Assembly: GCF_000165425.1 (NCBI RefSeq)
Contig: NW_001799289.1
Location: 410,603-474,602, forward strand
From: Paramecium tetraurelia
Lineage: Eukaryota > Ciliophora > Oligohymenophorea > Peniculida > Parameciidae
Direction: 5' to 3'
DNA length: 64,000 nt
Shown here: in pieces, positions 1 through 64,000 of the stretch
How positions within the stretch are numbered: the first letter of the stretch is position 1
Layout of the letters: each line of letters starts with the position of its first letter
Notes under the pieces: model-generated
Told to the model about the DNA's origin: nothing
The model's input: the letters and a program-made list of their open reading frames with translations, nothing else
Databases searched by the model: none
Made by a program: the position numbers and the translations under genes

Positions 1-2570
1 AAAAGAGCAGAAGAAAATAGGATAAAACAAGAAGAATAAAAATAGAAAGAAATTTAAGAATAAGAGTAGATAGCTAAAAAAATTAAAGAAAACTATGAAT
101 AAATAAATGAAAAAATTTGTAATTTAGAATTTGAAAAATAGAAAATTGAATAAGAATAATTAATTAAAGCGAATGCGAATGAAGCTTAAGATAAGAAAAA
201 TAGCTAAATGAACGAAACACTTTAGTAAAAAGAAANNNNNNNNNNNNNNNNNNNNNNNNNNNNNNNNNNNNNNNNNNNNNNNNNNNNNNNNNNNNNNNNN
301 NNNNNNNNNNNNNNNNNNNNNNNNNNNNNNNNNNNNNNNNNNNNNNNNNNNNNNNNNNNNNNNNNNNNNNNNNNNNNNNNNNNNNNNNNNNNNNNNNNNN
401 NNNNNNNNNNNNNNNNNNNNNNNNNNNNNNNNNNNNNNNNNNNNNNNNNNNNNNNNNNNNNNNNNNNNNNNNNNNNNNNNNNNNNNNNNNNNNNNNNNNN
501 NNNNNNNNNNNNNNNNNNNNNNNNNNNNNNNNNNNNNNNNNNNNNNNNNNNNNNNNNNNNNNNNNNNNNNNNNNNNNNNNNNNNNNNNNNNNNNNNNNNN
601 NNNNNNNNNNNNNNNNNNNNNNNNNNNNNNNNNNNNNNNNNNNNNNNNNNNNNNNNNNNNNNNNNNNNNNNNNNNNNNNNNNNNNNNNNNNNNNNNNNNN
701 NNNNNNNNNNNNNNNNNNNNNNNNNNNNNNNNNNNNNNNNNNNNNNNNNNNNNNNNNNNNNNNNNNNNNNNNNNNNNNNNNNNNNNNNNNNNNNNNNNNN
801 NNNNNNNNNNNNNNNNNNNNNNNNNNNNNNNNNNNNNNNNNNNNNNNNNNNNAAGATGACATTGAAACCTTAACCACATATGTTGAATCACTTGCTCATT
901 AAGTTGTTGAACTCGAATTGACATACAAATAAACTGAAGATGAGCTCTCATAAACAATAGTTACGAAAACTGAATATGAGCATTTGCTTAAAACTGTAAA
1001 GGAAGAATTAGAAAAAGACAACAAAGACAATGAACTCTTAATGCACTCAGGATCAATAGAACAAAGAAATGATATAAAATTTTGTTACATAAAACAAAAG
1101 AACAAAATAAAACAATTGATAGTTTGAATTCGGAAATGTAGAGTTAAGCTGAAAAACTTTAAATATTGGATAATAAAGTTGCCGAATTAAAATTAAAAGT
1201 TAATGAAGCTAAATAATAAGAGAGTTAAGCAAAAGAAAATTTAAAAGAGTATTAAATACAGCTTGAAAATGAACAAAAGAATTTTGAATAAAAAATGCTT
1301 GAATTATAAAACAAAGCCAAAGAAGATTTGGAAATGTTAGCGAGAGAAAATACCAATCTTTCTTAATCATAATAAGAGGAGTATTAAAAAACGCTTGAAG
1401 ATTTGAAAGAACAATATTAGAAAGAACAAAATGAATTAGAACAATAAGTAAAAGAAGCTGATTCTAAATATATAAATATCAACACAAAATATAAAGAAAC
1501 GGAAGAGGCTCTCAAAAAAACATAAGAAATGAAACAAAAGTGTTAGGAAAAGCTCAAAAAATAAAAGGAGGAATATGAAAAAGAAAAAAGTCTGTTTGAA
1601 TAAAAAGTATAACAAGTTGATAATGAAGTTGAGAAACTCAAGGTGTTAAACAAAGATACTGAAGAAGAGCTTCAGAAAACAAGAGAAGGTAAATAAAAAT
1701 ATTAGGAGTAGCTTAAAACTTACAAAGAAAAATTTGAATAAGAAAGATAGTAATTAGAAGAACAAATAAAAAAAGCTGATGCTGAAGTTGAAAAAATCAA
1801 TAAATAAAACTATGAAACTGAATTAGAGCATAGTACAGCTAAAAATCAGAAAGAACTTTATTAATAATAGCTTGAAAAATAAAGGGAGTAATTTGTTTCA
1901 AAAATACTTGAAATAGAAAAAGCCAAAGAAAATTTAGAAAAGAAAGTATTAGAAAATACCAAAGATATTTAATAGTAGCAGGAGCATGATTAAGATAAAT
2001 ATTCTAAATTGATTGAAGATTTGAAAAAAAAATTTGAAGAAGAAAAATTAAAATTATAAAAGAATATCCAAGAAGCCAAAGAAAAGGAAAAGGAAGCCTA
2101 AGATAAGGAAAAGGAAGCCACAAGTAGTTTAGAAGAGAACAAGCGATAGCTTTTAGGTTTAAAAAATAAATACGAACCACAATAATAGGATGAAGAAAAC
2201 TATTAATTAACTACAGCATTCAACAATATTCGAAAGGAACTATAGAAATTTGATATATCTGTAATTGATGATTAAAATAAAAATGAAGAAGCTATGATGT
2301 ATTAAAATATTCTATCCTATTTAGGTAATAAACAGAAAGAGTTTAAGAATAAACCATATAATAAGAATAATAAGTATAATAAGTATAAAATTAAAATACT
2401 TAAATACACCATTATATAGAGAACCATAATATTATATAATGTTTAGAGGAAATGAAAAATAAAATTAAGAGAACCAATTTGGATTTAGAAAATTAATGTT
2501 AAGGAATAATTATGTAGTTAAATATCCAAGTAATGAATTAACATATTATTATTAGAAATATTTGTAATGA
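1..2570 (+). CDS. Long coiled-coil protein, 5' end outside window, interrupted by gap
   Basis: Reads open from base 1 in the ciliate code as a Lys/Glu/Gln-rich coiled coil, runs into the N gap and resumes at 855. The frame entered after the gap meets TGA at 1125, but adding one T to the run near 1080 joins it to a long frame that continues to about 2380. The last 50 residues (ending FRKLMLRNNYVVKYPS and then LTYYYQKYLQ) lie in another frame, reached by a possible 37-nt intron at 2383-2419 or by an indel; the stop is TGA 2568-2570. No domain other than coiled coil is visible. Such Gln-rich coiled coils are common in ciliate cytoskeletal and basal-body proteins, but nothing here fixes a role. 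The start codon is not in the window. The coiled-coil nature is clear; the exact structure is not. Confidence 0.6.
236..852. other. Assembly gap (617 N)
   Basis: A run of Ns inside the first coiled-coil gene. The frame before the gap (codons starting at position 1) and after it (codons starting at 855) differ, so the true gap length may not equal the number of Ns. Confidence 0.98.
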
Positions 2571-3161
2571 AGTTAATTAATGCCCTTAAAGCATGAATAT
2601 TTATAATCTTATCAAATATTATTCCTAAAATACATTGTAATTTTAATTCTTGAAAATCATCAAGTAAATCCATCTGATCCAAAGCATTTACTCAAATGTT
2701 AAATTTGACATAAGATTATACTGTTACTTAATTTAATTGAGAGTTAGTGAACCTTCCCAAATTTTTGCTTTATTCAATATAACTTGATTGTATTTATCTG
2801 CAATATCAAGTCTGAGATGATACTCCCTCCAGAATTATGACTCTCCTTGTCATTCTGAGAAACATTATCTACCCCCTAACAAATATTATTATGTTGTGTA
2901 TATGCCCTTCTTAGATATTAATTAGGTGGTTTTAAATATTTAATATTAAAAATAATTTGTTTATTCATAACTCGATAAATTAACCGGAAATAATCAAAAA
3001 AAAGCAATAGCAAAAAGAACGTTTTGTTATTGAACTAGTCAATATTTGTTCTTATTCTTATTGAAGATGCCATTATTAAAACAATCTTGAAAGATTAAAT
3101 TTTCTTTTTTTCGAGTATTTGTTGTATGCTGATATTTCACTTTTGATTTGAGAAGCAATCT
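2571..3161. other. Intergenic, no supported gene
   Basis: AT-rich spacer between two coiled-coil genes. Several TGA-free stretches of 40-60 codons occur on both strands, including one on the minus strand around 2570-2700, but none has a start codon, splice signals or a recognisable domain. Such lengths are expected by chance when TGA is the only stop. Confidence 0.5.
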
Positions 3162-3464
3162 ATGAAATTTGTAGATGATAAATTTATTGAATGCTCTAAA
3201 TTAAATGAGAACATAATAATAATTAGATGTTATTATATAATATCTATTTATCAGGCACAATATTAACCTGAAGCTTTGAGTAAATGTTCTTTTGAAATAT
3301 TGATGAATTAGTTAGATAGGGTATTAAACTTTTTAATATAATAAAAATAATCATATTCAATAATATAAAAGATTTTTTCATATTAATAGAATTCCAAAAT
3401 TTAAAGCTAATTAGATTCCTTTGCAATATCATAAATTAAATTAAATAATACATTTTTGTATAAA

Positions 3465-5154
3465 ATGTAGTAGTAGGCTGAGTTTGATCTGAAGGAGATA
3501 GAAGAAGTCATCAAAAAGAAGTGTAAGGAGAGAGAGGAAGAGATCTCAAAGCAAGTTAATGATGAATTAACTAAGTACAAAACAGAATGTGAAAAATACA
3601 TAGAAACAATACAAAAAGAGCATGAAAGAATATAAAAGGAATATGGATAAGAATAAGAAAAATTTAATAAATCATTAAAGGAGAAGATCAACTAAGTTAA
3701 GGCACTTGTGGATACTGAAAAGAATAACACTAAAAAATTGATAGCCAATGCTCAATAAAAAGTTGTTGAGATCACACAAAGCTCATTTGATAGTTTAGTT
3801 TAAGTTAAGGATTAAGAAATAGAAAACTTAAAAAAAGAACAATAAAAGTTATAAATCTAGATAGAACAATTAGAAAAGGAAAGGTAAGAACAAAATGCTT
3901 AAATTGAACAATAAAATATAGACAAAGGAAAGTTAAGGAAGGAGATTGATCATTTAACAATTGATTTTAAAAAAGCATCTGAACAGAAACATTTAGAGGC
4001 TTAAGAAGAAATAAAGAAAAACGTCAGATTAATCTAAGAAGACTATTAAAAGATGAATTAAAAACAAATATAAGAACATGAAAGGGATATGGAATCATTT
4101 AAACATTCCTTACAAAAGACTATTGATAAACTTATTTAAGAAAACAATAAATTATAAACATAATTAACGAATGCTGAAATTGAAAAAATATAAATGAATT
4201 AATCCTAATAGTCTTTAACAGAATGTAAATAATGTGTCCAAGATCTATCAAATTCCAATCTTGATAAAGAGTCTTATGAGTTACTGTAAAATACTATTAA
4301 AGAATATGAATAATCAGTTCAAGATATGGAGACTGAAAGAAAAATGTTTTTGTCTGCTAAATCTGAAATTTCTGAAAAGGAATAAGAAAAAAAATAGATG
4401 GAAATGAAATTGGAATAAAAATAGCATGGACTGAATAAATTAAAAGAAAGAAATGAAATTTGTGCGAAAAACTTAAAAGCATGCTAAGAACAAATTTTGA
4501 AATTACAGTAATAACTTAAAGAAAAGTCAGAATTAGAGGATAAAGCCAAAGAAGCTTAGTAAAAGTATTAGCAATAGCTTATAAAGTTGAAAGACAATTT
4601 TGATAAACAATAAAAAGAGTTATAATCATACATGGCTTAATTAAATGAAATTAAAGACAAGTTTGAAGAAGAATAAAAAAAGAATATTTTATTAAAAGAA
4701 GAATTTGAATCGGAGAAAAAGAGATTGTAAGAAGAAAATAAAAGAAATTAAGAGATTCTTTAAAAAAAACATGAAGAAGCAATTTTGTATTAAATTAACT
4801 CTAATTTAGATAATAAACCTAAAGAATCGAAAAAGAGATATTAGATTAAAGAGGAAAAATAGTTGAAATGGAATTGATAAAGCAAAAGGAAAGGCTCAAG
4901 CCAAATAATAATTAATTAAGCGAAGGTACACTTCATATATAATTTTCATTAGAACAACTTCAAAATAAGTTATCAAAGATTGGTGAGCACTTGCATAATT
5001 ATAGAAGAGCTATGACTTAAGGTTTATAAATCAAAGGTAATAAATTAATTGAAAATAATTAGAATGCTTATTATCTGAAATTGGTTATTTTGAGAAGCAA
5101 GCATAAATGTATCCTATTGAGTCATTGTTGGATACTGGGATAACATCCTATTGA
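3465..5154 (+). CDS. Long coiled-coil protein
   Basis: Begins MQQQAEFDLKEIEEVIKKK at ATG 3465 and stays almost wholly Lys/Glu/Gln-rich heptad-like sequence for about 500 residues (554 aa in total). A one-base shift is needed near 4836, where restoring one A gives a frame continuing with KKEILDQRGKIVEMELIKQ. A 26-nt intron (5037-5062, GTAATA...TTAG) precedes the last 30 codons; stop TGA 5152-5154. The same frame is open upstream to 3147, with an ATG at 3162, so the N-terminus could be about 100 residues longer. No domain besides coiled coil is recognised. It lies head to tail with the coiled-coil genes on both sides, which suggests a family cluster. Function unknown. Confidence 0.65.
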
Positions 5155-5657
5155 TAAATATATATCTAAATGAAAAAGTATTTATACGAATTATTTTTCA
5201 TCGTTTCTTAATTTATAAAGACTTGTATTTCTATTTGATAATAGGCTAACAAAAAAATTATCTAAACATTTCTCTTATAAAGATTATTAGGTAAACATAT
5301 AATAAATTAAAATAATCTTAAAGTATTTTAAATTTCAAGGAGAACTATTACTGAGAAAAAATGTCTCTAGTAAATAAATACTAAATTTAAAGTTAATATT
5401 ATTGAGATATAGAATAGAATTAAAAATATAAATAAATGTAAAGCTGAGTTTAAACTGAATAAGAAATCAAAAATCAGAATCTAAATAGCTAGAGAAGATA
5501 AAGGATTTGTCTAAGTAACTTCAAATGTTAAGGTTTGGATATTATTCAACCTATAATGATTTATTCTATGTTTTATAAAATTCAATATATGACCTATAAT
5601 TAATTAAGTAATAGAATTCTAATCGGCCAAATTTTTTGGTAGCTATTATTATTTTTA

Positions 5658-8046
5658 ATGCAAGATTCTGAACCAAGAGGTAGAGTCTCTATTGGTGGAA
5701 AGACTGATAAGTTTAGGATGGTGAAGTTGTCTCTGTCGTATAAGGAGAAAATTGATTCAACATTGTATATTAGATTCATCAACAAAACATTAAATGAAGA
5801 GGTTTATAAGGTTTAAGAAATGAAGTAAGAGTAGTAGTTATATACAATTGAACTAATTCTGAAAGAAAACTGCATCTATAAATACTATTACGACGCTCTT
5901 GATAATACAACTAAATTAAAACATACGGAGCTAGGGCGCAGATATTTTTAATTTGCTGAGACTGAAAAGATTTAAATTGATGAATGGAATAAAGTTTGGT
6001 GTCTCTACAGAATTCGTCCAAAGACTGATGAAATATTTAAGGCTTATTAGATTTAGGTAAAAAATTTACAAGATGGGAAATATTTTGAACTAAGAAAATC
6101 AGCAATTGTATTTCCAGCAAAGGATTTTTATGAAAACACAGGTGATAGTATGTCTTAAGAGATTATACAATTTTCATTAAGATCAAAAATAGATGAGAAA
6201 GAGGATTTGAGCTCTTAAATTCAAATTTAGAATATAAATAAATTTAAGATGAATTGTTTTTTTATTGAAATTGATCTGCAGTTATTTCCAAAATAAAAGT
6301 AGGATTAAATTAAAAAGTTTTTTATAGGTATTTGAGACAAATTAAGAATGGAATTTTAGTTAAAAAATTTAGATATTAGAAGAATAAATTAAAGAAAGAG
6401 ATAAAGGGATATAAGAATTAGAACAAGAAAATGGCGAATTGAAGTTTAAGTAAAAGGACAAAGATTAGCGTTTATCTGAATTACAAATTGAAATTATAAA
6501 AAAAGATGAACTTCATAGAAAAGAAATAAACAACCTCATTTATAAATATGAGTAAGAAAAAGCTTCTCTTTCTATCCTTCATTGTTAAGAAACCAATAAT
6601 TTAACGGTGGAATTTGATAAAAAATTTAAACGTCTTTCAGATCAAGTTACTGAATGGAATAATTAGTACAATTCAATTTAACAAGATTTCAATTAATTTT
6701 AATTAAATGCTACCAAAAGGATAGCCGAATATATTGAGAAACTTTAAGAATCATAAACAACCGTTCAAATCTAGGAACTTTAATTGATTTAATTTAAAAA
6801 CAATAATTAAAATGTTGTTGAAGATGATAGCCAAATTAATGATAAAATATTTATAACATTACTTGATGGTGATTAAAAAGCATCCAAAGAAGAGATTACT
6901 TAAATGAATAGTTTACAAGAAACCCTCAAATAGTATAAGGACAATCTTCATGAATTGTAAATTAAGAATCAAGAGATCGAATCAGAACTTTCAAAGAAAG
7001 ATAGATTACAATCAGCATTTAAGGTAAAGATCAATGAGTAGATTAAAAAATACAACACTTGTATGTTAAGTTTGGAAAATACATAAAATCAACTTCAAGA
7101 TTATATTCAGAAAAATGAAGTTTTACAACAAAATAATTTACATGAGGTTGAACGTTATAAAAAGCTCTAAAATGTATTAGAAATAATTAAAGGGAAATAT
7201 AAGGATCTTTAGAAATATAAAGAATAATATTAAGAGCTATTGGATAGGTATGAAAAACAAACACAATAATTTGTATAATTAGAGAATTAAAAGAGAATCG
7301 ATGATATGGAATTCGAAAAGCAAATAACAGAAAAATCCAATTAAATTCAGTCAATGGCTTGCGAATATCAAAAATAAATCACATAAACTTAGTAAGAAAA
7401 TTAATAATTATTGGAAAATTAACATGCAGAATAACTTATAAGATTGAAGTAGAAACATGATCTTTTTATGCAATTTTCGGAAGGGATTTTAGAGAATGTG
7501 CTTACAGAAATTTTAAAACCTTATTAAGTTCATCAAGCAACATTCTCAAGAAAGTTATCATCTAATTTAGATAGTGAAATACGTAATATTAAGTGTTTAA
7601 TGCTTATAAATTTTGAAACAGCTATAAACATTGCTGCGGATGGAATTAATATCATCACAAACAATTCATTCAATAATTTGAAGGAAGATTTAATTAATAT
7701 CCATAGCCAAATCATTTAGTAGATTTAGATATATAAAGAAAATATAGACTTTTCAACTATGAAATGTTTGTTATCGCTTATGAATGAGTTTTAACAAAAA
7801 ATAATAGAAATTAAAAATTTCGCATATTCAGTAGAAAACATGTTATAATAGGACTAAGATTAGATTGATCTAATTAATAATAATTGTTAAACTCTGGAAA
7901 AAATATTAGATATTGTGATCAAATTAAATAGTGTTTTAGAAAGAAAAAACGATGAATTAACTATACTATTAGAAAATTAAGAAATCGTTATTTAAGCATT
8001 TGAACATTTCCGATAAAAATCATTAAGTCTTATTGATAGCATGTGA
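5658..8046 (+). CDS. N-terminal beta-rich module plus coiled-coil protein
   Basis: About 785 residues. Residues 1-220 are not coiled coil. They contain alternating hydrophobic strands and a stretch around residues 75-120 with YKYYYDALDN, then RRYFQF and DEWNKVWCLY. The same spacing and the motif W-N-K-x-W-C-x-Y recur in the facing minus-strand gene ending at 8397, so the two share this module. The pattern faintly resembles a starch-binding (CBM20-like) domain, which is a weak inference. A likely 32-nt intron (6334-6365) follows; the downstream frame needs one A restored near 6371. Residues 225-785 are coiled coil. No membrane segment is seen, unlike its partner. Stop TGA 8044-8046. The 500 bp upstream holds only start-less open stretches. 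Confidence 0.7.
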
Positions 8047-8396
8047 TTAAAATCGATTTAGAATCAAAATGATAATTTATATAATACATATCTATTCCAT
8101 TTTTATAATTCAAATTATTTTTAAATATGCGATTTAGATGAATAGTTCATGGAAATTTGTTTTAATTATAGGATAATTTCAATAAAATACAATTTCAGCT
8201 AAATCTTAGATTATAAATTAATGGATCATTGGCAGATTTTTTTCAATTCTTGAGAATTTACAATAAGCCTATTGTAAAATAATAATTTGAATAAAATTTT
8301 AGCTAAAATATTAAATAATAATGTAGAGATGACTTAATTAATGATATATCCAAATTATAAAAATAACTTTTATTAAATATTTCAACAATTATTATT
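8047..8396. other. Convergent intergenic spacer
   Basis: A 350-bp AT-rich spacer between the 3' ends of two convergent coiled-coil genes. No gene, repeat or structured element was found. Confidence 0.5.
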
Positions 8397-10888
8397 TCAT
8401 ATTAGCAAGTTTTGATATTTTAAGAAAACTATTATTAATATTAATATAATTAAAGCTGATAGTACATTCATTTTATCGAACCATTTATTTTATTCTTTAT
8501 TAACTTAATATTTCTTATTTTCTTATGATTATTTTATTAGAATCGTAACATCTTCCTAAAGCTAATTATTAAGTTATTCTAAATCAGTGATATTTTAAAT
8601 ATCTTTTGATTCTTAGTTTCTAATGCAGTTTTTTGAATTAATCTAATCTAATATTACGCTTAATTTGCAAATTTACTTCAAAAAGTTCTCATTAAGTAGA
8701 TTTTCAATAGCATCTGAATTAGAATAGGTTGTCTACAGTTCTGATATAATTTCAACGCATAAATCGTTATGATTTTGTATTTTATGTTCTTATACTTATA
8801 GTAATTGCGTAGATATTTCTTAAATTATTTATTAAGATTATCGATAAGCATCTAATACAGGTTTTTATTTGGGAGATTTCTTATAAGGTAAAAAACTGAT
8901 AAATCTTTTATAAAATTCATTTTTAGTAGGAATTTCATTTAGAATTCTTTCATATTTTTGATTTGCTTTAAAATCCATCTTTTATCTTTATTGTTAATTT
9001 GCTTTTTTTTACAATTCTTTTTAATTTTCTTCTTATTAATCTAGTTTTTATTAGATTTATGCATGCATCTCATTCATTGTTTTATCATAATCTTATTTCA
9101 ATTGTAAGATATCGGATTCAAATTTTACTTACTAATCTTTATTTTTTTGTTACTCTTCTTCAAATTTTTTTTCCAAATCTTCCAATGCCTTCCGATACTT
9201 GTTTAATTCATCTTCTTACTTTTTCAATTTACTTTAGACAAATTTTAGTTATTCTTAATATCGATTTTATTTATCCTCTCTAATATTTATTTCTATTTGC
9301 TTTTCTTCGCCCATTATTTGAGACTCCTATTGGCATTTTTCTAGTAATTCTTAACATTTTTTCAATTCGTCTATGGAACTAATGCATTTTTATTTTATTT
9401 GAAGATTTTTTTTTCCTAATCTTTCCTTAATACATTCATTTTCTTCTTTCATTTCGACAACTTTAGATTCATAAATTTTCAATCGTTTCTGAAGTTCTTG
9501 AAGATTGTTTTATTCTTCTTCGGAAAATTGATTGAAATCTTCTGCTTGAATTGTAATTTCTTCAGAAGAAAAGTTAACGTTTTTATATTCTAATTCCATC
9601 AACTTTTGATTAGCTTCTTCATATTATGTGATATATTATTAAATAATCTTCTCTGAATATTGTTTGAAATTATCAAACTCAATTTTATTCTAGTTTTTCA
9701 ACTGTTCAAGTATTTCCTTATTTTCAGACATAAATTTATTCATTTCTTCTTTATGCTTTAATTATATATCAATATTTTCTTATTCTAATCTAATTCTGTC
9801 CATTTCATTTTTAGACTCTAATTACTTTAGTCTACTTTCATAATAATTTTATTTATCTTGCAAATACTATTTTTTTTATTTATTTTAATTTTTAAAAATT
9901 TCCAATTCTTGTTTCTTTTCTTCCAATTCTTATTTCTTTTTATCCAATTCTTTTTCCTTTTCTTCCAATTCTAGTTTCAAATTTTTCAATTCATATTTCT
10001 AATTTTTCGATTTTTGTTCCAAAGTTTCCATATCTTATTTCTTAAATTTCAATTCTTCTTCATATCTCTTAACCTCATCAAAAAGTCTTGAATAATTTTC
10101 TAATCTTCTTTTTACGTTGCTGTCTATCTTATATTCAACAGAGATTAGATTTGAACTATGATTCTTTTGATCGTTAACATAAACTGAGCTTAAGTATTCA
10201 TCGATCCTCTTGCTCAAGGATTCATCTATTTTCTGCTTTTCTGCCTCTTAATTAAAATTGATCGATTTTCTCACTTTTGGTTAATTATTCAATTCTAATT
10301 GAATTTAGATAAAACTCATTTATCTACTCTTCTAACCTTTGTCCCATTCTATGATTTCTTTACAACTCATCTTATTATTAGCATCTTTCTCTAGTTTAAT
10401 CATATTGTTCTCATTATTTTCTTTTGTATAAATATAAACCATATAACCTGAAAAGTTGATTAACTTTTCATCAATTAAACTATATTTGCACCATTATTTA
10501 TTCCACTAATCTACTTCAAAAGGATCATCAGGGCTGTATTAATAACCTCTAAAATATTTTTCACTGATAGTATCCTAATCATTCTTTTGACAATATTGAT
10601 ATCTATATTTGCTTTTCTACAAGACTTTTATTTTCGTTTAGTAAATCATGGATTCTTTATCTTTTTCATCTAACTCCATTTCGTACTCCCTATCAAGAGG
10701 AGGCTGATCACCATCTGATGGTCCATGCAAAAGTTTAAGAAATACTTGAACTAGAAATACAAATTTTATTTACAATTATTTTGAGCTTCTGGATTACTTT
10801 TTAGAATTTACTCTTGGCTCAGCTTGAGTTTAAAAGTAATATTTGCAAAGGATCCAGTATTTGATCTTGATTTTGATCTTTCTTCCAT
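8397..10888 (-). CDS. Tail-anchored coiled-coil protein with N-terminal beta-rich module
   Basis: Starts MEERSKSRSNTGSFANITFK. A 23-nt intron (10751-10773) precedes HGPSDGDQPPLDREYEMELD. With that intron the frame is intact to TGA 8397-8399 (822 aa). The N-terminal ~210 residues include KSKYRYQYCQKNDQ, YFRGYQYS and DQWNKQWCKYSL, matching the corresponding module of the convergent neighbour. Residues from about 230 to 780 are Glu/Lys/Gln-rich coiled coil. The extreme C-terminus has one hydrophobic helix (VLSALIILILIIVFL) followed by a few residues, so the protein should be anchored to a membrane by its tail with the coiled coil in the cytosol. It is divergent from the kinase-like gene at 10952 with only 63 bp between starts, so a shared promoter region is likely. 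Function unknown; a membrane tether is an inference. Confidence 0.8.
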
Positions 10889-10951
10889 CATTATTTAATA
10901 TGGATGTATCTAAATATTAAATGTCAATTATAAAATTAATTAACATTTAAT

Positions 10952-11970
10952 ATGGGAAATTCATAAAATGGGAAGGAAGATATGGATTATGATTAAGTGC
11001 TAAAACACTTCAATTTTAATTAGGATATTAATCATTACCAAATAGGAAATGTTAAGATTTTTGAAGCCATTGAAAATAAGAATCAGAAAGTGTTTCAATT
11101 TAAGCGATTATGCTAATCAGACTAGTAATTGCAACAATTGAAACATCATTTCTAATAACGAAAACTATTAATAAATGACCACCTGGTCAGAGTGTTTTAC
11201 GTAATGGCGAAAGAATCAGTTATGTGTTCAGATGCGAGTCATGTTGTAGTATTGGGAGAATACTTCTCAAATAGCTTATTTTCAGAACACGAATACAAGT
11301 ACGATTGATGTGATGTTGATAGTTTGAATCAGAAGTTAATTTTCAATGAATCTCGACTGTGGTTCATAATTTATTAAATAATCTAATGTTGCGCATATTT
11401 AGAGGGATAAGGCAAATACCATGGAGATTTGAGTATTCAACATGTTTATTTAGATCTTGATGGGTCTGTTAAACTGATTGTATTACATTAATAATAAAAA
11501 CAAGGAACATGATTTTATACCAGGAGGAATGAACCCATTTTAGAAGGCATTATACAATAATGAGTTTCATGCTTTTTCGCCTGAATTGTTGGGTTTATTG
11601 CAATAAGGAGATAAGGAGCACCAGTATGGGAAGATAGACAATGCAACCCTAAATAAGACAGATGTGTTTTGCTTAGGATTGATGATTCTGGAATTAGCTT
11701 CGCAATTTCGTATATTTATTTATATGATAATTAGCAACCTAGCAATATTATGATTGGGAAGCAAAGTCTATGAATTATTAACAAATAATGAATGCCATTT
11801 AGTTTTTGCCCAATAGAGGGTATTCTACAGTATTGCAGAATCTGTTGTTGCAGATGTGTTAGGAGGATTTAGGAGCGAGGCCTGGATTTCAAGAGATGAG
11901 GACTGGGCTGGCATCTTTGGAGAATGACATATTATCGCATACAGCATTTTATAGAAGTCACATTAAATGA
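10952..11970 (+). CDS. Degenerate protein-kinase-like protein
   Basis: 314 aa encoded by four exons. Introns are 11299-11322 (24 nt, containing an in-frame TGA), 11480-11504 (25 nt) and 11710-11734 (25 nt); removing all three leaves one intact frame. Kinase-like landmarks are present but altered: an H-G-D-L-S motif (YHGDLSIQHVYLDLDG) where HRDLK is usual, VKLIEHDF in place of VKIxDFG, an SPELLG segment like the APE motif and DVFCLGLMILELA like subdomain IX. No glycine-rich loop is visible. The start MGNSQN carries a possible myristoylation glycine. It is probably a pseudokinase or a very divergent kinase; retention of one catalytic Asp leaves activity open. Only 16 bp separate it from the CEP19-like gene downstream on the same strand. 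Confidence 0.75.
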
Positions 11971-11986
11971 TAATTATAATTATATT

Positions 11987-12398
11987 ATGAATTAAGTTGA
12001 ACCTTTTGGCATTAGAGTAATACCTATTAAGTGGGTGTTAAAATTTGAGCCACCCATTATAGGGTTGGTTTACAAGCAGCATCAGAAGGAGAAGAAAAAG
12101 CATCTCTACTAGATTTCATTGAATAATCTGATATTTTTGACAAATCCAGAAGACATTGTGAATCAAATAATTTATGAACATCCTGTTTATTTGAATAGGA
12201 AATTCATAAAGCATGAGCAAGTAATAGGATGTGTTTTTATGAATCTAGCTCATCGGATTAGTGCGTAAATTGCTGGATTATAAAAGTCAGAAGTTATAGG
12301 AAATGGTAGAGTTTATGGAAGATCATTTGGTTGAGTATGACGATGCAGATTCAGATTAGGAAGAAAAATACACAACTAATAAGAACTACTCTTTTTGA
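11987..12398 (+). CDS. CEP19: CEP19-like centrosomal/ciliary protein
   Basis: 129 aa in two exons split by a 22-nt intron at 12265-12286. The N-terminus FGIRVIPIKWVLKFEPPIIG followed by LVY matches the start of the CEP19 family (human GIRF.PPAIILIYE), and a conserved helical region after LYQISLNNL and an acidic C-terminus are also present. CEP19 sits at centriole/basal-body distal appendages, binds FOP and recruits RABL2 to start intraflagellar transport in animals; a basal-body role in this ciliate is inferred by homology. The start is chosen because it immediately precedes the conserved motif. Recognition rests on motif matching by eye. Confidence 0.75.
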
Positions 12399-12474
12399 TT
12401 TTTAATTTTATATAATTAGCTGATACGTAAAATCTAAATATGTATTTAACTAATACAAAATATATATTCTTAAA

Positions 12475-12717
12475 TCAAAAGACAGAGCAACATTGTTGTT
12501 TTTCTGTGATTTTCACTTGATTGTATCGAAGATCTCTTTGTTACTGAATAATCAAATATCTCCATTTGTTTCTGGTTAGATTCTGCAAATCTCTCTCACT
12601 GCTGATGCTGCTGCGAGTCCTCAGCTTAGTCTAATTCCTGGATTCTTGGATTTCAGTTGAAAAGCTGACGTTTGGCTTTCTCGGACTTGCTGAATTTCTG
12701 AAACAAGATTTATTCAT
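12475..12717 (-). CDS. Small Ser/Arg-rich protein with possible CaaX tail
   Basis: An 80-residue frame without introns, beginning MNKSCFRNSASPRKPN and ending KQQCCSVF. The last four residues C-S-V-F fit a CaaX prenylation box with a second Cys directly upstream, a pattern seen in prenylated and palmitoylated proteins. The body is basic and Ser/Arg-rich with no known domain. It sits between the ends of the CEP19-like gene and the proteasome gene, 45 bp past the latter's stop, and could instead be an artefact of that 3' region. No homologue is recognised. The lipid anchor is an inference from the C-terminus alone. Confidence 0.45.
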
Positions 12718-12761
12718 TAAATTTGAAAATACTGGAATATAATATTTATATGAATGTAAAC

Positions 12762-13485
12762 TCATTTGACTGGGACATCTTTATAATCAATAAATTCTCG
12801 TTCGATTTTGTCTTTGGTTACATTAAGGTAGTCTAATGATTCCACCTGATGAGCCATCTCTAAACATGGCATGAGCTACTGCGTGTAAGACGAAGGTTCT
12901 CGCTTCTTGAAATGACATGTTTTCCTTAACACATAATTTGATTCAACATACTTTGGTAATTGGAATCACAGAATCCCCAAATAAATGTACTTCCAGATCC
13001 ACCGATACTCCATTTCTGCTCAATGACTGATCCTCCCAAAGGCAATGTGAATATCTATGGACCTTTGTATGGATCCCATCCAGCAACGATGATGGAAGCT
13101 GACATTGAGCTTGGCATATTCATAAATTATATACTCCTTGTATTCGTATAAGAAGTTTCTGAAGAGATTTGCAGCAGTGGCCACAGCTGGCAATCTACCT
13201 AATTCTTATGCATGTGCATCTACATAGTATCGAACGTGTTTAGTAATTATTTATGTGTCTGCAGCTGCGCCACTTCTCAGACAAAATATTCTATCATGAA
13301 TATAATCGATTTTATCAGCACATCTATCTGCAACAAATTGGCTTTGAATTATTTATAGATCATTACCCAGAAGATGTACGACTATCAGCTCCAATGATTA
13401 ATCCACCATCATAAATGACAGCCATGATAGTTGTGCCTGTAGTTTCTGGTTCGAATTTGGATGATAAAATGTCTGTGTAATTCAT
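12762..13485 (-). CDS. PSMB6: 20S proteasome beta1 subunit (PSMB6 type)
   Basis: The start [17 protein letters not shown] is a 17-residue propeptide ending in Gly, followed by TTIMAV with the catalytic N-terminal Thr at residue 18. [14 protein letters not shown], the [21 protein letters not shown] region and [13 protein letters not shown] identify the caspase-like beta1 subunit of the 20S proteasome. Introns are 13342-13366, 13110-13134 (25 nt each) and 12925-12951 (27 nt). Two single-base excesses, near 12951 and 12827, must be removed to keep frame. Because the subunit is essential and both flanks match the family well, sequence error is likelier than decay. The C-terminus is [12 protein letters not shown]. 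Expected product about 214 aa, close to family length. Confidence 0.92.
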
Positions 13486-13645
13486 TATTTTAAATATTTT
13501 TAAGATTAGTATTAAATGGAACTTTATAATATATGTAGTACAAATATATATTAAAATAATAATGAATAAATTCATAAAGATAGGCTAACCATTTAAATAG
13601 AAACCGGTTAGAATTTATATTAAGAAAGAGGACTTAAGTAGTTGC

Positions 13646-14843
13646 TCAGACATACTCTATAAATTAATTCGAATAGTACTTTTAGGAAGGTTAATCGTAT
13701 TCGCCTGTGAAAAAAGGATGGGCCAAACAATCCTCAGCACTATATCTTAGGTTGGGATCCTAATTCAACATTTGCAATAACAGATCCTTGGCGTTCTTAT
13801 CTTTTATGTGAGAACTTATCTTCATTCGGCCAGCCATGTTTTCATTAAGATTATTATAAATTCCTTTCCCGGTCAACAATTTGTGGAAAATGACTCCAAT
13901 GCTGAAGATATCACTTTTAGATGTTATTGCCTGATTCAAAAAAACCTCAGGTGCTATATAACCGCCAGTTCCAGAACGGATATTTGTGGCCTCCCCTATT
14001 TGAGATAATCCGAAATCGATGATCTTCACTGTTCCATCCTGAGTTATCAAGACATTATCGTATTTTAAATCCTTGTGGATTATTTTGTGAGAGTGTAAAT
14101 GATTGACACCTAAATTTATATTACGTATTTAATTACCTTCCAATAATTATTAAAGGATAGGTCTTAATATATTTATAGGTAATCTTTTTTTACTGTACTC
14201 ATTTTATAAATCCCCTAATGATTGTTCGTGGAAGTCCATCAGTAAATACACTTAAAGCTCGTCCTTATAGAACTCATCCGAATGAAGTAGATTGACATGA
14301 GGTTTTTGATTTAGCATTTGATTAACTAATAACTCCACATTAGACTAAGAATAAGAATTCGCTTTTACATCATTGTCTTATAGAACTTTGATCACTTTTT
14401 AATTTTCGCCCCGTAACACTTGAAAAATCTAATGAGTTTATTTAATAATATTTACTTCACAATGCTCTGTCTTCTTTATCCACTTTTTAAACGAAACCTC
14501 TTTCTCCCAATTAAAAAATCCAATTCTACCCCTTAATACACTCCTTAGTTCAGTGAGATTATGAGACTCACCCTAAAATTAATACAGTCTCTATCCGTAT
14601 TGACATAATGTGAAACCCTTTAAATAATTGCTCTGGCACCTAAACTGTGCTCAAAGATTCATACATGTCATAATCCCACTCAATGCAATAGTTGGTCTCA
14701 ATAAAATCCAACATTTTTTCCTATCGGCCTTCGAATCCCACGAAACCTTCGATTATCAATTTCTCTTAGTATACTTTCACAATAACCTCTGATTAAGTTC
14801 TTGAGATCTAGAAGAATGGAGATTGAAATATTGGCAAAAACAT
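13646..14843 (-). CDS. Serine/threonine protein kinase with N-terminal PH-like region
   Basis: About 389 aa. From MFLPIFQSPFFQISRTQSEV there is a ~120-residue region with repeated KxxxEGF/LFKGF strands, resembling the N-terminal PH-like domains of many ciliate kinases (inference). The kinase domain follows: VIKVL (subdomain II Lys), IIHKDLKYDNVL (Lys replaces the usual Arg of HRD), VKIIDFGLSQ, GTGGYIAPEV and SDIFSIGVIFHKLL, ending near AHPFFTGEYD. All catalytic residues are present, so it should be active. It has an intron at 14110-14136 (27 nt). One extra base near 14617 in a GGG run, or a poor 28-nt intron nearby, is needed to join the N-terminal part. It is transcribed in the same direction as the next genes upstream. 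Confidence 0.85.
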
Positions 14844-14943
14844 ATTCAAGAAAGATTTAATTACACAATTAATTCCTCTATACATTACGAATTTAAACAC
14901 AAAAAATCTTAATACTTCTTATCAATATATTATCACTAATTTA

Positions 14944-15770
14944 TCAACTATTCAGTTTATTGGTTCCCATCATCCTCTCCAGGAGTGTTATCATCTGAAT
15001 CAACTCAATTCGCATCATATACTTACTATCTACCAAAAGTACATTTGTATTGCATTATTTTCATCTTAGTTACATTACTAAAAATATGGAATCTATAAAC
15101 TTGGTCCATTGATTCTTCTCCACCCTTCCATACCATTCCTTATATTCAATATAAAATCTATTTTAATCTTGATTTATCAGATTTCTAAAATACTTCTTGG
15201 TACTCATTGCAAAGACCAGTAAATTGATGTAAATATGATTAATTTCAAAATCTATCTGTCTCTCTTAAAGCTGTCCTAGACCCTTCTAGAATTCATTTCC
15301 ATCTATGCTTTTATCTTTATTAAAAGAACTCTGGTGTAATAGAGGGCTAAATTTTTGATTATTTAAATCCTTATAATTTCTCAAAGAAAAGGACTGATCG
15401 AATTATATACATCTAAAAACCTGCCATTTTGGTTGTCTTATCACTCTATTTACACTTTTGGATAACAAAAGACTAAACCAGTATTCATTTTCTTTTTTTA
15501 GAACACTCTAATGCAATATTTAATTACAATGATTTCACAGGGATTCATTCATTCTTATACTCTTGTTGCAGTTTCCGATTGAATTGTGTAATTTTTCTAA
15601 GTTTTTAGAATTTAGGATTTAATCTATATCTCATCTAAAATAGTGAATTTTATCTTGAATTCCTCATATCTTAATCCAAAAAGAGCCAAAACCTTATTTT
15701 GATTCAATATTAAATGGAAATTTATATTGTATTAGATTTTGATATGATGACATCTAATGATGATTTCCAT
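14944..15770 (-). CDS. Hypothetical protein, structure uncertain
   Basis: Two long frames are joined by an apparent splice. MEIIIRCHHIKIQYNINFHL to QSETATR is followed, after an unusually long 53-nt candidate intron, by SVLKKENEYWFSLLLSKS and a ~170-residue segment including WKQVF-like and FYIEYKEWYGRVEKNQW stretches. An in-frame TGA interrupts near 15080, beyond which the same frame stays open to 14944. An alternative ending in another frame (acidic, to 14933) also exists. No domain is recognised. Composition differs from the spacer and the frames are long, so a real gene is likely, but it is either damaged or mis-sequenced. Confidence 0.4.
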
Positions 15771-15973
15771 CTATTTTTGAAATTGCCTGTGTTATAATTT
15801 ATGTATTTCATGCCTTTGAAATATTATTTATCTTAGCGGATAGTGAAGCTATTCAATTTTTGGATACTGAAATGAATAAACTTATTTGTTGAGTTTATAT
15901 CCGAAGACAATTAATTTAATGTGACAATTTCTTTAATATTAATTTAATATATATATAAATAAAATTAAAATAT

Positions 15974-17122
15974 TCACAAAACAGTATCATCATTTCTTGC
16001 ACTTTCAAATTAATCATAAGTATTATTGTAATAATTCTGCTTATTTGTGAAGCTTTTGCATATGTTTTTATTTCTGATAAATAAAAATATTGCAATAATG
16101 GCTGATAGAAAATAGATTATGGTTTTGTGTTATGTAAATGATTCGTAATTAGAATGAGCGTATCTCAAAATGATGTAATTAATTAGAACAACGGCATCGT
16201 AGTTAATGTATTTAATTGTCCGTGATATCTTTGGATCGATTTCTCGAAATATGTAAATGAATATGGTAAATTACACGATAAATATGATTGGGATGAATAT
16301 GGATGCCACCAAAAATACTGCCAATTAATCAAATAGGAACAGCCCACTGATAGCAACATTCAATATCAGAAGTGACTCGCTGGTATATTGAATATGGCGA
16401 ATTAATGGCAGGAAGTAGAAGGGGTATAAGAATAGGATGATATATCTTGCCAAGGAGGAGGTGAATGCTCCTACAAATGTATTGAGGTTGATTGTTGTTA
16501 ACAGGATCTACAAGAATAGTATCAATATTATGACAGCCATGCGAGCAGTGCACAGATGTTTGATCACGATGAAGTAATTAGTTGTAGGCAATGACCTGCA
16601 TCTTAAGCGTAAGGTTGATAAAGAGACTATGAGGAGGAAGAGGAAGTATTTGAAATATTTTAAATTCATGAATAGCTGAGCCAATTCAAGGTAACTCTTA
16701 TAAATATAGATGAGTACTTCCCAAATACGTAGCAATAGGTCAGGGCTTGAACCGCTCTTTCTCTAAATAGATACAAAGTGTGACCAATGACTAATAGAAT
16801 CAAACTGTCATATGTCATTTTATAAATGCTAGATACAAAAACCACATGAGTTGTACTGCTTAGGAAGTAGATGCTGAATAGATTCATAATTACACATATA
16901 AAGATGCACCATACCCTGCCTTTCATCCATTAATTGATAAATACCTATTTTCGCGAACATCAATCCAAATAGAATGGTGAGTAGCCACAAGTAATTAGGT
17001 TAAAGAGAGCTGTAAAAATCCATATCAACACTTCTGATTCGTAGATACATTGCTGTTAACAAAACAATCAAGTAATCTAAGAAAATATATTTTTTTCTTC
17101 TCCTTGTTATTGATTTTAACAT
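15974..17122 (-). CDS. Polytopic membrane protein
   Basis: 363 aa with the frame intact after removing two introns (16920-16944, 25 nt; 16697-16728, 32 nt). A basic start MLKSITRRRKKYIFLDYLIV leads into many hydrophobic helices, for example YLWLLTILFGLMFA, VWCIFICVIMNLFSIYFL, FKYFLFLLIVSLS, MAVIILILFLQILL and ASIFIPIIFIVQFTIFIYI, giving roughly eight to ten membrane passes. The cytosolic tail after IAIFLFIRNKN is polar and Asn/Asp-rich. No transporter or receptor signature was found. The gene starts only 33 bp from the stop of the kinase gene upstream. It has the look of a channel-like or receptor-like protein, but no family is assigned. Confidence 0.75.
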
Positions 17123-17155
17123 AATATTTAATATTTATTTATTAATTGTGAAAAT

Positions 17156-18399
17156 TCATAATTTGAATATATTAGGATGTTTAAGAATGCCTGTGGGATT
17201 GGGTGATTTGCTTCTCGCTCTCGGACTGGCAGAGGGTCTAGCTTTACGAATATTTCCTTCTGATGGTATCTATAGAAACATTTGTTTCTGTTGAGCAGTT
17301 CTTTGATCTGTATTTACCCAAGGATGATATTCCACATCTGTAATACGATATCTTTATTCGTTGTTCTTCTCCAACATTTGATTCAACAAACCGATAACTT
17401 CCTCACTCAAATTATTGGGTGGGAATTGCAATTCCTTGGATATTATGTTATTAATTATATCTTGTTGAGTTTTCCCATTGAAAGGAACATTCCCGAACAA
17501 CATTTTATACAATATTATCCCCATGGCCCAGATATCCACAGAAGTGCTCACTCTGGTCACTCTACCTGCAAGAATCTCGGGAGCCATGTAATGCAAACTA
17601 CCAATATTCACATGATCAGTATTTGTTGGACATTGAATTCCAGCTATACCAAAATCTATGGCCTTTAATTCATCCGAATCAGCTGAAACTGAATAACAAA
17701 TTCTCCAATTTCAAGTCCCGATGAACTACATTCTTTTAATGACAATACGAAATTGCACAAACTATCTATCTGAAATATTTGCATGCCTCTTCCTCTGAAA
17801 ATCTCCCTCCTTTCTACTTCAATCTATCACTCAACTCACCGCCTTCCAAATATTCCATTATCACAGCCATTTAAGTATTTTTTAATGCATATGAATTATA
17901 CACTTTTACTATGTTTTTGTGACTCAAAGAACGAAGAACTTCTGCTTCTCGAAAATTTAGTTCTATGTCCTAAGCATTTCCTATCATTTTTATAATCTTT
18001 ATTGCAACCAATTCACCTGTGATCCTATGCTTAGCAAGTGTCACACACCCAAAACCTCCTTCTCCCAATTATTTTATCGTTTCATATTATGAGAATGGCG
18101 AATAAGGATCAAATTCATCTGAAATTCAATTACTTAATAATACCTCCTCGAGAAGCATAGAAAGATTATCCGTCCTTAAAAAACTTTACATCATCATCAA
18201 AGATCTCTACACCTTATTATGTAAACAACCTCATCTCCTTAAATTTCCCAAATCTCTAATCTAGTTGTGTTTAAATATCATTCCATGTTGTATTCTATGC
18301 AATCTTCAAATCTGTGTACTTTGAAGAATCCCCATTCAAATATATACGAATGGCTTTTACAAAGCACAAAGGAAAATCATCATATTCTTCGTACATCAT
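17156..18399 (-). CDS. Doublecortin-domain protein kinase (DCLK-like)
   Basis: About 405 aa. Residues 10-95 (FVKAIRIYLNGD, LFTQQGVEIFDDDVKFF, DGQSFYASRGDEFD) match the doublecortin fold, which binds microtubules in animals. A CAMK-type kinase domain follows: LGEGGFGCVTLA, VAIKIIK, VVHRDLKLEN, AIDFGIAG, GSLHYMAPEIL and DIWAMGIILYKM. All catalytic residues are present. A 25-nt intron (18119-18143) lies exactly at the domain junction. One extra base near 17686, just after HRDLKLENLLF, must be removed. The tail is basic (RPSASPRARSKSP). DCX plus CAMK in one chain is the architecture of animal doublecortin-like kinases, here with a single DCX domain. A role on ciliary or cortical microtubules is inferred. 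Confidence 0.85.
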
Positions 18400-19293
18400 A
18401 AGTTAATTAAATTTGTTTCAACAGAAATTTATTTTATCATCCCTTCACAACCTCCTCGCTGCTCCTCCTTACCACCCTTTGCCATCTTTACTCCTCAGTC
18501 CTGCCTTTATTACTTCCACTTTATATTCAAAAACAATTCAAATAAATCTCAAACCAAAATAACATTATCTATGTCTATCCCCATCATTTTGAGGGTAACT
18601 CTTGACAATTATAGAATTTGAATAACAAAATTAAGACTTTTTTTAGATTGTAATATAAATATGAACTATTTTAACAATAAATCTATTTTTAAATCTAATT
18701 ACTAATAAATAGGACCTGATTTGTAAATCCTTAAATCATGATTACAAATCAATTTCCAATACAAAATTCAATTGAAAGAACTTCCAAAATTGAAGTGATT
18801 CGCTCACTACAAAAATTAATCGTCTTAAATTGCCACTACAAAAACTTGATAATATTAGATTGATTTTGAATACACTTATTCAAGTTATTAAGACTTAGTT
18901 ATTTCGATTAATAATGTAAAAAATTAAGATTATCGATATTTTAACAATTGATCTAATATATTAAAAATAATACCTCTGTTTATATTACTCAATTCATTAA
19001 TCATCAATACAAAGCAAACTTATAACTTAAAAAACAATTTAGAATTAATAAAATTTGCAATTCAAAGGATGAAATTCTTTCAAAAATATATAGTAGATCG
19101 TTCTAAAATCTAATAGCATTATAATTATATATTATATTGATATAGTATTAAATTCTTAAATAAATTGAATTAAATTTTAAATTATGAGAACTAAAGAAAA
19201 TATATGAATCAAATTTTAGAAATCTTGTATTAATATAACAAATATTTAAAACGCCATGAAGATTTTATTATAGATTCATTAATTATGATACTT
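18400..19293. other. Intergenic, no supported gene
   Basis: About 890 bp of AT-rich sequence between two minus-strand kinase genes. The first 100 bp upstream of the doublecortin-kinase start are unusually CT-rich on the plus strand, with a 31-codon minus-strand frame (MAKGGKEEQRGGCEG...) too short to call. No repeat or RNA gene was seen. Confidence 0.45.
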
Positions 19294-20848
19294 TCATTTT
19301 TATTAAACTTCTTGCTCCTAGTTCTCTTCACCATTTTTATGAAGAACTTCTATCATTCTAGAAATGATTTCTTTGAACTTTAGGTAATTTCCTTATTATT
19401 TGGTAATTATCAATTTAATCATCTCATCTTCGCAATCAAAAATCTCTAGTTAAAATTAGATGGTTTCATTTAGAGAGTCTTCAGCTTCGAAGTTGATCTT
19501 AGAGTAATTATAATTAATATACCTTATATTTGGTTTCAGGGAACTTAACCACCTTGGAATTGAATACATCACAATGCTTTAACAAAAAGCAGAATACAAA
19601 ATTTGGATCTTGATAAAGTAAGATTTCATTTGGTAATCCTGTAACAACACCTTTATTTAATATTTTTTTGTCCAAATCCAAGTTATATTATTCAATGATA
19701 GCAGTGAAATTTTCTTGTTCAGTTTCTCCGACTATGCTCCTAAATTTGCCAACTTGATTTCCTAAGATATAAGGATGGAAATACTATTTGGCTTTGCCTT
19801 TTAGGTTTCTAGTTTCAGTTTGGTTGCCTAAGCCAAAGCTTTAATTTTTGCCAATCTTTATTGAAATTCATATTAAATCTACTATAGAGTAGCCACTGGT
19901 CCATTTGTCCATGGATGCTGCAAGCATTAATCTAAGGTGAATCTCTTATCTGGATCTGGAGCCAACATTCCTTCCATCAAGTTTCTAAAAAATATAATTG
20001 ATTTGATAGTACACGAAATCTTAGGTGAACTAAATGTTATGATTATTCTGACTATGGTTCATCCAGAATTTATTATTATTATTGGTCATTAAGTATTTAT
20101 AATAACCATCTTTTTCAGTAGCTCTTTCGAAGGGTGGAGTTCCAACATGAAGAATAAACATAATCACTCCAAAAGAAAATATATCTGCTTTGGTTCCGTT
20201 ATATGGACGATTTGCCTCTAATTCAGGAGCCTAATATCCTAAATGTTATGAGAAGGATTAATACCAGGAGTCCCAAGAATTGTAGTTAATTTTGCTGCTT
20301 CCATTATTTTAGCAAATCCAAAATCAGCAATTTTAAGATTGAAATTCGCATCCAATAAGACATTCTCCAATTTCAAATCTCTATGACAAATTCCTTTGTT
20401 TTCCATAAAACTCATAGCAGACAAGAACTATCTAAAGTAATATCTTTAAGCTTCTGGAGCAAAAGGTCCAGAGGTTGCGACGTATTCATAGAGTTCTCCA
20501 TTAGAGGCTAATTCCAAAACCATACAAACACGTGATTCGACTTATCCATTTTTTTTCTATTTAAATATTTGAGATATAATACTCTATAAAGATAAGCATC
20601 GCCAAAATCAATGAGGTTGATTATATTAGGGTGATTCATTAAATTGAGAATTTTAATTTCATTAACAAGTGTCTTGATGTTTTAAGCTGTATTGTGCTTC
20701 TTCTTGAAAATTTTGATGGCCACTCGCTTTCCATCTTTCTCACCTAACTTGACTCTAGCAAACTTAAATAAAGAGATTACTTTGAATGATAGCCTTCGCC
20801 CAATTTCTCAATTATGTTGTACTCTCCACATTAGCTGTATTTTTGCAT
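19294..20848 (-). CDS. Protein kinase with C-terminal KA1-like domain
   Basis: About 477 aa. The kinase domain has LGEGYHSK, VAIKIFKKK, MVLELASNGELYEYV, ICHRDLKLENVLLD, IADFGFAK, GTPGYQAPEL and ADIFSFGVIMFIL. The tail ends with INFEAEDSLNETI, LEIFDCEDEMIKLIITKQ, then KFKEIISRMIEVL, resembling the KA1/PPI fold of SNF1, CHK1 and CIPK-type kinases. Clear introns are 20557-20582, 20239-20264, 19985-20012 and 19498-19522 (26, 26, 28, 25 nt). A further 18-nt candidate near 20790 fails to keep frame by one base, and an A is missing in a run near 19849. All catalytic residues are present. It is probably a membrane-targeted or autoinhibited CAMK/SnRK-like kinase; substrate unknown. Confidence 0.85.
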
Positions 20849-21116
20849 AATTTTTAATATATGTATAAAAATTAAATCTTATAATTTATATATATAGATT
20901 TAAATGGTAAAATTATAGAATTTGCAATCATAAGATAAATTTTGAACTTATCATAGGGTTTAGAACTATAATTTATATTATTAGGTAATTGCACTCAATT
21001 AATCTGAGTAACTAAGTAAGGCAACACTTCATTTTTGTCTGTTTCTTTAATCTTCGGTTTTCAGACTTAACCATAATATATTCTATTTATACCACATAAT
21101 ACACAATTAAATAACT

Positions 21117-22398
21117 TCACGATGATAAAGGTGGTTGGCTATTTGATTGAGTTTTGAATGTGATTGCCTCCATTTCTTGTTCCTATGATCTCGAGGAGGA
21201 CTTCTCTAATACAGATAAGTACAGAGGCATAGATTTTTTTATAAGCATTCTTAATACAACGTATTTGATATTAGTAGAATTATTACCAAGAGGAGCGAGA
21301 AGTATAGCATATTATTATTATGAGAAGTGCTTCGAAATTAATTCAATTTATCCCTTTCTAAAATTATTTTTATATCTTACAATAATAAATGGATTTAGCA
21401 ATGCCAATTTAAAATGTAGTAATATCATAATGGATGTAATACTTTTACAAGAATACAATACCCAATACAAGCACATCAGTGTTATCTATATCTATCTATT
21501 GCAAATTTAATAAGCATTTATGCTACAAATAGTAATTGTACTCACAACTCGCAATGTAATCTTGCGGTAAGAGCGTTAAACTAAGATTACTATCAATATT
21601 AATATTCAATTCAGGAAATGATTATTCATTGTAGGAGCACACGATTTCATTGATTTAATTTGATGTTTCCTTTTAACAATTCAGATTATAATTCTCGTTA
21701 AAAATAGTAATTAGCTTATTGAATTTATCCCTTGATATTAAGATTTTTGGTTCTCCACTATCAAATACAATAATTTGGGAAGTTGACTCCAATATTTACT
21801 TATTGTTTTTGCCAACAATTTAAACTGAAGAACCTTTTACCATCCATTATTATGAGTTGAGAGTTTTTACATATTGTAATTCATTGATATAGTGATGTTT
21901 GATAGGTTTTCCAAAAATTAAGATAGATGTCGGTTAACAATTCTATTCATTTAATAAAAGTCCAAATTACATCTCATCAATCACTTTGGAATCATACAAT
22001 TTCTTCAATAAATTATCTTCCTTTGACAGTTGTGATCTGCTTAATCCAATTGCACCATCAGTAATAATTGAATAGAAATAATCCACCTTTGATGCCTCAA
22101 TTACTTACAAACTCAGAGATTGATTCATTAGTAAAAATGTTTGATTGTACTCAACTCCAAAAATTCTGCCTTATGAGTATTCCTTTGTTTCATTATGTGT
22201 TGGAATGCACTTCTCACATTGATAGTATGTCTTTCTATTGGAAGTCTTGCCGAATATCCACATTTCATCATTCCCAGTATCAATCAATAGATTGTAGGTT
22301 ATATCATTTGCTTGGATGGGCATGCTATAATAATTGTCTTAGAGGTTTGTCAAATTGACCTCCAAGCAAGTGACTATGGGTATAAACAACATTATCAT
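21117..22398 (-). CDS. Pepsin-family aspartyl protease, probably membrane-anchored
   Basis: Starts MIMLFIPIVTCLEVNL (signal-peptide-like). The first catalytic motif is NLLIDTGNDEMW and the second IVFDSGEPKIL, both keeping D-x-G; the family C-terminal pattern VLVLGIVFLQKYYIHYDI is present. Read straight through, the frame stops at 21343 (351 aa). A good 23-nt intron (21358-21380) instead leads to a TM-like helix, MLYFSLLLVIILLISN. Beyond this two frames compete: a Ser/Gln-rich tail ending ...SQPPLSS at 21117, which needs a one-base shift, or a basic tail ending at 21029. The family acts in the secretory pathway, lysosome-like compartments or at the surface. The core call is firm; the anchor and the exact end are inference. 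Confidence 0.8.
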
Positions 22399-22691
22399 TT
22401 TGTAATTAATTATAATTATATTTGGGGGTTCTCTACTACAATTTTTCCTATATCATAGATTTAATTTATTTATTTCTTTAAATTATAAATGATTGTCTGA
22501 TTGTATTTGATAAATTAAAATTATTAATCACACTTTTTATAATTAATTTATCTAATGTAAACTAAAGAGAATAAGTAAAAATTTGCGCTCATTTTTTTAG
22601 TTCCACTCTTTCTACAAAATATATCAGATCTGATGGTATTCGTAAGTTAAATGATCTAACCAATTACGATACTATACGATAATAGCAGAAA

Positions 22692-23009
22692 ATGTAGATG
22701 AAGCTTTCAATGAGCAATCAATATTAAAAAATTCTTGGAAGATTGCCAGATGCTAAGTTTTTTAATCCGAAATAAGAATCGTATGTCTCCTATCCTTGTT
22801 ATAATGAGAAATATTTAAAGTTTCCTAAAGAAATTTTATGCAAACTAAAAAAAAGAGTAAAAATAAATTTATATCTTTAGACCTAAGATGATGATTGCGA
22901 TACCGATGAAGAAGTGAAACAACATTCAATAAATCACAATGTCACAGAAATTATAAAATCATTATCTTCAATAAATAAAAAAGCATACAATGCATCAGAT
23001 TATTTATGA
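22692..23009 (+). CDS. Small hypothetical protein
   Basis: 97 aa after removing a 24-nt intron (22857-22880). The intron is a multiple of three and stop-free, so retention would not shift frame; it is called because it has GTAAAA...TTTAG ends. Begins MQMKLSMSNQYQKILGRLPD and has an acidic middle (TQDDDCDTDEEVK). No domain is recognised and no signal peptide or membrane helix is seen. An isolated small gene on the plus strand between two spacers. Confidence 0.5.
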
Positions 23010-23288
23010 TTAATATTTTCTTAATTTAAATTAGAAGTATTATATCTCCTGATTTTGCTTTGCATTCCACTTTCATCCTCAATTATCTTACTGCAAAATT
23101 AGTTAAAATATTTATATTCTATTCATTAATCCAGATTTTAAATTTATTTACCTAATTTTAACGTAATAATTCAAATTAATACTCATGTCAATCCAAAGCA
23201 TGCTTGTATACTCTCAATAGCCAAATAAATGACTACTATTTATGACATTAATATATATTGCATATATAAAATAATAATTAACGAATAT

Positions 23289-24301
23289 ATGTGTTCAAAA
23301 GAATAATAAGAATCTAAAACTCTTAGAGATGAAGTATCACCATCAATCAGAGATTTCATCACCAATTTTAGAAAATAGCAAGCATAACTAGCAAAACAAA
23401 ATGCATATCAGCAATCCATTTAAAAAAGCATTCCCATATAATAAATAACACAATTGCAATTTATTAGATAATCAGTTGATACTTAAACAGACCGAGCAGA
23501 ATTATAATCAGATACATCTTTCAAAAGAAATTCAGCGTAAATCTCATAAAGATAAAATTCGACATTTTCTTAATCTTACTTGACTACTCGAGAAGTACAA
23601 AAACAATGCGAATATAATTAAGCAAAACCCACCGATGATCTTCCATCAACAAGAGTGAATTTTCATCAACTTCATCAACACTATCTATCCACTTAATCAG
23701 AATTGGGTACTTAGAACATATCTCAATAATTACCTTTGATATACAGATCTCCATAAAAGTGTGAGGGTAATATCAATTATAACTAAATGACTGAACAAAT
23801 CAGAAACAAAGTGATATATGAATTAGATAAAAGAAACATAGAAAATAATTCATTTTCATAATAGCAATCTTAATCTAAGTCACTTTCTAGTTAAAAAATG
23901 ATTAATTTATCGCTTAATAATTAAACTACATCCTTGACGGTTATACCATAACCAAAAAGTGAAGATGAGGATTCCTTTATAAAATTTATGTATCCATTTA
24001 TAACTGATATTCCCCTAGTTAAATGAATCTGGTCAATAAGAGCAAGGCGCATTTGGAAGAACAAGAAAATCGACCACCTTAATAGAGTCTTATGTAATAC
24101 AACTCAAACATTACAAAGACTAAATAACAACATTTAAAATAGTCCATAAGCAAATAAAGAATTTCAGAATCCTTAAATCAGAATAGTAAATTTCAAAATT
24201 ATCGATAGGAGTAATAAAGAATAAAAGTTGTATCAAAGCAAATACAAATACGAATACTAAATCAAATGCACATTAAAGACTATATTAAGATGCATGTATG
24301 A
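23289..24301 (+). CDS. Gln/Ser-rich hypothetical protein
   Basis: 329 aa in two exons (intron 24018-24040, 23 nt, GTTAAA donor). Begins MCSKEQQESKTLRDEVSPS and is dominated by Gln, Ser, Lys and Asn, with most Gln encoded by TAA/TAG. The second exon begins SKAHLEEQENRPPQQ and ends NQMHIKDYIKMHV. Low complexity with no domain, so probably largely disordered. The in-frame TGA directly after the donor supports splicing. Function unknown. Confidence 0.6.
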
Positions 24302-24502
24302 GATAGGAGAGAAAATCTTTGGCTATTACTAAAAGATGCAGATATTGAATTGATATTTATATATAATACTACTACTATTTATTATTATTATGAATGAATG
24401 AATTGATATAAGAGTTACTATTATTATTTATTTTCGAATTGAAATCATAGATATATAGTTTAATTGAAAATTAAGTGTAAAGACTTATTTATATTAATAA
24501 AA

Positions 24503-25923
24503 TCATATGATATTCTCCATTTGAGATCTAACTGATTTAATAAATAAAGGATTGTCTAATTGTCTTCTATTGGCTGATAGCTATCTTTTGATTGGTTACG
24601 ATTATTTTAACTGTTAGGTTTTAATTTATTTATTATCAGAATTATCAAAGTGTTTTTAACTAAGTTATTTAGGCCTGGCTGAAAAGTGTTTTCCAATAGG
24701 AGGTAATTTATGATTTAAAATACTGTGTTCTTCTTCTTTTTGAATGACCCATTTTTTTGTTTCAGCAAGATGCAACGCCTTCTCCTCTGAAGAGAGATTA
24801 TTAAACAAGCCAACAAATTGAGGTTGATTATCGATGGGACACAAGTAACAATGTTCTTTCATTCTGTTAAGACAACCTTCATCTGCAATGTGACCGCATT
24901 ACAATAGTCTCAGTTACTTTGGTTTATGGCAGAAGGAACATTTGCTTTGTTTCTGGAATCCAGTGCCTACCAACATCAGTCCTCCAGTTTCATGATTACC
25001 AGCATTTAAATTTTCAGGGAATATGAACATTAGCGATTCATACGAGCAATTGGCCTCAAATACGTATTTCTCAAGCCTCGTGTGTTTAAACATGAAGATA
25101 TGTTATTAATGGATCTTTTTACTATGACACTTATCACACAAATGATAATTGGGACATGAGATGCATGTATAGATTGTGCCGATGATAGGTGTTATTTTGC
25201 AATAACTACATATTTTGTTGTGAGTCTTGTGTAGGTTTTCAAATATCTTCTCTTCTTGTCTTATTTCAACCAAGGCAGTGTCACCCCAATCAACTCTACA
25301 CATGGGGCAATTTATCTTTTTGCCAGCTGTTTATTTTTGCATCACCCAGACTTTCATGCATTTGGCATGGAAATTGTTTCCACATTACTTTTTGCAATGC
25401 ACCAAGGCTTCATTACATAACAAAGTCTCTTGGCATATTGGACACATGTCATCTTCTGTTATTTATTATCGATTTTATTATTGATCTTCAGAATTAGTAT
25501 TATTTTACTATACTTATTGCTGTTATTATCTGATCACACTTATCTATTGTCTTGTTTTAGTCTGTTATGATTTGGTTTTATATTATCCATTTAAAATATT
25601 TGTGATATCATATTGAGAATATTATTGTTACCATAGAATTGGGCATTTTTCATCCACTTGAAACACTTTTAATAACGCATGGATTGTATGAATGCAATGC
25701 TGGTTATTCTAATTGCAAGAACAGATCATAGTAGTCGATAATTCTACTTTAAATTTATTTCCATCCTCATCGCAATACTTTAAACTAGTTGGCCCAATTC
25801 TCTTCAATAAATATAACCTGGTTTATTTGGCTTACTCTATCAAATCTAATATTATCTGAGGAGCACTAAAAGTTGTTAAATCATTTACTTTTTAGATGTT
25901 TTCACTTTTGTTTGATTTTTCAT
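24503..25923 (-). CDS. SWIM/RING/ZZ/RING protein, ZSWIM2-like E3 ubiquitin ligase
   Basis: About 473 aa without introns. In order: a SWIM zinc motif (MICSCNQNNQHCIHTIHALL, CxC...CxH); a RING (MCPICQETLLC through FHAKCMKVW to CPMCRVDW); a ZZ domain (KICSYCKITP...CISCPNYHLCDKC); and a second RING-like cluster (CSFCHKPKQLRLLQCGH to CYLCPID). This SWIM-RING-ZZ-RING order is that of ZSWIM2, an E3 ligase of animal testis and flagellated lineages. The C-terminus continues past several TAA codons (glutamine here) to TGA 24503. Starting at ATG 25923 requires one missing A in the next codons; otherwise the N-terminus is undefined. It is divergent from the BAH-PHD gene, with a hairpin in the shared spacer. 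Confidence 0.85.
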
Positions 25924-26086
25924 TTTATATTAAATAATGCTTAATCAAATACGATTAATATAACTGATTTTTTATTATTTTGAACTCTTTTCCATTGAAA
26001 GTATGATGTCAAATAATGAATACTCAGTAGTATTATTTTACAATTGATATTCTGAATAATACAGAGAATGAGATCCTATTATAATC

Positions 26087-26146
26087 TTTGTTAAATATCT
26101 TGATTCTAAAATTATATTTAATTTTAGAATCAAGATATTTAACAAA
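26087..26146. repeat. Perfect 28-bp inverted repeat (hairpin)
   Basis: Arms 26087-26114 and 26119-26146 are exact reverse complements separated by 4 nt (TATT). The left arm begins TTTGTTAAATATCTTGATTC. It lies between two divergent genes, 164 bp from one start and 144 bp from the other. It could be a cruciform regulatory element, a terminator-like structure or the remnant of a small element; no target duplication was noticed. Confidence 0.9.
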
Positions 26147-26289
26147 TACTATTTTTTGTAAAATGTATAAAGTAATTCTTTATATAAAATAAATTCCATA
26201 CTTTTTTTAAAATTATAAAATATTCAAAATATATTCAGGACTTTGATTTGTTAGAAAGGAGCGATGACTTAGAAATTAAAATTAATTTT

Positions 26290-27005
26290 ATGAAAGAAGA
26301 CGATTCTGCAATTTAGTAAAACAAGATTGATGAATTAATCAAAGAGTAAAAATACTCTGCACTCATCTAATTGATTTCTAGGAAAGATCCACAAAGGTCA
26401 ACCAATTTATATATTTTAGACTTAAACAATATAGTTGCATAAAAATTAAGAATTAAATCTTCAGATTGAAATAGGATGTTGCTGTCTGTGCCAATAATAA
26501 CGATATTTACTACGGAAAGCTAATTAAGATCTACTGCATTAAGGATGTAAATGATTAGCATGTTCCAGTAATCTAAGTTCAATGGTAATTGTTTATTCAT
26601 CATATTAATTGTAGGTATTACACCAAATAGGATTTAAATTTGGATAAAAAGTCAATGAGGAGTATTTCAATTAAAGAATTGTTCTTCTCAACTCATGTGG
26701 AATTTTTAGCTGCTAATAAATTATAATGTCCAATAGAAGTGATGACATTTGATCAGTATACACAATTAGAATATGGAGAAGAAACTAAATTCTTCAGTAG
26801 AGCAGCCATTGATCTTAAAACAATGGAACCTATGCCTAGAGTCAGTGAATGGCAAAAATCATGTGTTTGTAGAATGCCTCAGAACCCAGACATACAAGTG
26901 ATTCAATGTGAAACATGTGACGAATGGTTTCATTTAGACTGTGTTAATCTTAAGTCAGAAGAAGCTGAATAAATTGAAAACTATAAGTGTCCAGGTTGTT
27001 AATGA
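26290..27005 (+). CDS. BAH-PHD chromatin reader (SHL/EBS-like)
   Basis: About 228 aa. The BAH region starts near DVAVCANNNDIYYGKL and includes VIQVQWYYTKQDL and SIKELFFSTHVEFLAANKL. The PHD finger is SCVCRMPQNPDIQVIQCETC then DEWFHLDC and YKCPGC, with all zinc ligands in C4HC3 order and very close to the plant SHL/EBS finger. Those proteins read H3K27me3 and H3K4me3; a histone-reading role is inferred. One 30-nt intron (26585-26614). A T is missing near 26469, before KQDVAVC. The frame is also open upstream of ATG 26290 to about 26240 without a start, so the N-terminus is uncertain. Confidence 0.85.
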
Positions 27006-27715
27006 GACTTCGATCTTAATATGATTAATTATTCATCGGATTTTTAAAATAAACCCTTTTCAATCTTGCTTGTCTAATATTTTAAAATTTTAATTTTCAC
27101 TTAAAATTGTCATACTTGATTAGCAATAACTTTCTATTATTATTTCTTCAAATATCACTCTATTATCAAACAGGTGATTGATCTAATCTAACATAATTTT
27201 GAAATTAATAATATTTTGACAACTAGTATTTATTCAAAATGGAATTTAATTCTTGACAATCTATTAACTCTTATCAGTATTGAAATCACACTTTGCTATT
27301 CCTTTTAGTTAAAGGAATGATATAAACACTCAAAAATTCTAATATTATTCAAGTATAGAAAAAAGCAATAGTTCTATGAAATCCATCTTAAATTACTCAA
27401 AACTACATGAGAATTGATTATTGTTATTCTAAGCTTCAAAAAATGTATATAAGAATTTATCCGCTGTTATTAAGCTATACTTTAAGTTAAGGAAATATAT
27501 CTTTAAGAAATAATTGCCAGATTTGAAATTGGGTTAGTATTGTCTATAGATATAATTATCTAATTTCCTTTATTTAATTATCATATTCTTTAGATAATGA
27601 ATTACTGATTGGATGCGAAATATATGATAAAATTTTTGTTATTTCTCTTAGATGTAGTTTAAATTTAAAATATAGATATAAATGTTTAAGTTATAGTTTA
27701 TAGATAAATGAATCA
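27006..27715. other. Intergenic, no supported gene
   Basis: 710 bp of AT-rich spacer between the convergent BAH-PHD and coiled-coil genes. Only short open stretches and a minor palindrome around ATTCCTTTTAGTTAAAGGAA are present. Confidence 0.45.
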
Positions 27716-28644
27716 TCATTTTATATAGTAGTTTTCTTCATCCCCTTTCTTCATTGAGGAGCTCATCATTTTAGAAGAATTCATTCTGGACTATTACATA
27801 ATTGATTAGTTCTTCATAGTTTTATCAAGTCTTGTAATCTCCTAGTTTTATTAACTAGTCAATTCCTTTCTAACATTCTAATATTTTTAGAGTAATCTAA
27901 TATTCTATATACATATAATATACTTCTCCAATTCTTATGATCTAATCTTCCTTTATTCTTCTTATCCAGATATAATTCTTTGTTACAAAGCAGCTAATTC
28001 ATTGGTTTGTTTTAACTTAAGTTAAGAGATTAGATTTCTGATTTTGCTGGTTCTTGAAGCATTCCATTTTTCATATTCATCTCTCTCCATAGCAAGTATT
28101 CTTTATTGGGTGAGATGAGCTTCTTAATAACTATTTGTTTAATTGAATTTGATACTTCTCTTGTCTGGCTAATGACTCTTCAGTCTTCCTCAAACTGAGT
28201 AATTCTGCAGAGTCTTTGGGTTTGACTGGAATAGAGTTCTCTAACTCATCAGTAAATTGCTTTAACTCTTCATCGTGTCTTTATAAGACTTGTTCTTTAA
28301 CTCTTTGAGCTTCTTAATCAAATTCAGCCATTTTTTAATCCCAGAATTCGTTAAATTGATTAAACTCATCAAGATGGGCTTTTTCAATCTCCTATTTTTC
28401 ATTAGTATGTCTGTCCTTGACTTCATATTTATTCTTCTGATCCAATTCTTTTTTCAACTCAGCAAGTCTCTTTTTTGCTTGATCAGCTTCCAAATATTTC
28501 CCAGCCTTCTCGCAGCTCTTCTGATGTTCATACAAGATTTGTCTATGATGAATTATAAGAATGCTACATGTATTCTTCGATGTCTCCTGTTTAGACTGGA
28601 AGATTGTTGGTTCCCTTTCTAGCAGTTGATCTTGAGTTATTCAT
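27716..28644 (-). CDS. Conserved coiled-coil protein
   Basis: 283 aa with three introns (28543-28567, 28131-28155, both 25 nt; 27897-27923, 27 nt); the spliced frame is intact. Charged helical segments include KYLEADQAKKRLAELKKE, KAHLDEFNQFNEFWDQKM, ELENSIPVKPKDSAELLSLR and LEKLLQKYQNVRKEL. The pattern FNQFNEFWD...PVKPKDSAELL and the repeated acidic/basic helices look like a eukaryotic coiled-coil family kept in flagellates and plants, but no name can be given. The C-terminal 30 residues are Met/Ser-rich. No membrane segment or signal peptide. It diverges from the gene at 28725, 80 bp away. Confidence 0.75.
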
Positions 28645-28724
28645 AATTTTTATTTAATCTGTTAATTAATTAAATAGTTATAAATCTTATCCAATTATAA
28701 ATATATTTATCTGTTATAATAATA

Positions 28725-29534
28725 ATGTATTATAGCAACAGCTAAACTTCCTTAATCAAGTCTCCGTATGGCTAAATCATTACGAAAACTCCACTTGTAC
28801 GATAAAATCGACCCTAAGAAAAACTGAACGATCAATCAATTGTGTCTCAATATCAATCTCCCACACTCAGACAGGCCATGTCTCCAAAGGCAGCCAGAGA
28901 ATACTTAAATAGTTTAAAGAGCTTCATAAATCAATACGAATCAAAGCCAATAAATGAAAGTAGGATTGCCACTCAATCGAGTCATCAATCGATTCTCTAA
29001 TAGCCATACCTATACTTTCCTATAGCGAATAGACTGAATGATGAGATCAAGTTGATGACTCCCCAAAGGATTGAAGTCAAGAAACTAAATCAAGATGGAA
29101 CCGTGCACTCTCTTAAATATTATTACTTGAAGCAACCAGTGTTGAGCAGTTCGAACGATGTTCCCCCTTAGAAACAAACCACAATAGTGGGATTGAATCA
29201 TAGTGGCAAATATAAATTGTTCTTAGAACTCATTAAGAAAGTTATGCCCAAACAATTTAAATTATTCATCCAAACAGATCAAGTGGACAAATAACTCAAC
29301 ATTCAAGTGAATGACGATCTAAAATCAACAATCAAAAGTTTCAAGACTGGATCGAAGAATTATTAATTAATTGCCCAGAGTGACTAACACGTAATTGTAT
29401 GTCGAGGACTCCAGGGATTCATTAGAGATAAAAAAGATAAAGGCATTCTCATTTTGTGCATTAAACCTGGCAAGGAAGCAAAATTGGATTGTGTCCAAAC
29501 TCTTAAATTGATAGAAAATATATAAAAAAATTGA
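28725..29534 (+). CDS. Hypothetical protein
   Basis: 269 aa, single exon. The first 90 residues (MYYSNSQTSLIKSPYGQ...) are Ser/Gln/Asn-rich and likely disordered. Residues 100-269 are more folded in character, with KYYYLKQPVLSSSND, TIVGLNHSGKYKLFLEL, FKLFIQTDQVDKQLNIQV and QHVIVCRGLQGFI. No family is recognised. The next gene starts 29 bp after its stop on the same strand. Confidence 0.65.
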
Positions 29535-29563
29535 TCTTATATGTAATATTTATTTCAATATAA

Positions 29564-30526
29564 ATGGGTACTTGCTAAGTGAAATTTTGCAGATGCATCT
29601 GCCAAGAAGGCAGACTTGGTTGCTAATGCGGTAGTCAAAATACCATAATGCTTGAGGAACAATCGAGGGAGATTAGGAGAAGAAGAATTACTTCGGATTA
29701 AATGGTAAACAATATCAACTCACACAAATAGAGAAGATCCAATCGTTTTGAAAATCAGAAAAGTAGGGCTGGGTCACCTGCTTAATCTAATTCCAGTGGT
29801 TCTTAAAATAAAACCAAATTCTCCACCTATCGCAAAGCTACTAATAAATCTCCAAACTCAGTCGAAAGATATTTGATGTCCCAAGAATGCAACATACCTA
29901 CAGACCATAGTTAATAAGACAATAAACGCAAACCAAAAATTAGAGATCAAGCTTTTAAGATAGGATAGATTTATTTCAAAAAAGAGGATTATGACTTTTA
30001 ATTCCAGGAAGCCACCGAAAAAGTACTCAATACTAATGATAACAAAATGGAATCACCTCATTTTCAAAATTCAAAGAAGAATCTAGAAAATAAACAAAGT
30101 CTGGATTAAATTCAGTCAATCTAAGATCCTAGTGCTTCTATGAAGACACCTACAACTACTGCTCTAGATGCGACAAATAATCGAACCATGTCTAATCCAT
30201 TATTAAATCAACACCCTTCGATCTCCAAAGAGAGTTCTCCTACCAAAATCTCACATCCCATAACCTAAGTCAGTATTGGACCTATTTCGAATAAGCAGTC
30301 CTTGTCTGTGATTACAGATTAACAATAATTAAAAAATAGATCACGTACTGCTGATCTATTCGACGACTAAAAGAGTGTTACCATAAGAAGCGTATTAAAA
30401 AAAAAATAAAAAAATAATGATTCATTCAGAACTTAACAATAAGAATCCAGAAAAGTTAGATTCGACTTACCTAATTCACATTATATAAGAGAAAGACAAC
30501 GATAACAACCACGACTATATTAATGA
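29564..30526 (+). CDS. Hypothetical protein with N-terminal cysteine cluster
   Basis: 320 aa, single exon. The N-terminus MGTCQVKFCRCICQEG, then LGCQC, packs six cysteines into 23 residues after a Gly at position 2, suggesting lipidation (myristoyl/palmitoyl) or a small metal-binding knuckle; both are inference. The remainder is Ser/Asn/Gln/Lys-rich and mostly disordered, with SRAGSPAQSNSSGS and a basic end RKVRFDLPNSHYIRERQRQQ. No known domain. It lies directly downstream of the previous hypothetical gene. Confidence 0.6.
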
Positions 30527-30683
30527 TTTTTATTTGTATTGATTAAATTGTCTATAACTAAAAAACGAATTTGATGATTTTCCTTCCAATCCATTCTTGT
30601 ACATTTTAAAAAAACTTAATTAAAATAAATAAATAATACAAATTAATTTCATTACATATTTCCAGGAATCACAAAAATGTTTG

Positions 30684-31269
30684 TCAACCTATTAAAAGTT
30701 CAAGTCTAATTTATAAATTCTTGAAGAATTCTGTATAAATAAATTTATCATCTTTATTAACATCCCTGTATATTAAATTCTAAAAGATAAGTTTATATGC
30801 CGATAAAAGAATATCCAAAATTTGTATTACTTATTTTATGACTGAAACTTTGGTAGCATAATAATCTTCCATACTTCTTTAATATATTTAGGGCTTAAAT
30901 TGAGTGTTGAACAAAATATTTTATTATATCAAACCATTCTCTTAGATTCTATTCTATTTTAATTAATCTCAACTCCTTCTTATTCAGTCTATAAAATTGT
31001 TTATAAATTTAAGGATTTTGATTTTCAGAGAGAATCAGCATAAATTTTGATTAATTGTAGAGTGATCTTACTTTCTAAGAAGATTCATGATTAACTTAGA
31101 TATCATTATTTAAGCCTAGCTCCTCTGATTATTCCTGTCTTGAAACTAGAAAGCGGAAATTTAAATCTTAATTCCATAAACCTCAGCAGTTAAGCTCTCT
31201 ATTAAGTTTTAAATTCAGATATTGGTTATTTTACATCTTAGGGATTGGATCTTAAACATATAAGAGCAT
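30684..31269 (-). pseudogene. EF-hand-containing protein, damaged frame
   Basis: A frame from MLLYVQDPIPKMQNNQYL is stopped by TGA at 31193-31195, then continues in the same frame with NQDLNFRFLVSRQEQSEELG through KKELRLIKIEQNLREWFDII. A one-base shift near 30875 leads to MEDYYATKVSVIKQVIQ and then DVNKDDKFIYTEFF, an EF-hand calcium loop (D-x-N-x-D-x-F...E). Stop 30684. It is either a pseudogene or a gene with two sequence errors. Calcium binding is inferred from the single loop; other hands are not clear. It is convergent with the preceding plus-strand gene. Confidence 0.4.
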
Positions 31270-31679
31270 TAAAAATGAATAGGCGTTACGGATAATTATT
31301 GCATTTTTTACTTTTAATTAATTATTATTATTTTTTTCACTCTCATAATTGGGTTATTTTATTTTTATTTTGATGGAGATATTATTATTAATGATGGTCT
31401 GTTAATTAAGTCAATGATCATATTAATTTAACATTATTTAGGATTCTTATGAAATTTTTATCGTACCTCATAAATTTAGAGTTATATTAATATTAATAGA
31501 TTGAAAGACTTCTTAGTATTATCTCAAGTAATTAGACAATTGATTCATACAAATGATATAATTATAAATTAAGATGGCAAATAAAATTCAGATAATTTGA
31601 TAGAATTATTATTAATTAGTAATGAATCATTCTCGTTGTCCTTTTATTTTGACTGATTGTAGTCTTCTTCTTTGCAATC
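31270..31679. other. Intergenic, no supported gene
   Basis: About 410 bp, AT-rich. The frame of the next minus-strand gene continues open past its TGA for about 35 codons into this stretch (EEDYNQSKQKDNEND), so part may be 3' coding sequence of that gene. Confidence 0.35.
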
Positions 31680-32905
31680 TCAATTACACTTGATCTTCTT
31701 ATTCTTGTAATGCCCTAAGTAATATGAATATTAGAACTTGTTATGGATTCTTGTAACTCTCTGTGATTCGTAGCCATGAAATTCAAGAAGTTGATTCACT
31801 TGCAACTTCTAATCTTGTTCTTTAATGTATTTGAGTTGATTTTCGAGCTCTTATTATTTTTAGGATTTTGAAGGAATATTGACTTTTGGAGATGGGGGAG
31901 GGAGGATGTCGTGACCTTAAACATGTTTGGATTTCTTTAATGCAGTTTCGTGTTTTAATTCTTCATATGCAACATTCATGCATTGATTGACAGTTCCTCT
32001 CATCAATAACTATTAGGTTTTGTTTTTGAAAATCAAAAACTTATTGCTTTTAATGGATTCGAAATATTCTACTCCGATCTATTTCGATATATGAATAGTA
32101 CTCGATACAATTCTAGCAATTGATTGACGACCTCTATAGTGACATTATTGCATTCCACTTCCATTTCCAAATATAAAATATTTTCGGCAAAGAATGGAGG
32201 CAGAGCTTAGGAATGCTCCCACAACAAGGACTTCTGAGTATCTTATTGGTCGTGCCTTGTATTCATATAATTTAAACAAATTATTAAATTTTGATTGTTA
32301 TTTATACTCAATGCATTCTGCATACCCCTGGTATGACAGTTTTGTTTTTAAATTAGACCACATAAGCAAATTGCCCTTGGAGCAATTGAATTTTCCAAAA
32401 CTTGTCCTCCTATACCTGCTTCTGCATTTCCTCATAAGAGAGTTGTTTAAAGATTTCCTCCATCAATAAGTTGGAATCCTTGGGTTTCCACGATCCCAAC
32501 AAAGTAGTAATATGAGAATGCTTTTAAACATCTTGATATCATACATACTTTATTAGTCAAAGGTATTTAATAATTGTGATTCGAAATGGCTGTCACAATG
32601 TTGTTGGGACTAATGGCAATACCATCAATAACCAGTTCTTGCTCCAAGTCCTCCTTGAAGTCAGTGAATGCTTGCAATTTAAAGTTTTTTTAATTGTTGC
32701 CCACAAAGAGAGATGTTAGGTGAATGCTAGGAGGAAATTTGTAAATCTGTTTTAGTTGTTTCAGCATATTTTATAACTCTTAATCGTTCTGATATTGCTA
32801 GTTTAATAACTAAAGTGCATATTAAGTGAGATTGAATAGGCATTCTTAGGCCATTTATTGATCCTTGGCAAATATTCCTATAAATTGAATATTCTTTTAT
32901 TTCAT
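31680..32905 (-). CDS. Hypothetical protein, several frame breaks
   Basis: The first exon MKQKNIQFIGIFAKDQQMAQ to NYQIPLTNK (about 120 aa) is clean and is followed by a good 28-nt intron (32521-32548). The next part, beginning HSHITTLLGSWKPKDSNLLM and reaching FAYVVQFKNKTVIPG, is also clean. After about 32330 three frames compete and at least two one-base shifts are needed to reach the Lys/Gln-rich end (QQELENQLKYIKEQDQKLQV, stop at 31680). Early segments LFVGNNQKNFKLQAFTDF and DGIAISPNNIVTAIS look like folded-domain sequence. No family is named with confidence. Either a pseudogene or poor sequence. Confidence 0.5.
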
Positions 32906-33159
32906 ATTTATTAATATTAATAAGAATATCGAAAATTAAATTGATATGTCATGCACAATTGGAAACACTTGTTAATGAGATTGAAATTGATGTTCAAATT
33001 GATTTTGTTGTGAATGGATGAGAAATGATTAATAGAATAATTTAAAAAAGATAGTGTGATGAAATAAGGAAAAGAGGGTGGTTTAAATATTATTATTAAG
33101 ATCTTGTATGATTTAAGTGGAACTGTTAATTATTATTAAATGATTCACAATAAATTAAA

Positions 33160-36100
33160 ATGAATACTATAAATGTTATGAGCCTCTTTATGTTGATTTA
33201 AATATTGGTCTCCTCTCAATATATTTCAATAGGAGATCAATGCAAATGCTCGGATCTTTCAACTGAATTGGATTGCAATTTAAGAGGAACCTGCCGATGG
33301 AATTCTGTCTAAATGTCCTGTTTGGAGTCGAATCAGTTTTAGTCTACCATAGTGTCCACAAGTCCTCTGAAGTAAGTGGAAGCAAAGTCAAGTTCATTAT
33401 ACTGCGATCACTTTAGTCAGATAGAATGTCCTAATTAGAATGGATGTGCTTGGTTTGAAAACAAATGCTTAATGTTCACAGGATGCACTTCATATGTGAA
33501 AACCAGCGATGAGGATTGTAAAAAGATATCTAAGGAATGCTTTTCGGATGGTTAAAGATGTGTTGAATTGGATGAATGTAATACCTACACCTACCAAAAA
33601 TCATGTGTCATAAGTAAGAAGGGGAAATACTGCTATTGGAATACTCAAAACAGGAGGTGCGAATAGGTTAAGGAATGTAATGATCTTCCAAAATTCTTGA
33701 TTAGTGATTCAGAGTGCAGAACCTAACTTTAATTTTGTATTAACATTAGACTTATTTATAAGGTACAACAAAGTTAGGAGGAGGATGCGTGGAATCAGGG
33801 AGTTGTGCTGATGCAGTGAGTGCCGTATCTTGTGTTAGCGATAGACAACAAGGCATGGAATGCTTTTGGGCTGAAGGCAAATGTAGAGACAAAACATGTG
33901 AAAATGCCTTAACATCCCTAAAGACAGATGCACAATGTAAGGAGTTCTTGTCACATTGTACAACCAAGTCTAATGGTGGTTGCACACTGAGGTTGAGATG
34001 TAGTGATGCTCAGATTGAAGATGCATGTATCAAGGATACTAATGGAAATGATTGCTTTTGGACTGGGGATTAATGTAAAGAGAAATTATGTGAGAATGCT
34101 CCACCTTCTTATGTCACTAATCTCCAGTGTTCATATCTATCTAGCAATTGTATCACAAATGGACAAGGATGCACCACAAATCATGGATGCACATCAGCTT
34201 TGAAGGAAGAATTCTGTGACAAGGATGCAGAAGGAAATCCATGTATTTGGAGTGGAGTCTTTTGTACTCAGAAGAAATGTGAAGATTCAAATTTTAAAGG
34301 GGATGAACTATGCTCTACCTATATGAGTAATTGTATTGGAAAACCAGATGATCAAGTTGGATGCAGAACAAAGACATGTGAAACAGCTGCAAGTGATTTG
34401 ACTACTAATGAAGATTGTGAAAAATACTTACCTAAATCAAATTGTATTGCTAAAAAATCAGGAGGTTGTACAATCAATACTAGGTGTAATGCCATTGATT
34501 TTGAAGGAGCATGTATTAAAGATTCCTAAGGTAATAAATGCTATTGGAATGAGAATGAATAGAAATGCTTAACAGTAACTACTTGTCCTTAGATTACTAT
34601 CGAATCAAAATGTATTGCAGATTAATTTGGATAGCCTTGTCAATGGGTCGATCAATTTATGAATAATATCAAAGCACAATGTGTAAATAAGTCTTGTTCA
34701 TCTGGTCCAATGTATCTAAAATCTGAGAAAGAATGCAATGAATATTTCAAATCTAATAACTTACAATGTACTCTAAAAAAAGGAGGTGGTTGTAGAGAAA
34801 AAAGTGCTTGTCAAGATGTCGATGTAATTGATGGTTGTACCACAGATAAAGATGGAAACACCTGTCTTTGGGATCAAACGTCATCCAAATGCAGAAGGTA
34901 AGTATGCTCAGACTTTACAGAATTAACTTACTTTGGGTGTTCAAAAAAGAGAGCAGATTGCACTATAGGTTTTGGTGGATAATGTGCAGAATTATAAGAA
35001 TGCTCATCATATTTAAATAAGATGTCTTGTGTAAAAGGCACTGATGGTGTGTGTTTATGGATAGAACACTTTAAGGATGGAAAGGGTGCTTGTTTTTAAT
35101 TTGATTCTTGTCAAAGTCTTAAATGGTAGACTGATGCAGAGTGTAAATTAGCATCCAGTAGCTGTACTACTGATGGAGAGTAGTGTGTACCAATAACTGA
35201 ATGTAGAAGCACAAATGTGAATGGAGGATGTGTCACAGGAACAGATGGGGAATGCATTCAAACTGTATCTTCATTGCATTCTACTGAATCCAAAACATGT
35301 TCTAAATTCATCAACTGTAGCACTGCCTATTATTTGACGCATGAAGAATGTTAATAGGCTCACTCTTTTTGTACAACCAATGGTGAAACAGGATGCAGAG
35401 ATTTAACATCATGTGAGCATTACACTGTTAAAGAATCCTGTCATCTTAATAATAAGGGAATATAATTTGATGATTAGGGTTCCTTAATTTCAACTGGTAA
35501 ATGCGCATGGGATGAATCAAACTAAAATTGTAGAGAATAAGTGTGTTCTGATCTTGTATTCAAAAGTGAAGATGAATGTTCACAAATATTATCAAATTGT
35601 ACATCAGATGGAGAGAAATGTGTTGAGAAGCAGAGTTGCTAGATGTATATTGATGAAAGTACATGCAATTCAAGAAATGGAATTGATGGACCTTGTTTAT
35701 GGAATGAGGGAACTTGTCGTATCAAACAATGTCAAGAAATACAACAAGGCACTAATTAAAACACATGCAGTTAAATTAAGGATTGCATTTCCGATGGTGA
35801 AAAGTGTGTACTCAAAGACAAATGTGCCAAGTATAACACTAAAGTAGCATGTAATATTTCAGGAGTTGATGGTATTTGTGTCTGGAATGAGAGTTCAAAG
35901 ACATGTTCAGTTATGAATTCTTGTAATGAGGCAAATACTGATGAAAGTGCATGCAATTCAGCTAATGATAGGTGTCTTTGGAATTCCTCATAGAATGAGT
36001 AATCTCGTTGCTCCGAACATACTTGTTTGTCCTATTCTCTCTAGAGTGGCCAATGCCAATATTTCAAGACTTGGAACAATGACAAATATCACATTTGCAA

Positions 36101-36335
36101 AATGATTCAAGGTAAATGCTCCTAAATTGATGCAACTACTTTGACTGCTGAAGAATGTTATACTTATTCTTTTTATACCTATTCTTGGAGTCCTCTCAGT
36201 AACAGATGTATGTAGTGTTCCAGAATCTTGGAGAATGGGTCCAATAATGCGAATTCCACGAATTCAAATAAGACAATATATTAATATATATTGGGATCCA
36301 TAACGGGATTCTTTGCCTTTGCAGCAGTTTTATGA
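33160..36335 (+). CDS. Cysteine-rich surface-antigen-like protein
   Basis: 1,049 aa in two exons (intron 33737-33762, 26 nt). A signal peptide (MNTINVMSLFMLIQILVSSQ) is followed by tandem cysteine-rich repeats of ~60-75 residues with the signature C-x-W...C...C (e.g. GNDCFWTGDQCKEKLCENAP, DGNTCLWDQTSSKCRR), matching the Paramecium surface antigen domain. The C-terminus has a Ser/Asn/Thr-rich spacer (NSTNSNKTIYQY) and a terminal hydrophobic stretch ILGSITGFFAFAAVL with no cytosolic tail, typical of GPI-anchor signals. Such proteins coat cell body and cilia and, in classic serotype systems, are expressed one at a time. Its repeats are irregular rather than near-identical, so it may be an antigen-related protein rather than a serotype antigen. 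Confidence 0.92.
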
Positions 36336-36395
36336 GTAATGAATAATTATAACATACAACCCAATAAAATTTAGATTCTATAATTATAATTAAAA

Positions 36396-38219
36396 ATGGG
36401 AAGTAGTGCTTCATCTAGAATAAATGAGTTCTAAAAAATAGAGGCCGATCTTAAATTGACCACTCTGCCTGAGTTGGATAAAGTATATCGACACTTATCT
36501 TATAGCTTTTAATTGTTGCCTAAGATCTTCTTAAATATACTGAGTAACTTCGACAAAGGATTGTATCTTATCATGACTTAATGATGAGGATAGTCAAATT
36601 GCAGTCTTACAAAAATGTCACTTTAGTTGATGCCTTCAAAATATGGTATTTGTGTGCTCTTGTGTGCAATGATTCAAAAGGGGACAGTGTTTAATTCGAA
36701 TGCAAAATTGAGAACTTTGATTAGGAATTCGCATCGGAAAGTCTCAAGAAACTAATGAATTTTGTATGGACTCTCATTTATAAGTAGGGCAGTGTAGTGG
36801 CGTTTGCAATTGAAGACAAATTCGTTTAGGATGAGAAAGAGTAACTGATAATTTGTGATACAGGAATCTGCGGAGATTTTAAATTGCAATTGTGGCCATT
36901 CCTTTGCTCCTCATTCTTATGTTATTTGAGATCCGCTTACAGATTGGCACCATTTTTAGAAGAGAAAATTAATAGCCAAATAAATTTGATCAGGAAATAC
37001 TTGGATGTACACAAAGCAGAAAAGTTGACTAAATCTATCAATTAACAAGCTTTGACTCGCCTATGCGAACATTTGAAATATTTTGGCCAACTTGTGGATA
37101 GGTATCATTAAGAAGTCAAAACTTTCACCTCAAAATACAAATAAATCATGGTTGAAATGCATCCCTTGAGTTAGGAAGTGTTGAGGCAGGAAGGAAATCA
37201 AAATTACATCTTTAATGACGAGTAATCATTTTTAAATATTATTTTTATAGAAGGACCATCTTAAAATCAAAAATATAAGACATCGTGAGAAAATATGCGC
37301 CTGAGTATGAACTCAAAGAAACTGCCTTAATGTAAAATGAAATCAGATTGAAACAGTAAAGAAGGAAAGTAAAACCAAAAACCAAGTTGGAAAGAAGAAG
37401 AACTGAATAAGCTGCTCTTACATTTCCAACCACTTATCATTGGGTGGGTCATGAATACTTCGACACCTTCTTTTCAGCATAATCATTGACTTTGTCTGAA
37501 TTGGAGGAATGTCGTGCTCAAGGAGAAGAGGCTAGAAAAAAGTTATTTAAGATCACTGGTGTCAATTAATGGAGAGACAAAACTATTAAAAGTGTTTTTG
37601 AATGTCTCACGTGGATGTTGTCTGCTGAGTTGAATAAAAATCTTAAACAATCAGAATTGAAATTACTTAAAGAGGAGCCTTGGATTCATTTCATAGGATA
37701 AAAAAAACACAAATTTAATGATATTTCTAGAGACATAGTGACTCATCTAAAAGTATGGTTGAAATATTTCAGTCCAATCAGATATTAAAGAATTTGTAAT
37801 TATTAGTATAATTTTATAAATATCATTATTTTAGTTAGGACTTTTTAAAAAGACAAAGGGAACTTCAAAAGAATAAGTTTGAATTTCACCATTTAGTCAG
37901 AGATCTCCCTCCATAGAATTAATATAATGCACTTTCAAGCTTTACTAAAAACATTAGAGTAAATGAGACTTATATAAGTAAAATTGAAAAGCTTTTTGAA
38001 ATGACAATAGAAAGCAGTGGAAAAATGGGGGAAGAATTGTATGATAGTTGGTAGGAAATCGTTGATCAAGCTGATTCAATTAAATATTAAATAGGAACTC
38101 CATTCAATGAATTCATTAAAGAATTTAGACCGAATACTTTGGCTGAATTGGACCAATTATAAAATAGAAAAGCAGAAAGAAAATAAACTAAGTTATCGAT
38201 TGCCTGTATTGAAATTTGA
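36396..38219 (+). CDS. Hypothetical protein, N-myristoylation candidate
   Basis: About 588 aa with introns 37222-37250 and 37806-37834 (29 nt each). It begins MGSSASSRINEFQKIEADLK; Gly2 and Ser6 fit a myristoylation site. One A is missing near 36579, at ...LYLIMTQ/MMRIVKLQSYKNV. Long helical, Leu/Lys-rich segments follow (ESLKKLMNFVWTLIYKQG, KLQLWPFLCSSFLCYLRSAY, TFPTTYHWVGHEYFDTFF, SELEECRAQGEEARKKLFKI). No family is recognised; membrane association through the N-terminus is an inference. It starts 60 bp after the surface-antigen gene. Confidence 0.7.
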
Positions 38220-38416
38220 TATTAATCATATATCTTATTTATTTTTCTTATATATTTATTTCTCTGATGATAAATCAAACATTTGAGAATTATGAGTTAA
38301 TTAAATTTTAACATTTGAGAATAATCAAATTTAGGATTTATTACTAGTTATTATATTAAGTGAATAATAGTTTTTAATATGTTTTAGTAATAAATATTCA
38401 ATAATTTTCAAATCTA

Positions 38417-39214
38417 TCAAACTCTAAAATTGGTTTTATCCTTTTCTTTCTGTATGGAAGGACTTTTTTCTATTGAAGGTCTTGGATTATTTACATTAAT
38501 TTTTTTAAGCATCTAAGTATAGTAATTCTTTAATTAGGGAGTCGATAATTCAACGATGCTTTTATTGCACATTTATTGTCTTTTTGGCGTAGTACTTCTG
38601 GAGGGTGTCTTATTTTCAACACCTCCTCTGGAATATCCTGAGGTTTGGGATTTTGTATCTATTGATAAATTTTTGGAATGATTAGATTGCTCTTTGCTCT
38701 TTTGCAAGGATTTATAATGTTATACACAAAATTGAAGTACTTTTTAATCTTTGTTTGTAGTAGTTTGTAGATTGAAAAAGACCATTTTAAATATTTCTAG
38801 GATTTCTTCTAACTTGACCTCCTGGGAAACAAATATGTTTTGCAAATAATGATAATGTAAGCACACGTAAAAGAGGCTTTTCAACTATTCTGAGAATTTA
38901 TCTGAACGTTAGCAAATTTCCTCTATGTTGTGTAACTCGTCTAGTTGACACTGATACTTTTCCTTTTGTTTCTATTTCAAATCATAATTGATTCCTTTAA
39001 ATTGTTGCAAGCTTGTCAACTACTTCTAATAGTACTATATTTTGTTCTGTATTTATTTCAGATATTCATTCTCATTCTTTTCCATTTTGATTTTCACAAT
39101 TGCCTCGAGAGTGTCTTTGTTTATTTGGATATCATGTGTGATCAGAAACTGCTGTAACTTCTTTTTATTCTTTTCGCTCTGTTCACCGAATATAATCAAT
39201 TTATTATTATTCAT
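38417..39214 (-). CDS. Coiled-coil hypothetical protein
   Basis: 265 aa, single exon, clean frame from MNNNKLIIFGEQSEKNKKKL to NPRPSIEKSPSIQKEKDKTN and TGA 38417. Residues 20-150 are helical and Lys/Gln-rich; the last 80 residues are Ser/Thr/Lys-rich and disordered. Its start codon overlaps the stop codon of the upstream gene by ATGA, unusual in a nuclear genome, so it may be one gene with that neighbour or begin at a later Met. No domain recognised. Confidence 0.6.
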
Positions 39215-39703
39215 AATATATTAAATTAATGCATTGGAACATGAGCCTTCTGATCTTCTTCTTCTCCACACATCCCTTGTCTATTTATCAATACCTTGTA
39301 GACCATTCCACACACTTAGCATTGGTTCTCCTTGTTTATTTTCATTATTTCAATCAATTTCTTTTGCACACTTTCATAAGTTTGAACATACAACTAATAC
39401 AAAGGAACCAGCTAATCATTATTAGTAACCAATAATACATACTCCATGTTGATTCAATTAATCCATCTTATCCTTTGGCAACAACAACACCAAGTTGTCA
39501 GTGTAACTGAAAAATGGATTTTTCTTCGCTTTAAAACACTATTGGAGGTTTCCATACTATTTCCTGTGCATGTTCACTGGATGCTTTGGAGGAAGCTTTT
39601 GCATGGCAGTAACTATATCATTGCTTGCCATTTGCAATCTAATTGAATTCTATTTGCAAATAATTTCCATTAAAAATTCATAGAAGTCCTTTTCCCAATC
39701 CAT
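39211..39703 (-). CDS. Hypothetical protein
   Basis: 153 aa in two exons (intron 39412-39442, 31 nt). Begins MDWEKDFYEFLMEIICKQNS; the second exon has LVPLYQLYVQTYESVQKKL and ENQCQVCGMVYKV, a CxxC pair that could bind zinc only with partners not seen. Ends HVPMHQFNIL at TGA 39211. The stop overlaps the ATG of the next gene by 4 bp, so the pair could be a single interrupted gene. Confidence 0.55.
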
Positions 39704-39979
39704 TTAATTAATAGTTTTTTAATAATTTTATTAATCATCAAATAAAATCAATTTCAACTTAAAATATCCATTATCTTAGAAATATAGGACAGTTTAATTT
39801 ATTAAAAAACACTAATTTGTTAAAATCTTATTGTTTGCATTTAAATTGTATCTTCATGAAACTTAATAGATGAAGTATTATTTTTGTTTAGAATTATTTC
39901 ATATGTTATATTTTTTAATCATTTTTTGATTTTAATTTCCTGCTTCTTCTCTTTTTGATTTAATATACTATATAAATCT

Positions 39980-40444
39980 ATGAAAGAACCTTACCTATAA
40001 TCTTACAGAATAAATATTAAGCATAAGCAGATGGAGCCTTGCATTCATCCAGATTTAGATAATAATAATGTAATAACTAAAAACCTACAATTTGGCTTGA
40101 AATTTATTAAAATAAGAATTTTTATTATTATTTCATAAAATGTTATAAAACTCTTGATCATTTCTAGAAGTATTAAGGCGAAACAAGATATCATTTATTA
40201 AATTAAAAATGATAACTGTCATAAGGTAGATAAAAGCTCAGTATCTAATTTACTAATCCATTTTGTAAATTAAAATATTATTTTCAAAATTGACTACAAT
40301 ATTAAGACTGTTGGAATAGCATTAAAACTCAGATTCAGTATCGGGTTTGAGAGCAAAAATGTTAAAATAATTTCAGATTACCTAAATCCAATATATAAAT
40401 TGAGAAAATTTTATACTAAAAACAAAAATTTTTATCAATAATGA
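39980..40444 (+). CDS. Possible small hypothetical protein
   Basis: A 154-codon TGA-free frame from ATG 39980 (MKEPYLQSYRINIKHKQMEP) to TGA 40442, Ile/Lys/Asn-rich, with stretches such as FIKIRIFIIISQNVIKLLII. No domain, no intron. At this base composition frames of this length are uncommon but not rare by chance, so this is a weak call. Confidence 0.3.
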
Positions 40445-40673
40445 TGATGAAGTATATTTATTGAATTGTATTTAATATTGGGTGTGTATTTTGTGATTAA
40501 TTTTCGTTTGTGCACATAAAGACAGGCAGTTACTTGGATTAAAATTGTCAAATTTATATAATCGATAAGAATATTAATTATTTAGTAGTATTTGTATGTT
40601 ATTTTATTTTGGTTGAATGTTGTTCTAAAATATGCTATATATATTTTATTTTACATAAAATCTTTATTGAGAG

Positions 40674-41250
40674 ATGTTAGATGTAATAATGAAAATAATC
40701 ATAAATAGAAAAAAGACCAGAGCAAGTTCTAAAATTTTCTACTTTAATTGAAAGCCTTAGTTGATTCATTTTTGCTTCCAAGCCCAGAACCAGAGGAATA
40801 ACCCAAGACATAGGTCACGAAGGCAAAAAAATAAAAAAAACAAAAAGATCCTCTAGCTCCAAAAATGCCTAAATCGGCCTTCATTTATTACTTTCAGGAC
40901 AAGAAGGACAAATTTCAATCATAATATCCAAGTCTTTATTACATGTAAAACTAGATTTACAATTTTAAGAGATCACAAAATTGATCGCTAGTGAATGGAA
41001 AGATTTGCCGAAGGAAATCCAACAGGTATCTTTACAAAAAAATAATTAGCAATATCACGATCAAGCAGAATAAGATAGAAACCGCTACTCTTAGGAGCAG
41101 GAGTTATATCATTCACAAACAGGGAAATAAGTAAATGGGAAGAGTCAAGCGAAAGCGAATAAATCGAGTGCGAAAAAAGAGAAAATTATAAAAATTGTTG
41201 ATCAAGATGAAGACAACGATTCTTTTGGCGCAGACATTGGCCAGGACTGA
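40674..41250 (+). CDS. HMG-box protein
   Basis: A basic Lys-rich stretch (VTKAKKQKKQKDPLAPK) leads into an HMG box: MPKSAFIYYFQDKKDKFQSQ, then ITKLIASEWKDLPKEIQQ and the YHDQAEQDRNRY helix. The C-terminal tail is Lys-rich then acidic (IVDQDEDNDSFGADIGQD), as in HMGB proteins, which bend DNA non-specifically in chromatin. The frame between the box halves (40950-40985) needs an intron whose exact edges are unclear (25 nt plus an indel, or 38 nt in frame). The upstream part from ATG 40674 needs one A restored near 40702; otherwise the start is ATG 40865. Confidence 0.8.
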
Positions 41251-41458
41251 TATCTATATAGGAATATTTTAAAAATAAAATTGATCTAAATATTCGAAGG
41301 AAATAGTCAATTTTTATTAAATACTTAGTGCCTAATAAATTATAAGATATTGTTCCCTTTAAATCAGCTTATTTTTTAGTTATTACTTAAACCACTTTAT
41401 AATTATCATTCCATTATATTATTTTTTTGAATTTTAAAAAATCTTTATCAAAATTCAG

Positions 41459-42507
41459 ATGGACGTAAAGATAGGAAGATCGTTTAAATTAACAAAGAAA
41501 TTGGGTTCAGGCGCTTTTGGAGAAATATTTCACGGAATCAATCTTAAAACAAACATGGAAGTGGCAGTTAAACTTGAACCTGTCAACACTAAGCATCCAC
41601 AACTGTTTTATGAAGGAAAATTATACTAATACTTGTTACAAGAACCCTCAGTTATTGATAAAGGAATTCCAAATGTTTACTATTGTGCAACAGAGGGTAT
41701 TTATTTTTAGTATATTTAAGGTGAATATAATATCATGGTTATGGATCTCTTAGGTCCATCTTTGGAAGATCTATTCAATTTATGCGGCAGGAAGTTTTCA
41801 CTTAAGTCAGTATTAATGTTGGCTGATCAAATGATTTAAAGAATTGAATATGTTCATTCTAGACACTTTTTGCATCGAGATATTAAACCAGACAACTTTC
41901 TAATTGGAACGGGAAAAAGGTAATTTGTATTAAAATTTAAATAGAGCTCATAAAGTGTACATAATTGATTTTGGACTAGCAAAGAGATATATTTAAAAGG
42001 ATGGAAAACACATTCCCTACAAAGAGGGTAAAAACTTAACAGGAACAGCCCGTTACGCCTCTATCAACACTCATCTTGGCATTGAATAAGTAAAAATAGT
42101 ATTTAAAACATTAGGGAAGAAGAGACGATCTTGAATCACTTGGCTACGTGATGATGTACTTTTTGAGGGGATCTCTTCCATGGTAAAACCTCAAGGCTTC
42201 CAACAAAAAAGATAAATATGAAAAGATTATGGAAAAAAAGATATCAACATCAATAGAAACATTGTGCAAAGGATTTCCATAAGAATTAGCTACTTACTTA
42301 ACTTATGTAAGAAATCTGAGATTTGATGAAAAACCAGATTACAGTTACTTAAGAACTCTATTAAAGGACTTATTCACCAAGAGTGGATTTGAAATGGACT
42401 ATATTTATGATTGGAATCTAATATAGAAAGTAGAAGGAGCTCCTGGACAAACCGCAAATAATTCTTAACCATAGGCACCTGGTTAAGTACCCCCCAAATA
42501 AGGTTGA
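41459..42507 (+). CDS. Casein kinase 1
   Basis: 324 aa in four exons; introns 41697-41720 (24 nt), 41920-41944 and 42090-42114 (25 nt each) and the spliced frame is intact. Clear CK1 landmarks: [88 protein letters not shown] and [20 protein letters not shown], where the SIN replaces the APE motif of other kinases. The tail is short and Pro/Gln-rich ([15 protein letters not shown]). CK1 is a constitutively active Ser/Thr kinase preferring primed or acidic sites; ciliates have many copies. The start sits right before the ATP-binding domain as in the family. Confidence 0.96.
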
Positions 42508-43033
42508 TTATCAACCTTAAAGATTATTATATATATATATATAAAAATATTATAAAAGAAATATGAACCCATTTCTCTCATTTTTATTATGAAATGAGTT
42601 CCAGAAGATCAAAGGATAATTTGGAAGAATTATTCAAGTTTAAACGGCTAATTTTGCATTTCAATTCTGTTGCCAGTGATATCATTCAAATAGCAGATAT
42701 TACCTTGACATCTTTACTATATAATCTAATTTTAGATTTAGGAGATTTTATTATTATTATTTTTAAATAATGTTATTATTCCTGAGAATTCTAGTTATTA
42801 TTTAATTGTAGAATTAATTGAAAATATATGATTAATATCATAGATCAAAGTAATCACATGTATAAATCCTTTACGACTTACTATTCCCACAAATATTGAT
42901 TTTACTCATTTCAGGGTATTTCTAATTGTTGCTGTGTATTATTGCACCATTTTGAAAACATTACTGGTAAAGAGAGAAAGCAAACTTATTAACTTCATTT
43001 AGTGTAATAAATTGGTTATAATAATTTTATATT
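42508..43033. other. Intergenic, no supported gene
   Basis: About 525 bp, AT-rich, with a short (AT)n run just after the CK1 stop. No open frame with a recognisable product. Confidence 0.5.
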
Positions 43034-43564
43034 ATGCAAGTTAATTAAAATGAAGAGTTTTATCTCAGATATTAGTATAAATAATTATTTACTTTAGTGT
43101 TGGACACAAAGGTGTTTATGGACATGAGTTTCTTGAGTTCGAATTCAGGAAATGATGGTAGATTGAGATATGCAAACAACTCAAATTACAAATCAGATGT
43201 TTTAATCAGAAAGGAATGTTATGTTTCAGATGCAATACTCACTGAGATTAAACGCATTATAGAAGAGTCAGAAATTGTCAAGTATTACAATGCATTGAGT
43301 ATTCAGGGAAAATGATTCTAAATGGCCTGCACCTGATAAAATTGGGAGATAAGAATTAGAGATTAAACTTGGAAATAATCATATTTCATTTACTACATCA
43401 AAGCTAGGATCAATACAAGATGTACAAAACAGCTAAGACCCTGATGGGCTGAGAGTGTTTTTCTACTTGGTTCAAGATTTAAAATGTTTTATCTTTTCTT
43501 TAATCGGCCTCCATTTTAGAGTATTATTCTAGCCTAATATTATTAGATAAAGCCAGTCAATTGA
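43034..43564 (+). CDS. MAGOH: Mago nashi homologue, exon junction complex core subunit
   Basis: About 151 aa with introns 43075-43097 (23 nt), 43282-43306 (25 nt) and 43521-43546 (26 nt). Near-full family match: [87 protein letters not shown] and the ending LIGLHFRIKPVN. MAGOH pairs with Y14/RBM8A in the exon junction complex deposited on spliced mRNA, fitting a genome full of tiny introns. One extra base near 43150 (before NDGRLRYA) must be removed; as the rest is highly conserved this is most likely a sequence error. The final intron is supported by the canonical IKP ending. Confidence 0.95.
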
Positions 43565-44336
43565 GCATTATTGTATATTATATATCATATAAGTTAATAT
43601 TAAAAAAATGATCAGAGATTGTTCACACTTAACAAATCAGCATGACTAAACTAAGTCCGCCCGTTACTTTGTCATCATTTTATAATAATTTAAATATCCA
43701 TTCAGGTGAATGTAGGAGTATAATCACAAGATCATAACCCAGTGCTTGTTTTCATCATTAAATAATTTAAATAAATTATTGAAATTATTTGTTTAAAATT
43801 ATGGTTATGACTATTAGATAAATTTTATTGATTAGAATATATGAAGTTTTTTATATTCAAGTCTTGATTGTCTTTTTGATTAGCTTATTATAATGAAGAG
43901 CGAATTTTTTGATATTTTATATATTGTGAGTTGTTAAACTACTAAAACAAGCAAGCAAGCAAATATACATATGTATTTCAATATGGCAAATATAATATTA
44001 TTGTATTACTATTTGATTGATTATTCAATTTTTGGAACAGGTACAATTATTATTATTCATTTCAGAAAGAATAATAATTCATATATATATTACTTTCTTC
44101 ATATAATAATCTATAAATACAAAAAAGAGTTCTTTTTTTGAGTAATAAGTATTGATACCACATCCAATAACGAGTATACAAGTTATCCTTCTAAATCTGT
44201 TGTACAATAGCAAAAAATTGACAAATGAGATCAGATTTAGTGTATATCAAAATTTGATGGGTATTGAACAAAATAATAAATAGATTTTTAATATCTCATA
44301 TTTTCAATTACTGTGTGAAGATGGATTATAATTTTA
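43565..44336. other. Intergenic, no supported gene
   Basis: About 770 bp of AT-rich spacer. Contains a short GCAAGCAAGCAA repeat near 43950 and several short ATTATT runs; no gene-like frame, tRNA or rRNA fragment was recognised. Confidence 0.45.
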
Positions 44337-45129
44337 ATGAAGGAATCTAGATTATATAAAGATAGAGAAGATGGTTAGATGCCACTTAATAAATCACAGT
44401 AACTTATGGTGAAGGAGAGATTAAAAGCTCATTAGCAAATTTAGTTGTCTGAATTAAAAAATGAACAACTCTAGTATATGAAGGAGAGAGCATATTGGAC
44501 GATTGGAGAGGAAGTGATATTGTTAAAGTATGTAAAAAGTCACGATGGACAGCTGTGGAATTGGGATGGATTGAAATAAAAGTTAAGAAAAAAAGATGGA
44601 AATGATTGTCAAAAAAGATATGATGAAATAAGAAGACCATAGGATGGAGAATACGAGAAGCCCGAGACTCCTATTGATAAAAGTTGGGATTAGAAAAAGG
44701 AGAGCATTTTGTTATATTGCTATATGAAATATCAAGGTCAATGGGGAAAGATCTAAAAAAGAATCAACGAATTTAGCATTTAAGAGTTACAAGAGAAGTT
44801 AGCTGAGGTAATCAAATATTTTAAGTTTTTAGATATAAAGTGCAAGAAGGTTGAACAATTAATGGAATATATTTGGAGACTTTTAATTATTAGAAGGAAT
44901 AATGAAGAATAAGAAACTATAGGAACTAGAAGGCTAATTGGGCAAGAATTAAGAAGAAATAACCAATCATGTTAAGGAAATTTTGGAAGATTTAGGAAAG
45001 AAATTCAGGATAACAGAAAATGATTACGTGAGTGACAAATCAGAGGATTCCGAATAGATTCGAGAAAGAATCCAAATTGTAAGTAGCAATAATAGTGAAG
45101 GAAGTGGATACAATAGCTCAGATAATTGA
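44337..45129 (+). CDS. Myb/SANT-like domain protein
   Basis: 255 aa, one intron (44808-44832, 25 nt), intact frame. After a Lys/Gln-rich helix, residues 50-110 read AYWTIGEEVILLKYVKSHDG, then WNWDGLKQKLRKKDGNDCQK and RYDEIRRP, a Myb/SANT-like helix-turn-helix with its tryptophans. A second repeat-like segment, SWDQKKESILLYCYMKYQGQ followed by WGKIQKRI, has the same helix-W spacing, so two repeats are likely. The C-terminus is acidic and Ser-rich. Probably DNA-binding or chromatin-associated; the specific family is not assigned. Confidence 0.7.
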
Positions 45130-46768
45130 ATTGATAGTTTAATATCTATTATATATGAAATCAACTTATGATTTATAGATTAATATATTTTTATTTAATT
45201 TTATTTTCATTACAAATAGAGATCCTAATCATTCTCTTAAGATGTCATCAAATGGAATTTTATTATTTGTTTATTTTATCTAAATTAACACCATAATTTA
45301 TTATACTACTATAATTGAAGTATCTAACTATTTACATCATTCGCTTGAGTTTATAGAGTAAAATCTCAATGCCTTGAACTCTCAACATTATAAAAACATT
45401 ATTTTAAAAATATATAATATTTATTTATATGTAATTTCAATTGATGCAAGAAATATAAAGAATTTTTAACGCAAAAATGTGATATTATCTCAGTAAATCA
45501 ATTGCAATTGCTGTCAAAACGAGAACAATTGTAAGTGACATAAAACTTTGATGTGTATAATAATTATTATCCAATTCATAGAATTCATGACGAAATTTTA
45601 GAGAATTAAAGGTCTTTTGAATTTAGGTATTATTATTCAGCAGAACTTAGAGTAAAAGGTTTGCTAATGAATTCAATCGGATCTTGAAATAATAAGATTA
45701 CATACTTTTGCCTTAAGTTAGTAAGTAATATTGAAATTCGATTCCCAAAGCGATCTTAAATATGTCTATATAGAAGCTCATGGTAAAGATTTTTTAGTTA
45801 TTTTTGCTATCTTTTTTGTTTCTCAATCTTTTTTGTATGGAATCATGATTGCTCATGAGGATTACGATGGAAGTCATGGAATCGGTTTGCAGGAGAAATG
45901 AAATTTTCCTTTTCTCCCATATATTTTCTATAATAACGAATTATTTAATACTAATGGTCATGGCTAGATCCTTGTTCCAATTTAAAATCCTATTTGGACC
46001 TTTCTCCCATTAAATGGAGCTTTAACCCTAGAGAAAATAGTCTCCGATAGCATATTTGTATTCAAAAGGGGTTTGAAATACATCACATGATATTTACCAC
46101 TTAGAATCCTTAAATTTTACTGATACAATTTACCTAAATACAAGTCATACGACACATTCTATCAACAACCCAGTTGGATTGAGAATTGGCTAAGTATAAA
46201 GCTTATCCGTACTTGAGTAAGATGTCTAAATTGAATTCAACTAAGGGCATTGAAGACAAGTTAATTATTAATTTAATTAAAAAGTCTTTTACGAATTCAA
46301 ATTCAATTTAACCCTACTGTCAACTTGTATTAGTACGCTAGGATCTTAAACAATAGCAATTCTACAAAGCACTTTACTTAATAATAAAAACGGAATTATT
46401 TACTAATCCTTGTTTTTAAATTAAATTTCGATGGAAAATAAAATATAATCTCACTAAATCTAACGTAATTGCAATTTAGTATTTGTTTGAATTATATAAA
46501 AATTATTTGGGAATAATTAAATTTCTCTGAAATTGATTAACAAAAGCAACTCCTTAACATATGTTGGTTAAACTATTAGAAGTGTAAAGTTTTATCTTGC
46601 TATTAATTAAAATAACAACACTTTTATAAAATGGTTAAATAATATCAATATTGATTTTTCAATAAATTTTATCTAACTTTAAAATTTAATTATATAATTG
46701 TATACATATAATATTTGAGAATTGATTTCTAAATTTTTAAATTGATAAATGTAAAAATGAAATAAAGG
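45130..46768. other. Long intergenic stretch with coding-like but interrupted frames
   Basis: No confident gene. One plus-strand frame stays open for long runs broken by TGA about every 50-80 codons, close to the chance rate for this composition. The most gene-like part, 45444-45901, is listed separately. Confidence 0.4.
45444..45901 (+). pseudogene. Possible damaged gene
   Basis: Two adjacent frames of about 77 and 80 codons join if one base is added just after the ATG (MQEI) and one removed near 45670. They read YKEFLTQKCDIISVNQLQLL to YYYSAELRVKGLLM, then QSDLEIIRLHTFALSQQVIL to EDYDGSHGIGLQEK, with one hydrophobic stretch (DFLVIFAIFFVSQSFL). No family is recognised. Both lengths are reachable by chance, so this is a weak call. 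Confidence 0.2.
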
Positions 46769-47721
46769 TCATTAGAAACTATTCATTTTCACAAGGGAGG
46801 GAGCTTGAGTGTACTTTTTAAAGCTTTCGTTGGAGTATTTTTCCTGGATTTGGGGGATTTGGAAGTCGTCTCTTTGCTCTTCTTGTTTTTCTTGGATAGG
46901 GGATTGGCAGATGTTGTTGTTGATGGTTTTCTTTCCTTTGATTTTTTCAGAGGAGAGATAGGAGTCAAAGGGTTTGAGTTCGTACATCTCTTGAATCATA
47001 TTTTTAATTTCAGCAATATATTTATGCTAATTATAAAATTCCACATTGTACTTTTTATTCGATTGAACTGATTTTATTATAATGGATGATTTATAGTGTG
47101 GCTTCATTCTGGAGGAAGGAGATGAAAAGGTCTTTGAGTAAATTCTTGCAGAGCTTGGACTCTTTGGGTTCATTGACTTAAACTTGAAAGCACCTTTGCA
47201 AGTCTCCTAATTCGAATCGTTGTTGTTTGGAGGTCTAGATAAGGATAGGATGGGAGAGTACTTTTGATTCTTGAACGTTTTGTAGATACTTGTAGGCAGC
47301 ATCTTGTTCCATCATTTTGGCCCACTTCTTGAAACGAGACAGGAAGAAATGAGGGATACGCCTAGGGAGTAGGGAGTATATTGGGATACCTTCTAAAGTC
47401 CTGATCCTCCTTGATGTCTGGGTTCGGGTAGGGATGGGAAACATTGTTGGATTTCTCAGAGTCGGAATTGACTGAGGATAATTGGGGGATGCAATACCGC
47501 GTATTTTTCTAGAGGAGGGTTGTTGAGGGTTGAGTTATTGTTTGATGTCGTCGTGAAACCTTTGGATGATGGAGAGAGCGTTGGCAAACGAGTTGAATTG
47601 ATCCTCATCTGCCTCCAGGATGATTTTTTTGTTTTTTTGTTCAAGGACCTAGAGAGATAAAGATAAGTGTGAGATAAAGTACACGATATTTGAAGAGAGA
47701 AGGCTCATTGTTGGTTTTCAT
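46769..47721 (-). CDS. Hypothetical protein, frame-shifted
   Basis: Starts MKTNNEPSLFKYR, then a 34-nt intron (47649-47682) and VLEQKNKKIILEADEDQFNS. Downstream, coding-looking sequence moves between frames: a Pro/Asp-rich segment (NPDIKEDQDFRRYPNILP), a helical one (KKWAKMMEQDAAYKYLQ) and a Ser/Pro/Lys-rich one (MNPKSPSSARIYSKTFSS) ending in QIQEKYSNESFKKYTQAPS. At least two one-base shifts are needed. The sequence here is GC-richer than the spacer, supporting a real gene. It begins 43 bp after the pseudokinase stop, same strand. No domain; function unknown. Confidence 0.45.
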
Positions 47722-47764
47722 TTATTATAATTAATGAGAATGCGTAATTAGATTGCTGTATTCA

Positions 47765-48962
47765 TCAGGGGGTCTTGGCTTTGAGGACTTGGATGATTTC
47801 ATGGTATATCTGCAAAGGTATAATGTCAATACGATTTTGCCCAATCCGGGCTTATATTTCTCTATCTTCCTGAAAGTACGCTTAATCTTCAAGGTTTCTT
47901 CTTTGAGTGATTCGTCATCCTCTCGTATCGGTGTTCCACTGGCATCTAACTTGAGGGAAGTGACAACTCGATTGTGTGTGTAGTTGAGAGTTTCGCAACT
48001 GGCCTATTGTTGTTCTCCACTCAGCATCCCAGCCCTTTCAAGCAACTCAAACAGCAACTGAGTTTTTTTGGCATTCCTAATGAAGGGATGAGTAAGCAAC
48101 TAAACAGCAGTCGGTCTCAGACGAGGATCTCGTTGCAGACACTAATGCACAAAATCGATCATCTCATTTGGATAATCCCCACTCAATCTTGGAGGCTGTT
48201 GGACTATTTTGAAGATCACCTTCTATGGAGGCACATCCTCATAAGGTATCTTGGAAGTGATTAATTCGAATGCAGTGATACCAATGGCCCAGATGTCAGT
48301 TTTCTGATCAGTCAAAGAGGATTGAATGGTCTAATAGAATGAGTTCTCTTACTTCTGGAGCCATCCAATAGGGGAGACTGAGGATATGGGACTGCGATTT
48401 ATTGATGGTATCGGCAAACTCCTTATTGGTGGAGAAATAGGAGAGTTTGACTTTGGCTTCTTGGGAAAGGAAGAGATTGGCAGCTAAAAAGGAGATTTAG
48501 GGTAAAAATAAAACTCACATTTAATATGTCTATGCACAAGACCTTCCTAATGGATCTCCTATACGCCAAGCAAAAGTTCTCTTATGATCACTTGCACATA
48601 TTGTGTCTCCAAAGTCTGTTTGTTGATCTTGAACAAATGAATCAAATCCTTCAATGATCCCCCAGCAAAGTATTCCATCACTATAAAGAGTTTGCCATCT
48701 TGTCCAAAACACTTATCGACCAAGCATATGTTTCTGAAGGGTTTAGTGCGGTAGGTCTAGACAGCCTGAGCCAATTCTGCCTGATTGACCAAATTGATGA
48801 CTTTGATGGCTACGATGAGTCCTGTCTTCTTGTCCAAACTTGAATGATAGGATTGTGAGATTACGCCTTGTAAACAGTGGAGTAGTCTGTACGGTCGAGG
48901 GCGCAAAGAATATCATAATCTTCGATTGAATGTATTTAGTGATCCAGACTAATGAAATTCAT
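47765..48962 (-). CDS. STE20-type pseudokinase
   Basis: 363 aa; four introns (48839-48864, 48484-48518, 48331-48352, 47810-47832) leave one intact frame. The fold is clearly STE20/MST-like: STVYKALDKKTGLIVAIKVI, KLFIVMEYFAGGSLKDLI, LPYWMAPETIQ, TDIWAIGITAFELI and RDPRLRPTAVQLLTHPF. Three catalytic elements are lost. The glycine loop reads CALDRTDYSTVYKA without glycines, the catalytic loop is LVHRHIKSANLFL with His for the catalytic Asp, and the DFG site is VKLSYFST with no Asp. The ATP-binding Lys in VAIK remains. Animal STRADs show the same kind of loss and act as allosteric activators of partner kinases; a scaffolding role here is inferred. It diverges from the LRR gene with 70 bp between starts. 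Confidence 0.88.
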
Positions 48963-49032
48963 AATTACATACAAAATAAATCAATGATATTATGCTATAT
49001 ATGTACAGTCCATACCAAACTCAACTCATTAA

Positions 49033-49644
49033 ATGAAATAAGCTTTAATTTTCAAACATGAATCCCCCAACGTCAAAGCTGATTTCCACGAGAATGATAC
49101 CAAAGACCCTATCAAGATCCTGCAATCCATTTATGATCAATATGATGCCTTGTTTGTCGAGGAAATCATACTCGAAGAACTCGACATACCTGAGATCACT
49201 CCTGAATTGAGGGACAAACTCCAAGAGTTTCCGAATGTTCACAGTTTTGGCATCAATAGATGTGGATTACAAAGTCTAACCAATTTTCCATCCTTCAAAC
49301 ATTTGGTCAGGTTCTAAGCAGATGGCAATCTCATCAAGGCTAAACAGATCGGGTATTTGAAGAAGTACACGGAATTGCGTTCTATTTCTTTGATTTGCAA
49401 TCAGATTGATGACCCGAAAACCATGATCAAATATTTGAAGGAAATGAAAATTACTCAACTTAATTTATATGGGAATCCAATGCAGGATTACTTCAAGTTG
49501 TTCTTTGACGAAATACCCTCCTTGATTTACTTGGACAATCTGCAGAAGACTGGGGCTGAGGTCTATTACGATTATGATGACACGAATGAGCTGAGTAAGC
49601 AGGATGGTTACATCTGTCCGAATTACAAGGAGTACAAGAGTTGA
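49033..49644 (+). CDS. Leucine-rich repeat protein (ANP32-like)
   Basis: 203 aa, single exon. LRR-type repeats: FPNVHSFGINRCGLQSLTNF, FKHLVRFQADGNLIK, YTELRSISLICNQIDDPKTM and MKITQLNLYGNPMQDYFKLF, capped by the LRRcap-like IPSLIYLDNLQKTG. The tail is acidic (YDYDDTNELSKQDG). Short LRR proteins of this build (ANP32/U2A'-like) mediate protein-protein contacts in nucleus or cytoplasm. No nuclear acidic tail of full length is present, so the family name is approximate. Confidence 0.7.
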
Positions 49645-49675
49645 TAATTATGGAATTCATAAATTAATTAATTAT

Positions 49676-50103
49676 ATGGCTTATAATAACGATTCCCAGG
49701 ACTTCTTGCCGGATGACTAAGATGAATTCGCTATGAGAATGCCTGTCAAGAGTCATTTGTAGAGGTTGGATGTAAGTCAGTCTGCTAAACGTAGCAATTA
49801 CTACAATAGTTAATGGAGGAGTTGGATATGGTGAAAAAGGAGAAGGAGTAATTGCGCAATAATTTAATTGAGTTGTCTCAAAAGACCTCGGATTCGTTTG
49901 ATGATGCAAATAAATATCTGAATGAGGAATATCGAAGATTGATGCAGGAGTTTCATGAATAGAATGCATTGCAATTGGAACAACATCAATTTCTGAAATA
50001 ATAGGTCGATTCAATAAATTAGGACAGAATTAAATTATAGCAAAATACTATTGTACTTGAGAACAGAGTTTAAGATGCCGAAAAAGAATTGGGATTTGTT
50101 TGA
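49676..50103 (+). CDS. Short coiled-coil protein
   Basis: 134 aa after a 23-nt intron (49772-49794). Begins MAYNNDSQDFLPDDQDEFAM and becomes a continuous coiled coil (QLLQQLMEELDMVKKEKEQL ... VLENRVQDAEKELGFV). It lies 31 bp after the LRR gene and 19 bp before the start of the giant surface-antigen-like gene, so spacing is extremely tight. No domain apart from the coiled coil; function unknown. Confidence 0.65.
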
Positions 50104-50122
50104 TAATTAGATTATATTAATA

Positions 50123-53100
50123 ATGAATTTTAAACTAACTATCTTCCTTTCTTTACTTACCTTACATTAAGCAACCAGATTTTCAACTATTAAATGCACT
50201 TGCGAACAATTACTATCCCAAAACGATTGTCAGACCAATAAATGTACATGGGACCAAAACAAATGCGTTATTAATATAGATACACCTGTGGAAATTAGTC
50301 CAATCGTCACTTATTGCACATATTTTGAGGATTTGGTTTGTTAATAATAGAACGGTTGTGCATGGATTGATAAACAATGCCTTCCATTCACAGGTTGTAC
50401 TGCCTATTCATTCACAGGATAAGAGGATTGCCAATATATTTCAAATAGATGTATATCAGACGGAGTGCATTGTATTGAAATCGGATTGTGTTAAGATTAT
50501 AAAACAGAGATAGGATGTGTAAAGAATAAAAATAATAAACTATGTTATTGGAATGTAGATAAGTGTTAAGATATTTAAGAGTGTTCTCAAATATCAAAAA
50601 CTCTATAAAGTGATTCAGAATGTAGATCTCAATTGACAAAATGTACAGTAGCATAATAAGGTGGTTGTGTGGACAGTGGAGATGCATGTTCAAATCAGAA
50701 ACTGGAGATTCAATGTGTTTGGGATAAAAGTAAATAGTAATCCTGTGCATGGATCAATGAGAAATGTGTGAGTAGAATATGTTCAAATACACCTGCAACC
50801 TATACTACATTCGAGTAATGCAATACTTATCTGCCTACTTGCACTGTTCAATTGAATGGTGGATGTGTGAATATCAGTTCCTGTGAGAATATTAAGGTTG
50901 AGATGGGTTGTGTTATGAATATGAATAAACAGCCATGTATTTGGATTGAGAACACGTGCATAGATAAGTAATGTTCAAAGGCTCCTGCAAAATTCGATAC
51001 AAATGAAAAATGCAAGAAAATAAATAGCAATTGTGTGACTACATAGAATGGATGCGTGGAATAGTTAAATTGTGAATCTTCAAAGCTGTAAATAGGATGT
51101 GTGGATATGGTGGATGGTACTAAATGTTATTGGAATGGATCTAAATGTGTTTAAAAGACATGTTCGAACAACACCACCATAAAGACAGAAGCTGAGTGTC
51201 AATTGTATTCTAGTGGTTGCATTTTGAATGTAACAGCTTAGAGTGGATGTCTCGACAAGATTTGTGAGAATGTTGTACAATAGGAGTAATGTGTAGTGGA
51301 TAAGTCCAACAATAAGTGTTCTTGGAAGAGTACTTGTTTTACTAAGAGTTGCAATACTGCTCCGAAGACTTTTACAACAAGCAACGAATGCAAATCTCAC
51401 ATGAATACTTGTGTCTTAGATACCTCAGGACAGGGTTGCATGACTATTAGGTTAACATGCCAGGCCTATACATCAGAGAAGTCATGTTTCATGATAAAAG
51501 GTGGGTAGTATTGTCATTGGCAGGACAAGAAATGCATTGATAGGACTTGTAGTATGGCTAGTGTGAGTTTGAATAGTAGTCAGCAATGTCAATAGTTCAA
51601 ACCGGATTGCATAGTGGGTAACAATTCCCAAGGATGCATGGATTTGACTAAGAATTGCGAGGATAGAAGATTACAGGCTAATTGTGAGTATGGTGATAAA
51701 CCAGTGTGTATTTGGAATGTGACTAGATGTGTTTAGTAATCATGTGAAAGTGCGAGTGTTGTTGGATCACCAAATTATTTGTCTGTTTTTGATTAGTCGT
51801 CTTGTCTGTCTTATATGGATAATTGTATACCGAACAACTTGGGTAATGGATGTACAGCTAAACCTTCATCTTGTACTCAATTAAGTATCAATAATTGTAT
51901 TGCTGCTCAATCTAATGATTGCATCTGGGTGAATGGACAATGCAGAGACAAAATATGTATAAATCTGATTGGATCCTCTCATCAAGAATGCTCGAATGAA
52001 TTGTCCAGTTGTACAGTAAATGTAAGTCTAAATGGCTGCATTTCATTGTCAGCTAAATGTTCATCTTACACTGTATCACAATAATGTCATTTAACATCTA
52101 CTAGTGTGTAATGCTTTTGGAATGGTACTCAATGCAGAGATGCTATTTGTAGTGATGCCTCTGATTCATCAGATTATGATACACATGAGGAATGTAATGC
52201 ACTCAATTCCTCATGCACTGTTGTGAGTAAGGTTGGATAGTAAGGATGTGTGGAGAAGTACTCGACTTGTGAGAGTTATAAGTAATCATACCAATGTCAT
52301 CAATCTTCGAATTCTGTCCAATGCCTTTGGATTAATGATGGTTGCTATTAGGTCTCCAGTTTGACATGTGGAGATATCAAAATACCCATCTATAATGATG
52401 CCAATTGCAGTAGCATTTTACCCAATTGCAAATCGAATGTTACTCAAACTGGGTGTATTAGTAAGGCATGCACAGATTACAGTTATACAAATAAGGTTGA
52501 TTGTGAAGCATTGAGTGGATGCACTATTAATGCTGATCTCAATAAATGCATTACTAAATAGGATTCATGTTCAGCATATAGTTCTGATCCCACTTAATGC
52601 AAATACTCCAAAGAAGGAAACTGTGTAATGAAGGGTCTAACTTGTGTGTGGACTCATTTGGATTGTGCCTCTATTTCAACTCCAGTTGTTGATAACGATT
52701 GCTTTGTCAAGAGATCATTCTGTAAGATGTTAGTGACTGATCAAGGGAACAAATGCATTGCAAGAGATTGCACTGAATATGCTGATGTCACTCCAACCTC
52801 ATTTAGCATCTGTTAAGAATATGATTATTCTTGTGTCAACAATAGAAACAACAATGGATGTATTACTATGCAATAGTACTGTAGTGATGCAGGAGATGCT
52901 GCATGTGTTTATTCAAAAAAGGAAGGACTTTGCAAATACACTGGCTCTGTCTGTGTGGCTGTTGCTACTGCCAATACTAAAAATTGTAATTTAGTTGTAG
53001 AGGCTGGACTTACCTTTAAGAAATGTTAAGATTACTCCAACAATTATTGCAGTGTCAATAGAGCCAATTCTGCCTGTGTCAATATCAAAGCATAATGTTC

Positions 53101-56100
53101 GGAATATACCAATTTATCTGATTGCCATTCCTCATCATCTGGCATGTGCATTCAAACTCAATAGAATGATAGTGGAGCATCCTGCACTAATGTCACCAGC
53201 TCTGTTTTATGTAGTAAGTTATTTATTGGATAATCCTCTACTTACACTCATGAAATCTGTGAATCATTGAAGAATACTTGCACCAATAATTCAAATTCCA
53301 GTTGCAAAGACAAAACTTGTTTGAATACAAATACTGCACTCACTACTCATGCTTAATGCAATGCCTGGCTGAAAACATGCACTGTCAATACTACCAATAA
53401 TGGATGTGTCGAGATGAAGCAAACTTGTCTAGAATAAAGTGTCACTGCCTGTTTATAGGCGAGTGAAGGTTCATGCATTGTTTATGATAATAAATGCATG
53501 AAATTTACTTGCTAGAAATTACCCAACACTTTAACAACACATTCTCAATGTGAAACATAGAATAATTAATGCACTGTTGCCACTTTTGGAGGGTGCATTG
53601 TCAAATCTAGCAATTGCAATACCTACAAAACATAATTACAATGTAGTTTCAATCTAGATGATAAGAAATGCTGGTGGAATCAATACAATATGACATGTGT
53701 CAATCTATAGTGTGATCTTATTGAATAGACTACCGATTACAATACTCACAGTAAATGTTATAATGCATCTACAAACATAAAATGCACAGTATCATCCAGT
53801 GGAAGTGGCTGTCAACAATTGAAAGTATGTACTGATTACACATTTCAAGGACAGTGTGTCATTGATAAATATAATAAACCTTGTGTTTGGAATGACAATG
53901 TGACTCCCAGTGTCTGTTAATTGAAATCCTGTGAGGCTGCATCATACACATTCACAACTCACGATGAATGCTAAGCATTCGATTCAACCTGCACACTGTA
54001 AACCAAATACAACTCTGATACTTCCACTCAAATAAACAGTGGATGTTAGATACTAAGCATAAATTGTTCTGATTATTAATTTGAATAACAATGTTACTTG
54101 AATAAGAGTAACAAATAATGTAAATGGGTGGACAATCTATGTATAGATTTCGGTTGCAAAACTGCTCCTAAGACTTCAGATTATTCTACTCATGAGAATT
54201 GTTAATCCTATCTGAATACATGCACTGTCAACTATGATTTGTTGGGTTGTTTGACTATACCTACTACCTGCTCGGATATTTTCTATCAAGTACAATGTTT
54301 CAAGGATATCAATAATAATGAATGCTATTGGTTTGATTCAAAATGTCAGCAAAAAAAATGCGAAAATGCTCCAAGTAATATTAATACTAAGTTATTATGT
54401 GAATAATGGCTACCTTAGTGCACTGCTGAAGATATTAGTAAATGTAAAACCATCACCTGTGAAGACTACACCTATACCACTGATTTAGAATGCAGATAAT
54501 AGATTTCTAATTGCACTACTGATGGAACTAAATGTGTGACGAAAGGATCATGTGCTGAAGCATTAAGTGAAATTGGGTGTGATAAATCAATCAATAATGA
54601 ACAATGTTATTGGAACAAGACCTATTGTACTTTGAAGGTATGCAATCTAGTAACCAAAGAAGTCGATTGCACTAATAGTTATAACAATATTATATGTGTT
54701 TGGGACAACAATAAATGTAGAAACATAGGAGAATGCTATGATTACAATGGTACATCCCATAAAGAATGTTAAGCCTTCAATACATTATGTACCTTTGATG
54801 ATAACAAAAAATGTAGAAAGTTAAGAAAATGCAATGAATATTCAAAATAAGACTACTGCATTTTGGGTTTGGATGGACCATGTCTATGGATTGAACAATT
54901 AAATATTTGCCATTAATACACATCTTGCAATAGTGTTAAGTTTTAGACGCATATTGAATGTTAATAGGTCTCAAAATAATGCACTACAGATGGCTTATAA
55001 TGTGTCCCTCTTACTCTTTGTTCTGAAACTAATACCACTGGAGGTTGTATTGATGGCATTGATGGAAGTTGTATGCAAACAGTTGCTGCTTTGAATTCAA
55101 CTCAATCACCAATTTGTAAACTCTTCACAAGTTGTGTAGAAGCTTACTATTTAACCCACATTGAATGCCAGTATGCCAATAAAAATTGCACAACTAATGC
55201 TGTCAGTGGTTGTATTAATCTGAATCAATGCACTTAATATCAGAGACAGGAATCCTGTTAATTAGACATTAATGGAGTATAATATCAAGACAACCTCATC
55301 ATAGCCACAGGGAAATGCATTTGGGATAATGGGCTATGCAGAGGTTAAATCTGCTCTGACTTTAGTGGTATTACTAATGAACAATGCAACAAGTTCCTTT
55401 CGACTTGCACCTTCAATGGTGTTAAATGTATTCCCAAATAAAACTGTTATTAATATACTTCATCAGCTATGTGTGCAGTTGCATATGGACTAGAGGGTAA
55501 ATGTAACTGGAACATTGCCCTTGATAAATGTTTAAAGCTGACTTGCGATGATATTTAAAATGGAATCACTTAGGCCTTATGTTAAAATACCTTATCCAAT
55601 TGTATCACCAATGGGGTCAATTGCATTAGTAAAGATACTTGCTCTAGATACATCACTAAAATTGCTTGCAATGTAGGAGGAACAGATGGCATTTGTGTAT
55701 GGAATGCTAAAAATTCTTCATGTTCCTTGATGTTGTCATGCACTTAGGCAGATGATGATTAAGAAGCTTGTCTATAGGCTAGTGATCGATGTGCTATCAA
55801 ATATGCTACAAGTCAATCCACCAGTTCTTGTTATTCACACACTTGTGATACTTATCTAAATAGTAATGGCTTATGCAAATCGTTCAACAATTGGAATTAC
55901 TCTTCCAAAACAGCATGCTCCTTTACTTAAGGTAAATGCACTGAAATTGATCTCTCCACTCTTACCGAATAATAATGCTTTACTACTTCAGAGTACTCCT
56001 ATACTTGGAATACCAGTAAAAATAAATGCTAATCCTGTGTCGCACAAAATAATAACAATAATAACTCTAATTAAACAAATACAAATCCCAATGTTACCAC

Positions 56101-56170
56101 ACCATCTTAGAATGTTGACTTCGGATATATGATACAAACTGTAATGTATCTCTATTTGATTTCTAATTGA
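50123..56170 (+). CDS. Giant cysteine-rich surface-antigen-like protein
   Basis: One uninterrupted frame of 2,015 aa with no intron. A signal peptide (MNFKLTIFLSLLTLHQAT) is followed by about 27-30 tandem cysteine-rich repeats (~65-70 residues) of Paramecium surface antigen type, for example NKCTWDQNKC, NGCAWIDKQCLPFTGC and CIWVNGQCRDKIC. The C-terminus has an Asn/Thr/Pro-rich spacer (NNNNSNQTNTNPNVTTPSQN) and a terminal hydrophobic segment (MIQTVMYLYLISN), consistent with a GPI-anchor signal. N-terminal repeats align with the other surface-antigen-like gene (NGCAWIDKQCLPFTGCTAY against NGCAWFENKCLMFTGCTSY), so the two are paralogues. Its frame is intact while many neighbours have apparent indels. 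Repeats are divergent, unlike the near-identical central repeats of classical serotype antigens. Confidence 0.94.
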
Positions 56171-56669
56171 TCTATTCATTTTTAATTAAATTATCCATAT
56201 CTACTAATTTATCACATTGAATATAATTAAAAGATTTTAATGCTCGCACATAAAATGTAAATTCAAGCATATCTTGTTATCTTGCTTAACAACTCTAATT
56301 GATTGAATCCACTTAATTCGAATACTTGTGTGCTCGAAATATCAAATCAATTCAATCCATATTATATTTTTATTAGTTCATTATTTATGTCTCCATCGTA
56401 TTCAATCTTCTATGAAATATCTTGGAGTACATGACTTTTTTATACAGTTTTTATTGAATAATTAAAAATGGCAGATTTGAAGATTGAATATAGGTAAATA
56501 AATAATAAAGGAAATGGAAATAATAATAGTTGATATTTGTATTGAATATGTATATAAAATATATAATTAATTATAAATTGTATTTGTATAATTCTATTAT
56601 GAAACTTGAAATTTAATGTAAATCTATTATCAAATTCAATTAATTATAACAAACATTACAGCATATCTC
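56171..56669. other. Intergenic, includes left arm of inverted repeat
   Basis: About 500 bp after the giant surface-antigen gene. The last 158 bp are the 5' part of the inverted repeat described separately; the rest shows no gene. Confidence 0.5.
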
Positions 56670-56715
56670 ATGAACTTCATCATCATTACCTTACTTATCA
56701 TCCCAAACTATGCTT
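56512..56715 (+). repeat. Left arm of 204-bp inverted repeat
   Basis: Reverse-complementary to 58544-58747, with one mismatch noticed (TTGATATTTGT here versus the equivalent of TTGATATATGT). It spans 158 bp of upstream sequence plus the first 46 nt of the coding region (signal peptide) of the gene at 56670. Weaker similarity continues outward on the promoter side with indels; similarity falls sharply after the codon for Ala in PNYA. Confidence 0.9.
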
Positions 56716-57144
56716 TATCATCATCTAACAGTTTATTCTATTTTTAAAAAGATTTAAATAAAGAATTTTTAAGTGAAATTATTGATGGGGAAGTTTAGGT
56801 AAGATGGAGAACTGTTTTAATTTTATTTGGTCACCCTGATATTATATTTTAACTAAAGGATAGAAGAGAAGTTTTAGTAATAGGATTCCATGGAAATAGT
56901 GATAGGTATGATACCTACAGAATTAATGTTGATTAATTTCTCTCATAAGCCTAATCTATTTATTATAAGACAGAGTATCACTAACTCAGAAAGTAACTAT
57001 TTATTTATAAAAGAAAGGCCAATTACGGTTTTAAAGTTGTTGGAAAAAGTAAAATCTATTGCAATGAGATAAAGCTACCATCTCTTTAATAATAATTGTC
57101 AAACAAGTGCTAAAGAACTTAAAGAGGAATTATGTTTTATTTGA
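56670..57144 (+). CDS. Small secreted protein, paralogue of the facing minus-strand gene
   Basis: About 157 aa. A signal peptide (MNFIIITLLIIPNYALSSS) is identical in its first 15 residues to that of the gene at 58089-58589. The mature part aligns but is divergent: FLSEIIDGEVQVRWR versus FLSEIINENIQIKWR, then IIFQLKDRREVLVIGFH versus ILFSLKDQQEILVIGFN. One extra base (T run near 57008) must be removed to continue as PITVLKLLEKVKSIAMRQ and end at TGA 57144; without it the frame runs to 57335 with no similarity to the paralogue. No known domain. Secretion is predicted from the signal peptide; function unknown. Confidence 0.7.
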
Positions 57145-57555
57145 AATAATAATAGTCTCTTTAAATAGATCTAAAACTTTCTGATTTCTACGTCTAGTTC
57201 TTACAAAAATACTAAATTGTTATTCTCATCCTTTTTCATTAAATTTACTTGAAATCATAAAAAAGAAAATCAACCTTTGTATTAAATTTATCACTTTTAA
57301 TTTAAAAGTTTGTTTTCTGCTTTCTTCTCCTTTGAATGTCCATTTAACAATATATAAATAATTATTAAGTTTGAAAAATCCTATTCTTTTTGTAATATAT
57401 CATGAAATCCTCCATATATTAATTGATTGTTCCAGTTGCAATAAGATAGTTAATTGCATTGAAAAATAAATATTAAAATAATATAGATGATCAAAGTTTC
57501 TATATTGATTTTGAAAAAGACTTAGAAATTATATAAAGTGAATGTTATGTATAAC
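57145..57555. other. Intergenic, no supported gene
   Basis: About 410 bp, AT-rich, between the secreted-protein gene and the small acidic protein gene. An uninterrupted frame of the former extends into it but is out of phase with its paralogue. Confidence 0.4.
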
Positions 57556-57792
57556 TCATAAATCATGTGGTTGAAGATCATCTGCATAATCATCAATGTC
57601 TTCAACATCATCTTCCTCTTCTTCTTCATCTTCTTTGATCTCAATTGGATTAGCATCAGAATTAAATATTTGTTCTTTGACTTTCTCATCATAGGCTGCT
57701 TACCTTTAGATCAAAGATTCCTCATCAAGAATTTGTTTAGGTTTTTCCCATGCAGCATTAGGTGTTCGAACTAATCGAATAATTAAACTCAT
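57556..57792 (-). CDS. Small acidic protein
   Basis: 78 aa, single exon, clean frame: MSLIIRLVRTPNAAWEKPKQ, then ILDEESLIQRQAAYDEKVKE and a very acidic tail (KEDEEEEEDDVEDIDDYADD). The basic N-terminal third with conserved-looking WEKP and the acidic tail suggest a conserved small protein, but no family is recognised. It lies inside the loop of the large inverted repeat, between the two secreted paralogues, on the same strand as the second. Confidence 0.6.
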
Positions 57793-58088
57793 TATTTATA
57801 TGTTTAAATAATTAACAGTTTTTAATATTATAATTAATTTATAATTACAAGTGCAACTAGATCTTAAAGCCTCATTTTCTAAGTAATTTCAAAATTTGAA
57901 GAGAGAATATTATAGTTTAGTTAATGATTGAGTATATTCTATTATTCAATTAAACTATTTTAGATATTTTGAACAATTTGAATATTATGGGAGAATTTAT
58001 TGTAGCTTATAATTAGAATGCTTTAATATTATATTCTGCAAACAAGAGTAACCAAAAGGTAAAGATTATATATTTAATGACAATATTT

Positions 58089-58589
58089 TCAATTATTTAA
58101 AAGCGATATGAGTTATTGAACATTATCACTACTAATAGTAGTCTCTTAACATTAGGGTTTATCAGCAACTTGATCTGCTATTTACAACACCTTAAGAACT
58201 GAAAATTACTTTTTAAGCTGTATATGATCTGTTCGATTGTAAATTTTCAAGGGTTAGAAGGAACGAACTCTAATTCTGGTAGCATAATATTGATGACCGT
58301 CTTGATTGAACCCTATTACTAAGATTTCTTATTAGTCTTTTAAACTAAATAGAATATCAGGTAATTCAATAGTATCATTTAAAAATGGCGCCCTTCTCCA
58401 TTTTATTTAGATATTCTCATTTATGATTTCACTTAAGAAAGCTTCATCAATAATTTGATTGTCATTTAATAAAGGGTTTGGATGATATTACTTATAGGAT
58501 TAATAAGTTTAATATTTGTATTTTGGATTTGAGCTTGATGTGGAAGCATAGTTTGGGATGATAAGTAAGGTAATGATGATGAAGTTCAT
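58089..58589 (-). CDS. Small secreted protein, paralogue of the facing plus-strand gene
   Basis: 166 aa, single exon, intact frame. Signal peptide MNFIIITLLIIPNYASTSSS; then a Tyr/Asn/Gln-rich stretch (KYKYQTYQSYKQYHPNPLL) absent from the paralogue, then the shared region FLSEIINENIQIKWRR, ILFSLKDQQEILVIGFN and TRIRVRSFQPLKIYNRTDH. Ends VQQLISLLNN at TGA 58089. The upstream 158 bp and signal-peptide codons are practically identical to those of the other copy, whereas the mature part is only moderately similar, so the copies share a recently homogenised front end. No known domain; likely secreted. Confidence 0.75.
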
Positions 58590-58747
58590 GAGATATGCTG
58601 TAATGTTTGTTATAATTAATTGAATTTGATAATAGATTTACATTAAATTTCAAGTTTCATAATAGAATTATACAAATACAATTTATAATTAATTATATAT
58701 TTTATATACATATTCAATACATATATCAACTATTATTATTTCCATTT
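58544..58747 (-). repeat. Right arm of 204-bp inverted repeat
   Basis: Reverse complement of 56512-56715 with one difference noticed. Covers the signal-peptide codons and 158 bp upstream of the minus-strand secreted gene starting at 58589. Confidence 0.9.
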
Positions 58748-58933
58748 CTTTTATTATTTACATTTTTATATTTATTTACTCTATTCAATCTCATCTTCTT
58801 ATTATTCAAAATTCAATCTAAATTTTGAATATTGGATCAGATATCTATTTTAATATTGAATTTAAAAACACAACATTTTCAATACATTTCCTTTATCAAT
58901 TTGTTCACATATTTTGTTAATTAAAATTAAATT
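58590..58933. other. Divergent spacer containing right repeat arm
   Basis: About 340 bp between the secreted-protein gene and the bL12 gene. The first 158 bp are repeat arm; the rest is AT-rich without features. Confidence 0.5.
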
Positions 58934-59755
58934 ATGTTAACAAAAAGTATCAGATTATTCAGACAATTTAGATTTTGTTCAGCTATAGAAGAAATTACTA
59001 AAAAATAAGCTGAATGGTCAGCCATAGCAAAATAAAAAACATAATCGTAATTAAACCATTAATGTCAAGACAATAAGAATTTTTAGAATAAGCATTATCA
59101 TAAGACCAAAAATAAAGAGTGAAGGCTATAGCAGATGCTTGTTGTGAGCTGGATCTCTTTGAATTGTAATGTTTGATGAGCTTGTTGAATGAAAATCATT
59201 ACAAGGCTCAAGGAATTGGTCTCTTTTAGATTGATTCAAATTGGCCTGTAATCAAACAAAATGAAGTACCAACTTGGCCTCCAAAAGAGAAAGAGCAAAT
59301 CGAGGCATATATGAAAGAACTATTTGGAGAAAATGTCGTAAGATTCCTATCAAATTTCTTAGCCTGATTTCAAAGCCATTTTTGGAGGTGTTGGATCAAT
59401 CGGTAGTCAAGCTCCATCTCAAAGTGCTGCTTCAAGTGAAGCTCCTAAGTAGGAACAAAAGAAAGCAGAAGCTGCCCCTAAAGTTGAAGCCGAAGTAATT
59501 ATATAAGTAAACGAAGAAAAAAAATTACGATGTAGAGTTAAGCGCAATTGACGCAGCACAGAAAATTAAGATCATCAAAGAAGTTAGGTACTCAATGAAA
59601 GTCATTATAGATAATTACTTAATCTTGGATTGAAAGAAGCCAAAGACTTGGTCGAGAAATTGCCAGCCAATTTGGGTAAGCAAGTGCCAAAGGAGAAAGC
59701 CAATGAATTAAAAGAAAAGTTAACAGCTGCTGGTTGTACAATTAATTTGAAGTGA
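58934..59755 (+). CDS. MRPL12: Mitochondrial ribosomal protein bL12
   Basis: About 257 aa. A basic N-terminus without acidic residues ([16 protein letters not shown]) looks like a mitochondrial presequence. A middle region ([40 protein letters not shown]) is followed by an Ala/Glu/Lys hinge ([12 protein letters not shown]) and the bL12 C-terminal domain: [34 protein letters not shown] and [18 protein letters not shown]. Introns 59338-59362 (25 nt) and 59588-59610 (23 nt). An A is missing near 59035 and one A is surplus in the A8 run near 59517. bL12 forms the ribosomal stalk that recruits translation GTPases; the organellar location is inferred from the presequence and bacterial-type sequence. 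Confidence 0.9.
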
Positions 59756-59783
59756 TAACCATGGATATATATAAAACATAAAT

Positions 59784-62457
59784 TCATAAATTTGGCAATA
59801 ATTCTTTAAATTCTTTTAAGTTTAATGGTTTGGATAATACATAAGTCATCCCTGCATCTAAACAATTTATTACATCTGATTCAGCTGTGAATGCTGTTAA
59901 ACCAATGATCTTGATAAGAGGGATCTTCTAGGCCTTTATCATCTCTAAGATGAGTTTTGTTGTCTCAATCCCATTTAATATCGGCATTTGGTAATCCATC
60001 AAAATCAGATCAAGTAATTAACAATGATCACAGCACTTTTATAATTGGCCTATCATATCTATTGCTTATTAGCCATTGAAAGCCTATAATTAAAATATGT
60101 ATACTGACCACCAAAACTTCAAAGTCCAGTTTTTGCAAAAGCATACACAACGAGTGTTAATTAAAAACCTCATCATCTACTGAAAGTATCCTTCTGCAGT
60201 GACATTTCTTTTTTTATACAAAATTCAATAGATTAAACTCACTTTCCTTATCTTCCAATTATTTTAACTATTTTATACTCAATACCTGCGATTTAGAACT
60301 CTTACATGACTTTTGATCTTTAAATTGATGTTGTATTGAGGGATAATCATACGATTATCCTAATTGCCTATAATTAATATCTGGACTTTAATCTGAGCTG
60401 GGTGAATCATTCAAATAGCTTATTAGTTTAGGATCTGATGCCTGCAATTCTTTAACTTTACTATTCAGAGTCAAAAATTCGCTTGATTAATCTATAATAT
60501 CAGTAAAGAGTTCTTTTGTCTTCAATTAAGGAAAAATTATATCATTGTTCTTGTGATTTGACATCTTCTTAACTGATGTAACAATTACAGTTCCAATTTA
60601 TATTTTATTTTAAGAATGGATTTTTGCTCCAATTATATCTGATTTTCTAGAAGCCAACATACATTATCCTCTATTTTAGTCATCCACAAAAATGGTTACT
60701 TTTGTTCCTAAATTCTTCCCTTTACTTTTTATCGACAGTAACTATTTATTTGTATTGGCACACAGCTTTGTTAATAAAATTGATGATATCAACAGTCCAA
60801 ATCCATGCCAGCCTTAATTAAATACAAAATCAGATGTCTCCTAAAATTGATATAAAGTTCTCTAAATTCTCTCTAATTTTTCTTGTTCAATGCCAATCCC
60901 CTCATCCTTAATGGATATTTTCAAGGTGTTCTAATCCATTGATTTAAAATTAACAAACACATTACCTCCGTATGAAAACTTTAAAGAATTTGCTAATAAA
61001 TTTACTATGATTTAAATTAGGCGATTATAATCAGTATTAAAAGTTGAAAAATGATTTTTCTTCATTACAATTACCAAACCCATATTCTTCATCTCAAACT
61101 ATTATTGAAACAGCCCACTAATCTCATTTATTAATTCTTTGAATGTAAAATCTCTGGTCTAAAGGTAAAATGAATTCGCATAATAATTTGAAAAATCAAT
61201 TATATCATTAATGATATATGATTGTAATTTCAATGAGTTGAATGCTGGTTACAAATATTGATTTTTGATATAATTATCTACTGTTGAGTCGGACAGTGTT
61301 GATTCTATTAAATTTTTGGCACTGTTTAAAGGAGTTTTCATTTCATGAGAAAATGACTCAATTATTTTTGATTTGAAATCATCTTTAATTTTCTATTGAG
61401 ATAATTCTGTCTATTTGGAGATGTCATTTAAAAAGATAGTGATCTCTTCATTATCACTAATTATCTATCCACTCAAAGAAATGGGATTGCTATTCTATAA
61501 CTTAAGAGTGCAAGATATATCAAAAGCTTTGTTGCTTGAGGCTTATATCAATGAATCATAGTACCCTTATTTATATTCATTGATAATTTACTCTAAAGTC
61601 TTAGTCTGTATTTTGATAACTTGCTTTGTAGATTCTAAGTTTTTAAATTCTCTACAAGACAGATCTCTTTATTTGTCCCTCAGTCTTTTTATTTAAAGTG
61701 AGGCACTTTTAAAGTCTTCTGTACATTATTATGGTATTTAAAAGTTTAATTGGGATAAAATAATTTTTTACAATTCATCCTCTACAGAACATTTAAACAA
61801 TTTCAAAAAGCATTAATTAATGTATTTAACACATAAATTGGAATAATCCAAAATAAGTACTTATACATTCATGTCTTAAATTCTCTATCTCCAGATGTTG
61901 TCACTTTTTTTGGAGTAATTAGAGGGAGATTATAATTCATTAAGTTGGGATTGCAAATATTGATTTTTGTTTTAGGTTTTGCCTTTGCTTTGAGTAAATT
62001 TCAAAATGTCTATGCCTATTAAAACAAAGGAGCAAACAAAACTTATTGCATTTATCTATACCAAACTAACTGATAAAATGAGGGTCAATTTCCCAAGAAT
62101 GTTTGCAATTAGGGTAATTTTAGCTAAGCATTGATCTGCTTTTATCTCCAATGGATAACACATCTAAATGGATAAGAATATGCAACTGGGTAATTATATT
62201 ATTGCAATTGCAAGTATCTCGAGTATCCTATCTGCAAACCTCACTTTCAATATGATATTTGGAGTAATTTTATTCTATAAAAGATACAACAGACAGAATA
62301 TGAAAATGTCGAATATTACCTTTAAAATAATAACAATTAAGCTAGTCATTATTTCTGTTAATTCTTAAATTAGACTAATATTTAGCACTATTTATGTTGC
62401 TAATAGGAAAAGATTAGTCTGAAGAAATGTATCTTTAGTTTATGGTTTCTTGTTCAT
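59784..62457 (-). CDS. Hybrid sensor histidine kinase
   Basis: 882 aa with one intron (60084-60108, 25 nt) and an intact frame. Residues ~10-175 form several membrane helices (NLFLLATQIVLNISLI, SLIVIILKVIFDIFIFCLLY, ILAIAIIQLPSCIFLSI, VCSFVLIGIDIL). A linker leads to a histidine kinase core: H-box FSHEMKTPLN with the phospho-acceptor His near residue 371, N-box LANSLKFS, G1 DEGIGI and G2 WHGFGLLIS. A low-complexity linker precedes KKCHCRRILSVDDEVFN and a receiver domain whose phospho-acceptor Asp is near residue 813 (LILMDYQMPILNG), with Lys in LSKPLNLKEF. Autophosphorylation and intramolecular relay to the receiver are expected; no downstream phosphotransfer protein is in the window. The ligand is unknown because no periplasmic-type sensor is seen. 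Confidence 0.93.
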
Positions 62458-62613
62458 AATTAGTGATAATTATTGTTATTAAAATTAATATTGATCAAAT
62501 CAAAGTAAGGCCAATTGATTCATAATTAGCAAGTGTATAATAATTTAATTAACAGTAAAATCATTAATTTTTTTGAAAAACATAAAGTGTTAATATAAAA
62601 ATGGTTTAGTTTA

Positions 62614-64000
62614 TCAAATTAAAGTGAGAATTTCTTTAAATTCCTTTAGATTAAGTGGTTTATGTAGCACATCGCTCATTCCTGCTTTTAAGCAATTTTC
62701 AATATCATTCGAGTTAGTAAAAGCAGTTAAACCAACAATATGAATTCTGGGTAGTATGTTGTCATTCATCATTTTAATTAATTTCTCTGTTGCTTGACAA
62801 CCATTTAGAATAGGCATCTAATAATCCATCAAGATGAGAGTTAATAATGAACACTTCTTACTACATTTCTTTATGTTCAAAATATCTACACATGCTTATT
62901 GTCCATTGAATGCCTAAGATAACACATAAAATTGTTTACCAAAATTACTTCAAATCCCAATTTACACAAGAGCATCTAAATCGACTTTTGATTGAATATT
63001 TCATCATCAACAGACATAATTCGTTGACACTGACATTTCTTTCTTCTCTTATACGTTTATAACAGTTCTTCATCCTCCTGTTCTTCTGCCTACTTGATAA
63101 ACTGAATGCTAAGTATTTTGGAATTGTTAGATCTTTATGATGAATTTTCATTCCTGCTGAAATGTCTTTTTTCAATTATGACTTTTTAAGGGGAACTACA
63201 AACGATGTCAGTAATTAAAGAAGGCTATACAGGACTTAACAAACCAAATTTTTAATCTAATGAGTCATAAACAACACTTTCACTAAACATGGAATTGTCA
63301 TTTGATTTCTATGAACAAAGTTTAGTTTTTTATTTTTTTGGAAGACTCTTCAAACCTTAATCCGTTGTCTAAATAATTGTACCATTTAAATTATTAAGTG
63401 AGGTAGTTAAATGAACAGAACTTTGAAATCTTTATGTGTTTTACCTAATTGTAGGCTATTTAACACTGTTAAACTTCGGTAATAAATTCCTAATAAAAAA
63501 AGATACCTTTGAACCCATGTTAATTCCATCGGATTCAAACTTAATTGTACTTCTATCAGAGGGTCCCAATTTAGATACTAGCATTGCTGAAATCAATAAT
63601 CCAAATCCCTGCCAAGATTTATTTAATTGGATCTCCTTGTGATTCTTCAGATTGTTTAAATATGATTATATCTAGGTTATGTTCAGAGATGAAACCCCCT
63701 ATCCCATATCAGTCACAGTAAACTTCAGGATGTCTTTCGTATGAGATTAGATTTTCAAGACAATCAATCCTTCAGTTGAGAATTTGATGGAGTTTTGTAG
63801 TAAATTCACCAATATTTGCATTAGTTTACTATAGTCAGATATTACAGTAGCTGTACAACAATCCATTAGGTCTACTCTAAATTCAAGATTCTTCTCAGCA
63901 AATTACATTGTAAAGAGTGAATTAACTTCATTTATTAATTCTCTCATTGAAAATTCCTTAATCAAAAGTTCTAAATTGTTTGTACTTGAGGATGTGAAAT
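62614..64000 (-). CDS. Second hybrid histidine kinase, 5' part beyond window
   Basis: A paralogue of the gene just downstream, cut by the window edge. What remains starts after the H-box and includes N-box LLQNSIKFS, a G1-like DMGQGV (the usual I is Q), G2 WQGFGLLIS, a Ser/Lys linker, KKCQCQRIMSVDDEIFN and a receiver with Asp in LILMDYQMPILNG and Lys in HKPLNLKEF. One 26-nt intron (62914-62939) sits at the same receiver position as in the neighbour, just before AFNGQQA. The frame is intact as far as visible. The tandem copies are 157 bp apart (stop of this gene to start of the other), same strand, so they arose by tandem duplication. Whether the H-box is intact cannot be seen. Confidence 0.9.

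Follow-up and report, generated by a model that had tools for sequence, protein, structure and literature searches.

RESULTS

Two convergent genes with a small gene between them. The window (a 64,000-nt stretch of Paramecium tetraurelia DNA, positions 410603 to 474602 of the 494,621-base contig C167) carries two facing genes, which show long open frames when TAA and TAG are read as Gln (ciliate code 6). Gene 1 (56670..57144, plus strand) would encode, after splicing, a 149-aa presumed secreted protein, and gene 2 (58089..58589, minus strand) a 166-aa presumed secreted paralogue. The frame of gene 2 (58589-58089) is open from end to end and needs no intron. In gene 1, the frame beginning at the ATG runs to 57335 if unspliced and stops at the TGA at 57142-57144 if a putative 25-nt intron (56993..57017, plus strand; GTAACT...AAAG) is removed. 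The position of this intron is suggested by its length, its borders, the reading frame, and homology: with the intron removed, the C terminus of gene 1 aligns with gene 2 in a homologous frame. Several alternative GT..AG pairs would likewise reopen the frame. More than 95% of Paramecium introns are given as 20 to 34 nt long in the excerpted text of PMC11334263. The intron is absent from gene 2, and one of the two local duplicates may therefore have gained it or lost it.

The mature parts of the two proteins are homologous, aligning with a score of 181, compared to a mean of 31 and a maximum of 66 for shuffled sequences (0/1000 as high). This bears out the description, in an earlier note on this DNA, of facing genes whose products are moderately similar after the leader. 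Overall protein identity, leader included, is 44%, and the proteins hold only two (gene 1) and one (gene 2) cysteines. Database searches gave no match in Rfam across 56000-59500, none in PDB for the pair alignment, the spliced gene 1 product, or the last exon of gene 1, and none in NCBIfam for that exon or for gene 2. The best PHROGs matches (E 0.024 for gene 1 and 0.055 for gene 2) were taken as chance, and a scan for sigma-70 promoters (18 found versus 24.2 expected) was set aside as not meaningful for a ciliate.

The third small gene that had been reported between the pair (57556..57792, minus strand) is real and strongly constrained, since a copy elsewhere in the genome (C76:16087-16320 of assembly G000) is 87% identical to it, with an omega of 0.008 and a dS saturated at 3.6. 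Its 78-aa product has an acidic C terminus, no Pfam match, and only weak PDB matches (E 0.16 or worse).

The front ends of the two genes are nearly identical. Base-by-base alignment confirmed the inverted repeat with a single difference that had been noticed previously, and its length was corrected: the earlier count of 158 upstream plus 46 coding nt (204 nt) was one base short. Arm 1 (56511..56715, plus strand) and arm 2 (58544..58748, minus strand) each comprise 159 nt upstream of their gene and its first 46 coding nt, and they match at 204/205 positions in the register i <-> 115259-i. Arm 1 is identical to its partner over 56511-56536 and 56538-56715, leaving 56537 as the sole mismatch and 178 nt as the longest mismatch-free run. 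When the ragged edges were counted in, the repeat search returned the arm pair as 237 nt at 96% identity. The coding share of the arm, starting in gene 1 with the ATG at 56670, amounts to 15 codons plus one base, and the tract stops directly after MNFIIITLLIIPNYA, which by eye appears to be the end of a signal peptide, so that the coding portion of the tract is presumed to be the signal peptide itself. Beyond this point, the next 17 residues of gene 1 and the next 35 of gene 2 align poorly until FLSEII is reached. The upstream edge is softer than the coding edge, with 19 of 25 ungapped positions matching at 56487-56511.

Outside arm 1 lies a flank (56454..56510, plus strand) that is diverged from but similar to its partner at about 58749-58808 in a gapped alignment. 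For 100-nt outer flanks, 0/300 dinucleotide shuffles reached the observed score under either scoring, and for 200-nt outer flanks the counts were 0/300 and 3/300 under the two scorings. On the other side of the tract, in the mature coding sequence, 0/300 shuffles reached the score under both scorings. Diverged homologous sequence is thus found on both sides of the tract; the upstream flank is a short, AT-rich stretch and is therefore the weaker side compared to the mature coding sequence. In the 3' spacers, homology was not detectable (65/300 and 196/300 shuffles reached the scores).

Substitutions are concentrated outside the arms. The even spread of substitutions through arm and coding region that the earlier note had named as contrary evidence was not seen: the arms differ at 1 of 205 sites and the alignable mature core at 89 of 246 nt (82 codons; Fisher p=3e-26). 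Pairwise GY94 estimates for the core were a dS of ~1.26, a dN of 0.49, and an omega of 0.39. Fixing omega at 1 did not significantly worsen the fit (2dlnL 3.56), a comparison of low power at this dS and with 82 codons. Diversifying selection on the exported part, which had been offered as one explanation for the pattern, is thus unsupported. Codon usage shows the same division between arm and core. Among identical core residues other than M and W, 25/38 use the same codon, whereas all 14 non-Met codons of the arm are identical (p ~0.003 at the core rate).

At the mutation rate of 1.94-2.44e-11 per site per division given in the excerpted text of PMC11334263, one difference in 205 nt corresponds to ~1.0-1.3e8 divisions since the last exchange, an estimate whose error is at least of its own order because it is based on one substitution. 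We also considered, as a yardstick for upstream drift, the 140 nt preceding an L7/L12-like gene on C167 and on C76 (82/162 columns identical). It was discarded as unfit because collinearity breaks at this stretch, whose two copies may not be homologous.

The shared front end was found only at this locus. The 205-nt cassette was searched for in the whole assembly (69 Mb, 231 contigs) and was found at two places, with no third full-length copy; two further 30-nt matches come from a palindrome inside these two arms. These copy counts are lower bounds, because the search scores only the best candidates and passes over simple repeats and words of very high frequency. Protein searches of the genome returned the pair itself and one match on C17 at chance level (E 0.03), on the strand opposite a long open frame of coiled-coil-like sequence; this match was disregarded. 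The larger family of secreted proteins with shared leaders that had been proposed is therefore unsupported in this genome, with the cassette at two places and no third relative found. We also compared 149 kb with itself (84 kb of C167, including N runs, and 65 kb of C76) at an identity of >=88% and an E value up to 1e-10. Only three within-contig repeats emerged, namely, the arms of the gene pair, a 72-nt palindrome, and a 674-bp assembly-gap artefact.

The locus lies in a segment absent from the sister copy of the block. To the left of the pair is a surface antigen gene (50123..56167, plus strand; 2015 aa), which matches PF01508 (Paramecium_SA) in 24 stretches (E 1e-198) and, together with the use of code 6, by itself places the DNA in or very near Paramecium. 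C76 carries an inverted, collinear whole-genome-duplication copy of the block, with pieces of ~72-90% nucleotide identity. Collinearity breaks on the left at a coiled-coil-like gene (window 50131) and on the right at an L7/L12-like gene (from 58917), both named by eye, and on C76 these two genes are only 1.16 kb apart (C76:49449-50607). The ~8.8 kb at 50131-58917 that hold the surface antigen gene, the pair, and the middle gene are absent from the C76 sister locus. The single other copy found of the middle gene lies ~33 kb from that locus, outside the collinear order, so that one of its two copies has moved. No remnants of gene 1 or gene 2 were detected at the C76 locus in 12 frame comparisons with 100 shuffles each; the arm gave raw scores of 44 and 34 against it, without a shuffle control. 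The surface antigen gene was probably lost from C76, because it is retained together with its left neighbour on C62 and C15. Within ~10 kb on each side of these surface antigen paralogues, no relatives of the pair were found (best blastp E 1.3). To the right of the pair, at 60028-63947 (minus strand), are two tandem genes resembling sensor histidine kinases, whose C-terminal pieces are receiver-like. The first has HisKA and HATPase_c domains by Pfam, and the second, like the receiver pieces, was recognized by eye.

Gene 1 resembles PPPDE proteins in its last exon. The coding part of this exon (57019..57141, plus strand) contains the motif YHLFNNNC and is PPPDE-like below cut-off: PF05903 (PPPDE, Peptidase_C97) matched it with 20.5 bits (E 4.5e-4) and the whole spliced gene 1 protein with 16.2 bits (E 0.0096), against a cut-off of 29.2. 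Two PPPDE genes of this genome that score above the cut-off, on C213 and C227, were used for comparison. For the gene 1 exon, 0/2000 shuffles reached the score against each of them. Gene 2 had no PF05903 match in Pfam and did not match the C213 gene (1238/2000 shuffles were as good). In human PPPDE1, the site is given as Tyr101, Cys108, His38, and Glu47 (PMC3142127, as excerpted). Gene 1 likewise has YxLFxNNC, with Tyr 7 residues before Cys, as in Tyr101/Cys108, and by eye its His55, with Asp64 at +9, resembles His38/Glu47. Gene 1 differs from PPPDE proteins in being presumably secreted, in its sub-cut-off score, and in its N-terminal half, which is not significantly similar (65/1000 and 53/1000 shuffles) and whose best alignment leaves His55 unpaired. 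Gene 2, which lacks the NC motif, is without the corresponding His, Tyr, and Cys. It has Leu in place of His, and Val and Thr in place of Cys and Tyr; the latter two assignments depend on the alignment, because the C terminus aligns poorly and gene 2 has its one Cys ten residues earlier (KPQCQ), which an alternative alignment could place opposite. An AlphaFold2 prediction for the two sequences (gene 2 as the first row and, as the second, gene 1 translated with its intron retained) had a mean pLDDT of 33 and was unusable. On these grounds we class neither protein as a PPPDE member, and a pair made up of an enzyme and its dead twin is an unproven lead rather than a result.

DISCUSSION

Gene conversion classically leaves a near-identical tract between flanks that are homologous but diverged. 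Our best explanation for the shared front end, to which we assign a probability of roughly three-quarters, is that it was converted between paralogues within an older inverted duplication. The idea of conversion limited to the regulatory and secretion cassette had been raised in the earlier note, and it has become the best reading because older, diverged similarity surrounds the tract, a pattern that neither a plain recent duplication nor selection alone would explain. We hypothesize that the pair goes back to an old inverted duplication, after which the mature parts of the two small secreted proteins encoded by the convergent copies became divergent. From the sequence we infer a later event of interlocus conversion, of germline origin and with a direction from one copy to the other, in which the front of one gene (159 nt upstream and 46 coding nt) would have overwritten that of its partner. 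The converted tract may originally have been somewhat longer. Because the arms are inverted and separated by less than 2 kb, they could pair easily. The outcome today would be that two different cargoes share a promoter and an export signal, and we propose that the pair is, as a consequence, coexpressed and cosecreted.

Formally, the same tract could have arisen by capture, in which non-homologous repair attached a recent inverted partial duplicate, carrying promoter and leader, to a relative that had already diverged and previously possessed another front. The coding edge would fit such a junction, since the tract stops at or very near the presumed site of signal cleavage and is followed by poorly alignable residues in both proteins. 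However, diverged similarity persists beyond the upstream edge, which an unrelated acceptor sequence would not give, and the mature parts are homologous and lie in the same inverted layout; we therefore regard capture as unlikely. Still less likely is an assembly artefact, in which one consensus fills both arms or one arm is misplaced. The assembly does contain what appears to be an unmerged duplication just past the window: 674 bp are identical at window 63327-64000 and at 2307-2980 of L026 (G000:C167), on either side of a gap of 2306 N, and are most likely unmerged contig ends, an artefact rather than a duplication. The pair and the 5 kb on either side of it, however, are free of N runs (in the window N occurs only at 236-852, and the next gap follows after 64000), and the arms differ at 56537, as do their flanks and both coding regions.

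Two further explanations fare worse. Constraint can act on regulatory and signal sequences, and purifying selection alone might in principle have preserved an identical promoter and signal peptide in two genes that duplicated long ago. It would have to account for identity at 204 of 205 sites, the 14 non-Met codons among them, beside a core with a dS of ~1.26, and we consider it very improbable. A mobile element with long terminal inverted repeats is scarcely credible. The inverted termini of ~205 nt, 1.8 kb apart, have the appearance of such an element, but only two full-length copies were found in the genome, homology continues inward through the interior genes, none of the three genes has a Pfam transposase match, and no clear target-site duplication was found (the longest direct words shared by 56441-56520 and 58739-58820 are 7 nt and T rich). 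A terminal-inverted-repeat transposon was rejected on these grounds.

If conversion of the front end is combined with the PPPDE-like features of gene 1, a more speculative picture can be drawn, which as a whole we think unlikely. Gene 1 might encode a secreted hydrolase resembling a permuted papain and gene 2 a partner that lacks the catalytic residues. Repeated conversion of the front would then keep the two exported jointly in fixed proportion, for example, as an enzyme and its decoy or regulator, and if either gene were read through into the opposite arm, the transcript could fold into a hairpin of 205 bp and thereby bring about silencing of the two genes. Were the active/inactive reading true, the locus would show maintenance, at the level of DNA, of the cosecretion of an enzyme and a pseudoenzyme.

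Conotoxins and amphibian skin peptides are secreted peptide families in which a conserved leader precedes a variable mature part. The pair described here is similar in that the presumed export signal is conserved and the cargo is divergent. It differs in that two members were found, in that near-identity at the DNA level extends into the promoter, and in that the omega of the mature core gives no sign of positive selection. Within the ciliates, the pheromone genes of Euplotes, as described in the excerpted text of PMC9229436, encode small secreted proteins that are processed from signal-peptide-bearing precursors. By that description the presumed secreted products of the pair would resemble them, whereas the Euplotes pheromones are allelic and are disulfide-rich helical proteins, in contrast to the few cysteines of the pair. 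The type of event proposed is already known. Gene conversion between duplicates is described as common or widespread in post-whole-genome-duplication Paramecium species in the portions of PMC10195154 and PMC11334263 that bear on it; among the papers listed in PMC searches on Paramecium, including its gene conversion, and on leader or promoter conversion, no title or abstract opening concerned this locus, nor did any title among those listed on small interfering RNA (siRNA) and inverted repeats in Paramecium. Like the conversion of whole-genome-duplication paralogues in those two reports, the conversion proposed here would be set in the genus Paramecium, would act by the same mechanism, and would make duplicates or blocks seem younger than their true age. 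Unlike it, the present case would involve a local inverted duplicate and a tract of ~205 nt that stops at a presumed signal peptide, next to a remaining gene that is highly diverged.
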